Origin: Microbispora hainanensis
GTDB taxonomy: Bacteria; Actinomycetota; Actinomycetes; Streptosporangiales; Streptosporangiaceae
Assembly (NCBI RefSeq): GCF_036186745.1
Contig: NZ_CP108086.1
Location: 5,580,001-5,644,000 of the forward strand
Direction: 5' to 3'
DNA length: 64,000 nucleotides
Below the pieces are notes generated by a model. That model had not been told where the DNA came from. It worked only from the letters and a program-made list of their open reading frames with translations, and ran no database searches. Numbering within the stretch: position 1 is the stretch's first letter; every line of letters starts with the position of its first letter. The translations under genes were made by a program, and so were the position numbers. Shown here piece by piece: positions 1 through 64,000 of this stretch.

Positions 1-2
1 GC

Positions 3-3000
3 TACTCGCAGGCGCCGGAGCTGACCGTGACCTACTCGCTGCCGTCGTCGTCTCCCACGCTCGGCAACCTGTCGATCACCCCCGTTACCGGGGGTGCGGT
101 GTCGTCGTTGACGCCGACCCTGCACGCCACCGTCTCCGACACTGCCAGCGGGAGCCTGCGGGCCGACTACGAGGTCGAGCACGACCCCGCCTACACCGCA
201 GAAGGCACTGGTCAGATCTGGGCGGGCAGCTCCGCTGGCGTCACCTCCGGCAACGATGCCCCCGCGGTGGTCCCGGCCGGGAAACTGAGCGACGGCTGGC
301 ACATCCGCTGGCGGGCCCGCGCCACCAACACCGGCACCTCTACCTCCTCGGCCTGGTCGGCCTGGTCGGCTGCCACCATCAGGGCGGCGCAGGACCCGGT
401 GGTCGACAACGTCGCCTCCGGCACCCAGGCCACCCTCACCGTCCCCGCAGGAAAACTCGGCGACGGGTGGAAGGTCCGCTGGCGCGCCCGCGCGGTCGCC
501 GCCGGATCCAACACCTCCGCCTGGTCCGGCTGGCAGGCCCTGACAGTGAAGGTCCCAGCCGCCACCGTCTCCCAGCTGCAGATCACTCCCGCCCAGACGT
601 CCGGGCAGACCACCACTGTCACCTCGCTCACCCCGCAGCTGCTGGCCACCGTCACCGACACCTACGGGCAGCCGCTGCGGGCAGAGTTCGAACTCGAACA
701 CGACCCTGCCGACACCGCCCATGGCGCCGGCCAGATCTGGACCGCCGCGGTCGACAACGTCGCCTCCGGCATCCAGGCGTCGGTTAGCGTCCCTGGTGGG
801 AAACTGAACAACGCGTGGGGAATCCGCTGGCGTGTCCGCGCGCTCAACACCGCCACCCAGGTGACGTCCGCCTGGTCGGACTGGCAGTCGGCCACCGTCG
901 ACATTGGCAATGTCCCGTCTGAGCCGGCGGTGAGCGCGCTACAGGTCGCTCCCTTCCAGGTCGTCGACGGCACCACAGTGACCTCGTCGCTGACTCCGCA
1001 ACTGCTCGCTCAGGTCACCAATCCCGTCGGCGGCACGATGCGGGCGGAGTTTGAGCTCGAACACGACCCCGCCGACACCGAGCACGGCACCGGCCAGATC
1101 TGGACCACCGCGGTCGACGACGTCCCCGCCGGTACCCAGGCGACGGTCACCGTCCCCGCAGACACGCTGAGTGAGGGCTGGCTAGTGCGCTGGCGCGCCC
1201 GCGCCGTCGCCGGCGAGACCACCTCATCCTGGTCGGACTGGCAGACCGTCCGCGTTGACCAGCCCGACCCCGTGCTGGGCACCCTGCAGGTCACCCCGTC
1301 CGAGGCCGTGGACGGCAAGACAGTCAGCTCGTCGCTGACCCCGCAACTGCTCGCCCAGGTCACCGACCCCGCAGGCGGGAAGGTGCGGGCCGAGTTCGAG
1401 CTGGAGCACGACCCCGCCGCCCCCGAAGGCCAGGGCAACGGCCAGATCTGGACCACCGCGGTCGACGACGTGACCTCCGGCACGCAGGCGACCGTAACCG
1501 TCCCCGACGGCAAGCTGTCCGACGGGTGGCTGGTGCGCTGGCGCGCCCGCGCCGTCACCGCTGGCGGTACCTCCGCCTGGTCGGACTGGCAGCAGCTGAC
1601 CGTGACCGACGGCTCGCTCATCCCGGTCGTAGGCAACCCCCGCACCCGCCCTGCCAACAACGGCACGACGATCACGTTGACTCCCGCCCTGCTGGCCACC
1701 GTCAGCTCGGCGCAGGGCGGGCAGCTCGGCGCCGAATTCGAAGTCGAGCACGACCCCGCCGACACGCAGCATGGCACCGGCCAGATCTGGACCACTTCTG
1801 TCAACGGGGTGACCTCCGGCAACGACGCCACGGTCACCATCCCTGCCGGCACTCTCAGCAACGGGTGGAAGGTTCGCTGGCGCGCCCGCGCTGTCAAGAA
1901 CGGCATCGACTCGGACTGGACCGCCTGGCAATCGGTCACCGTCAGCGTGCCGAACCACTACGACACGACCTTCGAGTACGACCGCGACGGACAGACGGTC
2001 AAGCTGATCGACGCCAACGGCAATGTCAGCACTTTCACTTATGACCTACTCGGCCGCCGCACCGCATCCCACGACCCCGACGCGGGCGACTCCCAGCAGG
2101 CCTACGACGATGCTGACCACCTGCTGTGGTCGACCAACGGCAAGGGCCAGAAGGTCTCCTACTCCTACGATGACATCGGCAGGAAGACCGCCGTGTGGTC
2201 CGGGGAGCCCAACAGCGGCACCAAGCTGGCCGAGTGGGTCTACGACACGGTCACCACTAATGGGAAGGGGGAACTCACTTCCGCGACCCGGTACCTCGGC
2301 GGCAACGCCTACGTGGACACCATCACCGGCTACGACGAGATGGGCCGGCCCACCGGCTCCACGCTGACCATCCCCTCGTCCGAAGGGCTAATGGCCGGCA
2401 CCTACACCTTCGCCACCACCTACACCACCACCGGGCAGGTAGCCACCTACACCATGCCCGCCGCCGGCGGCCTCCCCACCGAGACCCTCACCTCCACCTA
2501 CACCGACCTGGACCTCCCCTCCCGGATGACCAGTGGTCTGGGCGGAGGGTTCACCTACATCGACTCCACCACCTACTCCGGCACCGGACGCCTGACCGAC
2601 CGCGCCTATGGAGCAGGCGGGAAGATCAGGCGGCACCTGGACTGGGACCCGAACACCGGGCGAATCAAAAGCGTCACCACCACGACCAAGGCCGACACCA
2701 GCGGCCCCGTAACGGCGCAGGACGACCGCTACACCTACGACCTCTCCGACGAGATCACCAAGATCCTCGACGCCGCCGCAGCCAGCGGCGGCAGCACCGG
2801 CCAGTACGAATGCTTCACCTACGACGGCCTGCACCGCCTGTCCCAGGCCTGGACCACGACCGCGACCGACTGCGGCCAGGGCACGGCCTCGGCCGACAAC
2901 CAGGGCATCGACCCCTACGCCCAGTCCTACACCTACGACGGCGCCGGCAATATCACCAGCCTGACCTCCAACGGTCAGGCCGCCATCTACGACTATCCCC

Positions 3001-4880
3001 AACCGGGAACCGATGCGGTCCGTCCCAACGCGGTCACCGCCATCAGTCGTCCCACCGGCACCGACACCTACGCCTACGACAACGCGGGTCAGCTCACCTC
3101 CCGCACCGTCGGCGGCAAGGCCGGCACCTTCACCTGGAACGAACTCGGCCAGCTGGACAAGGCCACTATCGACGGCCAGGACACCACCATGGTGTACGAC
3201 GCCGACGGCGAACGCCTCATCCGCCGGGCCCCCGGTGGCAAGGCCACCCTGTACCTCGGCTCCATGGAAATCGAGGTCAACGGCGACAGCATCACCGGCA
3301 AGCGCTACTACACGGCCTCCGACGGCGCCACCATCGCCATGCGCACCGGCGGTGACGGCGTCACCTGGCTGATGTCCGGCCTGCACGGCTCCACCCAGCT
3401 CGCCGTCGACGACACCACCGGCAAAGTCTCCCGCGAACGCTACCTGCCCTATGGTCAGCGCCGCGGTGCCGACGACCTCCCCTTCACTGACCGAGGCTTC
3501 CTCGGCAAAACAGAAGACGACTCCACCGGCCTGGACTACCTGTCCGCCCGCTACTACGACCCTGCCATCGCCAAGTTCCTAAACACCGACCCCCTCCTCG
3601 ACCTCCGCAAACCCCAATGGGCAAACCCCTACGGCTATGCCGGAAACAACCCTATTGGCACGTCCGATCCAACCGGACTTTCCCCGGAGCCTGAAAATTG
3701 CAAGGCCAACCCAAGTCAGCTCTGCCTCGAATGGATGACCACCCACAAGTTGGTTAATGGCCACTGGGTGGAAACCGGCTTTGGCTCTATCGATCTGAAA
3801 TTGCCGGCAGGTGTAGATAAAGATAAATTTACAAAAGAGTGGGTAAAGAGGTATCACGATCAGGTCCTTGGTTCTCCAGGCATTCACTACCCCGGCATTC
3901 AGCAATCAGAAGAGTATGCACTCGCCCTAAGCATTTGCTGGGATATAGGATGTCCGAAATCGTTCATCGGTTACCTCCTGAATGGCTTTCATGCTAATAA
4001 CAGCGCCATAGGAATGTATGACGGCGATGACCGTACTATCGGCAGCAACTACCGTTATGGACGTAACTCGGGTCGTTTCGGCAAGGGCAAGCTAGGCTGC
4101 AATAGCTTCGTCCCCGGCACCGAAATCCTCATGGCCGACGGCAGTCACAAGCCCATCGAAGAGGTAGGAATCGGTGACGAAGTCCTGGCCGCCGACCCAG
4201 TTATCGGGGAAGTGCTGGCTGAGCCGGTCCTCAATGTCATCGAGGGTAGGGGCGACAAGGATCTCATTAAAATTACCGTCGATATCGACGGTCCGAGCGG
4301 CGATAAGACGGGTGTCATTCTCGCCACCGACCAGCACCCGTTCTGGTCCGAGGACCAAGGGCACTGGGTCAACGCTAAGCACCTCGACCCTGGAACATGG
4401 CTTCGTACAGCTGCCGGCACTCACGTCCAGATCACTGCAGTCAAGAGCTGGACTGCCCACGATCAGGAGGTGCACAACCTCACGATCGCGGCTGTTCATA
4501 CGTACTTCGTAGTAGTCGACAACACGCCGATCTTGGTGCACAATGCACCTTGCCGGCCGGGAACAAAGTTCAATGTACCAGCCCAGCCTGGTGTCTATGT
4601 CATTCACTTCAAGGACGGCAGCAAATATGTAGGAAGCGCTACCAAGAGCATGCGAGATAGGACCAACAAGTCTATGAGTTCAAGGCATGCAGTCAGGAAA
4701 GCGGGCTATACAATGGACGATATAGTCAACGTAACCTACTTCAACGTGCCTCCCGGAACGAGTAAGACTGCCCTTCGCCGCATGGAGCAGACTGTGATGG
4801 AAGGCATGAAGCTGCAAGGATTTCGCCTTGTAAATCTTAGAGACCCCGAAATAGCCGTCCCTATGGGCGGTTACTACTAA
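3..4880 (+). CDS. RHS/YD-repeat polymorphic toxin with HINT and GIY-YIG nuclease tip (5' partial)
   Basis: The reading frame is open to the left edge, so the true start lies outside; the GTG at 27 is only the first in-window start codon. The N-terminal 640 residues are tandem units sharing EHDPA, GQIW and GWxVRWRARA motifs. YD repeats follow (for example YDRDGQTVKLIDANGN). The RHS core signature YLSARYYDPAIAKFLNTDP is near residue 1170. A HINT autoprocessing domain starts at about Cys1358 and ends in ILVHNA. The last 110 residues carry GVYVIHFKDGSKYVG, later Arg residues and a Glu in RRMEQ, matching the GIY-YIG nuclease pattern. By family knowledge, RHS proteins encapsulate and deliver C-terminal toxins, and HINT cleavage may release the tip. 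The last 1.2 kb is visibly less GC-rich, typical of exchangeable toxin modules. Export and target cell are inferred. Confidence 0.9.
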   Translation, partial: YSQAPELTVTYSLPSSSPTLGNLSITPVTGGAVSSLTPTLHATVSDTASGSLRADYEVEHDPAYTAEGTGQIWAGSSAGVTSGNDAPAVVPAGKLSDGWHIRWRARATNTGTSTSSAWSAWSAATIRAAQDPVVDNVASGTQATLTVPAGKLGDGWKVRWRARAVAAGSNTSAWSGWQALTVKVPAATVSQLQITPAQTSGQTTTVTSLTPQLLATVTDTYGQPLRAEFELEHDPADTAHGAGQIWTAAVDNVASGIQASVSVPGGKLNNAWGIRWRVRALNTATQVTSAWSDWQSATVDIGNVPSEPAVSALQVAPFQVVDGTTVTSSLTPQLLAQVTNPVGGTMRAEFELEHDPADTEHGTGQIWTTAVDDVPAGTQATVTVPADTLSEGWLVRWRARAVAGETTSSWSDWQTVRVDQPDPVLGTLQVTPSEAVDGKTVSSSLTPQLLAQVTDPAGGKVRAEFELEHDPAAPEGQGNGQIWTTAVDDVTSGTQATVTVPDGKLSDGWLVRWRARAVTAGGTSAWSDWQQLTVTDGSLIPVVGNPRTRPANNGTTITLTPALLATVSSAQGGQLGAEFEVEHDPADTQHGTGQIWTTSVNGVTSGNDATVTIPAGTLSNGWKVRWRARAVKNGIDSDWTAWQSVTVSVPNHYDTTFEYDRDGQTVKLIDANGNVSTFTYDLLGRRTASHDPDAGDSQQAYDDADHLLWSTNGKGQKVSYSYDDIGRKTAVWSGEPNSGTKLAEWVYDTVTTNGKGELTSATRYLGGNAYVDTITGYDEMGRPTGSTLTIPSSEGLMAGTYTFATTYTTTGQVATYTMPAAGGLPTETLTSTYTDLDLPSRMTSGLGGGFTYIDSTTYSGTGRLTDRAYGAGGKIRRHLDWDPNTGRIKSVTTTTKADTSGPVTAQDDRYTYDLSDEITKILDAAAASGGSTGQYECFTYDGLHRLSQAWTTTATDCGQGTASADNQGIDPYAQSYTYDGAGNITSLTSNGQAAIYDYPQPGTDAVRPNAVTAISRPTGTDTYAYDNAGQLTSRTVGGKAGTFTWNELGQLDKATIDGQDTTMVYDADGERLIRRAPGGKATLYLGSMEIEVNGDSITGKRYYTASDGATIAMRTGGDGVTWLMSGLHGSTQLAVDDTTGKVSRERYLPYGQRRGADDLPFTDRGFLGKTEDDSTGLDYLSARYYDPAIAKFLNTDPLLDLRKPQWANPYGYAGNNPIGTSDPTGLSPEPENCKANPSQLCLEWMTTHKLVNGHWVETGFGSIDLKLPAGVDKDKFTKEWVKRYHDQVLGSPGIHYPGIQQSEEYALALSICWDIGCPKSFIGYLLNGFHANNSAIGMYDGDDRTIGSNYRYGRNSGRFGKGKLGCNSFVPGTEILMADGSHKPIEEVGIGDEVLAADPVIGEVLAEPVLNVIEGRGDKDLIKITVDIDGPSGDKTGVILATDQHPFWSEDQGHWVNAKHLDPGTWLRTAAGTHVQITAVKSWTAHDQEVHNLTIAAVHTYFVVVDNTPILVHNAPCRPGTKFNVPAQPGVYVIHFKDGSKYVGSATKSMRDRTNKSMSSRHAVRKAGYTMDDIVNVTYFNVPPGTSKTALRRMEQTVMEGMKLQGFRLVNLRDPEIAVPMGGYY
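27..1960 (+). repeat. Tandem ~350-bp repeats coding extracellular stalk units
   Basis: Five units contain a CAGATCTGG-bearing GQIW segment near 211, 730, 1093, 1441 and 1780, each followed about 100 bp later by a VRWRARA segment. One shorter unit (about 393-560) lacks the first half. Units are similar but not identical at DNA level. They probably form a beta-rich stalk before the RHS shell. Confidence 0.8.
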
Positions 4881-4904
4881 TGACTTGGATGCCGAGGTGA
4901 ATGA

Positions 4905-5333
4905 ATGGGGACCTGGGGTTCGGGGCCGTTCGACAGCGACACTGCCGAGGACTTCCTAGAGGAACTAGAGGATCAGTCCGCGATGGAGCGGCTGACCACT
5001 CTGCAACGCATCTTCGGTACTGCCGTGGAGGCACCCGGTAGTTCGACCATCGAGGTGCTACCTGAGGAGGTGACAGCCGCTGCCGCCGTCGTCGCAGCCA
5101 ATATGCCAACAGGGAGGAATCTATCTTGGAATGAGAATGAGGATTATGCCATCACGGAATGGCTGGACAAGCCAATCCCGCCTGATCTTGCCATCGCAGC
5201 TGCGCAAGCAATGGAAGTAACGTTTCCCCCAGATGGTTGGTACTGGCGAAGCTGGAAGAAAGACGAGGATAGAACGGCGGCACAGACTATTATGGAAACA
5301 CTGCTATCCGTGCTGCGTGCCCATACTGGGTAG
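4905..5333 (+). CDS. DUF4259-family protein, probable immunity protein to the upstream toxin
   Basis: A 142-residue acidic protein starting MGTWGSGPFDSDTAEDFLEE, the characteristic DUF4259 opening (MGTWGxGxFDxDxAxDF). The ATG at 4905 has GAGGTGA just upstream and lies 24 bp after the toxin stop, so the two genes are almost certainly co-transcribed. DUF4259 proteins are small cytosolic proteins without an assigned enzymatic role. Placement directly after the toxin tip is the standard position of a cognate immunity gene in RHS loci, and the acidic composition would suit binding a basic nuclease. Immunity function is inferred from position only. Confidence 0.75.
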   Translation: MGTWGSGPFDSDTAEDFLEELEDQSAMERLTTLQRIFGTAVEAPGSSTIEVLPEEVTAAAAVVAANMPTGRNLSWNENEDYAITEWLDKPIPPDLAIAAAQAMEVTFPPDGWYWRSWKKDEDRTAAQTIMETLLSVLRAHTG

Positions 5334-5529
5334 CGAACGCACAGGTCAACTGTTCTCGACTGTCGAGCCGGGAGTCAAAGGGTTGCCTTCGGGCAAGTTC
5401 TGTGATTGGGTTTTAAACCCATCGCAGGCAGTGTGCGGGTGGCCGCCCAGTACGGCGGTGTGACTGGCGTCCCGCCCTTTCTCGCGTCGAATCATCTAAA
5501 TCTGTGCTCGCGAACCGACGCCTGAGGAT
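5334..5529. other. Intergenic, short inverted repeat
   Basis: No convincing coding sequence. A 15-bp inverted repeat (TGGGTTT, one T, AAACCCA) at 5407-5421 lies 74 bp past the immunity gene and may be a weak transcription end. It has no strong GC stem or T-tract, so this is uncertain. Confidence 0.35.
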
Positions 5530-5735
5530 CGTCTATCCATAAGGTCGAGCTGGCCTTTCAGGGTGTCATTGTCCAACTCGATGAGCTGCGGATCGGTTTG
5601 AGGTGCTGCTCGCTTGAGGTGCTGCTCGCCGGGGCGGGGTGTGCAGTTGCGGTAGGACGCGCGGCAGCCGCACCTCTCGTTCGGCTAGGTAGGCGTCCAG
5701 CTCGCCGGAGACGTACCCCCTTGTCCGGGACGATC
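5530..5735 (-). pseudogene. IS982-type transposase remnant
   Basis: The minus strand reads DKGYVSGELDAYLAEREVRL and, in a shifted frame, QLIELDNDTLKGQLDLM. Both resemble the end of IS982-family transposases (RQLIESVNDTLKGQLDLE). The fragment contains frameshifts and a short duplicated stretch (AGCAGCACCTCAA occurs twice) and lacks the rest of the element. It is a dead relic. The 230 bp from 5736 to the integrase gene hold nothing recognisable. Confidence 0.6.
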
Positions 5736-5968
5736 AGTGCGATCAGGTGCCGGTGTCACCTCGCCTACTTCATGGAAGCACACTTCCCGGAACTACTCAG
5801 CGGCGGGCATAAGCCAACCCGCCACATTGGGTTGTTACGCATGACGCCCGTCACATGTACGGAGCTGGACAGATCAGCGATGTCTCGAGCCAACTGGTCA
5901 TGCCGAGGGACATGGACAGCCCGGACCAAGTCGCGGTGCCTTGTCCCCCTGCACAGTCGCCGCCCCGG

Positions 5969-7042
5969 TCACAGGCCCACGCGCAGCATCGGGTTGTTCT
6001 TCCACTTGTCGCGATGGCGGATGTACTGCATCACCACCGGGGACTTCTCCGACCACCGGCCGTGCTGGCAGATTCCCGACATCGTTGCGCCGGCGTCGGC
6101 CGCGTCCGTGGCCCCGCCGGCGCGCAGGCCATGCGCGGAGTAGCGGTCGGCGTGCGGTAGCTCGGCAGCTCGGGCGGCTTCCTTCACTACCAGGTTGATC
6201 GCCTCAGGGGTCATGCGGATACCGTCGCCGCGGCCGGCCCGCCGTACGGGCATGCCGTCGTCGCCGATCGCGCCCGCGATCCGGCCGTTCTTGTCGATCG
6301 CGCGGAACACCGGTCCGCTGGTGATGCCGTGTTCTGCGAGGACTTCCAGCCATGCCGACTCGACCCGCACCGGGCAGGTCCCCGGATGAGAGCCGTACGG
6401 CAGCGGCACGCTGACGCCGCGAGCGTCGCGGTCGGTCTTCGACATCGCGATGAAGATCTCCAGCCCTTCCCGCAGGAAGGTCAGGTCCCCGATGTTCAGA
6501 TTGTGCAGCTCGATCCGGCGGGTCATCGCCGCGTACCCGACGGTCAGGATGGCCCGGTTGCGCTGTCCTGCGGGCGTGTCTTCCGGCTGGGCCTCGATCA
6601 TCGCCCGCAGGATCTCGATGGTGATGGGCAGCGAGCGCCGCGGACGGAAGCCGGCCTTGGCCCGCAGCTTGCGGTAGGCGCGCAGGGCCTCCCGGATCGG
6701 CCGGGTGTTCGGCCGCTCGGCGCCCGTGTCGGTGTGAATGGACAAGATCGCCGAGACTGCCCGGTCGACCGTGGCCGGGGCCCGGCCCAGGGTGGTCAGG
6801 TAGGCGATGTAATTGAGGACCGTCGCCGTGGTGGCCGGCAGCGGGGATGCGCCGTTGGCGGCGCACCAGTCGGAGAACCTCGCCCAGTCCCCGGTGTAGG
6901 CCCGATGGGTGTTGTCCGAGCGGGCCTGCTGGAGCAGTTCGGCGGCCTCGTCGCTCAGGACCTCCTCCACGGCGGCGAGGTCCAGGGGTCGCGGGACGAT
7001 ACGTCCCTCGATAGCCGGTTCTCGCTCCACTTCGCCATGCAT
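5969..7042 (-). CDS. Tyrosine recombinase / integrase
   Basis: A 357-residue site-specific recombinase. The N-terminal SAM-like core-binding domain (NTHRAYTGDWARFSDWC) is followed by the catalytic domain. The active-site set is visible: Arg in MTRRIELHNL, Lys in SKTDRDARG, HGLRAGG (H-x-x-R), the Trp in HGRWS and the nucleophile Tyr in VMQYIRH. It catalyses integration, excision or inversion between short inverted-repeat core sites. No transfer genes or excisionase are adjacent. A dif-like inverted repeat lies 33 bp upstream of the start codon and may be its site. Whether this enzyme made the tRNA-Pro scar at 14.9 kb is unknown. Confidence 0.88.
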   Translation of the reverse strand: MHGEVEREPAIEGRIVPRPLDLAAVEEVLSDEAAELLQQARSDNTHRAYTGDWARFSDWCAANGASPLPATTATVLNYIAYLTTLGRAPATVDRAVSAILSIHTDTGAERPNTRPIREALRAYRKLRAKAGFRPRRSLPITIEILRAMIEAQPEDTPAGQRNRAILTVGYAAMTRRIELHNLNIGDLTFLREGLEIFIAMSKTDRDARGVSVPLPYGSHPGTCPVRVESAWLEVLAEHGITSGPVFRAIDKNGRIAGAIGDDGMPVRRAGRGDGIRMTPEAINLVVKEAARAAELPHADRYSAHGLRAGGATDAADAGATMSGICQHGRWSEKSPVVMQYIRHRDKWKNNPMLRVGL

Positions 7043-7071
7043 GTCCGAATTACCTCAAGATCCTCGAAGCT

Positions 7072-7101
7072 GATTTCCGATAACATACATTATCGGAATT
7101 C
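7072..7101. other. dif-like inverted repeat, candidate recombination core
   Basis: TTCCGATAA (7075-7083), spacer CATACA, TTATCGGAA (7090-7098): a perfect 9-bp inverted repeat with a 6-bp spacer, nearly 12 bp if one mismatch is allowed. The geometry and the GATAA...TTATC core resemble Xer dif sites of actinobacteria. It sits in an AT-rich patch between the integrase start and unrelated DNA. It could instead be an operator for the integrase. Confidence 0.55.
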
Positions 7102-7312
7102 AACATCCATCGAATCAAGGGGTAGGGGACTATCGGCGTCTCGAGCTGTGCCGGAGGTCGAACAGCACCGGCAATTCGAAGGGGGACGACATGTCCGGGT
7201 TGCTGGCAGGAACTGAGCGACGAGGAACGCTGGCACTTCGCGGGATCATCCTCACGGCCGCTCCGGTAACCCTTGCAAACCTTGAACCGCGCCGAGTTTC
7301 GTGGAGGCCGGG

Positions 7313-8253
7313 TTAGCTGGCTGGGGTGAGGATAGCCGTGGCGGTTTGTGTTCGGTAGTGGGTCTCGAATTCGGCTGGTGGGAGGTCGTTGCAGGCGCTG
7401 TGGAGGCGCCGGTTGTTGTACCAGTCGACCCATTCCATGGTGGCGATCTCGACGTCGTCCAGGCCGTTCCACGGGCCGCGCCGGTGGATCAGCTCGGTTT
7501 TGTACAGCCCGATGGTGCTTTCGGCCAGGGCGTTGTCATAGCTGTCCCCACGGGAGCCGACCGAGCAGACCGCCCCGGCACCCGACAGGCGCTCGGTGTA
7601 GCGAATCGACAGATACTGGCAGCCGCGGTCGGAGTGGTGCACCAGCCCTTCCAGCCGCCGTCCGTCTCCGCGACGCCAGATGGCCATCTCCAGCGCGTCC
7701 AGCGCCAGGTCGGTGCGCAGATGATCGGCCAGACGCCAGCCGACGATCATCCGCGAGAACGCGTCGATCACCAGCGCCGCGTACACGAACCCCGACGCGG
7801 TGGGGATGTAGGTCAGGTCGGCGACCCACAGCCGGTTCGGGGCGGGGGCGGTGAAGTCGCGTTTGACCAGGTCTTCGGTCCGCTCGGTGAGGGCTTCGGA
7901 GATCGTTGTCGTGGGCCGCTTGTGATCCCCGCGCACCGCCCCGGCAAGCCCCAGGCGCTTCATCAGCCGGGCCACGGTGCACCGCGCCACGCGGGTGCCG
8001 CGCCGGTTGAGCTCTTTCCACATCTTGCGCACGCCATACACCTCGAAGTTCTCGTTCCACACCGTGGTGATCTCGGCCATGAGCTGGGCGTCCCGCACCG
8101 CCCTCGCGGAGGGCGGGCGGGACTTGGCCGCGTAGTACGTCGACGTCGCCACCTGCAACACTTGGCAGATCGGCTCGACGCCGAAAGCGCCGCGGTGAGC
8201 GTCGATGAAGGCAACTACCTGGGCGGCCGTGGGTCGAGTTCGGCCGCGAAAAA
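7313..8253 (-). CDS. IS3-family OrfB, DDE integrase domain
   Basis: Carries the rve integrase core with DLTYIPT, HHSDRGCQY and ESTIGLYKTELI supplying the D, D and E residues, and ends SACNDLPPAEFETHYRTQT as in many actinobacterial IS3 elements. It lacks its own obvious start; in this family it is made as an OrfAB fusion by programmed frameshifting. The slippery run holds only five T residues (8249-8253, minus strand), which puts OrfB in the +1 rather than the usual -1 frame. This copy may therefore make little transposase. Confidence 0.82.
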
Positions 8254-8534
8254 GCGGCCGCGGCCTTGAGGATCTCGTTGGCGCGGCGCAGCTCGCGCAC
8301 CTCACGCTCCAGCTCGGCGATCCGCTGCGCATCAGCGGTCGAGGTGCCGGGACGCTGTCCCTCGTCGATCTCGGCCTGGCGCACCCACCCGCGCAGCGCC
8401 TCGCGGTGAACACCGAGCTGATCGGCCACCCGGGCGATCGCGCCGGGGGCACCGCCGGTCTGCCGGCGAACCTCAAACACCATCCGGACCGCGCGCTCTC
8501 GAAGCTCTTGGGGATACTTCCTCGGGGCTGGCAT
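8244..8534 (-). CDS. IS3-family OrfA, helix-turn-helix subunit
   Basis: Starts MPAPRKYPQELRERAVRMVF at ATG 8534 and contains the HTH (IARVADQLGVHREALRGWV) plus a leucine-zipper-like segment (RIAELEREVRELRRANEILK). This is the usual DNA-binding, multimerising half of IS3 transposases. The frame normally stops soon after the AAAFF region, but here the phase differs and the frame runs on to about 7536 without homology. The end given is the slippage region, not a stop codon. Confidence 0.8.
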
Positions 8535-8592
8535 CGTGACGTGATTCTCCCTTCCGCCAGCAGATGATGCTGGCTTCAGGGCCTCCACGAAA

Positions 8593-8848
8593 GTCGGAGT
8601 GGTTCAGATGGCTTCGAACACGTGCGGGTGGTGGGGTGGCTGGTGTGGGAGCCATCCCGCCCGCCATCGACCCCAGGCAAGCCCAGCAGCCCGCCTCCTC
8701 CGGCGCAAGCCCGGCTGTGACTGTTGGCATCCAATGACCGTGGAAGATGCCCAGGCGGAGGGACACGTCAAGCCGGGCTTGCACCTCCGTCGCCAGCCCG
8801 CTGCCGCTCCGCGGTGGGGTCGACGGCAGACGGGATGGGCGAAGCGCC
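8593..8848. other. Spacer between two insertion sequences
   Basis: No coding sequence recognised. The stretch contains inverted copies of a CAAGCCCGGCT-like sequence around 8706 and 8769 but nothing assignable. It is likely scrambled remnant DNA. Confidence 0.4.
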
Positions 8849-8856
8849 GGCCCCTG

Positions 8857-10288
8857 GAGCAATCGTCAAGACCTGTGGATCACGAGTTCCTAAGCAGCTG
8901 CTGGTGAGGGCTGATCGTCGGGGCGTTCGACGAGCTTGCCGTTGACGAAGGTGGCCCCGGCGCGGACCAGGGCGACGAGGTGGGGTGCGTTGACCGCGCG
9001 CCAGCGGGCCTGGGCCGACTCGATCAGCTTGAACGCCATGGCCAGCCCTGCCGCCCGTGAACCGGGGCCTTTGGTGACCTTGGTGCGGTGCCGGACTGTG
9101 GCGAACGTCGACTCGATGGGGTTGGTCGTGCGCAGATGCACCCAATGCTCGGCTGGGAAGTCGTAGAAGGCCAGCAGTTCGTCCACGTCGTCGACGACCT
9201 TGGCCACGGCCTTGCCGTACTTGGCCCCGTAAGCGGCCTGGAACGCCTTCACCGCCGCCAGGGCGTGGTCTTTGTCCTCGGCGTTCCAGATCTCCGCCAA
9301 CGCCTTCTTCGCGCCGCTCTGTGCGGACTTCGGCATGGCTCCCAGCACGTTGGCGATTTTGTGAAACCAGCACCTTTGAGCCCTGGCCTGCGGGAACACC
9401 TCACCGAGGGCGGCCCAGAACCCCAGTGCGCCGTCCCCGACGGCCAGCACCGGCGCGCGCATCCCCCGCCGTTTGCAATCGCGCAGCAGGTCGGCCCACG
9501 ACTCGGTCGACTCGCGGTAGCCGTCGGACAGCGCGATGAGCTCCTTACGGCCGTCGGCGCGCACGCCGATCATCACCAGCAGGCACAAACGGTGCTCCTC
9601 CAGGCGGACGTTGACGTGCACCCCGTCGGCCCACAGGTAGACGTAGTCCACGCCCGACAGGTCACGGTCGGCGAAGGCGCGCTGCTCGGCCTTCCACTGC
9701 TCGGTCAGCTTCGTGATGACCGGCGCCGACAGGCCGGCCGCCGAGCCGAGGAACTGCCCCAGCGCCGGGACGAAGTCACCGGAGGACAGGCCGTGCAGGT
9801 AGAGCAAGGGCAGCACTTCGGTGATCTTCGGTGTCTTGCGCGCCCAGGGCGGCAGGATCGCCGAGGAGAAGCGCTTGCGCTCGCCGGTGACCTCATCGAC
9901 GCGCCTGTCGTTGACCCTGGGCGCTTTGACCTCGATCGCGCCGGCCGCGGTGAGCACCTCGCGCGCGGCGTGGTAGCCGTTGCGCACGACCAGACGGCGT
10001 CCATCGTCGTCACGCTGATCGGAGAACTGGGCGATATAGGCGTCGACTTCGGCTTTGAGCGCTTCGGCGAGCATCCTGCGGGCGCCTTCCCGGACGATCT
10101 CGTCGATCAGGGAGGAGGAGACCGGGCCGTCTGTCATGCGGCGGTCGCCGTCAGCGGGGTCAGGGACTACGGTGAGCACGGGTGTGCCTTCCCGACCGAC
10201 GTTGGCGCGTCGGTCATGCATGAGACCTACATGATCATCGGGAAGGTACACCCCTTCCCTGAAGATCCACAGGTTCTAAGCATTGCTC
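8857..10288 (-). mobile_element. IS256-family insertion sequence, copy 1
   Basis: A 1,432-bp element whose ends read GAGCAATCGTCAAGACCTGT and, from the other side, GAGCAATGCTTAGAACCTGT, continuing into GGATC on both sides. It is flanked by an 8-bp direct repeat GGCCCCTG at 8849-8856 and 10289-10296, a fresh target-site duplication. It appears identical to the copy at 39947-41378, in the same orientation. Confidence 0.95.
8890..10179 (-). CDS. IS256-family (Mutator-type) transposase, copy 1
   Basis: About 429 residues from the GTG at 10179 (GGAAGG ribosome site; family members start MLTVVP). Typical segments include LIDEIVREGARRMLAEALKAEVDAYI, FSSAILPPWARKTPKITEVLPLLYLHGLSSGDF, YLWADGVHVNVRLEE (first catalytic D), AVGDGALGFW (second D) and TTNPIESTFATVRHRTKVTKG (catalytic E). 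It performs copy-out or cut-and-paste transposition. The sequence looks intact, so the element is probably active. Confidence 0.95.
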   Translation of the reverse strand: MLTVVPDPADGDRRMTDGPVSSSLIDEIVREGARRMLAEALKAEVDAYIAQFSDQRDDDGRRLVVRNGYHAAREVLTAAGAIEVKAPRVNDRRVDEVTGERKRFSSAILPPWARKTPKITEVLPLLYLHGLSSGDFVPALGQFLGSAAGLSAPVITKLTEQWKAEQRAFADRDLSGVDYVYLWADGVHVNVRLEEHRLCLLVMIGVRADGRKELIALSDGYRESTESWADLLRDCKRRGMRAPVLAVGDGALGFWAALGEVFPQARAQRCWFHKIANVLGAMPKSAQSGAKKALAEIWNAEDKDHALAAVKAFQAAYGAKYGKAVAKVVDDVDELLAFYDFPAEHWVHLRTTNPIESTFATVRHRTKVTKGPGSRAAGLAMAFKLIESAQARWRAVNAPHLVALVRAGATFVNGKLVERPDDQPSPAAA

Positions 10289-10345
10289 GGCCCCTGGTTT
10301 GCTTCCCGGACGAGTGGGGTGAAACGCAGAGGGGACGGCGGGCAC

Positions 10346-11149
10346 GTGGCGATCTACACTCGAACCGTGGCCCCTGATGAGACCCGAGGCTCAGCCAAAG
10401 ATCTTGCTCGCGACGAACTGATCTTGGCGCAGTCTGCTTTCTATTTGGATGAACAGGGCGATGTCGAAGCTGCGGCCCTTCTTCTAGATGTCGCGGATAT
10501 CGATTTTATCGCGTGGGAACGCGACTACGACATAACAAATTATCGGGCCTGCCTGAACGCCCCCGGGTGGCTGGCTAAACGTTTTACTCCAGAGATCATA
10601 GAGCGGGTCGAATCGGTCCTGAGGAAAATCGCAGCTCGCCATGACGTGCACATATATGACGTAGTCATTGGAGCCGCACTGCCATTCGTTGATCACACAT
10701 GGCGGGAATCTCTGTATGCGCGACTGTCTGGCGGTACCGTAACGAACCATGCTGTTCGGGTTGAGCCAGACCCGCGACTGCGGCGTGATGGGTTCAACTT
10801 TGACTCTCTCGAAGAGATCAAAGTTTACGACGCACTCAAGCGAGCCCAGGCCGACCTTGTAAAACATGATCCAGCCAATACAATTACGATCTTCCCTCTC
10901 CCTCTGGGACGTGTGGGCATTGGTTCGTCTTGGACTCCCGACTTTCTGGTGGTCAGACAAGGAAAGATCGGTCTTATCGAAGTGGATGGGCCTCACCACC
11001 GCGGACGAGCTGGCGCCGACACCACCAGAGATCGACACTGGAAAAACAGCGGAGTAATCCACATCGAAAGAATTTTAGTGGAAGAAACTAGCCTAGATAG
11101 GGATCTGGATCATCTTGTTCGCGCTTTCCTCCAGCGCATCCTTAGATGA
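10346..11149 (+). CDS. PD-(D/E)XK nuclease-like protein with C-terminal DUF559/Vsr-like fold
   Basis: 267 residues from the GTG at 10346 (AGGGGA upstream). The C-terminal third reads SSWTPDFLVV, then GLIEVDGPHH, TTRDRHWKNSGVIHIERI. This is the D...ExD/H pattern and closing strand of DUF559/very-short-patch-repair-type endonucleases. The N-terminal 180 residues are unassigned and may sense a target or partner. Codons are more AT-rich than in the flanking elements. It sits immediately beside IS256 copy 1 and starts a run of nuclease-like genes, suggesting a defence or DNA-processing role. Exact function is not recognised. Confidence 0.65.
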   Translation: MAIYTRTVAPDETRGSAKDLARDELILAQSAFYLDEQGDVEAAALLLDVADIDFIAWERDYDITNYRACLNAPGWLAKRFTPEIIERVESVLRKIAARHDVHIYDVVIGAALPFVDHTWRESLYARLSGGTVTNHAVRVEPDPRLRRDGFNFDSLEEIKVYDALKRAQADLVKHDPANTITIFPLPLGRVGIGSSWTPDFLVVRQGKIGLIEVDGPHHRGRAGADTTRDRHWKNSGVIHIERILVEETSLDRDLDHLVRAFLQRILR

Positions 11150-11290
11150 TGCAAGGGCCTCGCCGCTGATTTTGGGCCTATCTGGAAAATATTCAGAAAG
11201 GTCAATGAAGATCAGAGCCTTAGCCTCATCGCGCTGGGTGATGGCTAGAGGCTGAAATCGTCCGACAGGCTCAATGAGTTCAACCTGTTA
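11140..11290 (-). pseudogene. Short unassigned coding remnant, minus strand
   Basis: The minus strand reads about 60 codons without a stop (ELIEPVGRFQPLAITQRDEA, later IFIDLSEYFPDRPKISGEAL) but has a stop just upstream and no start codon. Its protein-like composition suggests the tail of a lost gene convergent to the nuclease gene. No family is recognised. Confidence 0.3.
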
Positions 11291-11331
11291 GGCCGACTCG
11301 AATTTCTACCGCGCTACCAGATGGAGGATGA

Positions 11332-12267
11332 ATGACCGGAACGTCAGGCTTCAAGAAGATCAGCCCACTTGCCTATGATGCGTTAGCAGATTCACTCTCT
11401 CTAATTTTCTGGTACAAGAAGTCGCTAGCGCGCTTCCTGCGTGCCGCGCTGCGAGAATACCCGGAACTCTTAGTTGGCTTGGATCTGGAAAACGCACCTA
11501 AGCGAGATACTGTCGATGCACTAGTCTCTCGACTGATGCACGGAGAACGCAAGTATCAGTCAGTATCTATTAGTCTGATGCTTGAGATCTCCTCGATGGA
11601 GCGCTTTAGAGAGTTAGAGCAACTTGAAGACCCTAGCTGGCTAGAGCGTGCGCAGCAGGCTGTTGCGGATCTTAGCGATCTGACAACTCAGCACCGCGAG
11701 ATAGCAGAAGAGCATGCGCGATTTGCGAAAGAATTGGCAAATGCCGTCGAAGAAGCGGAGAAGGGGCGCGCAACTTCCAAGGCTCTGGACGAGTTGAAGC
11801 AGCAATTCCTTGTGCTGCATTCACTTTCGGACCCCCAAGCGCGAGGACGTAAATTCGAAGGATTTCTCAACGATCTTTTCTGGCTTTTTGATTTCAATCC
11901 GAGGGCGGCCTACTCGTTAGAACTAGAGCAAATCGACGGGGCATTCAGCTTTGACACCGACGATTATGTGCTGGAAGCCAAGTGGCTGAAAGGTGTTGTA
12001 TCTCGTGAGCAGTTAGATGTGTTCGGGATGAAGATCGCACGCAAGGGAAAGAATGCTCTAGGTCTTTACGTGAGCATCAATGGATTCAGCTCTGACGCAT
12101 TGAAGCAGTACGAGTCGGCATCATCCTTCATCACAATGGACGGCTCCGACATCTTCATGATCCTTGATGGTCGCGTTCGACTGGACGATCTACTTCTTCG
12201 CAAGAAACGATATGTCAACGAGACCGGTGATTGTTATTTTCCGGCTACCCGCATGTTGGGTGAATAG
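11332..12267 (+). CDS. Restriction-endonuclease-like protein with central coiled coil
   Basis: 311 residues; ATG preceded by GGAGGATGA. The N-terminal half is helical and the middle (TTQHREIAEEHARFAKELANA) looks coiled-coil. A C-terminal PD-(D/E)XK-like core follows: RGRKFEGFLNDLFWLFDF, QIDGAFSFDTDDYVLEAKW (D...ExK) and SREQLDVFGMKIARKGKNALG. Such cores occur in stand-alone restriction-like genes of defence islands. The protein probably cuts or binds DNA as a dimer. No methyltransferase is encoded nearby, so it is not a classical restriction-modification system. The gene is AT-richer than the chromosome average here, suggesting transfer. Confidence 0.7.
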   Translation: MTGTSGFKKISPLAYDALADSLSLIFWYKKSLARFLRAALREYPELLVGLDLENAPKRDTVDALVSRLMHGERKYQSVSISLMLEISSMERFRELEQLEDPSWLERAQQAVADLSDLTTQHREIAEEHARFAKELANAVEEAEKGRATSKALDELKQQFLVLHSLSDPQARGRKFEGFLNDLFWLFDFNPRAAYSLELEQIDGAFSFDTDDYVLEAKWLKGVVSREQLDVFGMKIARKGKNALGLYVSINGFSSDALKQYESASSFITMDGSDIFMILDGRVRLDDLLLRKKRYVNETGDCYFPATRMLGE

Positions 12268-12504
12268 GTCTGGCGCAGTCACGCCAGCGAGAGGAAACGA
12301 AATGCCTCGAGCTGCACGCCGCGTCGTTTTACCCCTAGGGCCTCGCAAGGCCGCTCGACCAGCACAGCAGACCATCCAACCCACGTCGTCAGGATGGAGC
12401 GTGTGTACCTGGGGGCCGGCAAGCGAGCCATAATCTTGAGCTAATCGTGATCGCGTTCGTCGGTCATCCGATCCTTCACATTCACCACCTCGCGGAGAGA
12501 GTGC
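12268..12504. other. Intergenic, degenerate repeat shared with 13.98 kb
   Basis: Non-coding. The segment about 12350-12400 (CGACCAGCACAGCA ... GTCGTCAGGATGG) resembles about 13985-14035 (CGACCAGCGCAGCA ... GTCGGCAGGATGG), implying an old duplication around the nuclease genes. Confidence 0.4.
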
Positions 12505-13026
12505 ATGAGCTCCTTCTTATCTCAATTGCCAGCATTACTTGGCGTAGTGATCGGCGCACTTGGATCTTACATGGCGACCAGCCTAAACGAGCGCTCGCGG
12601 TGGAGGCGTCAGTACGCAACACGGTGGGATGCGGAGCGTCATAGGACGTATGTTGAATACGCTCACGCTGTCCGGGCTGTCATCCTATTGTGTGGGCGAT
12701 TAGCTGCGGCGCGAGGGATAACTGACCATTATAGTAAGACTGCATTGAGCGACATCGAAAACGGTCTGCAAGAGCTGAACCGTGCTTCTTTGGAGCGTGC
12801 ATGGAGGTTCGAGTCTGTCCTACTGCTGGGAGATCAGGACACAATCAATGCAGCAGATAGATGGAGTGCAGTTGCGGAACAACTGCAAGACTTTGCACGA
12901 GGAGAGAAAACGAATCCGGAAGAATGGGAAAGGATCTATAGGGAAGCGTATGCGGCAAAGGATGAATTCCTGTCGAAAGCCAGAAAGCACCTAGGTGTCG
13001 ATGTCGCCCCTCTCGTCCAACGATGA
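12505..13026 (+). CDS. Membrane-anchored hypothetical protein
   Basis: 173 residues. A single N-terminal hydrophobic segment (LPALLGVVIGALGSYMATSL) is followed by a basic NERSRWRRQYATRWDAERHR stretch and a helical cytoplasmic domain. Similar small proteins with one anchor and an ER/R-rich helix are widespread in actinobacteria with no assigned function. It precedes the Mrr-like gene by 19 bp and is probably co-transcribed with it. In this context it might be a membrane partner of the nuclease, but that is speculative. Confidence 0.6.
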   Translation: MSSFLSQLPALLGVVIGALGSYMATSLNERSRWRRQYATRWDAERHRTYVEYAHAVRAVILLCGRLAAARGITDHYSKTALSDIENGLQELNRASLERAWRFESVLLLGDQDTINAADRWSAVAEQLQDFARGEKTNPEEWERIYREAYAAKDEFLSKARKHLGVDVAPLVQR

Positions 13027-13045
13027 TGTGCAGGAGCAAATATCA

Positions 13046-13828
13046 ATGAAAAAACCGGAGTGGAAGAATTATGAAATTGCCGTCGGAAGCCTGATGGAGG
13101 AGCTTGGGTTCGATGTGCAGATCAATGAAAGAATAGAGGGTGTTCGAGGGGTTCATGACATTGATGTGACTGCTCGAATGAACATTGGCGGAATAACCCA
13201 GCTATGGGTAATCGAATGCAAGAAATGGAATAGGCCCGTTCCGAAAGAGCGAGTACTAACTTTACTCGGGATCGTTAGCGACGTCGGCGCCGACAGGGGG
13301 CTGATGTTCTCAGATCGTGGCTTTCAGTCGGGTGCGATCCGCGCCGCCTCGAACGCGAATGTAACTCTTACGAGCCTCGAAGACTTTCGCCAGGACGCGG
13401 CGCAAGAAATACATAGACTGCGACTGAGGCGAATGAACGAAGAGATAAACAAGCTCCTGCAAAGTTTTTACGCCTTGGGACAGCTGACCGAGCCGGATCG
13501 TAGCCGAGTTCTGGCGCGCTACATTGGACCGACCGACATACTTGGCGAGAAAAGCCCTCTCGCGCTAACTGGCCAGCTTACTTTTATTCGCAGCACAGTG
13601 GATCAGGCCGAACAGAATGAATGGCCAGTGCCTTTCATTCCTATGGACAGTAGCGTCCCTTTCTATGTTGCTGACTGGCCTACATTCTATGTGCTGATCG
13701 AGGGAAAGATTGAAACTTGCAAGAGGATATATGAACACATGACAGGGTTCGGTGGTGAGGTTTTGGACTGGACGGAACTACAGCCATCCGAAATGACCGA
13801 GCTAATCAATCGGATTCGAGCCAATTGA
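13046..13828 (+). CDS. Mrr-type restriction endonuclease-like protein
   Basis: 260 residues from the ATG at 13046 (CAGGAG upstream). The N-terminal domain has AVGSLMEELGFDVQ, GVHDIDVTARM and LWVIECKKWNRPVPKERV, the full D...ExK restriction_endonuc_4/Mrr core. LGIVSDVGADRGLMFSDRGF matches the following helix and strand. The C-terminal 130 residues are unassigned. Mrr-type proteins cleave foreign or modified DNA. The frame opened upstream at 12995 overlaps the preceding gene, but the later start has the better ribosome site. It is the third PD-(D/E)XK gene in 3.5 kb. Confidence 0.8.
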   Translation: MKKPEWKNYEIAVGSLMEELGFDVQINERIEGVRGVHDIDVTARMNIGGITQLWVIECKKWNRPVPKERVLTLLGIVSDVGADRGLMFSDRGFQSGAIRAASNANVTLTSLEDFRQDAAQEIHRLRLRRMNEEINKLLQSFYALGQLTEPDRSRVLARYIGPTDILGEKSPLALTGQLTFIRSTVDQAEQNEWPVPFIPMDSSVPFYVADWPTFYVLIEGKIETCKRIYEHMTGFGGEVLDWTELQPSEMTELINRIRAN

Positions 13829-14938
13829 TTGACTTATCGGGAGGTGGCGATTCAGAACTACGTCGTGTGATCCGAGCGCGGCCCCACGGCTGCGCCTCAG
13901 TCTGATGCTGGGGCACATAGGGGGCACAAGACACCGTGAAACGTCGGCAGCCAACGACCACCGACGCGAGACCAGAAGACCGCCCGACCAGCGCAGCAAG
14001 TATCCCGACGCAGGTCGGCAGGATGGCGATCAGAGTTCCGCTTCAGCGTCAGCCCTGGCTTGCGTCTCCGTCGTCGGCCCGCGCACCTCAGTTCCGTTCT
14101 GGTTCCGCCCGAGGCCGTAAAACGTCGGAAGTCAGTAGGAGACGTTGAGAGCCGTATTGCCAGGTCAGGGCACTACTCCATGGCATACGCCCAGGTGGAG
14201 AGGCGGCAGGAGAGAGTTCGAGTTCTACTGCGGCATCTGAGGAAAGGAACCACGCCGGCGTGCCCGTTGCGTGCCCGTACGGTCGGCGGTCCGCAGGGAA
14301 TTACGGGGACTCACGGTCGCTCGACCCGTATACCCCCAGGTCAGCGGTTTGGCAGTTTAGACGGCGTGATGTTAAGAGACCTCCCGAGCTGCTAGCGCGC
14401 CATACCGATCCTGGCAGCTATCGGGGCCGGGGGAGAGTGGTCCATACGGACCGGGCACCTCTTCAGGCAGTTCGCAAAGCGTGAGGTTCGGCACGCCCAG
14501 GCTCGCTGGGGTGCACCAGGGGCACTTCACTCAGCAGCAGGGCCCGACAGGCGCGGCTCCTCTCCAGGCTCGCCGTCGCAATAGTCGACCGAATCGCCGG
14601 AGCGGGCACAGGCCCGCAGCGATGAGATAAGCCCGTGCCCGTAGATCATCAGCGAATCCACCCGGCACCGCCCTTCGTATCGGGGATCACAACCGGCCCA
14701 GTCGGATCGTAATCACATCGACACAAGGTGTCATTAGCACGGGTGTTCGCGTCGTTCGGTCTGCACAGGCACCGTGCCTCTCTCGGAGCCGCCGGTAAGA
14801 AGGCGATGGCGGAGGTGTCCGCTGGGGACCATCCGGGGACCACACGCTATGCGCACAGCCGAACAACGGGCACGTGTGCTCACCTTGCCCTCGCGCCTCT
14901 GAATACGACTGAGCTGCAATAACGACTACACCAACGTC
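13829..14938. other. Long non-coding or degraded stretch before the tRNA scar
   Basis: About 1.1 kb without a convincing gene in any frame: short frames lack homology, start sites and codon bias. The direct GGGGCACATAGGGGGCAC repeat near 13910 and the degenerate duplication near 13985 suggest leftover mobile-element end sequence. Minus-strand frames crossing the tRNA fragment are artefacts of that RNA. Confidence 0.5.
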
Positions 14939-14981
14939 CTGGGGGTCAAGGGGTCGTGGGTTCAAATCCCGCCGTCCCGAC
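14939..14981 (+). other. 3' part of tRNA-Pro(GGG), probable attachment site
   Basis: From the anticodon loop CTGGGGG the sequence continues as a normal tRNA: anticodon stem TCAAG, T-arm GTGGG-TTCAAAT-CCCGC and acceptor strand CGTCCCG plus discriminator A. The 5' half is absent; the bases upstream do not pair with TCAAG. This is the usual product of integration into a tRNA 3' end, leaving a displaced copy at one junction. The isotype is inferred from the GGG anticodon loop and G37. Confidence 0.75.
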
Positions 14982-15000
14982 ACTGTTCTAGCAGGTCAGA

Positions 15001-15034
15001 GCCACAGTTCCCAAGATCGGGGATTGTGGCTTTT
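15001..15034 (+). terminator. Rho-independent terminator after the tRNA fragment
   Basis: GCCACAGTTCCC, loop AAGATC, GGGGATTGTGGC, then TTTT: a 12-bp imperfect stem with a T run. It is the natural terminator of the tRNA, carried along in the junction sequence. Confidence 0.8.
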
Positions 15035-15571
15035 CTGTTGTGTCACCCAAGTGTCATCAAGAGTCGCCCTCCCGGACCGTGCCGCCCAGTGACAGATGTA
15101 TGTCCAGCGTGTCACCGCATTCGCCGGCTTTCTGGCTGGGGGAGTGCCTCGTGTTCAAGCGGACTATAGATCTACACCGTAAAGGGCCTCGCTTCTGGGC
15201 GGTGCGAACTCGATCAACAACGCATTGCCTGCGGAAGACCATTCGCAGACGCCTGTGGCTGCCGTGGTGAACCTTCCTGGCCACGACTTGGTGACCGTCG
15301 TTCGCCACACCGACGCGGAAGTGACGTGGAGAGCACGCAAGATCACGATCTACGGCTGGAGTCTTGGAAGCGTCCCAAGAGGAACCGCTCTCGTGAGGGG
15401 CATGGCGGGCAGCCGTTCGAGGATGGACTCCTGGCCTTCCTGATCACCCAGCTGCTCGCCGCACTCGAACCCGATCGTGCTCACGAGGCGTGAGAGACCC
15501 GAAGGTTGTGGGCGAGGTGGGTGCCACGGACGCCGACCACGAGAGCCACCCGCGTACTCCTGGGAAGCGCG
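15035..15571. other. Unassigned 0.5-kb stretch
   Basis: No gene recognised. A plus-strand frame around 15225-15440 has plausible composition but no known motif and no ribosome site. It may be relic sequence flanking the integration junction. Confidence 0.4.
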
Positions 15572-15976
15572 TCAGGGCTTCAGAAGTTCGACCATCAAAA
15601 CCTTCACACGGTCGTAGATCTCATTCCGTATCACGCGCACAGCATCGATGCCCTGCCCCGCCGGGTCGTCGAGTTTCCAGTCCTCGTACCGTTTGCCGGG
15701 GAGGATAGGGCATGCATCACCGCAGCCCATGGTGATGATCACGTCGGATGCCTCGACGGCGTCGGCAGTGAGCAGCTTCGGTCTTTCGGCACTGATGTCG
15801 ATGCCGACCTCGCGCATGGCGTCTACGGCGACGGGGTTGACCTGCTCCCTGGGCGCCGATCCGGCCGAACGTACCTGGACGCGGTCGCCGGCCAGATGCG
15901 CGAGCCAGCCGGCCGCCATCTGGGAACGGCCGGCGTTGTGTACGCACACGAACAGGACGCTGGGCATCGGAGGCAT
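15572..15976 (-). CDS. arsC: Low-molecular-weight-phosphatase-type arsenate reductase (copy 1)
   Basis: 134 residues from the ATG at 15976, which has GAAGGGA six bases upstream; the longer frame to 16120 lacks support. The P-loop VCVHNAGRSQ and RSAGSAPREQVNP near the N-terminus and TMGCGDACPILPGKRYEDW with the two resolving cysteines identify a cytosolic ArsC that reduces arsenate to arsenite using a thiol relay. It is transcribed in the same direction as, and downstream of, the PiT transporter. This pairing makes sense because arsenate enters through phosphate systems. A second arsC lies at 38.3 kb. Confidence 0.93.
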   Translation of the reverse strand: MPPMPSVLFVCVHNAGRSQMAAGWLAHLAGDRVQVRSAGSAPREQVNPVAVDAMREVGIDISAERPKLLTADAVEASDVIITMGCGDACPILPGKRYEDWKLDDPAGQGIDAVRVIRNEIYDRVKVLMVELLKP

Positions 15977-16211
15977 GGATGGTCCCTTCGATCTGTCTGG
16001 GAGTTCCTGATATTCGTTCTGGCCGATGGCCACCGGTCCTCGAAGCGGTGCTCCCGCCGCATGCGACCGCAGGGCTCCTCCGTCGCTGTCCTCCGTGGCC
16101 GAGATGACGCGAGGCGACAAGGGGGCATCCTCGGTTGACGTACGCCGCCTCGGTCCACCAGGCCTCCTGCTGAGACGGCATTGCCGTCGACCGTCCAGTC
16201 TGGTGCGCGCG

Positions 16212-17243
16212 CTACCTGAGCAGTAGATACGCCCCTGCGGCTACGGCGGCGGCGACAGGCGGTGTGCACAACCAAGCGATCAGAAGGTCACGGACCGTCT
16301 TCTTGTTGAGCCTGGACAGGTCATTGGCCGCGATGCCGGAGATGGCCCCTGCCGACACCTGCGTGGTCGACATGGGCAAGCCCAACATGGCACCCAGTCC
16401 GACGAGGCTCGCGGTCGTGAGATTGGCGGTGAAACCCTCGACATGAGGAATCTTGATAACGGAGTACGCGAGCCGGTCGGCGATGCGAGAGCCCGCCACG
16501 ACACCTCCGATGGCCATCGCCGCGGTGACGGCGAACAGCAGACCGGTCGGGGTCATACCGCCCACCAGTGCGAAGGAGCCGATGGCAACGATCTTGGGCG
16601 CGTCGTTGAGGCCCCGGGCGAAGCTCGCCAGGCCACTTGTCGCCCAGTGGGCGATTCCGATGGCTTGCTGCGCCTTGGTCCGCTCGACCTGTGCCGTCAA
16701 GGTCGCGACCGGCGCGGCGTCACCGTCCGGGGCCGGAACCGGGATTCGTTCCGTTCTCGCAGTACGGATCGACACGACTTTCCGGGTGATGATTCCTAAT
16801 ACGGCTGAGATGGCATAGGCCACCAGGATGCTCAGCAGCAGCGGCTGCACGACCTTCCCGAGCAGTCCGTTCCACTCGACCGCGGAGCCGGCGAACAGGC
16901 TTCCTGCACCAAGAAGCGAGCCGACCAGGGCGTGGGTGGTGGAGACGGGCAACTTCAGGACGGTGGCCAAGACGACCCAGAAGATGGTTCCGATCAGCAC
17001 CGCGACCGTGAAAGCCGGGGTGGGCGTGGCGGAGACGATGCCTTTGGAGAAGAGTTCGGTCATCTTCGAGGCCAACGTCAACGAGACGAGGCACCCGAGA
17101 GTGGTGGCTACGGTGCCCCATGCGATGGCCGTGCGGATCTTCGTCACGCCCGCGCCGGCGAGCGTGGCGACACCCTTCGGTACGTCGTTCGCTCCGTTGG
17201 CCGCGGCCAGTAAGAGCACGAGCACAAGTACGAGCACTTCCAT
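16212..17243 (-). CDS. pit: PiT-family inorganic phosphate transporter
   Basis: 343 residues, about ten membrane segments. The duplicated PiT signatures are clear: NGANDVPKGVATLAGAG near the N-terminus and RGLNDAPKIVAIGSFAL in the second half, plus the paired LPVSTTHALVGS and LPMSTTQVSAGA. A charged cytosolic loop (RTARTERIPVPAPDGD) divides the halves. It imports phosphate, usually as a metal-phosphate complex with protons, and can also admit arsenate. No PhoU-like DUF47 gene accompanies it here, but arsC lies 235 bp downstream. Confidence 0.92.
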   Translation of the reverse strand: MEVLVLVLVLLLAAANGANDVPKGVATLAGAGVTKIRTAIAWGTVATTLGCLVSLTLASKMTELFSKGIVSATPTPAFTVAVLIGTIFWVVLATVLKLPVSTTHALVGSLLGAGSLFAGSAVEWNGLLGKVVQPLLLSILVAYAISAVLGIITRKVVSIRTARTERIPVPAPDGDAAPVATLTAQVERTKAQQAIGIAHWATSGLASFARGLNDAPKIVAIGSFALVGGMTPTGLLFAVTAAMAIGGVVAGSRIADRLAYSVIKIPHVEGFTANLTTASLVGLGAMLGLPMSTTQVSAGAISGIAANDLSRLNKKTVRDLLIAWLCTPPVAAAVAAGAYLLLR

Positions 17244-17682
17244 GGGTATGCCTCCGGGGGGTTGCGGTGCTCGTGGGGGAGCGCGCAGCGAGAGGTATGG
17301 CGGGGCCTGGCTACACGTCGGCGGGCATCAGACCGGAGAGCGATCTCGGAACCGGCGCATCAGGCGCCGTCTTCTGCAGGGTCAGCAGTCGCAGTTCCCC
17401 AGGGGTCGTCGCACGTCCTGCGGCCGGCGGGGGACTCGCCCGGCCGCGGACCACGGGATCTCCGCGGCCGTAATCCTTTTCCAATGCATCCGAGTTCCAA
17501 TGCATCCGAGGAATTCCGCAAGGCATTGCGGATCAGGGCGGCGCGGGCCCGCCTCGGGGACTCGTGGCGAGGTGCGGTAATGCTGTAATTCTGTCGTACG
17601 GCCTGTTCGACGTGCACGCATCACCAACCTTCGGATCGTCGATCCGCTGTCCGATGAAAACAGCGTCAGGACTATCGAAACC

Positions 17683-17940
17683 ATCGTCAAGACCTGTAAA
17701 TGAAGATCATGTAAACAGTTATTGACTGCCTTGACCACCGATCGTGTCGTGGGCCGGGCTGTACGGCCGCCGATGTCCGGGTGCCGACATCCTGCTCGCC
17801 CGATCACAGGATGTGCGGGCTGGTGAAATCGGCGGCTTTGTTGTACGGCGTGATTCCGAAAGGTTTCGTCATGGTGGTGTAACAATGGTCGTCTGCATGA
17901 ATAGCCAATCTCGTCAAGAGTCTTGACCATTCCCGCCGGC
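17683..17940. repeat. Possible solo ends of an IS256-related element
   Basis: ATCGTCAAGACCTGT near 17685 matches 15 bases of the left terminus of the two IS256 copies. A diverged complement (GTCTTGACCAT) occurs near 17930. Between them are about 240 bp with no transposase, compatible with a MITE-like deletion derivative. Confidence 0.4.
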
Positions 17941-17967
17941 CCCTTTTAATGTGCACCTGTCGGCTGG

Positions 17968-17983
17968 ATCGATAGTTATCAAT
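17968..17983. promoter_or_regulatory. Putative ArsR-type operator upstream of the OPT/RiPP operon
   Basis: ATCGATAGTTATCAAT, an imperfect inverted repeat 33 bp before the OPT start codon. It matches 13 of 16 positions of the repeat at 30847-30862 in front of the COG0523 gene. The ArsR encoded at 30359 is the obvious candidate binder. Confidence 0.55.
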
Positions 17984-18015
17984 GCAGTTCACCCGGCTGA
18001 GATGGGAGGCGCTCC

Positions 18016-19692
18016 GTGGGAGGAAAGGAGCGCATCGCGTCCCCGGCCCCATCGCATTCGACCCCGGCGGCAGGCGCTCTCGCCGGCTGGCGGGGATCGT
18101 ACGTCTGGGCCACACTCATCGGCCTGGCCATCGGCGTGTTGCTCTGCGTCCTCAACGTGCTGGTCCTGTTCCGCACCGGCACGTCCTTCGGAGGGTCGGC
18201 GCTGGTGGCCGCGCTGGGCGCGGCGCTGCTCCGGGTGGCGGGAGCGCTCAGCTGGCAGGGTCTCTTCGTCGTCTTCTCCATCGCGTCCAGCGGATACATG
18301 GCCACGGCCGCGCTGGACACCGGCGTCGGAGCCGTGGTCCTGCGGGCCGGTGAGCTGCCGGCCTGGGGCTTCCTGGTGCTGCTGGCGATGGCCGCGAACG
18401 CCGTGGGCATCCTCCTCGGCGGGCTCGTCGCGCGGACCCTGGTGGTCGCCGAGAGGCTGCCCTATCCGACCCTGAAGCCGGCCATCACCCTGATGGCGTC
18501 GCTCAGCCGCCCCAAGGACGGGGAGAACGACCGGCTCGGCCGCATGCTCCCCATCGCCGCCGGCGTGGGCGCCGCGTCGGCCCTGGGGGTCGCCCTGTGG
18601 GGGCACGAGATCACGCCTGAGGTCACGGGCACCCATCTGGCCCTGGCCCTCTCGCCGTTGCTGTACGGGGTCGGCTTCCTCATCGGCCCGCGCGCGTGCG
18701 CCTGGCTTGCGGCCGGCGCGGCGTACACCGTCGTCGTGTGGGTGGTCCAGGACGGCACCGAGGGCCGGTCCGTGGCGTACACCGACCATCTGTCCTATCC
18801 CTGGGTGCTCGCCGCCGGCGTCGGCCTCATCCTCGGCTACTCCCTCGCCTCGATCGCCCGCGTCCGCGGCCCGCTGGCGCGTTCCCTCCAGGGCGGCCGT
18901 CTGCTCCCCGGCCCCACGCGGTGGCTCGCCGTCGCCGTCCTCGTGGGAACGGCGCTGCCGGCGCTGGTGTACCCGTCCCTTCTGCGTTACCTCGGCTACG
19001 GCCTGCTCGGCGTCGTGCTGCTCGCCGTGATGACCGTGTTCCTCACCCGAGCAGGCGGCGAGATCGGGCTGGTTCCGTTGTCCCCGGCGCTCTACTTCAG
19101 CGTCGTGGCCTTCGCCGTATCCGGCGCGGACCGGACGGCGGCGTTGCTCATGGCCTCGACCATCTGCTGCGCGGCCCTCGCCGCCGTGTACTTCACCTAC
19201 TCGGTGAAGGTCGCCCACGACCGTCCCGAGGGACTGGCCGAGCCGCCCGGGCGGCTGACGGGCTGGACGCAACTGGCGGGCGGCCTTGCCGGCGCCGTGG
19301 TCGGCGTCCTGGTGATCGCGGTGCTCAGCCGCGCGGGTGTGCTCGGGGGAGGCTCCTTTCCCGCTCCTGTGGCCACCGCGGTCCAGTTCGTGGACACCAC
19401 CGTCCGGGGATCGGCCGAATACCCCGCCACCGTGGCCCTCGCGCTGGCCGTTTCGAGCCCCCTCGGCCTGGGCCTTGCCTTCACCTCGGCCATGCCCACG
19501 ATGATCGGCCTCGGGGTGCTGCTTCCCCCCGCGAACTCGCTGACCCTCGCCGCCGGAGGCCTGACCCAGTGGCTGCTCACCCGCCGCAACCCCGGCCGGC
19601 GCAGCGGCACCGAGATCGTCGCCTCCGGTCTGATCATCGGAGAGGGCCTGATCACCATCGCGGTGCTCATCGTGCGGGAGGTCCTGCGGTGA
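18016..19692 (+). CDS. OPT-family transporter
   Basis: 558 residues with 13-15 hydrophobic segments, of normal length for prokaryotic oligopeptide-transporter (OPT/YSL) proteins. Motifs include TSFGGSALVAALGAALLR, an NAVGILLG segment, RLPYPTLKPAITLM and a C-terminal GLAFTSAMPTMIGLGVLLP. The GTG start has GGGAGG six bases upstream. OPT proteins move small peptides or metal chelates across the membrane. As first gene ahead of the precursor peptide it may import or export the mature product or a metal-peptide complex; direction is unknown. A strong hairpin separates it from the precursor gene. Confidence 0.85.
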   Translation: MGGKERIASPAPSHSTPAAGALAGWRGSYVWATLIGLAIGVLLCVLNVLVLFRTGTSFGGSALVAALGAALLRVAGALSWQGLFVVFSIASSGYMATAALDTGVGAVVLRAGELPAWGFLVLLAMAANAVGILLGGLVARTLVVAERLPYPTLKPAITLMASLSRPKDGENDRLGRMLPIAAGVGAASALGVALWGHEITPEVTGTHLALALSPLLYGVGFLIGPRACAWLAAGAAYTVVVWVVQDGTEGRSVAYTDHLSYPWVLAAGVGLILGYSLASIARVRGPLARSLQGGRLLPGPTRWLAVAVLVGTALPALVYPSLLRYLGYGLLGVVLLAVMTVFLTRAGGEIGLVPLSPALYFSVVAFAVSGADRTAALLMASTICCAALAAVYFTYSVKVAHDRPEGLAEPPGRLTGWTQLAGGLAGAVVGVLVIAVLSRAGVLGGGSFPAPVATAVQFVDTTVRGSAEYPATVALALAVSSPLGLGLAFTSAMPTMIGLGVLLPPANSLTLAAGGLTQWLLTRRNPGRRSGTEIVASGLIIGEGLITIAVLIVREVLR

Positions 19693-19726
19693 CCCGCAAC
19701 CCGGGGCACGCGCCCCACCAACGACT

Positions 19727-19751
19727 CTCCCCGCCGCGACGCGGCGGGGAG
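19727..19751 (+). terminator. Strong GC hairpin between OPT and precursor genes
   Basis: CTCCCCGCCGC, loop GAC, GCGGCGGGGAG: an 11-bp perfect stem 35 bp after the OPT stop and 47 bp before the precursor start. There is no T run, so it may be a processing or stability element that raises precursor mRNA relative to its neighbours rather than a full terminator. Confidence 0.55.
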
Positions 19752-19797
19752 CGGGCCGGAGAGCGCGGCAGAGATCACAGCGGAGGAGGTGATACCT

Positions 19798-19932
19798 ATG
19801 ATCGCCATTTCCATGATCGAGAACGCCGAAGTGTCCGAGAAGCAGACCGACTGCTGCACCGCCATGCGCGGCCGGAAGAACCTCGACGTCGTGACCAGCA
19901 TCATGGCCAACGACCCCGACGGCTGCGAGTGA
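19798..19932 (+). CDS. Candidate RiPP precursor peptide (44 residues)
   Basis: A short gene with an unusually strong GGAGGAGGTGA site seven bases before ATG. The peptide starts MIAISMIENAEVSEKQTD, continues with Cys19-Cys20 then TAMRGRKNLDVVTSIMA, and ends NDPDGCE with Cys43. An acidic leader-like front and a Cys-containing core, directly before a SPASM radical SAM enzyme, are the hallmarks of a ribosomally made, post-translationally modified peptide. Likely modified residues are the three Cys, the DPDG segment or the C-terminal Glu; which one is unknown. I know no named family with this sequence. It could instead be a small structural peptide, but its context argues against that. Confidence 0.75.
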   Translation: MIAISMIENAEVSEKQTDCCTAMRGRKNLDVVTSIMANDPDGCE

Positions 19933-20047
19933 CCGTGGCCGGCGGACCGTACGGCACAGGTATCCCCTGCCGCGCCCTCCACTTCCCGGCCCGCCCCCTC
20001 ACCCACCCCCGGCGGCACCACAGGACACCGTTTCTGGGAGACACACC

Positions 20048-21565
20048 ATGTTTGTGAGCCCGAACACCGTCACCTTCTCGGTGGAGCTCCCCGAGGGCAC
20101 CCTGGACCCGGCCTATCTCGGCGAGAGCGGCAAGGTGAGCGTCCTCGCCAACGCGGTGTCCGGATCGATGGACATCGTCACCCCCGCCGAGGTCGCCGCG
20201 CTGGAACGGGTCCGCGCCGGAGAGGCCGTCGACCGTGAGCTCGTGGCCGGCCTGCTGGAGCGCGGGTACGTCTGCACCGACCTGGCCGAGGAGGAGGCGC
20301 GCTACCGCGCCATCGTCGACGGCTACTTCCAGGCGATCCAGGAGGCGCCGTTCCAGTTCATGTTCATCCCGTCGTTCGTGTGCAACCTGGCGTGCCCCTA
20401 CTGCTTCGAGGGCGAGCTGACCACCAGGAGCCCGCGCATGGACGAGGAGATGATCGAGGCCGCGTTCGACACCATCCCCGAGATCCAGGACCGGCACCAG
20501 AACTCCGGCCCGCCGTACATCACCCTGTTCGGCGGGGAACCGCTCCTGGACACGCCCTACCAGCGCGGCGCCGTCGAGCAGATCCTGCGCGGCTCGTACG
20601 ACCGCGGCTACCCGGTCACCGCGATCACCAACGGCGTGGCGCTGGACGCGTACGTGCCGATGCTGCTCAAGTACGGCTGTGAGGAGGTCCAGGTCAGCCT
20701 GGACGGCACGCCGAGGACCCACGACACCCGGCGGGTGTTCCGCAACGGCAGGCCGACGTTCGAGCTCATCGAGCGCAGCATCGACGTGGCCGCGGACGCC
20801 GGCATCCGCGTGCTGATCCGGGTGCTGATCGACGAGGACAGCGTGGACGACATGCCGCGCTTCGCGGAGTTCGCACAGGCCAAGGGGTGGCTCGACCACC
20901 CGAAGATCCGCCTGTTCAACGGCTTCACCAAGGCCACCACGTTCCTGTACGTCACCCCCGACCACCCCGAGGAGAAGCGCAAGCGCATGGTCCGGGGGGA
21001 CGTCAAGGCCGGGCTCCAGGAGGCCTTCTGGCGCATGGTTCAGCAGAACCCCCTGGTGGACCGCATGCTGCAGCCCGACCTCGCCCGCATCAGGTCGGCC
21101 GTCCTGGAGGGCGACCGCCTGCGGCCCAACCTCCAGGGATGCAGCGCCGGCACGAGCGTCGTCGCCTTCGACCCCAACGGCAAGATCTACGGTTGCCCCG
21201 AGACCGTGGGCCGTCCCCAGCACGCCTGTGGGACGTTCTATCCCGAGTTCAGCTACGCGGCCGGCTACCGGGATCCCTGGCGGCACCGCCACGTGGACAC
21301 CGTGCCCATGTGCCGCGACTGCAACGTGAAGTTGTTCTGCGGGGGCGGCGGCTGCCCCATCAAGGCGTGGGCGGCCAACGGCGGCGACTTCAACACCTGC
21401 TACTGCCCCAAGGTGTCCAGCATCACGACGCGTGTCGAGACCCAGTTGGCCTACCTGCTGCCCATGGCGCTGCGCCGGCAGCAGGAGCACGCGAACCGAC
21501 CGGAAGGAGAAGAGGGAACGTGGGAGCAGATGACACGCGTGGGTTCGTTTCCCTGGATGAGCTGA
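20048..21565 (+). CDS. SPASM-domain radical SAM peptide maturase
   Basis: 505 residues. The N-terminal 100 residues are RRE-like or linker. The radical SAM cluster motif is VCNLACPYCFEG (Cys112, 116, 119), with ITLFGGEPLLD and EVQVSLDGTP as further core motifs. A C-terminal SPASM region has many cysteines (365, 383, 394, 422, 425, 431, 436 and a CYC pair near 448) for auxiliary iron-sulfur clusters. Such enzymes install carbon-carbon, thioether or epimerised residues on precursor peptides. It follows the precursor by 115 bp and overlaps the methyltransferase gene by 46 bp. The exact reaction cannot be read from sequence. Confidence 0.92.
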   Translation: MFVSPNTVTFSVELPEGTLDPAYLGESGKVSVLANAVSGSMDIVTPAEVAALERVRAGEAVDRELVAGLLERGYVCTDLAEEEARYRAIVDGYFQAIQEAPFQFMFIPSFVCNLACPYCFEGELTTRSPRMDEEMIEAAFDTIPEIQDRHQNSGPPYITLFGGEPLLDTPYQRGAVEQILRGSYDRGYPVTAITNGVALDAYVPMLLKYGCEEVQVSLDGTPRTHDTRRVFRNGRPTFELIERSIDVAADAGIRVLIRVLIDEDSVDDMPRFAEFAQAKGWLDHPKIRLFNGFTKATTFLYVTPDHPEEKRKRMVRGDVKAGLQEAFWRMVQQNPLVDRMLQPDLARIRSAVLEGDRLRPNLQGCSAGTSVVAFDPNGKIYGCPETVGRPQHACGTFYPEFSYAAGYRDPWRHRHVDTVPMCRDCNVKLFCGGGGCPIKAWAANGGDFNTCYCPKVSSITTRVETQLAYLLPMALRRQQEHANRPEGEEGTWEQMTRVGSFPWMS

Positions 21566-22449
21566 TCCGGCCGGGAACGTCGATCGAGGCGGTCGTCGAG
21601 CCGGCCGCCTGCGGATGCGCCCCGGCGACCGCGGACGAGGCGTCGGGCTGCTGCGTGGCCCCGGAAGCGGCCCTGGAAGCGGTCCCGGCCGACCAGCGTC
21701 CCGTTCCCGTCGAGACGCACGTCAAGAAGCGTTACGACGCGCTGGCGGTGCAGGGCACCAGCACGCTGTGCTGTTCTCCCACGTCGGTCTACACCCCGGA
21801 GGAGCTCGCCGAGATCCCCGGCTGGGTCCTGGAGCTGTCGAGCGGCTGCGGCTCGCCCATGAACGCGATCGGCCTGCGCCCCGGGCAGACGGTCGTGGAC
21901 TTCGGCTGCGGCGCCGGGCTGGATCTGCTGATCGCCGCGCGCAGGGTGGGTGAGACGGGCCGGGTCATCGGCGTCGACGCGTCGATGCAGATGGTCAGGA
22001 CGGCTCGGCGCGCGGCCAGGGAGATGGGGCTCAGGAACATCGACGTGCGGGTCGGCGACATCCGGCGCCCACCGGTGCGTGAGGCCAGCGTGGACGTGGT
22101 GATGAGCAACTGCGTCCTCGGCATGTTCCCCGACAAGAAGGAAGTGCTTCACGCGGTCGCGGCGGTCCTGCGCCCGGGAGGGGTGGCGGTGATCTCCGAT
22201 GTCGTGTACTCCGACGACGGCCCGCCCCCGGCGGATGTGGCGGCCGGCGAGTCCGCAGGCGCGGAGGACTTCGCCCGGTGCGTGGTGGGCATGACCGAGA
22301 GCCAATACCGTGACCTGGTGCTCGGCGCGGGCTTCGGCAGCGTGGACATGCGCAGCGACGGGCTCGTTCCGTACCGCGACGGTGCGCAGGTCACCAGCGC
22401 CATGATCTTCGCCTACCGGGACGACAGCCCCGCCCGACCGTGCTGCTGA
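21520..22449 (+). CDS. ArsM-like SAM-dependent methyltransferase
   Basis: 309 residues from GTG 21520 (GAAGGAGAAGAGG upstream), overlapping the radical SAM gene by 46 bp. The arrangement VYTPEELAEIPGWVLELSSG, then CGSPMN, the SAM-binding DFGCGAGLD, then SNCVLGMFPDKKEVL (Cys198) and RCVVGMTESQYRDLVLGAGF (Cys254) follows arsenite methyltransferases closely. This includes two Cys positions that bind As(III) in ArsM. Extra cysteines sit near residues 30-45 and at 84-85 and 110. It may methylate arsenite, an arsenic- or thiol-bearing peptide, or a carboxylate. Its embedding between peptide-maturation genes is unusual. ArsM-type fold is confident; substrate is not. Confidence 0.85.
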   Translation: MGADDTRGFVSLDELIRPGTSIEAVVEPAACGCAPATADEASGCCVAPEAALEAVPADQRPVPVETHVKKRYDALAVQGTSTLCCSPTSVYTPEELAEIPGWVLELSSGCGSPMNAIGLRPGQTVVDFGCGAGLDLLIAARRVGETGRVIGVDASMQMVRTARRAAREMGLRNIDVRVGDIRRPPVREASVDVVMSNCVLGMFPDKKEVLHAVAAVLRPGGVAVISDVVYSDDGPPPADVAAGESAGAEDFARCVVGMTESQYRDLVLGAGFGSVDMRSDGLVPYRDGAQVTSAMIFAYRDDSPARPCC

Positions 22450-23819
22450 CCGGCGGCTCGCCCGCGCTTTTCCGGGACGTCGGTCTCCGGGCGGACGACT
22501 ACGCCGAGGTACGCGTCGAACGCGCGAGGACCGTCGACCTGGTGTGGCGCGGCGACGGCCTGGAAAGCAGCGTGACCAGCCGTGACGAGGGGTGCTGTGC
22601 CCGTGTGATCGGCCGGTCGGGGTCGGCGTTCGCGTCGGACACCGCCATGGACGCCGGGCCGGTGCTGCGCAGGGCCGCGCGGGACGCCGTCGAGCTGGGG
22701 TGTGCGGCGGGACGCCTCGCCGCACACCGGCCCTATCGGGACGACCGTCCCGGCGAGATCGGCGAGCTCGCGGAGACGGTCGGGCTGGCGGAGAAGGTGG
22801 AACTGCTCGGCGCCTACCACGCGGCGGCGCTGGCCGCGCATACCGGCGTGACCGGGGCGCTCGTCTACTACCGCGAGTCGGTCGCGGACGTGGAGCTGTT
22901 CACCAGCGAGGGGACCGGTGTCTCCTACCGGCGCAGGGACCTGACGCTACAGATCACCGTTTACGCCGACGGCGGCGCCGCGAGGACCGCCGGCTCGGTG
23001 TCGGCCGGCAGCGGCGGCGACTTCTCGGTGGTGCGGGGTCTGGGCCCGGACGTGGAGGCCGCCGTCGCGACCGCGGTGGATTTGCGCGCCGCCCCCGTGG
23101 TGGCACCGGGGGAGTACGACGTGGTCTGCGACGGCCCGCTGGCCGGCATCTGGGCCCACGAGACGATCGGGCATCTCGCCGAGGCCGATCACCATCTCGG
23201 GGACGCGCCTCTGCAACGGTCGCTGGCCCCCGGACGCCGGCTCGGCCCGTCCATGCTGACGATCACCGATCACCCCGGACGTCCCGGTGCGCGGGGATTC
23301 GTACCGGTGGACGACGAGGGCACGGCGGGGTCTCCGGTGGAGCTGCTGCGCGACGGCGTCGTCACCCGGCCCCGGCTGCACGATCGCTCCACCGCGGCGG
23401 CCTTCCGCGAGGACCCCACCGGAAACGCCAGAGCCCTGAACTTCCGCCACCCGCCGCTGCCCCGGCTGCGGACGATCGCCATCGCCCCCGGTGCCGCCTC
23501 CGAGGAGGAGATGATCGGCGGTGTGGCGCGCGGGCTGCTGGCCCGCGGCGTGCTCGGCGGGCAGACCGACCGCGCCGGATTCACCTTCCTGCCGGCGGAG
23601 TGCCGGGAGATCCGCGACGGCGAGGTCCGCGGCCGGGTCAGAGGCGTGGTGCTGTCCGGCGACGTGCTCGGCGCCTTCGCGGCCATCGACGCGATCGGCC
23701 GTGAGCAGTGGCGCGGCGACACCTCGGCGAGCTGCGGCAAGCAGGGCCAGAACGGGCTGCCGGTCAGCTCCTGGGCCCCCATGCTGCGATTGCGAGGCAT
23801 ACGTGTCACCTCTGGCTGA
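22440..23819 (+). CDS. tldD: TldD-like metalloprotease subunit
   Basis: 459 residues, GTG start inside the last codons of the methyltransferase gene. It contains the TldD zinc motif HETIGHLAEAD (His240, Glu241, His245) and a late ASCGKQGQNGLPVSSW segment matching the third metal ligand region of TldD. TldD/TldE heterodimers degrade unfolded peptides and remove leader peptides from microcin B17 and related RiPPs. Here TldD pairs with the adjacent TldE and is expected to trim the modified precursor. The gene overlaps tldE by 17 bp, so equal translation is likely. Confidence 0.9.
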   Translation: MLLTGGSPALFRDVGLRADDYAEVRVERARTVDLVWRGDGLESSVTSRDEGCCARVIGRSGSAFASDTAMDAGPVLRRAARDAVELGCAAGRLAAHRPYRDDRPGEIGELAETVGLAEKVELLGAYHAAALAAHTGVTGALVYYRESVADVELFTSEGTGVSYRRRDLTLQITVYADGGAARTAGSVSAGSGGDFSVVRGLGPDVEAAVATAVDLRAAPVVAPGEYDVVCDGPLAGIWAHETIGHLAEADHHLGDAPLQRSLAPGRRLGPSMLTITDHPGRPGARGFVPVDDEGTAGSPVELLRDGVVTRPRLHDRSTAAAFREDPTGNARALNFRHPPLPRLRTIAIAPGAASEEEMIGGVARGLLARGVLGGQTDRAGFTFLPAECREIRDGEVRGRVRGVVLSGDVLGAFAAIDAIGREQWRGDTSASCGKQGQNGLPVSSWAPMLRLRGIRVTSG

Positions 23820-25152
23820 CCGGCTGGACCACGTCGCGGCGGAGGCCGCGGCCCGCGCCGGCCACTGGGAGATCCTGGCCGTCGAGCGCGACGACACCGT
23901 GGTGGAGGTCGGTTCGGGCGTGCCCGACCTGGTCAGGTCCGCGCACGAGACGGCGCTGTGCCTGCGGGTGCACCTCCACGGCCGGGTGGGCACGGCCACC
24001 ACGACCCGCCTCGACGACGTGCGCGGGCTCGTCGGCGAGGCCGTACGGAACGCGGCTCACGGGCCCCCGGCGTCACCCGACCCGGTCGCCGGGAGGAACG
24101 CCGCCCTTCTGGCCGCCGAGAGGCCCGCCCCGGATCAGGGCACCCGATCCGTACGGCTCCTGGCCGAGCGGCTGGGCGCGCTGCAACGCTCGGCCGGGTT
24201 GACCGTGCACGGCACGGTGACCCGGACCGAACAGGCGGTGCACCGCGCGGCCCCGGACCGGCGCACCACGACCTCGGACCGGTTCTTCCACATCGCCGCT
24301 CTGGCGGAAGGGACGGCCGTCCAGCTGCCGTGGACCGGCTGGACCCGGACGCCGGAGCTGCCCGCCGCGCTCTCGGCGTGGCTGGAGGCCGCGGCCGGAT
24401 GGGACGGGCTGCCCGCCGCCGACGCGCCCTCCGGCGACCACGACGTGCTGCTCGCCCCGTCCGCGGTGCACACCCTGCTCACCCCGCTGGTCACCGCGCT
24501 GAACGGCACCGCCGTCACCGCGGGCCGCTCGTTCGTCGCCGGGCATCTGGGCGAGCCGTTCCTGCACCCCTCGATCGGCCTGCGCGACCATCCCTCGGAG
24601 CCGGCCGCGCCGGACGACCCGGACGACGAGGGCACCGGCGGGCTGGCCTGGCCGGGCAGCGACGACGACGGCGTGCCATGCGCGCCCCTCACGCTGGTCG
24701 AGCGGGGCGTCCCGGTCCGGGCGTACCACAGCGTCCGTACGGCGGCCGCGTGCGGGACGGCGCCCACAGGGCACGGCTTCCGGGGCAACGCGCTGCGCCG
24801 CACGGTGCTCAAACCTGCCACGCCGGTTCTCAACGGCGCGACGCTGTCCGCCGGATCGGCCGACGTCGGTTCCTTCGACGACCTGCTGGCAGGCGTCCGC
24901 GAAGGGGTGCTCGTCGAGTCGCTGATGGGCGGGCACCAGCGTGCCGGCCTCTCACCGGTCGTCGAGGGCAGGCTGCGGCTCGGATTTCTAATCAGGGACG
25001 GACGGGTGGCCGGGATCCTCCGGCAGCGTCCGATCGCCCTGGACCTGCGTGAGGTGCTCGGCCGCCGCTTCCGCGCGGTCAGCGACCGCCGGTGGGCCGT
25101 GAGCAGGATCTGGTCGGGCCGCATGCCGTTCGTGCTGGCCGGTGGGACATGA
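23803..25152 (+). CDS. tldE: TldE/PmbA-like partner subunit
   Basis: 449 residues from GTG 23803. It lacks the HExxxH motif, as TldE does. It has the family's C-terminal features: ESLMGGHQRAGLSPVVEGR, GFLIRDGRVAGIL and a LAWPGSDDDGVPCAPLTLVERGV segment that corresponds to the pseudo-active-site region. TldE completes the proteolytic chamber with TldD and shapes substrate entry. Sequence similarity to chromosomal TldE is modest, suggesting a cluster-dedicated pair rather than the housekeeping one. Confidence 0.82.
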   Translation: MSPLADRLDHVAAEAAARAGHWEILAVERDDTVVEVGSGVPDLVRSAHETALCLRVHLHGRVGTATTTRLDDVRGLVGEAVRNAAHGPPASPDPVAGRNAALLAAERPAPDQGTRSVRLLAERLGALQRSAGLTVHGTVTRTEQAVHRAAPDRRTTTSDRFFHIAALAEGTAVQLPWTGWTRTPELPAALSAWLEAAAGWDGLPAADAPSGDHDVLLAPSAVHTLLTPLVTALNGTAVTAGRSFVAGHLGEPFLHPSIGLRDHPSEPAAPDDPDDEGTGGLAWPGSDDDGVPCAPLTLVERGVPVRAYHSVRTAAACGTAPTGHGFRGNALRRTVLKPATPVLNGATLSAGSADVGSFDDLLAGVREGVLVESLMGGHQRAGLSPVVEGRLRLGFLIRDGRVAGILRQRPIALDLREVLGRRFRAVSDRRWAVSRIWSGRMPFVLAGGT

Positions 25153-25167
25153 CGCGAGGAGCGGCCG

Positions 25168-26403
25168 ATGTATGACGTGATCGTGGTCGGGGGCGGCGTC
25201 ACCGGGGCCGCGAGCGCCGCCCTGCTCGCGCGGGAGGGTCTGCGGGTGCTGTTGTGCGACCGCACCCGCCTGCCCGCCCCGGCCGTCTCCACCCACTTCT
25301 TCGGCCCGACGGCGCTGTCCTTCCTGGACCGGCTCGGCGTGCTGGACGAGGTGCTCGCCACCGGCGCGCCACCGCTGCGGCGCTGGCACCTGGAGGTCGA
25401 GGGCGGCTATTACGGCGCGCCCATGCTGCCCCGCTCGCCGTACCACTACAACCTGTGCGTACGCCGGGAGACCCTCAGCGGGATCCTGCTGCGCGCCGCG
25501 AGCCGGCATGGGGCCGAGATCAGGGAACGCAGCCCGGTGCGGTCCCTGCGCTGGGACGGTGACCATGTCGCCGGGATCGAGGGCGCGGGGTGGTCGGAGA
25601 AGGCCAGGATCGTCGTGGGCGCGGACGGGCGGAGTTCTCCGACCGCCCGTCATGTCCGCGCGGCCACCACCTTCGACGCCGGGGCCATGCGCTGCACGTT
25701 CCACGCCTACTGGGAGGACGTCGTCCCCATGCCCTCGCCCGCGCTGGAGCTGTGGCACGACGACGGCCACGTGCTCCAGGTCGGCCCGTGCGACGGCGGG
25801 CGATGGGTGATCATGGTGTCGGCGCCCATGGAAGAGCACGCGGCCCTCCGGGCGGACGCGGGGGGCGACGAGGGGTACGAGCGCCTGCTCCGGTCGATCC
25901 CCGCCATGGCGGACCGGTTGCGCACGGCACGGCGGGTCTCGCCCGTGTACGCGTCGAAGAGCCTGCGGAACTTCCAGCGCGAGCCGGCGGGGCCGGGCTG
26001 GCGACTGGCGGGCGACGCCTACTGCCACAAGGACCCGCTGTTCGGCGCGGGCATCACCGACGCCTGCGCGGCGGCGGAGACTCTCGCCGCCACGGTGCCG
26101 CTCGCGGTCGACGGCGACACGCCGCAGGCGCGGGAGAGCTACGCGACCACCCTGGACGAGCGTGTCGGGCGGAAGGTCCGCGCGGGTCTCGCGGGGCTGC
26201 GCATCGACCCGCCGGAGCCCGGGCAGCTCGCGTGGATCCGCGGCGTGCTGGCCCATCCGGGTCTGGCACTGGAGATGACCCGCCGCTGCTCGGAGCTGTT
26301 CGCCGGGCTCCCGGAGGACCGGCGTGAGTTCTGGCAGCGGGTCGCCGACGGCGCCTCGGAGGTGCTCGGCCTGCCCCCGGCCGCCTCGGTGGACCCGTCG
26401 TGA
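25168..26403 (+). CDS. FAD-dependent oxidoreductase of the geranylgeranyl-reductase/halogenase-like group
   Basis: 411 residues; AGGAG site before ATG. The dinucleotide-binding motif VIVVGGGVTGAASAALLARE is N-terminal. A second FAD motif GDAYCHKDPLFGAGITDACA near residue 285 has the GDAxxxKDPxxxxGIxDA form of class A flavoprotein monooxygenases and reductases. It probably oxidises or reduces the peptide product or a cofactor. It is tightly placed between tldE (15 bp) and the peptidase gene (4-bp overlap), so it belongs to the operon. Substrate unknown. Confidence 0.8.
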   Translation: MYDVIVVGGGVTGAASAALLAREGLRVLLCDRTRLPAPAVSTHFFGPTALSFLDRLGVLDEVLATGAPPLRRWHLEVEGGYYGAPMLPRSPYHYNLCVRRETLSGILLRAASRHGAEIRERSPVRSLRWDGDHVAGIEGAGWSEKARIVVGADGRSSPTARHVRAATTFDAGAMRCTFHAYWEDVVPMPSPALELWHDDGHVLQVGPCDGGRWVIMVSAPMEEHAALRADAGGDEGYERLLRSIPAMADRLRTARRVSPVYASKSLRNFQREPAGPGWRLAGDAYCHKDPLFGAGITDACAAAETLAATVPLAVDGDTPQARESYATTLDERVGRKVRAGLAGLRIDPPEPGQLAWIRGVLAHPGLALEMTRRCSELFAGLPEDRREFWQRVADGASEVLGLPPAASVDPS

Positions 26404-27905
26404 CCGCCGTTCCCGGCTACCTGGCCGCCCACGTTGAAAATCTTGTGGCCCTCCAGGCGAGGGTCGCCCACGCCCGCTGGCTGGCCGCGACGGGACAGGG
26501 CGAGGACCACCCGGCGCGGCCGGAGGGCGGCCTCACCTGGCTGACCGACGGCGGGCTCGTCCTCACGGCATTGGAGCACGGCGACCTGCACTACGCCGGG
26601 GAGCTGGTCCTCTGGTACCTCCGCGTCCGGCTGACGGAGGCGACCGCGCGGCTGCGGCTGCTCCAGCGCACCGTCACCGCCGAAGCCGGTGGCAGGACGC
26701 TCACCCACGGGGAACTGGTCGCCCTCTCGCGGACGGTCACCGACGACCGGCGGCGTGCCGAGGTCCGGGCCGCGCTCGCGGACGTCGGGGAGCGGCTGCG
26801 CGAGGGCCGGCGGCGCTGGCTCGACGCGTACGCCGAGGCGCGGGCCGAGCTGGGGTTCCCGACGCACGCCGCGCTGGTGCGGGCGCTGCACCCGGAGGTG
26901 GACCGGTTCGTGGCCCACGCCCGGAACTGGCTGGACGCCACGCGGGCGGGGTTCCTCAAGCGATGGGACGACTGGCGGGCACGCGACGCGATCGCCACCC
27001 CGTCCATGGGGGACGCTCGCCTTGTCGCCGCACGCGCCGTCCTGCCCGAGGGCGCCCGCGGCGCGCTCGAAAGCGTGCGCTCCACCGTACGCGCGTGGGG
27101 TTTCGGCGGATGCCTGGACCGCATCCTCGTCGACGACGTCGCACGGCCCGGCAAGTCGGGCACGGCGTTCTGCTCGCCGGTCGCGCCGCCGGCCGACGTG
27201 CGGGTGTCCACCACGCCGGGCACGACATTGGGGCACCATGCCACACTTCTGCACGAGTTCGGGCACGCGCTGCACTTCACCGCGGGCACCCGGCACCCCG
27301 CCGACCTGTGGCGCACGCACCCGGCGCTGACCGAGGCGTTCGGCTTCGCCCTGGAACGCGTCGTCCGGCGGCCGGACTGGCAGCGGCGCCACCTCGGCGT
27401 CATGGTGGGCGCCGAGGCCGCGGAGCGCCTCGCCTTCGCGCGTGAGCACGTACGGCGCCTGGTGGCGACCAGCCTCTGCTACGAGATGGCGGTGCACGAC
27501 GGCTGCCCGGACCCGGCCACCGAGTATGTGCGCTCGTACGAGCGGGAGTTCGGCGTCGCGGTGGACCCAGGGGCCGCGTGGGACCGGATGCAGACCTACC
27601 TGGAGGGCAAGCCGTGCTACCCGCTGGTGTATCACCAGGCGTTCATGCTGCGCGAGACGCTGTGGGACCACCTGACCGGCCGGGCGGGGGAGCGGTGGTA
27701 CGCGGGTCCGGAGGCCGGGCCGGCCATGCGGGAGCTCTTCGGGAGGTTCGCCGCGGGCGGCGGCGCGGAGGAGTGGCTGTCACCCGGCGGCGTCCCGCTC
27801 GGACAGGTCCACGGCGAGGGCGAGCTCGGCCCTGGCGGCCCCGGTGAGCCTGACGAACCGGTCATCGGCGGGCAGGCGCTCGATCAGTCTCAGCGTGTGC
27901 CGTGA
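26400..27905 (+). CDS. M3-like zinc metallopeptidase
   Basis: 501 residues; GTG start overlaps the previous stop. The zinc site LLHEFGHALHFTAG (about residue 285) with a Glu about 25 residues later (PALTEAFGFALE) is the gluzincin HExxH...E arrangement. YEMAVHDG and GKPCYPLVYHQAFMLRE downstream also fit M3-type oligopeptidases (thimet/PepF), although the N-terminus is diverged. It is likely a cytosolic oligopeptidase acting on the leader fragment or modified peptide. Its 3' end overlaps the convergent M1 aminopeptidase gene by 126 bp, which is long and may matter for expression. Confidence 0.78.
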   Translation: MTAVPGYLAAHVENLVALQARVAHARWLAATGQGEDHPARPEGGLTWLTDGGLVLTALEHGDLHYAGELVLWYLRVRLTEATARLRLLQRTVTAEAGGRTLTHGELVALSRTVTDDRRRAEVRAALADVGERLREGRRRWLDAYAEARAELGFPTHAALVRALHPEVDRFVAHARNWLDATRAGFLKRWDDWRARDAIATPSMGDARLVAARAVLPEGARGALESVRSTVRAWGFGGCLDRILVDDVARPGKSGTAFCSPVAPPADVRVSTTPGTTLGHHATLLHEFGHALHFTAGTRHPADLWRTHPALTEAFGFALERVVRRPDWQRRHLGVMVGAEAAERLAFAREHVRRLVATSLCYEMAVHDGCPDPATEYVRSYEREFGVAVDPGAAWDRMQTYLEGKPCYPLVYHQAFMLRETLWDHLTGRAGERWYAGPEAGPAMRELFGRFAAGGGAEEWLSPGGVPLGQVHGEGELGPGGPGEPDEPVIGGQALDQSQRVP

Positions 27906-30263
27906 GACCGCCCAGGAGGGGAACAGCCGGACGGCGATCGTACGCGCCGGTTCCCGGTCACCCACGGCGGCCAGCAGCGGGGGGACGTCCCGCGCGTAAC
28001 GCTGCGCGAACGGCGCGAGCAGGTGATGATGCGCGGGGTGGGCGTAGCCGTCGGCGAGCGCGCGGACCTGTGCGAGGCTCCCGCTGCGCAGCATGGTCGT
28101 CCACGCCCACTCCTTGGCCTCCGCGGTGGGCACCGACGCCCTGAGCCGTTCGGTGAGCCGGTCTCCCGCGGCGGGGAAGGCGCCGGTGACGTCCTCCAGG
28201 GGCTCGCCGTGCGCGACAAGGGACCGGGCGAGCCTGCGGCGTAACGCGTCGTCCACGTCGAACGGGGCCGCTCCGTGAAACCATTTCCGCACCGTGCCGA
28301 CGTGAGCGGCCGTCAGCGCCGCGTCCGCGACGGCCCGCGCCGCCGCCAGCCTCTGGTCCGCGTCGCCGTTCGCGTCGCCGTCGTGGGTGCCGGCGACCTC
28401 CAGCAGGAGGTCCACGTACGAGGGCCAGCCGTGGGCACGGGCCCAGCCCTGCTCGGTGTAGGCCGTCAGCACCGTGGCGGCCCGGACGAGGAGCCGCTGG
28501 AACACGCCGATCTGCGTCTCGGCCGTCAGGCCGCCGAGGACCATCGTCAGGAACCGCCGCGGCGGGAGCTCCCCGTGCCGGACCATGTCCCACGCCGCCG
28601 TCCAGCAGAGCGAGCGAGCCATGGGATCGGCCAGCCGGCCGATCCGGTGGACGATCTCCTCCGTCGAACGCAAATCGAGCACGATCCGGCAGTACGTCAG
28701 GTCGCCGTCGTTGGGCAGCACGAGGGCGCCGCGCCGGCTGCCGACGAGCGCGTCGACGCTCGTGCGCGGGCCGTCGGCGTCGAGTTCGTGCCTGCGCACC
28801 CGGACCAGATCGCCGTGGCGGTCCTCCGCGTAGACGCCCACCGCGAGACGGTGCGGCCTCGGCACTCCCTCCTGCAGCAGGTCGAAACGCGTGAAGCGCC
28901 CGGCACCGTCGACGTCGAAGTCGGCCCGCACCTCGGTGAGCCCGGCCGTCAGCAGCCAGGTGTCGGCCCAGGCGGTCAGGTTCCGGCCGCCCGCCTTCTC
29001 CAGGGCGCCGAGCATCTCGGCACGGCCGGCGGTGCCGTGGGAATGGTCGGCGAAGTAGCGCCGCATGCCCTCCAGGAACACGTCGAGCCCCAAGCGGGCC
29101 ACGAGCTGGCGCAGCACGCTCGCGCCCTTGTGGTACGTCAGCGCGTCGAAGGCCGACCCGGCCGCGTCCACGTCGGGGACGCCGGTCACCACCGGGTGGG
29201 TGGAGGCCGACTGGTCCAGGAGGTACGCGTGCGCCTTCTTGCCGGCGGCGAAGTCGGCCCAGGCGCCGGCGTCCCCCGTGAGCCGGGTCAGCGCGTGGAC
29301 GCCGGCCCAGGTGGCGAACGCCTCGCTCAGCCACAGGTCGTCCCACCAGCGCAGCGTGACGAGGTCGCCGAACCACTGGTGGGAGAGCTCATGGAAGATC
29401 ATCTCGTCCCGGCGACGGTGCGCGTACCGGGTCACCGCGCGGTCGAACACGAACGTCTCCGCGGCGAACACGCAGGCGGCGTTCTCCATGGCCCCGAAGT
29501 TGAACTCGGGGACGAAGCACAGGTCGAGCTTGCGGAACGGATAGGGCGTCGCGAACGCCTCGGCGAAGAACGCCACCCCCGCCCGGAGCCGCTCCAGCAG
29601 CACGGCCGGGTCGAGGTCCGCCGCCAGGGAACGCCGGGAGTGCACCCCCAGGGGCACGGCGCCTCCCCGGTGCTCCGTCCACGACGCCCACGGGCCGGCC
29701 GCCACGGCCGCCACGTACGTGCTGATCGGCGGGGTGGGCGCGAACCTGTGGACGCCTGCCTGGGGCCGACCGTCGAGCGGGGCGTTGGACAACACGGTCC
29801 ATCCGTCCGGAGCGGTCACGCTGATCGCGAAGGACGCCTTGAGATCGGGCTGGTCGAAGCAGGCGAACACCCGCGGGGCGTGGCCGGGCTGCAGGTGGCT
29901 GTACACGTACACCTGATGGTCGACCGGGTCCGTGTAGCTGTGCAGGCCCTCGCCACTGGTGGAGAAGTCGTAGTCCGCTTCCACGGTCAGCTCGTTGCGA
30001 GCCGCCAGATCGGGCAGGAGGATCCGGCCCGCGTCGTCGTATTCGACCGGCCGCCCGTTGAGCACGGCGGTGCGTATCCGCCGGGGCAGTGCGTCCGCCC
30101 AGCTGGTCGCACCCGGGCGGGCGCAGGTGAAGCGGATCGTGCTCCTGGATCGGAACACCGGCTCATCGGTCCGGCTCAGATCGAGGTGAATGTCGTACGA
30201 CCGCACGCGCAGCAGAGCGCCACGCTCCGTCGCCTCGGCGTGGGTCAGCGGGGGACGCGGTAT
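27780..30263 (-). CDS. pepN: M1-family aminopeptidase N
   Basis: Gluzincin aminopeptidase with FGAMENAACVF, zinc motif FHELSHQWFGDLVTLRWWDDL and a following catalytic Glu (LSEAFATWAG), then an ERAP1-like C-terminal domain. It removes N-terminal residues from peptides. The first usual start codon is GTG 30206 (808 residues), but the family's conserved N-terminus continues upstream as LTHAEATERGALLRV. The next plausible start is ATA at 30263, seven bases after AGGAGG, with an in-frame stop further up. I extend to 30263. The gene converges on the RiPP operon and could help degrade the leader. Confidence 0.85.
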   Translation of the reverse strand: MPRPPLTHAEATERGALLRVRSYDIHLDLSRTDEPVFRSRSTIRFTCARPGATSWADALPRRIRTAVLNGRPVEYDDAGRILLPDLAARNELTVEADYDFSTSGEGLHSYTDPVDHQVYVYSHLQPGHAPRVFACFDQPDLKASFAISVTAPDGWTVLSNAPLDGRPQAGVHRFAPTPPISTYVAAVAAGPWASWTEHRGGAVPLGVHSRRSLAADLDPAVLLERLRAGVAFFAEAFATPYPFRKLDLCFVPEFNFGAMENAACVFAAETFVFDRAVTRYAHRRRDEMIFHELSHQWFGDLVTLRWWDDLWLSEAFATWAGVHALTRLTGDAGAWADFAAGKKAHAYLLDQSASTHPVVTGVPDVDAAGSAFDALTYHKGASVLRQLVARLGLDVFLEGMRRYFADHSHGTAGRAEMLGALEKAGGRNLTAWADTWLLTAGLTEVRADFDVDGAGRFTRFDLLQEGVPRPHRLAVGVYAEDRHGDLVRVRRHELDADGPRTSVDALVGSRRGALVLPNDGDLTYCRIVLDLRSTEEIVHRIGRLADPMARSLCWTAAWDMVRHGELPPRRFLTMVLGGLTAETQIGVFQRLLVRAATVLTAYTEQGWARAHGWPSYVDLLLEVAGTHDGDANGDADQRLAAARAVADAALTAAHVGTVRKWFHGAAPFDVDDALRRRLARSLVAHGEPLEDVTGAFPAAGDRLTERLRASVPTAEAKEWAWTTMLRSGSLAQVRALADGYAHPAHHHLLAPFAQRYARDVPPLLAAVGDREPARTIAVRLFPSWAVSRHTLRLIERLPADDRFVRLTGAARAELALAVDLSERDAAG

Positions 30264-30358
30264 GACGAGACCTCCTCGCGGAAGGGTTGTCTAGACTCGT
30301 GGGGGGATGCGGCCGGGTGATCCACGCCCGGGGCGCTTAGGGAGAGGACCTGATCGCC

Positions 30359-30748
30359 ATGGCCGAGCACGACGAGCCTGTGCTGCTGCCGCATGAAGAC
30401 CTTCCCGCGGTCGAACCCGGAGTGCCGCGCCCGGCGCGGGTGACGGAGCCGTTGACGCGGGAGCAGAGCATCGAGCTGGCCGCGGGCTTCAAGGCGCTCG
30501 GCGACCCCGTACGGCTGCGGTTGCTCTCCCTCGTCGCCTCCCACCTCGACGGCGAGGCGTGCGTGTGCGACCTCGTCGGGGCGTTCGACCTCACCCAGCC
30601 GACCATCAGCCATCACCTCAGGGTTCTCCGCGACGCCGGGCTCGTCACGTCTACTCGCCGGGGCACCTGGGTCTACTACCGTGTCGTGCCCGAGGCGCTC
30701 ACCGCATTGACCAACATCATCGCCCTGCCCGCCGCCGCCACGCGATAG
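30359..30748 (+). CDS. arsR: ArsR/SmtB-family metalloregulator with CxC arsenic-type site
   Basis: 129 residues; AGGGAGAGG upstream of ATG. The winged-helix DNA-binding region has GDPVRLRLLSLVASHLDGEA, then CVCDLVGAFDLTQPTISHHL, then RRGTWVYYRV. The CVCDL motif in the recognition-adjacent helix is the As(III)/Sb(III) sensing site of classical ArsR repressors. It lies between the peptidase gene and the COG0523 gene. The shared 16-bp repeats upstream of those two transcription units are its likely targets. It is distinct from the two other ArsR proteins in the window. Confidence 0.88.
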   Translation: MAEHDEPVLLPHEDLPAVEPGVPRPARVTEPLTREQSIELAAGFKALGDPVRLRLLSLVASHLDGEACVCDLVGAFDLTQPTISHHLRVLRDAGLVTSTRRGTWVYYRVVPEALTALTNIIALPAAATR

Positions 30749-31073
30749 GCGATCCGGCGATCGGTAGCGTATCGCTGCCCTCATTGCGGAAACGATGCGC
30801 GGCTTCTTTCGCGCACGAATAAATTTTCAACGATGATAGCACCTGCATTGATTGTCATCAATACCCATTTCTGGTGTGACTTCGCGGCATTGTTAATCGT
30901 TTGTTTCCTGTCGTCGGGAATCTTGACCTCGTGGAACGGACGCTGTTAGCTGGCTGGCGGATAGCGGATCACCGAAACCCCTGCGACACCCCGTGACGTG
31001 AATACTCACTCGTGCCGTGCCATGCGGCGATATCTGTACGGAGCACCGTTAGCAGAAGTGAGGCGAACGCCGG
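30749..31073. other. AT-rich promoter region of the COG0523 gene
   Basis: No gene. The region is clearly AT-richer than its surroundings and holds the inverted repeat at 30847-30862. Confidence 0.5.
30847..30862. promoter_or_regulatory. Putative ArsR-type operator upstream of the COG0523 GTPase
   Basis: ATTGATTGTCATCAAT: perfect 6-bp arms with a 4-bp spacer, 212 bp before the GTPase start and 99 bp after arsR. It matches 13 of 16 positions of the 17968-17983 repeat. The TTGAT/ATCAA arms fit known ArsR boxes. Confidence 0.6.
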
Positions 31074-32174
31074 TTGATCACTTTCATGACCTTGAGTGGT
31101 TTTCTCGGTGCGGGCAAGACCACCACTCTCGTCGCGGTCGCGAAACATCTCCAGTCGCAGGGCCGGAATGTCGCGGTCATCACCAACGACCAGGGCACCG
31201 AACTGGTGGACACACAGCTCGCCAGGTCGGCGATCGCGGAGGCCGGTGAGGTGACGGGCGGATGTTTCTGCTGCCGATTCGAAGACCTGCTGACCGTCGC
31301 GCAGCGCCTCGTCGACGGCCACCAGGTGGACACCCTGCTCGCCGAGGCGGTGGGCAGTTGCACCGATCTGCAGGCCACCGTCATCCGGCCGCTCAGCGCC
31401 CACTACGGTGAGCGGTTCACGCCCGCCCCTCTCCTGGTCGTGGTCGAACCGGAAAGGCTTGACGCGCTCCGTACGTCGCTGCCGCTGGACGACACGGAGT
31501 CGGACATGTCCTACCTGTTCGGTAAGCAGTTACAGGAAGCCGACGTGATCGCGCTCAACAAGATCGACCTGCTCGGTGCGGCGAAGGCCGCCGCCGTCAT
31601 CGCGGATCTGCGCGAGCGGTACCCGACCGCCACCGTTCTCGGCTACTCGGCGAAAACGGGGGAAGGTCTGGAACAACTGGTGTCTCTCTGGCTGGGCGCG
31701 GAGCCCGCGAGGCGCGGTCTCGACATCGACTACGACCGCTACGCCAACGCCGAGGCCGCGCTGGCGTGGCTGAACCTCGGCTTGGACGTGACGGCGGCGG
31801 AGGGTTTCGACCCCGATGCCTGGGCACGTGGGCTGATGGAGCACCTGTCCGCGGCCGCCGCCCGCAACGCCTGGATGATCGGCCACGTGAAGGTCAGCCT
31901 CGAGTCCGCCGGTGACCTGAGCAAGGTGAGCGTGACCGCCGGGGGCGCCGAGCCGACCGTGGACGCCGTCGCGGGGAGGACGTTCACCGAGGCGGTGGCA
32001 CGGCTCAACGCCCGCGTCGCGTGCGAGCCCGCCGAGCTCGACGCCGCGGTGGCGGAGGCGGTGGAGGCGGTGTCCGCCACCACCGGCACATCGGCCGTAC
32101 AGAGCGCCGGCATCCCGTCGTTCAAGCCTGGCTACCCGCGTCCCACCTACCGGATCCCCGCCGCGGCAGGATGA
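31074..32174 (+). CDS. COG0523 (CobW/ZNG-type) metal-chaperone GTPase
   Basis: 366 residues. Walker A GFLGAGKTTT, the metal-binding GGCFCCRF (CxCC) motif, and NKID for guanine specificity identify a COG0523 G3E GTPase. These proteins deliver zinc, cobalt or other metals to client enzymes. The TTG at 31074 is the annotated start; ATG 31086 (MTLSGFLGAGK) is an equally likely one. Four zinc peptidases or peptidase subunits are encoded just upstream, so it may metallate TldD, the M3-like or the M1 peptidase. This client link is inferred. A truncated GNAT gene begins right after its stop. Confidence 0.88.
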   Translation: MITFMTLSGFLGAGKTTTLVAVAKHLQSQGRNVAVITNDQGTELVDTQLARSAIAEAGEVTGGCFCCRFEDLLTVAQRLVDGHQVDTLLAEAVGSCTDLQATVIRPLSAHYGERFTPAPLLVVVEPERLDALRTSLPLDDTESDMSYLFGKQLQEADVIALNKIDLLGAAKAAAVIADLRERYPTATVLGYSAKTGEGLEQLVSLWLGAEPARRGLDIDYDRYANAEAALAWLNLGLDVTAAEGFDPDAWARGLMEHLSAAAARNAWMIGHVKVSLESAGDLSKVSVTAGGAEPTVDAVAGRTFTEAVARLNARVACEPAELDAAVAEAVEAVSATTGTSAVQSAGIPSFKPGYPRPTYRIPAAAG

Positions 32175-32175
32175 G

Positions 32176-32502
32176 GTGAAGCCGGGCGCCCCAGGCGCCT
32201 GGGTGGCTGCCTCCCGCTCCGCCCGTCCTGTCTATGCGGGCGTCGTCGAACACAGCATCTACGTCCACGCCGATTACGGTTCCCGGGGCCTGGGGCGTGC
32301 CCTTCTGGACGCCTTCGTCACCGCAAGCGAGGACGCCGGCATCTAAACCATCCAATCCGGTGTGTTCCCCGAGAACACGGCCAGCCTGGCTCTGCACCAG
32401 GTGGCCGGCTTCCGCGTCCTCGGCACCCGCGAACGCATCGGACGCCACCACGGCGTCTGGCGCGACGTCGTCATGATCGAACGCCGTAGCCCGGCCATCT
32501 GA
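32176..32502 (+). pseudogene. Truncated GNAT acetyltransferase (ArsN/phosphinothricin-type) with internal stop
   Basis: In one frame it reads AWVAASRSARPVYAGVVEHS, then IYVHADYGSRGLGRALLDAF up to a TAA at about 32344. It continues TIQSGVFPENTASLALHQVA and ends in ERRSPAI. This is the C-terminal two thirds of a GNAT of the phosphinothricin-acetyltransferase/ArsN group. The first ~60 residues are missing and the usual Trp in GIWTIQSG has become a stop. ArsN proteins detoxify methylated or organic arsenicals in ars operons, so its loss fits the locus. Confidence 0.85.
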
Positions 32503-32516
32503 TGTCACCGGTGGTG

Positions 32517-33752
32517 TCAGTGCCTGATGCGGTTGGGGCCGGTGCCCAGGGCGAGGAGACCGGCGAGGGCGGACATGGCCGCAAGCAGAGTGAACAGTTG
32601 CGGATATCCGCCCAGGGGTGGGGCGAGAACGGCCCCGGCGAAGGGAGCCAGAGCTGCGGCGATGGTGGCGGGGGCGGCCAGCAGGCCCGACAGGCGGCCG
32701 TAGTGGGCGGTGCCCCAGCGGTCGGGGACGGCGGTGGCCTGGAGCAGGGTGAGGTTGCCGCGCACCATGCCTGCGGCGACGGCGATCGCGGTGAGTAGTG
32801 CAATCGGTCCGGGGATGATGGCCAGGGCGGCGGTGGTGGCGCCACCGGCCGCCATCAGCGCGGCGGTGCGGAGCCTCGCGTCGGTGCGGCGGGCGAGGGT
32901 GGCGTAGAGGGTGCGGCCGAGGGTCTGACCGGCTCCGCCCAGGCCGAGTGCCCAGGCGGCGGCCGTGGTAGAGGCACCACGCGTGGTGAGAAGGGGAACC
33001 AGCGCGATGACGACGGCGTACATCGCGAAGGCGGAGGCGGTCAGCGCGGCAGTCAGCAGGAGGAACGGCCTGCTCCTGGCCACGTTCACCAGTGCATCGC
33101 CAGATCCATGTGCAGGCTGCCCGGACGGCGGCGATGGAGCGAGGGGCCAGGGGGTTCTCAGCGCGAGAGCGTGGGCCGGGATGGTGACGACGGCCAGGAT
33201 CGCGGCGAGCACCACGTAGGTGGTGCGCCAGGACAGGTGCTCGGCGAGGGCGGCGGTCAGGGGGGCGAAGACGGTGGAGGCCAGCCCGCCGGCGAGGGTC
33301 ACGATGGTGAGCGCGCGGACGCGGTCGGGTCCCCACCAGCGGGTCACGGCGGCGAAAGCCGGCTGGTAGAAGGTGGCCGCCATGGCGATCCCGGCCAGCA
33401 GCCAGGCCGCGGTGAAGGATGGCAGAGTGGGCGCGCAGGCGGCGGCCAGCACGCTGAGCGTCGCCAGGATGGACCCGATGGTCATCACCGCCCGTGGGCC
33501 GCGGGCGTCCAGGATGCGGCCGACGGGGATGCCGGCGAAGGCGGAGACGAGCAGGGCGGCGGAGAAGGCCGCGGTGGTGGCGGGAGCCGGCCAGCCGGTG
33601 TCTGCGGTGATGGCCGGGTTGAGCACCGGGAAGGCGTAGTAGACCACGCCCCAGCTGGTGATCTGGGTGGCGCACAGGGCGGGCAGGACGGCACGCGGCC
33701 GCGACCGGTCGTCATCTCCGGTCGCGGCCGTGTGATCGTGAAGGTCGGTCAC
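32517..33752 (-). CDS. MFS transporter of the arsenic locus
   Basis: 411 residues from GTG 33752, which lies 4 bp after the upstream flavoprotein gene; the longer frame to 33965 overlaps that gene and is not needed. It has twelve hydrophobic segments. The loop GIPVGRILDARGPRAVMTIG is the MFS motif between helices 2 and 3. Co-transcription with an arsenic-type flavoprotein suggests it exports an arsenical, perhaps an organic or oxidised form, but substrate cannot be read from sequence. Confidence 0.85.
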   Translation of the reverse strand: MTDLHDHTAATGDDDRSRPRAVLPALCATQITSWGVVYYAFPVLNPAITADTGWPAPATTAAFSAALLVSAFAGIPVGRILDARGPRAVMTIGSILATLSVLAAACAPTLPSFTAAWLLAGIAMAATFYQPAFAAVTRWWGPDRVRALTIVTLAGGLASTVFAPLTAALAEHLSWRTTYVVLAAILAVVTIPAHALALRTPWPLAPSPPSGQPAHGSGDALVNVARSRPFLLLTAALTASAFAMYAVVIALVPLLTTRGASTTAAAWALGLGGAGQTLGRTLYATLARRTDARLRTAALMAAGGATTAALAIIPGPIALLTAIAVAAGMVRGNLTLLQATAVPDRWGTAHYGRLSGLLAAPATIAAALAPFAGAVLAPPLGGYPQLFTLLAAMSALAGLLALGTGPNRIRH

Positions 33753-33756
33753 CGGG

Positions 33757-35112
33757 TCAGCAGCCGCCGGAGGAGACGGGAGCGCCGATACCGATCTGCA
33801 GCGTGGCCGGGGCAGCGCAACAGCCACCGGACGCCTGCGCCGTGTCCGCCTGGTCGAACAGGCCGGAGCCGCCGCACACCCCGGTCTCGGGCAGGACGAG
33901 CTCGACGCGTTCGGCGGCCTCTCGGTCGCCGGCCAGGGCGGCGGCGATGGAGCGCGTCTGCTCATAACCGGTCATGGCCAGGAACGTCGGGGCGCGGCCG
34001 TAGGACTTCATGCCGACCAGGTAGATGCCCTGCTCGGGGTGGGACAGCTCGTTCACGCCGTGGGGGTAGACGGTGCCGCAGGAGTGCACGTTGGGGTCGA
34101 TCAGCGGCGCCAGCGCGAGCGGGGCCTGGAGGCGCTCGTCCAGGCCGAGGCGCACCTCGGACAGGAACGACAGGTCGGGGCGGAATCCGGTCAGCACGAT
34201 GACCTCGTCGACCGGTTCGGTGGCCCGGCCGTCGTCGGCGACGAGGACCAGGCGGTCGCCGTCATGCTCGATCGCGGCGGTGCGGAAGCCGGTGACCGCG
34301 CTGGCGTGGCCGGCCTCGACAGCGGCCTTGGCCGCCAGGCCGAGGGCGCCGCGTGCGGGAAGCTGGTCGGCCTCGCCGCCGCCGAAGGTGCCCGCGCCGA
34401 TGCTCCGCCGCAGGACCCAGACCGCGTGCGTGCCCGGCTCCTGCTCGGCCAGGTCGGCAAGGGCCGCCAGCGCGGTGAAGGCCGAGGCGCCGGAGCCGAC
34501 CACCGCGGTGCGCCGACCGGCGTACCGGGCGCGTACGGCCGGGTCCCGCAGGTCGGGGACGCGGTAGGAGATGCGGTCGGTCGCGCTCTTTTCACCGAGG
34601 GCGGGCAGCCCGTCGCCGCCGAGCGGGTTGGGGGTGGTCCAGGTGCCGGAGGCGTCGATGACCGCACGGGCACTGATGCGCTCTTCACCGCCGTCGCCGG
34701 TGCGTACGTGCACGGTGAAGGGCTGCTCGTCGCGGCCGGAGTCGACCATCCGGTCTCGTCCGGCCTTGGCCACGCCGGTGACTGTGGTGGTGTAGCGGAC
34801 CTTGTCGCCGAGGGCGTCGGCGAGCGGCTGCAGGTACTGCTCGGCCCAGTCTCCGCCGGTCGGGTACGTCGCCGCGTCCGGGCGGACCCAGCCGGTCGGG
34901 GCTAGCAGCTTTTCGGCGGCGGGGTCGACGACCTCGCCCCAGGTGGAGAACAACCGCACGTGTGACCAATCCCGGACGGCGGATCCGGCCGCCGGGCCGG
35001 CCTCCAGCACCAGTGGGTCGAGTCCGCGTTCGACCAAGTGGGCGGCGGCGGCCAGGCCGACGGGACCGGCTCCGATCACGATGACAGGCAGTTCGGCGGC
35101 GGACGTGGTCAC
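33757..35112 (-). CDS. FAD/NAD(P)-binding oxidoreductase with Cys-rich C-terminal tail
   Basis: 451 residues from GTG 35112 (AGAGGAGACGCC upstream). Rossmann motifs VIVIGAGPVGLAAAAHLVER at the N-terminus and AVVGSGASAFTALAALADLA near residue 200 indicate a two-dinucleotide flavoprotein of the monooxygenase/thioredoxin-reductase-like class. The C-terminal 35 residues contain VCGGSG, SGGCCAAP and a terminal GGC, an unusual thiol tail that could bind As(III). It is divergent from the ArsO-like gene across a shared operator region and in an operon with the MFS gene. Actinobacterial ars loci often carry such flavoproteins. Reaction unknown. Confidence 0.82.
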   Translation of the reverse strand: MTTSAAELPVIVIGAGPVGLAAAAHLVERGLDPLVLEAGPAAGSAVRDWSHVRLFSTWGEVVDPAAEKLLAPTGWVRPDAATYPTGGDWAEQYLQPLADALGDKVRYTTTVTGVAKAGRDRMVDSGRDEQPFTVHVRTGDGGEERISARAVIDASGTWTTPNPLGGDGLPALGEKSATDRISYRVPDLRDPAVRARYAGRRTAVVGSGASAFTALAALADLAEQEPGTHAVWVLRRSIGAGTFGGGEADQLPARGALGLAAKAAVEAGHASAVTGFRTAAIEHDGDRLVLVADDGRATEPVDEVIVLTGFRPDLSFLSEVRLGLDERLQAPLALAPLIDPNVHSCGTVYPHGVNELSHPEQGIYLVGMKSYGRAPTFLAMTGYEQTRSIAAALAGDREAAERVELVLPETGVCGGSGLFDQADTAQASGGCCAAPATLQIGIGAPVSSGGC

Positions 35113-35219
35113 GGCGTCTCCTCTGATTCGACATTCGTCTATGAGTTGCGCGGCCAGCATGGCATCTGTTTCGATGTTCGTCAACATAGACATTCATCGA
35201 AATAGGAAGAGGGTTCGTC
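35113..35219. promoter_or_regulatory. Divergent promoter with two ArsR-type operators
   Basis: Box 1, TTCGACATTCGTCTATG at 35127-35143, and box 2, GTCAACATAGA plus CATTCATCGAA at 35180-35201, share CATAGA and TCGAA blocks with the arsR promoter at 36334-36355. TTTCGATG at 35169 and CATCGAAA at 35195 form an inverted pair. These are likely sites for the ArsR at 36348. Confidence 0.65.
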
Positions 35220-36269
35220 ATGGAAGCCGAGGTTGTGGTGATCGGGGGCGGCCAGTCGGGGCTGGCCACGGCGTACGCGTTGCGACGAGAGGGGGTGACG
35301 CCGGTATTGCTGGAGGCCGCGGACCGGCCGGCCTGGTCGTGGCCGCACTACTACGACAGCCTCACTTTGTTCTCCCCGGCCCGCTACAGCTCGCTGCCGG
35401 GGATGCCGTTCGGCGGCGACCCGGACCGTTACCCGCACCGTGACGAGGTGGTGGACTACCTCACCGCCTACGCCGCCCGCCTGGACGCCGGCATTCGCAC
35501 CGGTGCCCGCGTGGCGGAGGTCAGCGCGGAGGGCGAAGGGTTCGGCATCACCCTGCAGGACGGCAGCCGCCTCGCCGCGCGCGCGGTGGTCGCGGCGAGT
35601 GGAACCTTCGGCAACCCCTACCGGCCGGCGCTGCCCGGTTTGGAGAACTTCACCGGGACGGTGCTGCACGCGGCCGACTACCGGACCCCGGAGCCGTTCG
35701 CCGGTCAGCGAGTCATCGTGATCGGGGCGGGCAACTCCGCGGTGCAGATCGCCGCCGAACTCGCCACGGTGGCGCGGGTGACGCTGGCGACCCGCGCTCC
35801 GGTGCGGTTCGCCCGTCAGCACCTGCTCGGCCGGGACCTGCACTTCTGGCTCACCGTCACCGGGCTGGACACCGCGCCGCTGGGCCGCCTGCTGCGCACA
35901 CCTCCGACGCAGCCGGTCCTCGACGACGGCCGCTACCGCTCAGCCCTGGACGTCGACGCCCCGGATCGGCGTGCCCTGTTCACCGAGGCCGGCGACGGCA
36001 AGGTGACCTGGGCGGACGGCACGACCGAGCAGGTGGATGCGATCGTGCTGGCCACCGGTTACCGCCCCGATCTCCCCTATCTGGCAGGGCTCGGCGTGCT
36101 GGACGCGGCCGGGCGTCCGCTACACCGCGACGGCGCCTCGCTCACCCATCCTCTGCTCGCCTACGTCGGGCTGGAATGGCAGCGCAGCCTGTCGTCCAAC
36201 TCGTTGCGCGGGGTGGGCCGGGACGCCGCCCGCGCCGCCCGCCGGCTGGCTGCACGCCTGCGCCGCTGA
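35220..36269 (+). CDS. arsO: ArsO-like flavin-binding monooxygenase
   Basis: 349 residues; AGGAAGAGG before ATG. The motifs VVVIGGGQSGLATAYALRRE (FAD), SGTFGNPYRPALPGLENFTG and VIVIGAGNSAVQIAAELATV (NADPH) fit the flavin-containing monooxygenase family. In actinobacterial and other ars operons the ArsO member sits beside arsR and ACR3, as here. A role in oxidising arsenicals has been proposed for the family but is not settled. Divergent expression from the other flavoprotein suggests coordinated induction by arsenite. Confidence 0.82.
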   Translation: MEAEVVVIGGGQSGLATAYALRREGVTPVLLEAADRPAWSWPHYYDSLTLFSPARYSSLPGMPFGGDPDRYPHRDEVVDYLTAYAARLDAGIRTGARVAEVSAEGEGFGITLQDGSRLAARAVVAASGTFGNPYRPALPGLENFTGTVLHAADYRTPEPFAGQRVIVIGAGNSAVQIAAELATVARVTLATRAPVRFARQHLLGRDLHFWLTVTGLDTAPLGRLLRTPPTQPVLDDGRYRSALDVDAPDRRALFTEAGDGKVTWADGTTEQVDAIVLATGYRPDLPYLAGLGVLDAAGRPLHRDGASLTHPLLAYVGLEWQRSLSSNSLRGVGRDAARAARRLAARLRR

Positions 36270-36333
36270 CCGGCCGTGCGTCACCCACTGCGGCGGATGC
36301 ACTGGTGGGCCCTCACGCGTTGGTTCGACGTAT

Positions 36334-36355
36334 GTCAACATAGATGCATGTCGAA
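36334..36355. promoter_or_regulatory. ArsR-type operator overlapping the arsR start codon
   Basis: GTCAACATAGA followed by TGCATGTCGAA matches the 35180-35201 box at 16 of 22 positions. The ATG at 36348 lies inside it and no ribosome site is visible, so the transcript may be leaderless and autorepressed. Confidence 0.6.
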
Positions 36356-36710
36356 TACGCGGACGCTGCCAGTGCTGGAGCCTGATGTCGTGCCGTGCTG
36401 CCCGCCGCTCACCGAACGCACGCTCACGGCCGCAGAAGCCGAGCGGACGGCGGCGATGTTCAAGGCGCTCAGCGACCCGGTGCGGCTACGCCTGTTCTCC
36501 GCGGTGGCCTCCGCGCCGGACGGCGAGGCGTGCGTGTGCGACATCTCCGATGTCGGGGTCTCCCAGCCGACCGTCTCTCACCATCTGAAGAAGCTGAGGG
36601 AGGCCGGTCTGCTGGCCTCCGAGCGGCGGGGCACGTGGGTGTACTACCGGGTCGAGCCGAGCGTGCTGGCCGGGATGGGCCGGCTGCTGACCGGCGCTGC
36701 ACGCGTCTGA
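36348..36710 (+). CDS. arsR: ArsR-family repressor of the arsenic locus
   Basis: 120 residues with SDPVRLRLFSAVASAPDGEA, then CVCDISDVGVSQPTVSHHLK and RRGTWVYYRV. The CVCDI motif gives an As(III)-sensing ArsR. N-terminal cysteines in VVPCCPP may add a ligand. The promoter box overlaps the start, so negative autoregulation is likely. It is convergent with acr3 and separated from it by only 79 bp. It shares about the same domain layout as the 30.4-kb ArsR but its putative operator differs, so the two probably control separate sets. Confidence 0.9.
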   Translation: MSNTRTLPVLEPDVVPCCPPLTERTLTAAEAERTAAMFKALSDPVRLRLFSAVASAPDGEACVCDISDVGVSQPTVSHHLKKLREAGLLASERRGTWVYYRVEPSVLAGMGRLLTGAARV

Positions 36711-36789
36711 GAACACTGTTCGGGCCTGTATGCAGCGGGTCCGCTGTGGACTTACCGGAGCAGCACACGTGCCGCCGACGGGTGTCTTG

Positions 36790-37872
36790 TCAGGGGGTGG
36801 CGGGGGCGAGTCTGCGCCGCCAGGCGAGGGAGACGTAGACCAGCGCCACCAGCACGGGGACCTCGATCAGCGGTCCTATGACCCCTGACAGGGCCTGGCC
36901 GGAGGTGACGCCGAAGGTGGCGATGGCCACCGCGATCGCCAGCTCGAAGTTGTTGCCGGCCGCGGTGAAGGCCAGCGTGGCGGTCCGGTCGTACGGCAGG
37001 CCCAGGGTCTTGCCGAGGGCGAAGGTGCCGAACCACATCAGCGCGAAGTAGGCCAGTAGCGGCAGCGCGATGCGGGCGACGTCGGCGGGCTCGGAGGTGA
37101 TCGTCCTGCCCTGCAGAGCGAACAGGATCACGATCGTGAACAGCAGCCCGTACAGTGCGAACGGGCCGATCTTCGGCAGGAACACGCTCTCGTATCGCTG
37201 GCGGCCGAGCCTGCGCTCGCCGAGGCGGCGGGTGAGGAATCCGGCCAGCAGCGGGATGCCGAGGAAGATGACGACGTTGAGGGCGATCTTCCATGAGGAG
37301 ATGCCGAGGTGCTGCCCCTGGCCGAGGCCGAGCCAGCCGGGCAGCACCTGCAGATAGAACCAGCCGAGCAGGCCGAACGCCAGGACCTGGAACACGCTGT
37401 TGAGCGCCACCAGGACGGCGGCGGCCTCGCGGTCGCCGCAGGCCAGGTCGTTCCAGATGATGACCATGGCGATGCAGCGGGCCAGGCCGACGATGATCAG
37501 ACCGGTGCGGTATTCCGGAAGGTCAGGTAGGAAGATCCAGGCCAGGGCGAACATCACGGCCGGGCCGATGATCCAGTTGACGACCAGCGAAGAGATCATC
37601 AGGCGGCGGTCGCCGGTGACCGCGTCGAGCTTGTCATAGCGGACCTTGGCCAGCACCGGATACATCATGATCAGCAGACCGAGAGCGATCGGCAGGGAGA
37701 TGCCGCCGATCGCGACCTTCGACAGCACGGCGTTCAGTCCCGGGACGCCGCGGCCCAGACCGAGGCCCAGGGCCATGGCGGCCAGGATCCACACCGCAAG
37801 GAAACGGTCCAGCAGCGACAGCTTGCCCGCCACGCCGCTGGGCGCGGCGTGCGCGGGCTCGGGGGCCGTCAT
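36790..37872 (-). CDS. acr3: ACR3-family arsenite efflux permease
   Basis: 360 residues, ten membrane segments. ARCIAMVIIWNDLACGD holds the conserved membrane Cys, and FTAAGNNFELAIAVAI the conserved acidic helix, both diagnostic of ACR3 (BASS superfamily). It exports As(III) using the proton gradient and is the central resistance gene of the locus. The start overlaps the upstream arsR stop (ATGA), so the two are translationally coupled. Confidence 0.95.
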   Translation of the reverse strand: MTAPEPAHAAPSGVAGKLSLLDRFLAVWILAAMALGLGLGRGVPGLNAVLSKVAIGGISLPIALGLLIMMYPVLAKVRYDKLDAVTGDRRLMISSLVVNWIIGPAVMFALAWIFLPDLPEYRTGLIIVGLARCIAMVIIWNDLACGDREAAAVLVALNSVFQVLAFGLLGWFYLQVLPGWLGLGQGQHLGISSWKIALNVVIFLGIPLLAGFLTRRLGERRLGRQRYESVFLPKIGPFALYGLLFTIVILFALQGRTITSEPADVARIALPLLAYFALMWFGTFALGKTLGLPYDRTATLAFTAAGNNFELAIAVAIATFGVTSGQALSGVIGPLIEVPVLVALVYVSLAWRRRLAPATP

Positions 37873-38183
37873 GGGCAGGCCCTCTTCCTGCCGGCGGCGG
37901 CGGTGGCACGGGCGGTATCGGCCAGTTCGGCGAACTGCCCGGCCAAGGAGGCGATGACGTCAGGCTTGAGCCGGTAGTAGGTGAACCGGCCGCACGGCTC
38001 GGTGTCCACCACCCCGGCGTCCCGCAGCACCTTCAGGTGGTTGGACAGGTTGGTCTGCCGCGCGCCGGTCTCTTCCACCAGGTGCGTGGTGCACAGCGTT
38101 TCCCGGGCGAGCAGGGTCACGATCTGCAGCCGCAGGGGATCGGCCAGCACCCGCAACAGATCAGTGTCGACTGACATCAGCAT
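37869..38183 (-). CDS. arsR: ArsR-family repressor coupled to acr3
   Basis: 104 residues: LRVLADPLRLQIVTLLARET, then LCTTHLVEETGARQTNLSNH, then PCGRFTYYRLKP. A Cys is in the recognition-helix region (ETLCTTHL) with others near the C-terminus, a layout like CmtR or actinobacterial ArsR rather than the CxC type. It overlaps acr3 by 4 bp. Two inverted repeats just upstream are its likely operators and would also control the divergent arsC. Confidence 0.9.
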   Translation of the reverse strand: MLMSVDTDLLRVLADPLRLQIVTLLARETLCTTHLVEETGARQTNLSNHLKVLRDAGVVDTEPCGRFTYYRLKPDVIASLAGQFAELADTARATAAAGRKRACP

Positions 38184-38216
38184 GTACTGATACTTTCACA
38201 TCAGCCGGCGCTGATG
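38176..38216. promoter_or_regulatory. Two inverted repeats between arsR-acr3 and arsC
   Basis: ATCAG-N6-CTGAT at 38176-38191, covering the arsR start, and CATCAGC-CGGC-GCTGATG at 38199-38216. The shared ATCAG/CTGAT half-sites suggest tandem operators for the ArsR at 38183. Confidence 0.65.
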
Positions 38217-38343
38217 CGAACCTGACGCCCCGGCCCACCTTCGGCACGCCATTCGCGACGCGATCGACGGGCGAGTCACCGACCTGCTCGCCACCCTGCC
38301 CCGCGCCTGCCCGCCACCACTATTGGCGAGAAAGAAAAGGAAG

Positions 38344-38766
38344 ATGCTCACGACCGCTACAACCACGTCGGTTCTGTTCGTCTGTGTGCACAACGCCGGC
38401 CGCTCCCAGATGGCCGCCGGATTCCTCTCCCAGCTTGCCGGCGACCGCATCGAGGTCCGCTCCGCCGGGTCGCTGCCCGCCGAGCAGGTGAACCCGGCCG
38501 TCGTGGCGGCGATGAAGGAGGTCGGCATCGACATCTCCGGCCAGACCCCCAAGGTGCTAACCCCCGAGGTGGTGCAGGCCTCCGACTACGTCATCACCAT
38601 GGGCTGCGGGGATGCCTGCCCGATCTTTCCTGGTAAGAAGCACCTCGACTGGGCACTGGACGACCCCGCAGGCAAGGGCGTCGAGGCCGTCCGGCCGATC
38701 CGCGACGAGATCAACACCCGCGTCCAGGCTTTGATCGCCGAGATCGATGCGCAGCAAGAAAGCTGA
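38344..38766 (+). CDS. arsC: Arsenate reductase, LMW-PTP/thioredoxin type (copy 2)
   Basis: 140 residues from ATG 38344 (AAAAGGAAG upstream). P-loop VCVHNAGRSQMAAG and TMGCGDACPIFPGKKHLDWA with resolving cysteines give a standard ArsC that reduces arsenate for ACR3 export. It is divergent from arsR-acr3 across the ATCAG repeats. It is similar to, but clearly diverged from, the 15.6-kb arsC, so the two were probably acquired separately. Confidence 0.94.
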   Translation: MLTTATTTSVLFVCVHNAGRSQMAAGFLSQLAGDRIEVRSAGSLPAEQVNPAVVAAMKEVGIDISGQTPKVLTPEVVQASDYVITMGCGDACPIFPGKKHLDWALDDPAGKGVEAVRPIRDEINTRVQALIAEIDAQQES

Positions 38767-38890
38767 TCTCGCCGCTCTTGCCGCCACCCCCGGGTGTCCT
38801 CGCGCGGGCGTACTCCGGTCGGCGGCAGCGCCCCGTCGCGTTCCTCCTGCCGGCGGGCCGGCATCCCCGCGAGACGATGCCGCAGCATGG

Positions 38891-39472
38891 TCATAGGCGT
38901 GTGATCAGTGTTGGGATGGCTCGTATCGCCAGCATGATCCTCGCGACGCTGCCGGTCAGCGCCACGAGCAGCAGCAAGGACGGCGGTGGCACAAGCGTGA
39001 CGACCGTGCCCAGTATGACCGTGTCCAGGACGGCGACGGTTCCCGCGCCGCCCAGGGCGGCCAGCCGTACGGTGTGATAGTGCCGCTGTTCCCGGACGGC
39101 GGTCACGAGCATGAGCACGGCCGAGCCGAGCAGGAGGCCGAAGGCCAGGCGTGCGGCCAGTGGGATCGCCGCGGCCCAGCCGTCGGCGGTGATAAGAGCG
39201 GTGCCCCAGCACAGGCCGACGATCGGTCCGGCCACGAGCAGCGTGAACGCGGCGTGCCGAGCCGGTGAGGCGCGAACGAAGGCGGCGGTGACGGCGTCGG
39301 CGTCGCCGAAGTCCGCAAGGGCGGCCCGGGCTGCCGCATCCGGGTCCCCGAGCCGCTCCATCTGGTCGTCGTACGAGGCGAGCAGTCCGTCGGCGAGCTC
39401 GTCGACCACGGAGCCGGGCAGACGTTCGGCGAGCGTCCGCAGGTGGCGTTCGATCAGTTCGTGGCCGGCCAC
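38891..39472 (-). CDS. HAAS/DUF1700-like membrane protein partnered with PadR
   Basis: 193 residues from GTG 39472. The N-terminal VAGHELIERHLRTLAERLPG and [20 protein letters not shown] form the helical HAAS-type domain found beside PadR regulators. Four hydrophobic segments follow. The start lies within the last codons of the padR gene. By family knowledge such pairs work as a PadR regulator with a membrane co-factor. Function of the membrane part is unknown. Confidence 0.75.
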   Translation of the reverse strand: MAGHELIERHLRTLAERLPGSVVDELADGLLASYDDQMERLGDPDAAARAALADFGDADAVTAAFVRASPARHAAFTLLVAGPIVGLCWGTALITADGWAAAIPLAARLAFGLLLGSAVLMLVTAVREQRHYHTVRLAALGGAGTVAVLDTVILGTVVTLVPPPSLLLLVALTGSVARIMLAIRAIPTLITRL

Positions 39473-39792
39473 GGTCCACCACCCAGCGCCGCGGATATCA
39501 CCGCGGCGAACTCCTGCCATTGGTCGCGTGCCCCCGCCAAAGAGCGCCGCCCCTGCTCGGTCAGCTCATAAGTGCGCCGTCTGCGACCGCCCACCACCGA
39601 CCAGCTCCCCTTGATCAGTCCCGCGCGCTCCAGCCGGTGCAGCGCCGGATAGACGGTGCCGGTGGGCAGATCGAGCTTGCCGCCTGTGGCGTCGCGCAGG
39701 GCTTCCTTCACGGCGTAGCCGTGCTGCGGCCCGTCCTCCAGTGTGGCGAGCAGGAGGCCGTCCAGGTGCCCTTTCAGTGCTTCTGCCCTCAT
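39454..39792 (-). CDS. PadR-family transcriptional regulator
   Basis: 112 residues: MRAEALKGHLDGLLLATLED, then GPQHGYAVKEALRDATGGKL, then LPTGTVYPALHRLERAGLIKG, the PadR winged helix. A short C-terminal helix follows (subfamily 2, dimerising). A 28-bp perfect palindrome lies 46 bp upstream, between this gene and the divergent membrane gene now broken by IS256. It likely represses both. Confidence 0.9.
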   Translation of the reverse strand: MRAEALKGHLDGLLLATLEDGPQHGYAVKEALRDATGGKLDLPTGTVYPALHRLERAGLIKGSWSVVGGRRRRTYELTEQGRRSLAGARDQWQEFAAVISAALGGGPWPATN

Positions 39793-39837
39793 AGGTAGTA
39801 ACGCTATATCTGCTCTTCCTGTACGCCAAGACCCGGA

Positions 39838-39865
39838 GTAGCGTCCCTACATGTAGGGACGCTAC
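39838..39865. promoter_or_regulatory. 28-bp perfect palindrome, likely PadR operator
   Basis: GTAGCGTCCCTACA is followed directly by its exact reverse complement, centred on 39851/39852. It lies midway between divergent padR and the DUF2306-like gene, 14 bp before that start codon. Repressor binding there would block transcription both ways. Confidence 0.8.
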
Positions 39866-39946
39866 GTATTGGAGATGCGATGGACCACATCGACATCCTG
39901 GGCACTCCGATCCCCAACGCCGGACCGGTCTTCTTCGTCGCACTCG

Positions 39947-41378
39947 GAGCAATCGTCAAGACCTGTGGATCACGAGTTCCTAAGCAGCTGCTGGTGAGGG
40001 CTGATCGTCGGGGCGTTCGACGAGCTTGCCGTTGACGAAGGTGGCCCCGGCGCGGACCAGGGCGACGAGGTGGGGTGCGTTGACCGCGCGCCAGCGGGCC
40101 TGGGCCGACTCGATCAGCTTGAACGCCATGGCCAGCCCTGCCGCCCGTGAACCGGGGCCTTTGGTGACCTTGGTGCGGTGCCGGACTGTGGCGAACGTCG
40201 ACTCGATGGGGTTGGTCGTGCGCAGATGCACCCAATGCTCGGCTGGGAAGTCGTAGAAGGCCAGCAGTTCGTCCACGTCGTCGACGACCTTGGCCACGGC
40301 CTTGCCGTACTTGGCCCCGTAAGCGGCCTGGAACGCCTTCACCGCCGCCAGGGCGTGGTCTTTGTCCTCGGCGTTCCAGATCTCCGCCAACGCCTTCTTC
40401 GCGCCGCTCTGTGCGGACTTCGGCATGGCTCCCAGCACGTTGGCGATTTTGTGAAACCAGCACCTTTGAGCCCTGGCCTGCGGGAACACCTCACCGAGGG
40501 CGGCCCAGAACCCCAGTGCGCCGTCCCCGACGGCCAGCACCGGCGCGCGCATCCCCCGCCGTTTGCAATCGCGCAGCAGGTCGGCCCACGACTCGGTCGA
40601 CTCGCGGTAGCCGTCGGACAGCGCGATGAGCTCCTTACGGCCGTCGGCGCGCACGCCGATCATCACCAGCAGGCACAAACGGTGCTCCTCCAGGCGGACG
40701 TTGACGTGCACCCCGTCGGCCCACAGGTAGACGTAGTCCACGCCCGACAGGTCACGGTCGGCGAAGGCGCGCTGCTCGGCCTTCCACTGCTCGGTCAGCT
40801 TCGTGATGACCGGCGCCGACAGGCCGGCCGCCGAGCCGAGGAACTGCCCCAGCGCCGGGACGAAGTCACCGGAGGACAGGCCGTGCAGGTAGAGCAAGGG
40901 CAGCACTTCGGTGATCTTCGGTGTCTTGCGCGCCCAGGGCGGCAGGATCGCCGAGGAGAAGCGCTTGCGCTCGCCGGTGACCTCATCGACGCGCCTGTCG
41001 TTGACCCTGGGCGCTTTGACCTCGATCGCGCCGGCCGCGGTGAGCACCTCGCGCGCGGCGTGGTAGCCGTTGCGCACGACCAGACGGCGTCCATCGTCGT
41101 CACGCTGATCGGAGAACTGGGCGATATAGGCGTCGACTTCGGCTTTGAGCGCTTCGGCGAGCATCCTGCGGGCGCCTTCCCGGACGATCTCGTCGATCAG
41201 GGAGGAGGAGACCGGGCCGTCTGTCATGCGGCGGTCGCCGTCAGCGGGGTCAGGGACTACGGTGAGCACGGGTGTGCCTTCCCGACCGACGTTGGCGCGT
41301 CGGTCATGCATGAGACCTACATGATCATCGGGAAGGTACACCCCTTCCCTGAAGATCCACAGGTTCTAAGCATTGCTC
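39947..41378 (-). mobile_element. IS256-family insertion sequence, copy 2
   Basis: A 1,432-bp element apparently identical to 8857-10288 and in the same orientation. It is flanked by a 9-bp direct repeat TCGCACTCG at 39938-39946 and 41379-41387. Different flanking duplications at the two copies show independent insertion. Confidence 0.96.
39980..41269 (-). CDS. IS256-family transposase, copy 2
   Basis: About 429 residues from GTG 41269; the predicted protein is the same as that of copy 1, with catalytic D, D and E in VDYVYLWADGVHVN, AVGDGALGFW and TTNPIESTFATVR. No internal stops or frameshifts are seen. Identity of the two copies points to recent transposition. Confidence 0.95.
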   Translation of the reverse strand: MLTVVPDPADGDRRMTDGPVSSSLIDEIVREGARRMLAEALKAEVDAYIAQFSDQRDDDGRRLVVRNGYHAAREVLTAAGAIEVKAPRVNDRRVDEVTGERKRFSSAILPPWARKTPKITEVLPLLYLHGLSSGDFVPALGQFLGSAAGLSAPVITKLTEQWKAEQRAFADRDLSGVDYVYLWADGVHVNVRLEEHRLCLLVMIGVRADGRKELIALSDGYRESTESWADLLRDCKRRGMRAPVLAVGDGALGFWAALGEVFPQARAQRCWFHKIANVLGAMPKSAQSGAKKALAEIWNAEDKDHALAAVKAFQAAYGAKYGKAVAKVVDDVDELLAFYDFPAEHWVHLRTTNPIESTFATVRHRTKVTKGPGSRAAGLAMAFKLIESAQARWRAVNAPHLVALVRAGATFVNGKLVERPDDQPSPAAA

Positions 41379-41836
41379 TCGCACTCGCCATCCACATCAC
41401 TGCAGGGATCACCTGCGTGTGCTGCGGTGCGATCGCCGCGCTGACATGGAAGGGAAGCCCACGGCACCGGCGGTTCGGCCGCGTCTACCTGTGGGCGTGG
41501 GCCGTGGTCTACCTCACCCTGACCGTCATGTCGGTGATCCGCTGGCGGGAGAACGTCCACCTGTTCGTCATCGGCACCCTTGGCCTTACCGCCGCGCTGA
41601 CGGGCTACGTCAACCGGGGGCGCCGGCCCGACCTTCACATCCTCGCAATGGGCGCGTCCTACGTGCTCCTGTTGATCGGCTTCTATGTCGACAACGGCCC
41701 CCGCCTGCCGTTGTGGGAGAGGCTCCCGACCGTTGCCTACTGGCTGCTCCCAGCCCTTATCGGCTCCGCTTTGATCGCGCGCGCAATCGTCCGGAGGCGC
41801 CAGCGACACGCATCGGCACACAGTGATTCTCGGTGA

Positions 41837-42123
41837 CAGCTATACGCCCGGCCGATTCGCCTTATCCAGTTTGATCAATTTCGTACAGGACGAGTCGGCA
41901 TTGACCAACTGATCGCCTGTCTCCGGATGTCGGAGACACAGTCGACGGAGACCGTGGTCTTCAACCCGCTCGCACGGCAGACCATCGGCGAGATGATCGA
42001 GGTGAAGCGTCGTCCTCCGGCTGTGTTGCTGGAGCTCGCGGCAAAAGCCCGCGTCATCGCCTGAATGTCACCCCCCAACCGGTGGTTGGGTTCGCCCCTG
42101 TGAGCCGGCCGTACGGTCGCGGC
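41837..42123. other. Intergenic with a 46-codon fragment
   Basis: An ATG at 41924 opens a frame ending at 42064 (MSETQSTETVVFNPLARQTI ... KARVIA) without a clear ribosome site. It looks like the tail of a lost gene and no family is recognised. The rest appears non-coding. Confidence 0.4.
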
Positions 42124-42151
42124 ATGAGTACGCAGGCTTGCCGATCCGGCG

Positions 42152-42670
42152 GTGGTCCGCGACGCGCTCCAGTCGCTCGCCGCCACACTCGAAGGCCGGG
42201 GCTTCGCCGTGTGGCTCCGCAGCGGTGAGGGGTTTTCGCTCCACCTCTTCGTGATGAACCCTGAGGCTCCGGTCCTCACGGAGCACATCATGGTCGCGCC
42301 GGATGCGGAGGGGGAGTGGAGCTTCTGGTTCCCCCGGCCCGAACGGATCGCCCTCGTCAGGAACGTCACCGAGGCCGCCGACCGCATCGAGCGTGTGGCC
42401 CGTGATCGCGCCCTGGTCCGGGCACGCCTCGGGCCTCGCCGGCACCGTACCCCGGCGGGGCCTGAGTCTGTGGCGGGTGTGGACGTGGCGCGGCCGTGTC
42501 CGAGGGGCGGATTCAACGTGGACGCCGGACGAGGGGAACCGGCTGGGCGCGGCGGGCGGCCTCGTGGGCGAGCCGTGGAGCGAGGGCGCGGCCGTTGGCC
42601 AGGAGGGTGCGCAACCGCCGGAGCCTGCCGCCGGCGAGGCTGGAGTCCGCCAGCGCCCGTTCCACGGTGA
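42152..42670 (+). CDS. Hypothetical protein, probably frameshifted at both ends
   Basis: The frame from GTG 42152 reads VVRDALQSLAATLEGRGFAV and HIMVAPDAEGEWSFWFPRPE, a compact alpha/beta protein to about residue 95. Beyond that it becomes Arg/Gly-rich and overlaps remnants on the other strand, so the real end is probably near 42430. An ATG at 42124 (MSTQA) would join ADPAVVRDAL if one base were removed, suggesting a frameshift at the start too. Function unknown. Confidence 0.4.
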   Translation: MVRDALQSLAATLEGRGFAVWLRSGEGFSLHLFVMNPEAPVLTEHIMVAPDAEGEWSFWFPRPERIALVRNVTEAADRIERVARDRALVRARLGPRRHRTPAGPESVAGVDVARPCPRGGFNVDAGRGEPAGRGGRPRGRAVERGRGRWPGGCATAGACRRRGWSPPAPVPR

Positions 42671-42905
42671 CGTGCGCGCCGCCGGGCACGGGGGTGGCGG
42701 AGCCGACGAACACGACGTTCTCCTGGCCGTTGAAGTCCTCGGGATGGCTGGGGAAGGTCAGCAGGCCGGACCGGCGGCGATGTCGCAGCCGAGGCCGGTC
42801 CGGATCAGGAAACCGTCATCCGTCGGCTCGGCGCCGAGGGATCTGATCGGCAACGGCCAGCCGTCGGTGTTACGCACGGTCAGCACCGGGTCGCCGAGCC
42901 GTACC
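42530..42905 (-). pseudogene. PPOX-like flavin protein remnant
   Basis: Across two frames the minus strand reads LGDPVLTVRNTDGWPLPIRS, LTFPSHPEDFNGQENVVFVG and AHVTVERALADSSLAGGRLR. This resembles the C-terminal half of actinobacterial pyridoxamine-phosphate-oxidase-like proteins. Frameshifts and loss of the N-terminus make it dead. It abuts the broken SARP gene, so a deletion has fused two unrelated genes. Confidence 0.5.
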
Positions 42906-44062
42906 GCGCGGCGGCGCGCTCTCGTCCTCCGAGCACCGGCCCACGAGCACCGCGAAACCCCGCTCCCGCGCCCGGGCCGCCAGTTCCTGACTCAACCGCG
43001 TTTTCCCGATGCCCGGCTCGCCCACCAGCATCGCGAACTGCGGAATCCCACGCGCCGCCGCGGCGAGCAGGTCCTCCAGCGTGGCGAGTTCCGCGGTGCG
43101 GCCGACGAGCGGCCAGGGCCGCGGGTCGGTGCCGGCGGCGGGGCCCTCGGCCGGGACGGCGATGGGCGCGGGTGCGGGTGCGGGCGGGGACGGGGCGGAA
43201 AGGGGGAGGGGAGGCGGTGACGGTGACCGGAGCGGGGGCGGGCCGCCAGAAGATGGCGGAGTCCTGACGCAGGATCGCGCCCTCCAGTTCGCGCAGCGCG
43301 GCCCCCGGATCCAGGCCCAGCTCGTCGGCGAGGATCCGGCGTACCTGCCGTAACGCCTCCAGGGCGTCCGCCTGCCGGTCCGCGCCGGCCAAGGCCAGGA
43401 CGCGCAGCATCCACAGTCGCTCACGCAGCGGATGCTCCGCCGTCAGCGCCTCCGGCTCCGCCGCGAGCGTCGCGTGCCGCCCGAGGGCGAGCAGGGCGGC
43501 CGCGTGGTCCTCGATCGCGACCATGCGCAGCTCTTCCAGCCGCGCCCGCTCCGCGACGGCCGCGGGCACCTCATCCAGGTCGACGTACGGGGTCCCCTGC
43601 CACAATGCGAGCGCGGCATCGAGTTCTCCGAGCACCTCGGCCAGTTCCGCGGCGGTGAGATCGGGCCGGTTGACCACGGAACCGGCCGTGGCGGCGGGCC
43701 ACGCGCCGAGACGGCCGTGCGCGGTGGTCACGGCGGCGTCGAACCGGGCCGCGTCGACGGCCTCGGCGGACAGCCGCAGGGCGTACCCGGGCGTGACCGT
43801 GACGAGGACCTTCGCGGGCATGCGGGCGGGCCGGTCGGGCTCGAGCGCCCGGCGCAGGCCGGCGACGTAGACGTGCAGCGTCGGCACCGCGTTCGGCGGC
43901 GGCGCGTCCCCCCCACAACAGATCGATGAGAGCGTCCACGGACACCGGCCGCCCGCCGTACAACGCGAGCGCCGCGAGCACCTGCCGCTGCTTGCGACCA
44001 CCGAGATCGACCAGGTAGCCGTTGTGGGATGCCCTGATCGCCCCCAGTACGTCCACCTGCAC
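42905..44062 (-). pseudogene. SARP/AfsR-type regulator, frameshifted and truncated
   Basis: It starts MQVDVLGAIRASHNGYLVDL (OmpR-like DNA-binding domain), shifts frame at a run of seven C (43908-43914), and continues LHVYVAGLRRALEPDRPARM through the bacterial transcriptional activation domain. It shifts again near 43200 and enters an NB-ARC/AAA domain, LVGRTAELATLEDLLAAAAR and LVGEPGIGKTRLSQELAARA. It then ends abruptly after a Walker A region. Intact SARPs of this type activate secondary-metabolite clusters. This copy is inactive. Confidence 0.85.
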
Positions 44063-44099
44063 GGGGCACAGCGTATGACAGGAGTGATGTTTCCCTCGT

Positions 44100-44372
44100 G
44101 CGGTGTGAACACGGCTGCCGCACGACCGGCACGGCTGGCCGCGCCGAACGCGATGAGGTCGATGCGCTTGTGGGCCGACTCGCGCAGCCGGACGACCTAC
44201 TGCTCGGACGACCCCTCGGCGGACGGGAAGGTCAGACGGGTGTCGCCGTGCTCGGCCTTGAGCCCCCAGAGTGTAGAACTCGAGCTGCTTGGCGTGGTCG
44301 GCACGGCGAGGTCGACGTGCCGTAGATGGGTGATCAGACGTTCGGGCGGTTTCTCCGGTGACGGATCGGTCA
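44100..44372 (-). pseudogene. VOC/glyoxalase-fold dioxygenase remnant
   Basis: With two frame corrections the minus strand reads PERLITHLRHVDLAVP, LWGLKAEHGDTRLTF and VVRLRESAHKRIDLIAFGAA, with a stop before VVRL. HLRHVDLAVP and RLRESxxxR fit the extradiol-dioxygenase-like VOC family. It lies just downstream of the FAD monooxygenase, so the two were probably one aromatic-degradation operon. Confidence 0.6.
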
Positions 44373-44380
44373 GGGGTAGA

Positions 44381-45511
44381 TCAGGCGGGGCGGCTGACGA
44401 GCATCGTGATGGTTCGCATGAGGCCGGGAATGTCGCCCTGTTCGCGCGCGAGCTGCCAGGCGGCGAGCTGGTTGGAGGCGTCGACGACGGTCTTCGCGCG
44501 GCCCACACGGCGAGCGTGGAACTCGTCCCAGAGATCCTGATCGACGGCGTCATGAGTGATCAGGAGCTCCGTGAGGACGGCGGCGTCCTCAAGGGCCTGG
44601 GCGCCGCCCTGGGCGATGGTCGGCGGGCAGGTGTGCGCGGCGTCGCCGATGAGCACGACTCGCCCGCGGTTCCATGGCGGCGCGAGCACGTGGGTCTCGA
44701 ACCACGTGTAGTGGACCCGGGAGGGATCGGTGAGCGTCTCCCGGATCTCGTCCCACGGTCCGTGGTAGGCCTGGGAGAGGTCCCTCATGACGGCCAGCTG
44801 CTGCTCCGGCGTGAGGGTGGAGCGGTCCTGCGCGTCCTCCACGATGTACGCGTAAAGCGAATCCTCACTCGTAGGGCAGTAGCCGGCGATATAAGAGGGG
44901 CCGCCGTAGTAGAGGTCGGTGCGTGTCACACCGGCCGGCCGCGGGCCGAAGCTCCGCCAGATGCCCATGCCGACCGACTTGGTCTCCAGGTCGATGCCCA
45001 GCGCACGGCGGGTCGAGGAGCGGATGCCGTCCGCACCGATCACGAGGTCGTACCGCCCGGCGGACTCGTCGGAGAAGGTGACGGCGACCTCGGGGTCGTC
45101 CTGGCGCAGTTCGGTGAATGTCATCCCGTACCGGATCTTGACGCCCACATCCCTGGCGCGGTCGTGCAGGATGCGGGCCAGTTCGGGGCGGGACATCCCC
45201 ATCGCGGCGGGATAGTCCGGGCCGCCGGTCTTGGCATCCGGGACCTCGAAGAGCACCGTCCCGTACGGGTCGGGCGCCCGGATGCCGGTGACGTCGAAAG
45301 GGTAGCCGCGCTCGCTCGCGCGTTCCCAGACGCCCAGCCTGTCAAGCTCGCGGAGTGCGTTGCCCTGCAGGGTGATCCCCGAGCCGAGCGCGGTGACCTG
45401 CGGCTCGATCTCCACCAGGTCCACCGCCACCCCGGCGGAGGCCAGGTGTACGGCTGCTCCGGCTCCGGCCAGGCCGCTGCCGACGATGAGGACGTTCTTC
45501 ACGGCGGGCAT
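44381..45511 (-). CDS. FAD-dependent aromatic-ring monooxygenase
   Basis: 376 residues. N-terminal VLIVGSGLAGAGAAVHLASA (GxGxxG), the middle DLVIGADGIRSSTR (DG motif) and RVVLIGDAAHTCPPTIAQGG (GD motif) define class A flavoprotein hydroxylases such as salicylate or hydroxybenzoate hydroxylases. It would hydroxylate an aromatic substrate with NAD(P)H and oxygen. It is intact although its neighbours, a VOC dioxygenase and probably a cyclase-family gene, are broken. Substrate not determinable. Confidence 0.85.
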   Translation of the reverse strand: MPAVKNVLIVGSGLAGAGAAVHLASAGVAVDLVEIEPQVTALGSGITLQGNALRELDRLGVWERASERGYPFDVTGIRAPDPYGTVLFEVPDAKTGGPDYPAAMGMSRPELARILHDRARDVGVKIRYGMTFTELRQDDPEVAVTFSDESAGRYDLVIGADGIRSSTRRALGIDLETKSVGMGIWRSFGPRPAGVTRTDLYYGGPSYIAGYCPTSEDSLYAYIVEDAQDRSTLTPEQQLAVMRDLSQAYHGPWDEIRETLTDPSRVHYTWFETHVLAPPWNRGRVVLIGDAAHTCPPTIAQGGAQALEDAAVLTELLITHDAVDQDLWDEFHARRVGRAKTVVDASNQLAAWQLAREQGDIPGLMRTITMLVSRPA

Positions 45512-45529
45512 GTCAGGACTCCTTGATCA

Positions 45530-45690
45530 CTTGACTGCGATCGGATTGACCGGTCCGCCCACGGCGCCGGTCACGCCCCAGCGACCCCAATTGGAGTTCC
45601 GTTCGGCGGCGGCGGCGATGGCTCCCTCGGGATCCGCAGGGTGCACGGGCGCCGTGGCGGGGATGCGGGGCACGAAGGTCCTCTCTCGGG
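45530..45690 (-). pseudogene. Short remnant, possibly cyclase family
   Basis: The minus strand reads TFVPRIPATAPVHPADPEGA and AAAERNSNWGRWGVTGAVGG, ending NPIAVK. NWGRWG recalls the N-terminus of cyclase/kynurenine-formamidase-type proteins, but the match is short. It sits directly upstream of the monooxygenase gene. Confidence 0.3.
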
Positions 45691-45783
45691 CCGGGGACGT
45701 TGACCATGGTGCGGGAGGGATGGTCATCAGGGAAGAGGCAATGGGTGATGTCGCTCACCAGTGCGATGGCCAAGCTGTTGGTC

Positions 45784-45893
45784 ATGGGGCTCTCGAACCT
45801 GGACCTCAACCTGCTGGTGTCTCTCGACGCGCTGCTCGACCAGCGCAGCGTCACCAGGGCCGCCCAGCAGCCGGGGCTGAGCCGGCCGGCCGG
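45784..45893 (+). pseudogene. LysR-type regulator, N-terminal fragment
   Basis: MGLSNLDLNLLVSLDALLDQ followed by RSVTRAAQQPGLSRPA is the start of a LysR helix-turn-helix. The frame is lost immediately after. It lies divergent from the aromatic monooxygenase operon, where a LysR activator is expected. Confidence 0.75.
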
Positions 45894-45990
45894 CACCTGC
45901 TGGAGTATCGCGACGTGCCCGAGGCGTTGGAACGGCGGCAGTCGGCACACGGCACGGCACCCAGCAGCCCGAGTACCGCAGAGCGGGAGG

Positions 45991-46261
45991 CCTTGGCCGT
46001 ACCGGCCAGATGGGGATCTCGGTCCACTCCAGTACGCCGCGCTCGGCCAGCCGGGACTCTTCCATCCACACGAGCTCGGCAGTCGGACTGGTGGCCTGCT
46101 TGCATGTTTGGAGCATGCCGCCGTCGGTCTCCCTGCCGATCGGCGCGGCCACGTTGTAGACCCCCGTGGCCTGCCGTTCGATCAGGTCGAGGGTGAAGCG
46201 GGCGACGTCGCGGACATTGCGGGCCCGCTGGAAGGAGAGTTTGGGGAAGGTGCAGGCCGGT
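45991..46261 (-). pseudogene. Extended SDR (NAD-dependent epimerase) fragment
   Basis: The minus strand reads VRDVARFTLDLIERQATGVY, NVAAPIGRETDGGMLQTCKQ and GVLEWTEIPIWPVR, typical of the C-terminal part of NAD-dependent epimerase/dehydratase proteins. The N-terminal Rossmann part is absent. Confidence 0.6.
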
Positions 46262-46352
46262 CGGAATGCGGGCCGAGCCCGATTCCGATGACGAGCAGAT
46301 CCTGCGGGTGTGGCCGACCTGATGAGCAGTCGGCCGCCATGGTGTGGTGCGG

Positions 46353-46480
46353 TCAGCGGAGGCGGCGCCGCTGGATGGGGTCGGCTTCGGCGGTGATGCG
46401 GGCGGAGGTCTCAGCGCCGAGGCGGACGTAGCGGGCCGAGACCGGCCAGGTCCTGGTGGCGGCTCTTGGCCAGGAGTTCG
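46353..46480 (-). pseudogene. Tyrosine integrase C-terminal fragment
   Basis: The minus strand reads SRHQDLAGL and, after a one-base shift, ARYVRLGAETSARITAEADP before a stop. This matches the end of integrases where SRHxD...RYxR surrounds the catalytic Tyr. Only the last 45 residues remain. Confidence 0.5.
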
Positions 46481-46670
46481 GGCGCAGTGCCGGAGCCAGG
46501 GTCGCCGTCGATCTGACCGGCACGTCGCTCTCCGCTCGTCACCGGCAAGTTGGTCGTCCGGCTCTCGCCTGCGGTCGCGTCCGATGTGGCCGCGACCGCA
46601 GGCACGATGCTCTCGCACCTGGCGCTGCGCCAGGCCCGCCGCTGCTCATGACGCTGATCCTACCCTATTG

Positions 46671-46732
46671 CGTTAGTCGGACTAACGATGTAGGTTCGTT
46701 CACAACACAAACGTTAGCGATATAAACGTTAG
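46671..46732. promoter_or_regulatory. MarR operator cluster
   Basis: CGTTAGTC-G-GACTAACG at 46671-46687 is a 17-bp inverted repeat. Two direct AACGTTAG copies follow at 46710-46717 and 46725-46732. All share the CGTTAG half-site and lie within 90 bp of the MarR start, suggesting autoregulation. Confidence 0.7.
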
Positions 46733-46758
46733 TTACTGAAACGGATTGGTAGGTCATC

Positions 46759-47199
46759 GTGACGACCGCAACCCAGACCTTCGGCACCGCGCTCATCGGC
46801 CAGACCGAGAAGGCGCTGAACGCGATCCTGGACCGGCAGCTCGCCGGGACCGGCATCACCGAACCCCAGTGGGTGACCCTCACGCTGACCGTGGTCAGCG
46901 GCGGGACCGTCGCCCGGGCCGAGCTCATCCACCGTGTCGGCAGCGCCACCCAGTCCACCCGGGCGTCGGTGGCCGAACGCATCGCCGAACTGACCGCCGC
47001 AGGGCTCCTGCGCGACGGCGGCGAAGGCCACGTCCAGGTCACCGACGAAGGACGCGAGCGTTGGACGCAGGTCCGCGCCGCGATCGATCCGATCACCCGG
47101 CGACTGTGGGGCGACCTGTCGCCCGAGGACCTGGCCACCGCAGGCCGCGTCCTGAACACCGTCCTGGCCAGGGCCAACGCGGTGCTGGCCACCCCCTGA
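46759..47199 (+). CDS. MarR-family regulator
   Basis: 146 residues, GTG start. The winged helix includes GITEPQWVTLTLTVVSGG, AELIHRVGSATQSTRASVAE and AELTAAGLLRDGGEGHVQVT. It most likely represses its own promoter through the CGTTAG repeats. No intact target gene is left next to it: downstream lies only degraded sequence and a transposase fragment. Confidence 0.88.
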   Translation: MTTATQTFGTALIGQTEKALNAILDRQLAGTGITEPQWVTLTLTVVSGGTVARAELIHRVGSATQSTRASVAERIAELTAAGLLRDGGEGHVQVTDEGRERWTQVRAAIDPITRRLWGDLSPEDLATAGRVLNTVLARANAVLATP

Positions 47200-47372
47200 A
47201 CCCTTTACCCCCGGCACCCGGCGCGAGGACGTCATCACCATCCGCAGCGCGAAAGAGGAAGCCGTCACCCGCATCGAGGTCGAGCCCCACCGCGCCGATC
47301 AGGACGAGCCGCACGGCCGGGACTCGCTGACCGCCTGCGCCGCGTCACCGGGGGCAAGTCGGCCCGCCGGTT
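47200..47372. other. Degraded sequence downstream of MarR
   Basis: No intact gene. A plus-strand stretch (EDVITIRSAKEEAVTRIEVE) has coding character for about 40 codons, perhaps the remains of the gene once regulated by the MarR protein. Confidence 0.3.
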
Positions 47373-47567
47373 TCAGGGTGAGCGCGAGGCCCAGCGGTCG
47401 GTCGGTGCGGTCGCCCTCGCGAGCCGGTCGCGGAAGTCGGACAGGACGCTGTGGTGGAAGCCGGGGTCTTCCAGCTCCAGGCCGAGGGCGTACTTGAAGT
47501 CGATGCGGCAGCGCACCGCGACGTCACCGGCTCCCAGCGGTCGAGGCCGCCCGCGCCGGTGGAGCAC
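47373..47567 (-). pseudogene. IS1182-type transposase N-terminal fragment
   Basis: AVRCRIDFKYALGLELEDPG and FHHSVLSDFRDRLARA match the N-terminal region of IS1182-family transposases (AVRxRIDWKYALGLELxDPGF). Only about 60 residues remain, without terminal repeats. Confidence 0.75.
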
Positions 47568-47606
47568 TTACATAAACTATGAATATAAAAGTGTTATGCT
47601 TCGAGC

Positions 47607-48065
47607 GTGAGTCGTCACGACCCCGATCCTGGCGCTTCCGCCGCCATCGGGGCAGCCCTCTATGCTCTGGCCATCAGGGCCGTGAGACGCCTGCCGCGGG
47701 ACATGAGCCTGACGTCCGCCGCCACCCTGGCCACCCTGGAGCGGACCGGCCCGCGGCGCATCACCGACCTGGCCGCGGTCGAGGGCGTCACCCAGCCCGC
47801 GATGACCACCCTGGTCCGGGTGATGGAGGAGTCCGGCCTGGTCGAGCGGCGCGGCGACGCGTCCGACAAGCGGGTCACGCTGGTGTGCCTGACCGAGGCC
47901 GGCGCCTCCCATGTCCGGACGCGGCGCCAGCAGGGCGTCCACGCGTTCGAGCGGCTGATCGGCGAGCTCACCGGCGACGAGGTCGAGGCGCTGGTGGCGG
48001 CCCTTCCGGCGCTGCAGCATCTGGCAGAGCTCGAAAGCCGGGACCGCGAACGGCCGAAGCAGTGA
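47607..48065 (+). CDS. MarR-family regulator
   Basis: 152 residues; GTG start in an AT-rich promoter (TATGAATATAAAAGTG just upstream). PRRITDLAAVEGVTQPAMTT, RVMEESGLVERRGDASDKRV and the dimerising C-terminal helices are typical MarR. Its stop overlaps the start of an MFS gene (GTGA), the common MarR-efflux pairing, but the transporter is now defective. Confidence 0.9.
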   Translation: MSRHDPDPGASAAIGAALYALAIRAVRRLPRDMSLTSAATLATLERTGPRRITDLAAVEGVTQPAMTTLVRVMEESGLVERRGDASDKRVTLVCLTEAGASHVRTRRQQGVHAFERLIGELTGDEVEALVAALPALQHLAELESRDRERPKQ

Positions 48066-48763
48066 CCGGGCGGCCGGTCGGCGGGGCCGAGGCGACGGCG
48101 TTCCCGGTGGCGCGTTCCGAGGCGCGGCTGCTGGTCCCCGCCCTGATGTTCATCGCTCTGGTCGTGGCGGCGGTCGGCAGCCTCGGGACGCCGCTCATCA
48201 CCAGCGTGGCGACCTTGTTCCACGTCTCGCTCGGCAGCGCGCAGTGGACGCTGACCGTCGCGCTGCTCAGCGGCGCCGTCGCCACGCCGGTCCTGGGCCG
48301 GCTCGGAGCCGGCCCGCACCGGCGGGCCACGATCCTCGCCACGCCGGCGGTCGTCGTCGCCGGCAGCGCGCTCACCGTGCTGCCGCTGCCGTTCGCGTGG
48401 CTGCTGGCCGGCAGGGCGGCCCAGGGCATCGGGCTCGGGCTGACGGCGCTGATGACGGGCGTGGCCCGGGACCACCTCCCCGAGGAGCGCGGCGCGGCCG
48501 TGATCGCCCTGATCTCGGACGCCGCACGGCGCCGGCTACGGCTTCGGGCTGACGACCTTCGTCGCCGGGGTGGTCCTCATCCCGTTCTCGGTGCTGGGGT
48601 TCGTCGCCGGCAAGCTGACGCCGCCGGCCCCGGCCCCGGCCACCTCTTCCCCGACGACAGCGCCTACACCACCGCGGCGCCGGCCGGCATCGGCGCCATG
48701 GCGATCACGACGCTGACAAGCCTCGCGCTCGCCCGCCGACGCCCGCCCGAGACCAACCCGTAA
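48062..48763 (+). pseudogene. MFS drug-type transporter with internal deletion and frameshift
   Basis: The N-terminal half is sound: LLVPALMFIALVVAAVGSLG, SAQWTLTVALLSGAVATPVL and GRAAQGIGLGLTALMTGVAR. After AAVIALISDAA the frame changes; GYGFGLTTFVAGVVLIPFSV appears in another frame. Only a last-helix piece (GIGAMAITTLTSLALARRRP) ends the gene. About half the transporter is missing. It is coupled to the upstream MarR gene. Confidence 0.8.
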
Positions 48764-48796
48764 GTCCGATGCACTCATCCCGACACTGGAGGTTCC

Positions 48797-49090
48797 ATGC
48801 CCAAGGGCTACTGGGTCAGCGCCTACCGCACCATTTCCGACCCCGAGAAGCTGGCTGCTTACAACAAGCTGGCCGGTCCGGCCGTCAAGGCCGGGGGCGG
48901 TCGGACTCTCGTCCGTGGCGGCCGGGTCGTGGCGCACGACGCCGGACTAGCCGAGCGCACTGTCCTGGTCGAGTTCGACAGCTTCGAGCAGGCCGTCGCG
49001 GCGTACGAGAGTGCGGCCTACCAGGAGGCGCTGACCGCCCTCTCCGACGGCGTCGAGCGCGACTTCCGGATCGTCGAAGGCATCGACTGA
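48797..49090 (+). CDS. DUF1330 family protein
   Basis: 97 residues: MPKGYWVSAYRTISDPEKLA, then GGRTLVRGGRVVAHDAGLAE and FDSFEQAVAAYESAAYQEAL, a standard dimeric ferredoxin-like alpha/beta-barrel DUF1330 protein. GGAGGTTCC precedes the ATG. The family occurs widely in actinobacteria and proteobacteria with no settled function. It stands alone between the broken MFS gene and the reductase. Confidence 0.9.
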   Translation: MPKGYWVSAYRTISDPEKLAAYNKLAGPAVKAGGGRTLVRGGRVVAHDAGLAERTVLVEFDSFEQAVAAYESAAYQEALTALSDGVERDFRIVEGID

Positions 49091-49352
49091 CAGAGATGAA
49101 CGCGCGCAGGCGGAACTGCGGGCGGCCGGTATGGACGTCGACGCGACCGCCCGTTCCAGGCGGTTCACGTGGTAGCTCTCGCGGGACATCGGCGGGTCTG
49201 TCCAGCCTTGTTTCTAGTGCCGGGGCGGAGGAAGCGCCGCGAACGGCGCCTCCAGCAGATCGGACAGGCCGGGAACCAGGCTCCTGGACTCGCGTCTGAC
49301 GGGAACGCCCGTGACCTGATCTCCGGCTTCTGCTCGGTCGGCGACGGGAGGC

Positions 49353-50186
49353 TCAGAGCCGTTCGAGCGGACGCCGTGAGAGCGGCGGCGGGAACGCCGC
49401 GTCCAGCAGCAGGAGGTCGTCGTCGGTGAGGTGGATGGCCGCGGCCGCCGCGTTGTGCTCCACGTGGGCGGGCACGCCCGACTTCGGTATGGCGATCACG
49501 CCGTCGTTCCGGAGCACCCATGCGAGGGCCACCTGCGCCGTGGTCACCTCATGGCGGACCGCGACGTCGAGAAGCGCCTGACGGCCGAGCAACCGGCCCT
49601 GTTCTATCGGCGAGTACGCCATGATCGGAATGCCTCGGTTGTGGCACCAGGGGATCAGCTCGAACTCGGGACCGCGTCTGGCGAGGTTGTAGAGGATCTG
49701 GTCGCTCTGCACGGCCGAGCCGCCGGTGATCGCGACGAGATCCTCCATGTCGGAGACGTCGAAGTTGCTGACGCCCCACCACCTGATGCGCCCCGAGGCC
49801 ACAAGCTGCTCGAAGGCGGCGAGCGTCTCCTCCAGAGGCACCTGTCCCCGCCAGTGGAGCAGGTAGAGGTCCAGCCGGTCGGTGCCCAGGCGGCGCAGGC
49901 TTCTCTCACAGGCGGCGACGGTGCCCGTGCGGGTCGCGTTCTGCGGCAGGACCTTGCCGACCAGGAACACCTCGTCGCGATGGCCGGCGATCGCCTCGCC
50001 GACCAGGCGTTCCGCCCTGCCGTCCGCGTACATCTCGGCGGTGTCGATCAGGGCCATGCCAAGCTCGAGGCCGAGCCGCAGCGCCTTGATCTCGATGTCC
50101 CACCGCGACGGGTTCTCGGCCATGTGCCAGGTGCCCTGCCCGAGGACCACGACCTGCTCGCCGGACGGCAATGTGGTCGTACGCAT
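49353..50186 (-). CDS. Aldo/keto reductase
   Basis: 277 residues. The catalytic tetrad is visible: Asp and Tyr in LIDTAEMYADGRAE, Lys in VFLVGKVLP and His in LYLLHWRGQVPLEE. GVSNFDVSDMEDL and VIAIPKSG complete the AKR signature. It reduces aldehydes or ketones with NADPH. It is monocistronic and faces away from the stress cluster. The 49091-49352 gap holds no recognised gene. Confidence 0.92.
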   Translation of the reverse strand: MRTTTLPSGEQVVVLGQGTWHMAENPSRWDIEIKALRLGLELGMALIDTAEMYADGRAERLVGEAIAGHRDEVFLVGKVLPQNATRTGTVAACERSLRRLGTDRLDLYLLHWRGQVPLEETLAAFEQLVASGRIRWWGVSNFDVSDMEDLVAITGGSAVQSDQILYNLARRGPEFELIPWCHNRGIPIMAYSPIEQGRLLGRQALLDVAVRHEVTTAQVALAWVLRNDGVIAIPKSGVPAHVEHNAAAAAIHLTDDDLLLLDAAFPPPLSRRPLERL

Positions 50187-50501
50187 GGCGGCCTCCCCAA
50201 GCCGGCTACGAATCAGCCTATGCTTCCGCGCAGGTGAGACCGCGCCTGGGCCTCATGGATGCCGGGCTCCCGGTACGCGACGCGAGGTGTCGTGGCGGCG
50301 ATGCCCTGCGCATGGTCATGTGTTATGCGCTCTTCCCGGGACGGGCTCGGGAGACTGCGGGGGATGCGTCCCGGGTAACCCCAGGCCATGGAAGCGTCAT
50401 TTTCCGGAAACGCCGCTTTGAGCTGGATGAGCCTCCCCGTGGCCGGCGGGTAGCTGACCACGAGAAACCCATGCATGCTGTGTCGAGCGAGGAGCGCGGC
50501 C
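50187..50501. other. Intergenic region between reductase and stress cluster
   Basis: No gene. It should contain the divergent promoters of the aldo/keto reductase and the DUF2267 gene. I see no HAIR (CTTGAGT-N7-ACTCAAG) or CIRCE heat-shock element. Confidence 0.4.
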
Positions 50502-51278
50502 GTGGACTACGAAGAGTTCCTCGAAACCGTGAGCCGTCAGACCGGCCTGGACGCCGAGGCCGCCGAGCGCGCCATACAGGCGACGCTTGAGACGCTCGCG
50601 CGGCGTCTGTCGAAGGGGGAAAGCCGCGACCTGCTCCGGCAACTGCCCGCCGAGCTGAAGTCGTACGTCTACACGGACGAGGGCTCCGAGGCCTTCGACG
50701 TCGACGAGTTCCTCCGGCGCGTGGCCGAGCGGGAGCAGGTGGACGTCGAGGAGGCCGAACGGCGCGCGCGAGCCGTCTTCTGGGCGCTGGGCGGTGCCCT
50801 GGACGCCAAGGAGGTGGCCGACCTGGGGGCGGACCTGCCGGAGGATTTCGATCCCCTGGTGGCCGAGGCCCAGCGGAGGCACGTGGAGGTCATGCGGTCC
50901 TCGGAGTTCCTCACCAGGGTCGCCAGGCGGACCGGCCTCGACGCCGAGGGCGCCGAACGCGCCACCGCGGCCGTGCTGGAGACGCTCGCGGAGCGCATCG
51001 CCGCGGGCGAGGTCAGGGATCTCATCCGCGAGCTGCCGGTCCGGCTGCATCCACCGCTGAGACGGGGCATCGCCAACAGCTCCGGCACGGCCACGCGGAT
51101 GGGGCTGGAGGAGTTTCTGCGCCGGGTGGCCGAGCGAGAGGGCGTGTCCCTTGACCAGGCGCGGGAACATGCCGCCGCGGTGTTCGCCACGTTGCGCGAG
51201 GCCGTCACGGTCGACGAGTTCTTCGACGTCACCGTCCAGTTGCCGGACGAGTACTGGGCCCTGATTCCCCATCCGTGA
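50502..51278 (+). CDS. DUF2267 protein with tandem repeats
   Basis: 258 residues from GTG 50502 (GCGAGGAGCG upstream). Two copies of a ~130-residue unit follow each other: YEEFLETVSRQTGLDAEAAE with DVDEFLRRVAEREQVDVEEA, and SSEFLTRVARRTGLDAEGAE with GLEEFLRRVAEREGVSLDQA. DUF2267 proteins are acidic and helical, and frequent in stress-related clusters of actinobacteria and cyanobacteria. The role is unknown; the position before dnaK suggests a stress function. Confidence 0.88.
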   Translation: MDYEEFLETVSRQTGLDAEAAERAIQATLETLARRLSKGESRDLLRQLPAELKSYVYTDEGSEAFDVDEFLRRVAEREQVDVEEAERRARAVFWALGGALDAKEVADLGADLPEDFDPLVAEAQRRHVEVMRSSEFLTRVARRTGLDAEGAERATAAVLETLAERIAAGEVRDLIRELPVRLHPPLRRGIANSSGTATRMGLEEFLRRVAEREGVSLDQAREHAAAVFATLREAVTVDEFFDVTVQLPDEYWALIPHP

Positions 51279-51629
51279 GCGGGAGGCGGGCGGGCTCGCC
51301 GCTCCACGTGTTCCACGCACCCTGGCGGGTCCCCGGAAGCGCCTCCTCCCGGTCGCTTGCTTCTCCTCTGGCGTTCCACTGGGCGGCCTGCCACGGCTCA
51401 TCGGAGGCAGATGAGGTGCGGGAAGGGTGGTGCGGGGGAACGAGAGGCGGGAGGAGACGACAATCCCGTCGCGGTGTTCCGCAAGCCGACGGGGACACGC
51501 TCGCCGGCAGAGCCCTGACACCACCGGTCCGAAGGTGGTGTGGATCCCGGTTCTTCCGGCTCGGGCTGATGCGTTTCAGCGGCGTGGCGAGCTGACTTCA
51601 CGATCTGGAACAGCCGGGGGACTGGTCCC
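51279..51629. other. Intergenic upstream of the chaperone operon
   Basis: No gene recognised in 350 bp and no HspR-type repeat seen. Expression of dnaK here may therefore use another stress sigma factor or regulator. Confidence 0.4.
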
Positions 51630-51788
51630 GTGAGCGCCCCGAGAACAACAGGGCCCCGCAAGGTGGCGCCGGCCACCTGCAGCGGGTGCGACGCGGCCCG
51701 GCACGCGGAGGGCGTCCTGGACCGCCACGACTTTCCGATCATCGAATTCGCCGACGTCGCGCAGGGGAGTGCTCACGGGCGCTCGTGA
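51630..51788 (+). CDS. Small hypothetical protein upstream of dnaK
   Basis: 52 residues from GTG 51630: [20 protein letters not shown], then [20 protein letters not shown]. It has a CSGC pair and ends 45 bp before dnaK in the same direction. Codon usage is plausible but no family or strong ribosome site is seen. It may be a small redox or metal-binding peptide, or a non-coding leader. Confidence 0.35.
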
Positions 51789-51832
51789 GGCCGCTGCGCT
51801 CGGGCGAGCGCCAAGAGGAGGGGGATGAGGAC

Positions 51833-53746
51833 ATGGCCAAGGCGGTGGGAATCGACCTCGGCACGACCAACTCGGTCATCGCGACCACCGAGGACACGCA
51901 TCCGACGGTCGTCCCGAACGCCGAGGGGTCGCGTACGACTCCCTCGGTGGTGGCCTTCACGGACCAGGGGGAGGTGCTGGTGGGCCAGATGGCCAGACGC
52001 CAGGCGATCCTCAACCCGAAAGGCACGATCTATTCGGCCAAGCGCTTCATCGGGCGCAAGTTCGACGAGGTGCAGAGCGAGATCAAGGCGGTCTCGTTCG
52101 ACGTCGTGCCGGGCCCGGAAGGCGCCGTGCGGTTCAAGGTGCGCGACAAGCCGTACGCGCCGGAGGAGATCTCCGCCTTCGTGCTGCGCAAACTGGCCTC
52201 GGACGCCGGGAAGTTCCTGGGGGAGAAGGTCACCGAGGCCGTCATCACGGTGCCGGCGTACTTCAACGACGCGCAGCGGCAGGCCACCAAGGACGCCGGC
52301 AAGATCGCCGGCCTGGAGGTCCTGCGCATCATCAACGAGCCGACCGCGGCGGCCCTGGCGTACGGCCTGGACAAGAAGGGCAGCGAGACCGTTCTCGTGT
52401 TCGACCTGGGCGGGGGCACCTTCGACGTCAGCATCCTCGACATCGGCGAGGGCGTCATCGAGGTCCGCGCCACCTCGGGCGACACCCACCTGGGCGGCGA
52501 CGACTTCGACCGGCGCATCGTGGATCACCTGGCCGACGAGTTCCACAAGGAGCAGGGCATCGACCTGCGCCGCGACCCGCAGGCACTCCAGCGGTTGTTC
52601 GAGGCCGCGGAGAAGGCCAAGGTGGAGCTGTCGGCGGTCACCCAGACGCAGGTCAGCCTGCCGTTCATCACGGCCGACGCGACCGGCCCCAAGCACCTGA
52701 ACACCACGCTCATGCGCTCGACCTTCGAGCAGATCACGCACGACCTGCTCGAACGCTGCCGGGGCCCGGTGGAGCAGGCCATGGCCGACGCGAAGCTGAC
52801 GACGAACGACATCGACGAGGTGATCCTCGTCGGCGGCTCCACCCGCATGCCGGCCGTGCAGCAGCTCGTGCGGCGGCTGACGGGCAAGGACCCGAACATG
52901 ACGGTCAACCCGGACGAGGTCGTGGCCGTCGGCGCGGCCGTCCAGGCGGCCATCATCAAGGGCGAGCTGAAGGACGTCGTGCTGCTGGACGTCACGCCGC
53001 TGTCGCTCGGCGTCGAGACGCTCGGCGGCGTGATGACGAAGATCATCGAGCGGAACACCACGATCCCGGCCCGCCGTACGGAGACGTTCAGCACCGCGGA
53101 GGACAACCAGTCGGCCGTGGACATCGTCATCCTGCAGGGCGAGCGCGAGCGCGCCGCGGACAACCGGGTGCTCGGCCGCTTCCGGCTGGAGAACATCCGG
53201 CCCGCCCCGCGCGGGGTGCCGCAGATCGAGGTCACCTTCGACATCGACGCCAACGGCATATTGAACGTCTCCGCCAAGGACAAGGACACCGGCGCCGAGC
53301 AGCGCATCACGATCAGCGAGAGCTCCAACCTGGACAAGAGCGAGATCGACCGGATGATCGCCGAGGCGGAGCGGCACCGCACCGAGGACGCGCAGCTTCG
53401 TGCCGCGATCGACGCCCGCAACGAGCTGGACTCCGCCGCCTACCAGGTCGAGCGCCGGCTGTCGGAGCTGGGCGACGCCGTCCAGGTGCACGAGAAGGCG
53501 CGGGCCGAGCAGCTGATCATGGACGCACGTCAGGCGATCAAGGAGGAGGCGCCCATAGACCGGCTGCGGAGCCTGACAGCGGAGCTGCAGCAGGTTTACC
53601 ACGGCCTCGGTATGACGGCGTCCGCCGCCTCCGGCCAGACCCAGGGACAGCCCCAGGGCCAGGCGCAGGGACAGGCGCAGTCCGCCTCGGGCGGGTCGGA
53701 CGAGGACGTCATCGACGCCGAGTTCACCAGCCCCAACAGCCCGTGA
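51833..53746 (+). CDS. dnaK: Hsp70 chaperone DnaK
   Basis: 637 residues from ATG 51833 (AGGAGGGGGATGAGG upstream). Actin-like ATPase with [39 protein letters not shown] and [19 protein letters not shown]. The substrate domain begins [20 protein letters not shown], and the tail is Gln/Gly-rich. It folds and protects proteins with GrpE and a J-protein. The tail ends [10 protein letters not shown], close to the usual EEVVDAEF-type end. This is likely a second, stress-cluster copy, because HspR and full-length DnaJ are absent. Confidence 0.97.
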
Positions 53747-53752
53747 TCCGAC

Positions 53753-54271
53753 ATGACCGAGCGGAACGAGAAAGCACCTCCGGAGCCCCGGCAGGCCGTC
53801 GAGGAACCCGTCGAGGAGCCCATCGAGGAGCCCGTCGCGGAGCAGCTCGCCGAGCTGGAGGACCGGTGGCTGCGCGCCGTCGCCGAGCTCGACAACCTCC
53901 GCAAGCGGGTCGCACGCGACATGGAGCGGCAGCGGATCGACGAGCGCATGCGCGTGGCGGCGGAGTGGCTGCCCGTGGTCGACAACCTCGAACTCGCGCT
54001 CAAGCACGCGGGTGCCGACGCCGGCGCGGTGATCGAGGGGGTCCGGGCCGTCCGCGACCAGGCGGTCGGCGTGCTCGCGCGCCTCGGCTTCCCGCGCAGG
54101 GACGACGTGGGCGCGCGGTTCGACCCCGCCAGGCACGAGGCGGTCGGCACCGTCGCCGTCCCGGACGCCGACCCCGGCACCGTGGTCGAGGTCGTACGGC
54201 CCGGCTACGGCGAGGGCGAGCTGCAACTGCGCCCGGCCGCCGTCGTCGTCTCCACGAAAGCCGGCGAATGA
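53753..54271 (+). CDS. grpE: Nucleotide exchange factor GrpE
   Basis: 172 residues. It has an acidic N-terminal coil ([20 protein letters not shown]), then [20 protein letters not shown] and the beta-domain [17 protein letters not shown] with [20 protein letters not shown]. It exchanges ADP on DnaK. The gene follows dnaK by 6 bp and its stop overlaps the dnaJ start. Confidence 0.94.
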
Positions 54272-55233
54272 TGGCGGAGCGCGACTTCTACGAGATCCTG
54301 GGCGTGCCGAGAACGGCGAGCCAGGACGAGATCCAGCGCGCCTACCGGAAGCTGGCCCGCACCTACCATCCCGACGTCAACAAGTCTCCCGACGCCGAGG
54401 AGCGCTTCAAGGAGATCTCGGAGGCGTACGCGGTGCTGTCGGACCCCGAGACGCGGCGGCGATACGACGCGTTCGGGCCGGACTTCCGCCGGGTGCCCGA
54501 GGACGTGGACCCTGCGGCGTACGCCCGTGCCCGGGCGGGAGCCGGCGCGAGACCGGGCTGGGCGCGCGGACCAGGCGGGGAGGAGATCCACTTCACCGTC
54601 GGCGAGGGCTTCGAGGGCATCGACCTCGACGACCTGTTCGGCGGCGTCTTCGGCGGGCGCAGGCGTGGCGCGACCGGCCGCGGCTGGGGCCCGGTGCCCG
54701 GCGCCGACCAGGAGGCCGAGCTGCCGCTCACGGTCGAGGAGGCCTACCGCGGCGGCCGGCGGACCATCACGATCCCCGGCCCGGGCGGCGGGCGGACCCT
54801 CCAGGTGGACATCCCGCCCGGGGTGACCGACGGCCAGCGGATCCGGCTCGCGGGCCAGGGCGGCGCGGGCAGCGGCGGCGCCAAGGCCGGCGACCTCTAC
54901 CTGATCGCGCGGATCGCCGACCACCCGCGCTACCGCGTGGAGGGGCGCGACATCCATGTCCGCCTGCCGCTGACGCCGTCGGAGGCCGCGCTGGGGGCGA
55001 CCGTCGCGGTGGACACGCCGGGTGGGGAGGCGAAGGTCAAGGTGCCGCCGGGCACCTCGTCCGGGCGCCGCCTGCGGCTGCGCGGGCAGGGCATGCCGAA
55101 CCCGCGGGGCCGGCCCGGAGACCTGCTGGCCGAGGCCCGGATCATGGTGCCGCCCAAGCTCAGCGACGAGGAGCGCCGCCTGTACGAGCAGCTGGCCAGG
55201 GTCTCGACGTTCAACCCGAGGAGCCGGTCATGA
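54268..55233 (+). CDS. cbpA: CbpA-type DnaJ without zinc fingers
   Basis: 321 residues. The J domain [20 protein letters not shown] with the HPD motif (TYHPDVN) is followed by a Gly-rich linker and two beta-sandwich substrate domains ([20 protein letters not shown] and [20 protein letters not shown]). The four CxxCxGxG zinc repeats of DnaJ are absent, as in CbpA (type II). It stimulates DnaK ATPase. ATG 54268 and 54271 are equivalent starts. Confidence 0.94.
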
Positions 55234-55528
55234 CCTATCCGCTCGTCCGGCTCGCCCGGGTCCACGTCGGTCACCTGGACCTGGAGTCGTTCTCCCGGGC
55301 CACGGGACTGCACCCGGAACTGGTGCGCCGCCTGGTGGCGCTCGGGCTGATCGACACCTGCCCCGGCCTGCCGGGCGGCCTGTGCTTCCCGCCCGCCCAG
55401 GTCGCCGCGGCCGGGCGCCTTCAGCGCCTGCGCGCCGGACTCGCCGTCAACTACGCCTCCCTCGGCCTCGTGACCGACCTTCTGGACCGAATCGCGGAGC
55501 TGGAGGCGGCTCTGCGTACCCGTACGAG

Positions 55529-55556
<28 letters not shown>
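55230..55556 (+). CDS. cbpM: CbpM-like modulator, MerR-type fold
   Basis: 108 residues starting [20 protein letters not shown], then [20 protein letters not shown] and [20 protein letters not shown]. It is a MerR-like helix-turn-helix core followed by a short coil, as in CbpM, the partner that restrains CbpA. The start overlaps the cbpA stop (ATGA). HspR is the alternative reading, but the protein lacks the HspR C-terminal tail and no HAIR site is found. Confidence 0.8.
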
Positions 55557-58165
<2,609 letters not shown>

Positions 58166-58168
58166 CCG

Positions 58169-58612
58169 ATGCCGCCGAAGGTCGCGGAATCGAGCGTCGT
58201 CCGGTGCCCGCACTGCGGCCGCAACAACCGCGTGCCGCGGGCGGGTGCCGGAGTCCCGCGCTGCGGCGAGTGCCGCGAATCGCTGCCCTGGGTGGTTGAC
58301 GCGGGGGACGAGGACTTCGCCGAGGTCGCCGAGGCGGCGCCGATTCCGGTCGTCGTCGACTTCTGGGCGTCCTGGTGCGGACCATGCCGCATGGTGAGCC
58401 CGGCGCTCCACCAGGTCGCCACCGAGCTGGCCGGGCGGATCAAGCTGGTGAAGGTGAACATCGACGAGGCACCGGAAACCTCGCGGCGCTTCGGCGTGCA
58501 GGCCGTCCCGACGCTCGTTGTGATGAAGCAGGGGAAGGTCGTGGCCCGGCGGGCCGGGGCGGCGCCGGCACCCGTGTTGCGGGAGTGGGTCGGCGATGCG
58601 CTGGCCGGATGA
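58169..58612 (+). CDS. trxC: Thioredoxin 2-type protein with N-terminal zinc ribbon
   Basis: 147 residues. Two CxxC pairs (RCPHCGRNN and RCGECRES) form a zinc ribbon, followed by a thioredoxin domain with WASWCGPCRM (about residues 67-74) and the cis-Pro loop VQAVPTLVVM. TrxC-type thioredoxins reduce disulfides under oxidative stress, and the zinc ribbon releases metal on oxidation. It follows clpB by 3 bp and overlaps the flavoprotein gene by 17 bp. Confidence 0.94.
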   Translation: MPPKVAESSVVRCPHCGRNNRVPRAGAGVPRCGECRESLPWVVDAGDEDFAEVAEAAPIPVVVDFWASWCGPCRMVSPALHQVATELAGRIKLVKVNIDEAPETSRRFGVQAVPTLVVMKQGKVVARRAGAAPAPVLREWVGDALAG

Positions 58613-60266
58613 GCTGGTCGAGACCCCCGACCTGCAGGGGGCCTACCCTCGGCTGAGCGAGGCGCAGATCCAGGCGCTGTCCGCCTGCGGCGAGCGGCGG
58701 TCGGCCCGCCGGGAGGACGTTCTGTTCGCGGAGGGCGACCCGTGCGTCGCCTTCTTGGTCGTCCTGGCAGGCAAGGTCGCGGAGGTCAAGGGATACGGAT
58801 TCGACGATCAGGTGATCGGCATCCACGGGGCCGGCCGGTTCCTGGGCGATCTCAACGTGCTCACCGGCCAGGCCGGCTTCATCACGGCCGTGGTGGCGGA
58901 GGACGGTGAGGCGCTCGCCGTGCCCGCCGAGGAGCTCCGCCGGTTGGTCACCGAGGACGAGACGCTGGGCGATCTCGTCCTGCGCGCCTACCTGATTCGC
59001 CGCTCGATGCTCATCGGGCTCGGGGCCGGCTTCCGCATCATCGGCTCCCGCTACTCGCCGGACTGCCGGCGGCTGCGTGAGTTCGCGGCCCGCAACCGGC
59101 TGCCGCACCGGTGGATCGACCTGGAAGAGGACACCGACGTCGAGAGCCTCCTGCAGCGGATGGGTCTCACTCCGCAGGAGACCCCGTTCGTGATCTGGCG
59201 CGGTGAGAAGGTGCTGCGCAATCCGACGAACGCGGAGCTGGCCAAGTTGATCGGCCTGCCGGCGCCCGCGCCGCGGGAGAGCGGCTGGGACCTGCTCGTC
59301 GTCGGAGCCGGTCCGGCGGGGCTGGCCGCGGCGGTGTGCGGCGCCTCGGAGGGCCTCACGACGATCGTCCTCGACAGCGTGGCGACGGGCGGTCAGGCGG
59401 GCACCTCGTCGCGGATCGAGAACTACCTCGGCTTCCCCGCCGGGCTCTCCGGCGGCGAGCTGGCCGAGCGGGCGGAGATCCAGGCCCGCAAGTTCGGCGC
59501 GCAGTTCTCCATTCCGGCCGAGGCGTGCACGCTCCAAGAGCAGGAAGGCCATCACGTGGTCACCGTGAAGGAAGGGGCGGTGATCCAGACGCGGGCGCTG
59601 CTCATAGCGACGGGCGTCCGGTACCGGAAACTCGACGTGCCCGACCTGGAGAGGTTCGAGGCGACCAGCGTCTACTACGCGGCCACCGCGTTCGAGGCAC
59701 AGATGTGCAGCCGGGACCCGGTCGTCGTCGTGGGCGGGGGCAACTCGGCCGGCCAGGCGGCACTGTTCCTCGCCCAGCACGTCGCCTCCGTCCGCCTGCT
59801 CGTACGCGACGACGCGCTGACCAGGAACATGTCCCGCTATCTGGCGGTCGAGATCGAACAACACCCCGGCATTCAGGTGATGCTGAACACCCAGGTCCGG
59901 CGGCTGGTCGGGGAGCAGACGCTCGAGGCGGTCGTCGCCGAGGACAACGTGACCGGGGAGCGGTTCACCCTCGAGGCCCGCGCGATGTTCGTCTTCATCG
60001 GTGCGGAGCCGTACAGCCGGTGGCTGGCCGACGAGGTCGCGCTCGACTCCCGGGGATACATCCTGACCGGGCTGGACGCCGCTCGCTCCGGCAGGAAGGG
60101 CGTACCCGACTCCGCCGGCCGGCCGTTCCCGCTGGAGACCAGCAGAGCGGGTGTGTTCGCGGCCGGCGACGTGCGGAACGGGTCGATCAAACGGGTCGCG
60201 TCGGCCGTCGGCGAGGGCGCGATGGCCGTGCGCCTCGTGCACGAACACCTTCAGCTGAGGGGCTGA
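58596..60266 (+). CDS. cNMP-binding domain fused to a thioredoxin-reductase-like flavoprotein
   Basis: 556 residues. An N-terminal cyclic-nucleotide-binding fold (DPCVAFLVVLAGKVAEVKGY, GRFLGDLNVLTGQ) is followed by a thioredoxin-like linker (PFVIWRGEKVLRNPTNAELA). A TrxR-like domain comes last: DLLVVGAGPAGLAAAVCGAS, GGQAGTSSRIENYLGFPAG and VVVVGGGNSAGQAALFLAQH. The redox CxxC expected in SYCATCDG is replaced by VYYAATAF, so classical thioredoxin reduction is unlikely. It may be a redox sensor or ferredoxin-linked reductase. Confidence 0.88.
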   Translation: MRWPDELVETPDLQGAYPRLSEAQIQALSACGERRSARREDVLFAEGDPCVAFLVVLAGKVAEVKGYGFDDQVIGIHGAGRFLGDLNVLTGQAGFITAVVAEDGEALAVPAEELRRLVTEDETLGDLVLRAYLIRRSMLIGLGAGFRIIGSRYSPDCRRLREFAARNRLPHRWIDLEEDTDVESLLQRMGLTPQETPFVIWRGEKVLRNPTNAELAKLIGLPAPAPRESGWDLLVVGAGPAGLAAAVCGASEGLTTIVLDSVATGGQAGTSSRIENYLGFPAGLSGGELAERAEIQARKFGAQFSIPAEACTLQEQEGHHVVTVKEGAVIQTRALLIATGVRYRKLDVPDLERFEATSVYYAATAFEAQMCSRDPVVVVGGGNSAGQAALFLAQHVASVRLLVRDDALTRNMSRYLAVEIEQHPGIQVMLNTQVRRLVGEQTLEAVVAEDNVTGERFTLEARAMFVFIGAEPYSRWLADEVALDSRGYILTGLDAARSGRKGVPDSAGRPFPLETSRAGVFAAGDVRNGSIKRVASAVGEGAMAVRLVHEHLQLRG

Positions 60267-60295
60267 GGCCCACGCGGGGAGGAAGGGGACTGGCG

Positions 60296-60748
60296 ATGGC
60301 AGAAGTGATGGCGGTGCCGAGGTTCGAGCGGTTCTTCAGGAAGGCGGCGGGCCTCGACGTCGACAAGGAGGATCTCCGGCGCTACAGCGACTTCGTGAAC
60401 CAGAAGCTGTACGACCTGCTGGTGATCGGCGAGGCCCACGCGAAGGCGAACGTCCGGGACATCATCGAGACCTGGGACCTGCCCATCACCAAGGGCCTCC
60501 AGGAGAGCATCCACCGGTTCCGCGACCTCGACGAGGACATCGAGCTGAAACCGATCCTGGAGCAGCTCGCGGCGTTGCCCCCGCTCGACCTGTCCATCGG
60601 CGAGGAGGTGACGAAAAGGCTGCCCGAGATCGCCGGCGGGCTGTCGCTGGCGCTGGCGCGCACGTTCACCATCCTCGATCCCGGCCTGAAGAATCCGAGG
60701 ACCGAGCAGTGGGAACGCGTGATCCGCGTTTTCGAGCTGCTTCTCTAG
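60296..60748 (+). CDS. DUF1931 histone-fold protein
   Basis: 150 residues from ATG 60296 (GGAGGAAGGGG upstream). VPRFERFFRKAAGLDVDKED, RRYSDFVNQKLYDLLVIGEA and ANVRDIIETWDLPITKGLQE form one histone-fold unit, with a second related helical unit behind. This matches DUF1931, whose solved bacterial members are histone-fold doublets. It may bind DNA or protein. It lies in a conserved-looking stress operon, so a role in nucleoid protection is possible but unproven. Confidence 0.85.
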   Translation: MAEVMAVPRFERFFRKAAGLDVDKEDLRRYSDFVNQKLYDLLVIGEAHAKANVRDIIETWDLPITKGLQESIHRFRDLDEDIELKPILEQLAALPPLDLSIGEEVTKRLPEIAGGLSLALARTFTILDPGLKNPRTEQWERVIRVFELLL

Positions 60749-60761
60749 AAGCGAGGACATC

Positions 60762-61913
60762 ATGAAGGCAGTCGTATACGAAGGACCCCGGCAGGTCGGT
60801 GTCAAGAACGTGCCGGACGCGCGGATAGAGATGCCCACCGATGTTCTGGTCCGCGTCACCACGAGCAACATCTGCGGGTCGGACCTGCACATGTACGAAG
60901 GCCGGACCGACCTGGAGCCGGGCCGTGTCCTCGGCCACGAGAACCTCGGCGAGGTGGTCGAGGTGGGGCCGGGAGTGGTACGCGTCCGCGTCGGCGACAT
61001 GGTCTGCGTGCCGTTCAACGTCGCGTGCGGCTTCTGCGCCAACTGCGAGAGCGGCCTGACCGCCTTCTGCCTCACCACCAACCCGGAGCCGGGGGTTGAC
61101 GGGGCCGCTTACGGCTTCGCGGACATGGGCCCGTACAACGGCGGCCAGGCCGAGCTGCTGCGCGTGCCGTTCGGCGACTTCAACTGCCTTGTCCTGCCGG
61201 ACGACGCGCGGGAGAGGCAGACCGACTACGTCATGCTGGCCGATATCTGGCCCACCGGCTGGCACGCGACCCAGCTCGCCTGTGTGCAGGCCGGCGACTC
61301 GGTCGTGATCTACGGGTCGGGGCCGGTCGGCCTGATGGCCGCCTACTCCGCGATGTTCAAGAGCGCGGGCATGGTGATGGTCGTGGACCGCCACCCGGAC
61401 CGGCTGGCCAAGGCCGAGGAGATCGGGGCGATCCCGATCGACGACTCCAAGGCATCGCCGGTCGACCAGGTCATGGAGCTCACGCACGACAGGGGCGCCG
61501 ACCGGGGCTGCGAGTGCGTGGGCTACCAGGCGCACGACCCCCAGGGGCACGAGCATCCCAACATGACGCTGAACAACCTCGTCAAGTCGGTGAGGTTCGC
61601 CGGGACGATCGGGGTCGTGGGCGTGTACATCCCCACGGATCCCGGCAGCCCCGACGACCTCTACAAGCAGGGCGAGATCGCCTTCGACTACGGGATGTTC
61701 TGGTTCAAGGGCCAGACCATGGGCAACGGTCAGTGCAACGTCAAGAACTACAACCGGCAGCTCTGCACCCTCATCCACCAGGGGAAGGCCCGGCCGTCGT
61801 GGGTCGTCTCACACGAGCTGAATCTGGACGACGCGCCCGGCGGCTACGAGCACTTCGACCGGAGGGATCCCGGCTGGACCAAGGTCGTCCTGCATCCCGC
61901 CGGCATCGGCTGA
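60762..61913 (+). CDS. Zinc-dependent alcohol/formaldehyde dehydrogenase
   Basis: 383 residues. Catalytic zinc ligands lie in TSNICGSDLHMYEGR and RVLGHENLGEVVEVG. The structural zinc lobe is CGFCANCESGLTAFC, and the Rossmann motif is VVIYGSGPVGLMAAYSAMFK. The pattern GPYNGGQAELLRVPFGDFNC and the family length fit glutathione-independent formaldehyde dehydrogenases. It oxidises aldehydes with NAD, possibly detoxifying stress products. It lies 13 bp after the DUF1931 gene. Confidence 0.9.
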   Translation: MKAVVYEGPRQVGVKNVPDARIEMPTDVLVRVTTSNICGSDLHMYEGRTDLEPGRVLGHENLGEVVEVGPGVVRVRVGDMVCVPFNVACGFCANCESGLTAFCLTTNPEPGVDGAAYGFADMGPYNGGQAELLRVPFGDFNCLVLPDDARERQTDYVMLADIWPTGWHATQLACVQAGDSVVIYGSGPVGLMAAYSAMFKSAGMVMVVDRHPDRLAKAEEIGAIPIDDSKASPVDQVMELTHDRGADRGCECVGYQAHDPQGHEHPNMTLNNLVKSVRFAGTIGVVGVYIPTDPGSPDDLYKQGEIAFDYGMFWFKGQTMGNGQCNVKNYNRQLCTLIHQGKARPSWVVSHELNLDDAPGGYEHFDRRDPGWTKVVLHPAGIG

Positions 61914-61971
61914 CCCTCCCGTCGCGGCCGCGGGCCTCGCGGTCCGCCATGGAGGTGAGGGGGGACGCGCC

Positions 61972-62439
61972 ATGCGCATGCCGGACGCCCGCTGGCTCAA
62001 GCAAAGGCTGCACGACGCCTTCAACAGGCACGATCTGGACGAGGTGATCCAGTGTCACAGTCGGGACGCGGTCCTGGTGACCCCGGCGGGCGTCGCGGAG
62101 GGACACGAGCAGATCGCCTCTTACTACGAAGATCTGTTCAGGGGCTTCCCCGACATGCGCATTACGGTCTGGCACACCGTCCTGTGCGCCGATCCGGCGG
62201 TGACCGAATGGCTGCTCACCGGCACCCACGCCGGGCCCTTCCTGCTGCCCGGGGGCCAGGTGCTGGAACGAACCGGCCGCCATGTCGCCATCCGGGGCAC
62301 CAGCACCTGTTCGGTGGGCAACGACAGGATCATCAGTCACCGCATCTACTTCGACCAGCTGGAGCTTTACAGCCAGCTCGGCGGGCGCCTCGTCTTCGAC
62401 GAGCGGCCGCCGTCGCGTGAGCGGTGGGCGGAGGGGTGA
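61972..62439 (+). CDS. SnoaL/NTF2-like protein
   Basis: 155 residues: LKQRLHDAFNRHDLDEVIQC, YYEDLFRGFPDMRITVWHTV and RIISHRIYFDQLELYSQLGG. It is an NTF2-like cone fold of the SnoaL polyketide-cyclase-like group, common as a small binding protein or isomerase. No catalytic set can be assigned. It continues the stress operon. Confidence 0.82.
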   Translation: MRMPDARWLKQRLHDAFNRHDLDEVIQCHSRDAVLVTPAGVAEGHEQIASYYEDLFRGFPDMRITVWHTVLCADPAVTEWLLTGTHAGPFLLPGGQVLERTGRHVAIRGTSTCSVGNDRIISHRIYFDQLELYSQLGGRLVFDERPPSRERWAEG

Positions 62440-62442
62440 GCG

Positions 62443-62640
62443 ATGCCGGCAGACGACATGGGCGACACGGTGACGGTCGAGCTGTTCTTCCAGTGCAGGC
62501 ACGACGTCGTCAGCGAGGAGATCCGGGTTCCACGGGCCGACTGGGACAAGATGAGCGCGGGCCAGCGCGACGCGTACCTGGCCGACCGCGTCGACGCGCT
62601 CGTGTGCGCGAACTCCAGCGCCGGTTGGAGGGAGATCTAG
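62443..62640 (+). CDS. Small conserved hypothetical protein
   Basis: 65 residues (MPADDMGDTVTVELFFQCRH ... CANSSAGWREI), starting 3 bp after the SnoaL-like stop. The paired Cys and His suggest possible metal binding. No named family is recognised. Tight spacing makes it a real gene of the operon. Confidence 0.65.
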   Translation: MPADDMGDTVTVELFFQCRHDVVSEEIRVPRADWDKMSAGQRDAYLADRVDALVCANSSAGWREI

Positions 62641-62658
62641 GAGTGGGGTAGGGCGAGC

Positions 62659-64000
62659 GTGGGCGGCATGGCGACCAGGACCAGGGACAGGGTCCGTTCC
62701 TGGCTCCTGGAGGGGCTTCAGCACGAGGACGTGATGCCCGCCGGGCCCCACGTGATGGAGGCGCCGCACAGGCGGCATGCCTGGTGGCGGGTCATGTGCC
62801 TCACCGGTCTCGACTACTTCTCCACCCTCGGCTACCAGCCGGGGATCGCCGCGCTGGCGGTGGGCCTGCTGTCGCCCGTCGCGACGTTGTTCCTCGTCGC
62901 GCTGACGCTGTTCGGCGCGCTGCCGGTCTACCGGCGGGTGGCGGTGGAGAGCCCGTACGGCCAGGGCTCGGTCGCCATGCTCGAACGGCTCGCTCCGAGG
63001 TGGTGGGGCAAGCTGTTCGTCCTGGTGCTGCTCGGGTTCGCGGCCACCGATTTCGTGATCACGATGACGCTGTCGGCGGCCGACGCGGCAGCGCACATCC
63101 TGGAGAACCCCTTCGTGCCGCGTGCCCTCCAAGGGCACCAGATGGCCGTGACGCTCGGCCTGCTGGCGCTGCTCGGCGGCGTGTTCCTGATGGGCTTCAG
63201 CGAGGCGATCGGCCTCGCCGTCGTCCTCGTGGGCGTCTACCTGTCGCTCAACGTCGTGGTGGTGACGGCAGCCGTGCTCCATCTCGCCGACCGGCCCGTC
63301 CTGTTCGCCGGCTGGAAGCAGGCTCTGCTGTCCTCGCACGGCGGGCCGGCGTCGATGGTGCTGCTGTCCCTGCTCGTCATGCCCAAGCTCGCCCTCGGCC
63401 TGTCCGGGTTCGAGACCGGGGTGGCCGTCATGCCGCTGATCAAGGGGGATCTGCCGGGACGGATCAGGGGAGCCAAGAGGCTGCTGACGACGGTGGCCCT
63501 GGTCATGAGCGTCTTCCTGATCGCCAGCAGCTTCGTCACGAGCGTGCTGATCCCGTCGCGGGAGTTCCGGGAGGGCGGCAGGGCCGACGGCCGGGCCCTG
63601 GCGTACCTGGCTCACGCCTACCTCGGGAACGGGTTCGGCACGCTGTACGACGTGAGCACGATCGCGATCCTGTGGTTCGCCGGCGCCTCCGCGATGGCGG
63701 GCCTGCTCAACCTCGTTCCCCGCTACCTTCCCCGGTATGGCATGGCCCCGGACTGGACGCGGGCGGTCCGGCCGCTCGTCCTGGTCTTCACGGCGGTCGC
63801 GTTCGCCATCACCGTGATCTTCCAGGCGAGCGTGACGGCGCAGGGCGGGGCGTACGCCACCGGAGTCCTCGTGCTGATCCTCTCGGCGGCCGTCGCGGTC
63901 ACGGTCTCGGCCCACCGGCGCCGCAGGCGCGCGGCGGCGGCGTACGCGGCCATCACCCTCGTCCTGATCTACACGCTGGTGGCGAACGTGATCGAGCGGC
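62659..64000 (+). CDS. APC-superfamily permease (3' end outside window)
   Basis: From GTG 62659 (ATG 62668 also possible) the frame is open to the window end, about 447 residues so far. It starts with a soluble stretch ([20 protein letters not shown]), then [20 protein letters not shown] and many hydrophobic segments, including [20 protein letters not shown]. The [14 protein letters not shown] and [12 protein letters not shown] motifs resemble amino-acid/polyamine permeases seen in stress clusters. Substrate unknown. Confidence 0.82.

Follow-up and report, generated by a model that had tools for sequence, protein, structure and literature searches.

The closest described counterparts of the nucleases considered here fall into four groups. 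Mrr-type type IV enzymes such as EcoKMrr carry an Mrr_cat domain and stand alone, with no methyltransferase beside the gene; the modification-dependent MspJI/AspBHI family reads 5mC through an SRA-like domain; FokI, Nt.BspD6I and the Can2/Cdn1 nucleases join related catalytic domains to other recognition or effector domains; and DUF559/Vsr-like endonucleases include a Caulobacter protein that is reported to work with an unlinked cytosine methyltransferase (PMC12907096). We compare with these a cluster of four genes in a window of 64,000 nt of Microbispora hainanensis (NZ_CP108086.1, positions 5,580,001-5,644,000, forward strand):

P0001 (gene 1): 10346..11149, plus strand; 267 aa, alpha/beta N-terminal part and DUF559/Vsr-like PD-(D/E)XK domain
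P0002 (gene 2): 11332..12267, plus strand; 311 aa, made up of a helical N-domain, a long helix (101-162) and a C-terminal Mrr_cat nuclease
P0003: 12505..13026, plus strand; 173 aa, with a soluble part after a single N-terminal membrane helix
P0004: 13046..13828, plus strand; Mrr-like nuclease; 260 aa if translated from the likely ATG

Three nucleases and a membrane protein

The original prediction of three PD-(D/E)XK nuclease genes in a row is borne out, with the open reading frames where it placed them and their motifs intact. Its description of the three as distinct holds for the sequences, P0002 and P0004 giving no significant alignment, but not for the families, since both belong to Pfam Mrr_cat.

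P0001 deserves its DUF559/Vsr-like label on the strength of its core motif (PD...EVDGPHH; D199, E212-V-D214, H217 and H218), although its match to Pfam DUF559 (PF04480) is weak, at 17.9 bits below the gathering cut-off of 20.6 (E 0.0028), and the protein differs from these endonucleases in an N-terminal part of its own of about 140 residues. The motif, as PD...E(V/I)DG(P/F)HH, is intact in seven of eight inspected relatives and partly lost in the eighth (L057). In a low-confidence model (pLDDT 66), the order of helices and strands in residues 155-266 fits the PD-(D/E)XK fold; matches of the N-terminal part to ribosomal eS7 and SirA (Z ~8) were not trusted.

P0002 matches Mrr_cat (PF04471) at 24.1 bits, above the curated cut-off of 21 (E 4e-5), and in its catalytic set, D202/E215/K217, the D and E are present in all 11 aligned rows, the third position being K in eight and R in three. 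Unlike EcoKMrr, it is predicted to carry an all-helical N-domain followed by a 62-residue helix, probably a coiled coil, in place of the Mrr N-terminal domain, which agrees with its earlier labelling as a coiled-coil restriction endonuclease-like protein. At E up to 1, Pfam gave no Mrr-N winged-helix match in P0002 or P0004 and no SRA-like match in P0002, the latter setting it apart from MspJI/AspBHI. MspJI was nevertheless the top Foldseek match (E 6.6e-4, prob 1.00, but TM-score 0.23) in a fold search that covered essentially the nuclease half alone (residues 148-305). VIA-align paired the C-terminal domain with AF1548 (Z 10.7, rmsd 2.5, 105 aligned), Nt.BspD6I/R.BspD6I (Z 10.2-10.6), FokI (8.8), AspBHI (8.1) and MspJI (7.8); because rows for the RNA polymerase subunit RPB5 also reach Z 8.1, little weight attaches to scores under about 8. 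The catalytic fold is thus shared with FokI/Nt.BspD6I and Can2/Cdn1 (Z 7.5-10.6), whereas the recognition and effector domains differ and P0002 has no CARF match. Neither P0001 nor P0002 matched any PADLOC 2.0.0 model at E up to 1.

P0004 is Mrr-like as labelled, matching Mrr_cat at 47.9 bits (cut-off 21, E 1.7e-12) and showing the catalytic motif D..ECK; it departs from EcoKMrr in that its nuclease domain is N-terminal. The ATG at 13046, which has an AGGAG ribosome site, is its more probable start codon; from the alternative GTG at 12995 the protein would have 277 aa. Its sole PADLOC hit, PDC-S02 (E 3.5e-5), spans part of the profile and was not counted as a model match. Searches of the cluster proteins against sequences of solved structures returned nothing useful; P0004 gave a 30-residue match to a lectin entry (E 7.6e-6).

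P0003 fits its description as membrane-anchored, with a single hydrophobic N-terminal segment (19-residue mean hydropathy 1.68). Its family search gave no match better than E 0.038, and among PADLOC models it hit only PDC-M01B (E 0.047), likewise not counted.

Low-GC genes in a tRNA-bounded region

The claim that the cluster lies in lower-GC DNA is well founded. The four genes have 50-54% GC each, and per-kb GC is 0.51-0.58 across 10-14 kb as against 0.62-0.76 in most of the window, which has a second low-GC stretch at 3-6 kb (0.56-0.60). Third-position GC is 0.51-0.55 in the cluster genes and 0.81-0.92 in five measured neighbouring genes. No methyltransferase or helicase was recognised by eye among the open reading frames of 6-20 kb, seven proteins of which were profile-scanned. 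The surroundings include the following features:

Tyrosine recombinase: 5969..7042, minus strand
IS3-family element: 7283..8606, minus strand; 27-nt inverted repeats
IS256-family element: 8857..10288, minus strand; transposase 8890-10251, 25-nt inverted repeats
111-bp exact direct repeat, right copy: 14939..15049, plus strand; starts with the 3' half of a tRNA-Pro(GGG) gene

The IS256-family element is flanked by an 8-bp target duplication, GGCCCCTG, and ends 57 bp before the start of P0001; in the IS3-family element, an ALIL frameshift pseudoknot scores just under the Rfam threshold. The left copy of the 111-bp repeat, with an intact tRNA-Pro(GGG), lies about 147.3 kb upstream, so that direct repeats of the tRNA 3' end border the 147.3-kb stretch on both edges, as in a tRNA-integrated element. 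The nuclease cluster occupies its right end, and the same stretch holds type I-E and type I-G CRISPR-Cas loci. It also includes ordinary genes, such as superoxide dismutase- and ABC transporter-like reading frames (named by eye). No clean empty site was found in the pieces of six related genomes. What is shared with related genomes is mainly an arsC/pit-like block (named by eye) at about 15.4-17.4 kb of the window, besides small matches and another 3-kb block in genome G433; in G428, pieces resembling the tRNA 3' half lie near the arsC/pit-like block, and in G211 some 14 kb from it.

With two IS elements adjoining P0001 and long non-coding gaps, the cluster might be read as decaying, IS-flanked debris without function. 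We regard this as very unlikely: every reading frame is intact, the catalytic residues are present, and the dN/dS of P0002 against its Streptosporangium relative is 0.029 (a rough Nei-Gojobori estimate with synonymous sites near saturation), a value indicating that P0002 is under strong purifying selection.

Independent genes with scattered relatives

Could the four genes form a single multi-protein defence system, in which a membrane-anchored sensor acts with three nucleases? They share a strand, lie within 3.5 kb, are similar in third-position GC, and only 19 bp separate the P0003 stop from the P0004 ATG. Against this, P0001 and P0002 lie 182 bp apart and P0002 and P0003 237 bp apart, and of 88 loci that carry a relative of a cluster gene (49 of them at least 8 kb, some overlapping the same place), none held a relative of a second. 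The P0002 gene has an 81% DNA match to Streptosporangium (window 11311-12270), while the window DNA directly flanking it on either side has no match better than E 0.8; the match is confined to the gene and excludes the adjoining ones, and P0002 therefore travels without its neighbours. Some DNA near it is shared all the same: within window 8614-8838, three short segments of 38-89 bp match the locus of its closest relative (L004), just downstream of the P0002 relative there. Six P0003 relatives were viewed with their wider surroundings; four of these are genes of high GC (0.92-0.94 at third positions), and no relatives of the three nucleases lie near those viewed. With no co-occurrence among these loci, we rejected the single-system interpretation as highly improbable.

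The cluster is instead probably island cargo: three independent, stand-alone nucleases and one membrane protein, gathered piecemeal from lower-GC sources. The neighbourhoods of their relatives give a mixed picture, in that the homologues are scattered, but not without defence association.

Of 14 scanned P0002 loci, four lie beside known systems: Shedu (L005; SduA E 1.3e-82), type I restriction-modification with Abi_C (L011; 2e-289), type I restriction-modification again (L078), and a type IV mREase (1066 bits) on one side with HEC-08/DUF3644 (4e-20) on the other (L063). One has a strong candidate neighbour, PDC-S06 (L006; 1.7e-193), candidate only; we take 'PDC' and 'HEC' PADLOC models to denote candidate systems. 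Two have weaker neighbours, PDC-S59 (L009; 2e-8) and a UvrD/GajB-like helicase 30 bp downstream (L080), and the remaining seven (L004, L007, L008, L010, L062, L079 and L081) have no recognised defence neighbour; nor, by eye, does the fifteenth full-length relative (L141). At E<=1e-8, 136 neighbour ORFs of the 14 loci matched 247 PADLOC models, a number inflated by redundant type I models and with 25 of the 247 among the matches listed, against five models (C3a206, MzaA, mad3, mad8 and CARF3) for 136 ORFs from 13 arbitrary stretches. The comparison is rough: the controls were drawn without genome-by-genome matching, a number of their ORFs are truncated where a stretch ends, genes were called by a simple script, and ORFs below 110 aa, above 1400 aa or with N-runs, as well as two long control ORFs, were excluded. 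The per-locus names come from hand-picked proteins and do not amount to a full census.

Relatives of P0004, which were absent from viral contigs, include one 173 bp from HEC-06 (L067), one about 4 kb from HsdS and a methyltransferase (L068), one near QueC and an annotated anti-phage dGTPase (L088), and one near an annotated abortive-infection gene (L090). Relatives of P0001 adjoin GajA/GajB of Gabija (L058; E 4.6e-188/3.4e-123) and HEC-06, annotated DUF262 (L057); at the other six of the eight viewed loci no defence neighbour was seen by annotation or eye. P0001 is rare, with a near full-length match in two of 246 class genomes, its own included, and one partial match besides. These observations also bear on a reading of P0001 not as a defence enzyme but as a Vsr-like nuclease that acts on mismatches or in repair and is linked to cytosine methylation. 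Its DUF559/Vsr-type motif and the Caulobacter precedent described above would suit such a role, but its rarity, its presence on mobile DNA, its own N-terminal domain and the Gabija and DUF262 neighbourhoods make this improbable.

Both P0001 and P0002 have relatives on plasmids: the former in eight of 72,556 plasmid records, all linear actinomycete plasmids, and the latter in 1374, of which 1130 are from Klebsiella, with query coverage of at least 80% in only six records. Together with the IS and recombinase next door, this could mean that the nucleases serve the mobile element itself, in integration, replication or the exclusion of rival elements and plasmids, and not phage defence. We consider this rather unlikely, given the copies on chromosomes and genome contigs beside restriction-modification, Shedu and type IV systems; moreover, action against rival elements would still count as defence. 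The proposed defence island survives in part, as a tRNA-bounded, IS-rich stretch with two CRISPR-Cas types, where some relatives of each nuclease adjoin defence genes, but not as one system.

P0002 relatives were absent from phage records at E 1e-5 and present in ten viral contigs, four of them near full-length or long. A profile search with the N-domain across 376 genomes of the phylum matched four, its own included. G517 encodes the full-length relative at L141 (45% over residues 1-309), which may be inactive because the EQIDG...E-x-(K/R)W pattern is not seen in it; G083 holds a weak relative (24%) in a 260-aa frame with one stop, and G464 a weak match (E 7.6e-4) within a 924-aa frame. The idea that the N-domain recurs in other architectures was set aside on this result. 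Among the papers listed in literature searches, no title or displayed abstract describes the P0002 family, though a description may exist elsewhere or under other words.

Probable island cargo and a candidate nuclease class

On the island-cargo account, the genes would be passengers towards the right end of a variable region that is rich in IS elements and bounded by tRNA-Pro, and P0001, P0002 and P0004 would be restriction-type DNA cutters, without an adjacent methyltransferase, that cleave invading DNA. P0002 would form a dimer in which the long helices pair as a coiled coil; its helical N-domain may recognise a feature of foreign DNA, either base modification or a structure arising in replication or repair, and so license the Mrr-type domain to cut, as type IV restriction enzymes do. 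P0004 plausibly has a comparable Mrr-like role, and P0001 may nick or cut in Vsr-like fashion; a link of the membrane protein P0003 to the nucleases is not part of the proposal.

More tentatively, and at somewhat less than even chances, P0002 could represent an uncatalogued, widespread class of anti-phage nucleases encoded by one gene. The helical N-domain and coiled coil would then act as a novel sensor, of foreign DNA or of infection, and the class would work beside, and be swapped among, type I restriction-modification, Shedu, Qat and type IV systems in Actinomycetota, in Bacteroidota and on plasmids of Pseudomonadota. If so, a small, easily tested nuclease with a dedicated sensing domain would join the known set of defences, and many Klebsiella plasmids carry its more remote relatives. 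The M. hainanensis cluster also shows three unrelated nuclease families stacked in one actinomycete region that already holds two CRISPR-Cas types.

The four-gene cluster and its surroundings

The genome of M. hainanensis is a single contig of 8.8 Mb, with the window at 5,580,001-5,644,000; in it four genes, encoding P0001 to P0004, lie next to a set of mobile elements:

Window 10346-13828, + strand: cluster of four ORFs
Window 8857-10288: IS256-family element left of the cluster, with perfect 8-bp target duplications
Left of the cluster: IS3-family element
Left of the cluster: tyrosine recombinase

The original prediction of nuclease-like genes in a row, accompanied by a membrane protein and embedded in lower-GC DNA, is borne out. 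In a profile scan, P0002 and P0004 both scored above the Pfam cut-off for Mrr_cat; P0001 has a sub-threshold match to the Pfam family DUF559 and a clear Vsr/DUF559-type motif; P0003, for which the scan yielded no family assignment, has a single membrane helix. Third-position GC is 0.51-0.55 in the four genes versus 0.81-0.92 in five measured neighbours. Three identical full copies of the IS256-family element (window 8857-10288, window 39960-41360 and genome 5,506,073-5,507,473) suggest recent activity. Within the IS3-family transposase region, a candidate ALIL pseudoknot (window 8144-8256, - strand), whose score of 48.2 bits (E 5.2e-10) is just under the threshold of 50, is positioned as would be expected for a programmed frameshift. 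Window 27-5333 presumably encodes the tail of a very large RHS-repeat protein, most of whose ~4100-aa ORF lies beyond the window's left edge. We take the protein's C-terminus to be HINT plus GIY-YIG-like, and the small ORF that follows may be the corresponding immunity gene.

Independent mobility and the nuclease of gene 2

Relatives of each protein were gathered from genome contigs, whole genomes, plasmids and viral contigs. At E<=1e-3, a relative of one of the proteins was present at 88 loci, and at none of these was it accompanied by a relative of another. Some of the 88 cover the same site, and 49 are at least 8 kb long. There is no sign that the four genes form one system, which we consider very improbable. 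P0003 relatives are commoner (18 of 246 genomes of the class, its own included); among six viewed in context, third-position GC is 0.92-0.94 in four, and 0.70 and 0.54 in the other two.

The closest P0002 relative, from Streptosporangium subroseum, is 91% alike at the protein level. The DNA match spans window 11311-12270, beginning 21 bp ahead of the gene 2 start codon and ending shortly after its stop codon, and the DNA directly flanking it on both sides shares nothing with the Streptosporangium locus better than E 0.8. With a pS of 0.655, synonymous sites are close to saturation; dN/dS is about 0.03. The low dN/dS and a match ending at the gene edges indicate that gene 2 is kept by selection and moves without neighbouring genes. 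The latter is qualified by three short segments, 38-89 bp in length, from window 8614-8838, a stretch located upstream of the cluster before IS256 inserted; they match Streptosporangium DNA just downstream of the gene 2 relative (L004:2933-3167). Short pieces of the stretch between the two IS elements (window 8607-8856) also resemble another site in the same genome (2,489,443-2,489,619; 78%).

Eleven aligned P0002 relatives share an N-domain with invariant W27, K57 and R58; next comes a long helix, and then a nuclease bearing EQIDG...EA(K/R)W. In the AlphaFold2 model (pLDDT 85, pTM 0.56), residues 12-87 contain four helices and residues 101-162 form one helix, after which there is an alpha/beta nuclease fold. 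The nuclease half resembles MspJI (Foldseek) as well as AF1548, BspD6I, FokI, EndoMS, AspBHI and Can2/Cdn1 (VIA-align); since VIA-align rows up to Z 8.1 were also obtained with RNA polymerase subunit RPB5, the match indicates fold, not function. The nucleases would cut DNA, and we infer both this activity and its target, as well as the role of the P0002 N-domain and long helix. Passages of PMC3874153 describe Mrr and MspJI as modification-dependent enzymes carrying the Mrr-cat domain. An E. coli selection (PMC9519451) found 11 defence systems with DNase-like components, frequently PD(D/E)XK ones, and a predicted methylase in only one of these systems.

Across 376 genomes of the phylum, the N-domain was found outside the window in a single full-length relative of the whole protein, in a weak relative and at a doubtful site. 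More distant relatives, which for the most part align with the C-terminal half, occur in 1374 of 72,556 plasmid records (1130 from Klebsiella), only 6 of them with query coverage of at least 80%.

Defence genes near relatives

Fourteen loci have a P0002 relative that is near full-length or long. Known defence genes lie within 6 kb of it at 4 of them (the first four below); one further locus has a strong candidate, two are weaker cases, and none were found around the relative in the other 7.

L005: Shedu
L011 (Bacteroidota): type I R-M and Abi_C
L063: type IV enzyme and DUF3644/HEC-08, one on each side
L078: type I R-M
L006: PDC-S06, a strong candidate
L009: AAA ATPase with a PDC-S59 match, a weaker case
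L080: UvrD/GajB-like helicase directly downstream, in a phage-like gene row, a weaker case

By annotation, among six distant plasmid relatives viewed, one adjoins Qat and AbiEii, one has Shedu about 4 kb away and one has an Abi gene nearby. The viral contigs L078 and L079 both carry diverged P0002 relatives, and several of their flanking genes look alike by eye, including one for a ~620-aa protein without a Pfam match; type I R-M is in L078, and the site is a possible cargo hotspot.

Gabija or HEC-06/DUF262 genes occur at 2 of 8 P0001-relative loci viewed; at the HEC-06/DUF262 locus (L057) the relative's motif is damaged. Eleven P0004 loci were viewed. One relative directly adjoins a HEC-06 gene, another has HsdS and a methyltransferase at a distance of ~4 kb, a third has an annotated DNA methyltransferase ~5 kb away, and one, in Vibrio, lies near an annotated abortive-infection gene, amid DUF3265 spacers that we take to be an integron array. 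Two sit in operon-like rows on plasmids of Rhizobium and Methylocystis:

L088:5206-7702: P0004-like nuclease, PfkB-family kinase, QueC-like protein
L091:4473-8056: P0004-like nuclease, PfkB-family kinase, QueC-like protein

Such a row is a possible defence or DNA-modification operon; a QueC cluster with a PfkB partner has been published, with no nuclease mentioned in the relevant passages (PMC13329287). At the remaining P0004 loci, no defence genes were recognised by eye or annotation.

A tRNA-bounded region with two CRISPR-Cas loci

A 111-bp exact direct repeat that begins within tRNA-Pro(GGG) occurs twice, 147.3 kb apart, and its two copies enclose two CRISPR-Cas loci:

Genome 5,447,641-5,447,751: left repeat copy, whole tRNA-Pro(GGG) present
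Genome 5,529,007-5,537,193 (L152:9007-17193): type I-G locus (Cas3g, Csb2, Csb1), array at 5,529,007-5,530,618
Genome 5,546,373-5,556,194 (L153:6373-16194): type I-E locus (Cas3, Cse1, Cas7, Cas5, Cas6), array at 5,554,515-5,556,194
Window 14939-15049: right repeat copy, 3' half of the tRNA-Pro(GGG) gene plus downstream sequence

Integration at a tRNA gene leaves behind a repeat of this kind. Similarity extends to about 397 bp at 90%, and this longer, imperfect part may reflect more than one integration event. The repeats are the edges of a putative ~147-kb integrated region whose right end holds the nuclease cluster. The distance between the nucleases and the two CRISPR-Cas loci is about 34 to 61 kb; no cas1 or cas2 was recognised by eye at either, and a small ORF between Cas3 and Cse1 had no family match. 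IS elements and ordinary genes also lie between the repeats.

With the type I-E and I-G loci lying between the same repeats as the cluster, the term defence island, first applied to the four genes, suits the wider region better than a four-gene unit, against which the lack of co-occurrence among relatives speaks. We regard it as fairly likely that the cluster consists of independent restriction-type nucleases gathered as cargo.
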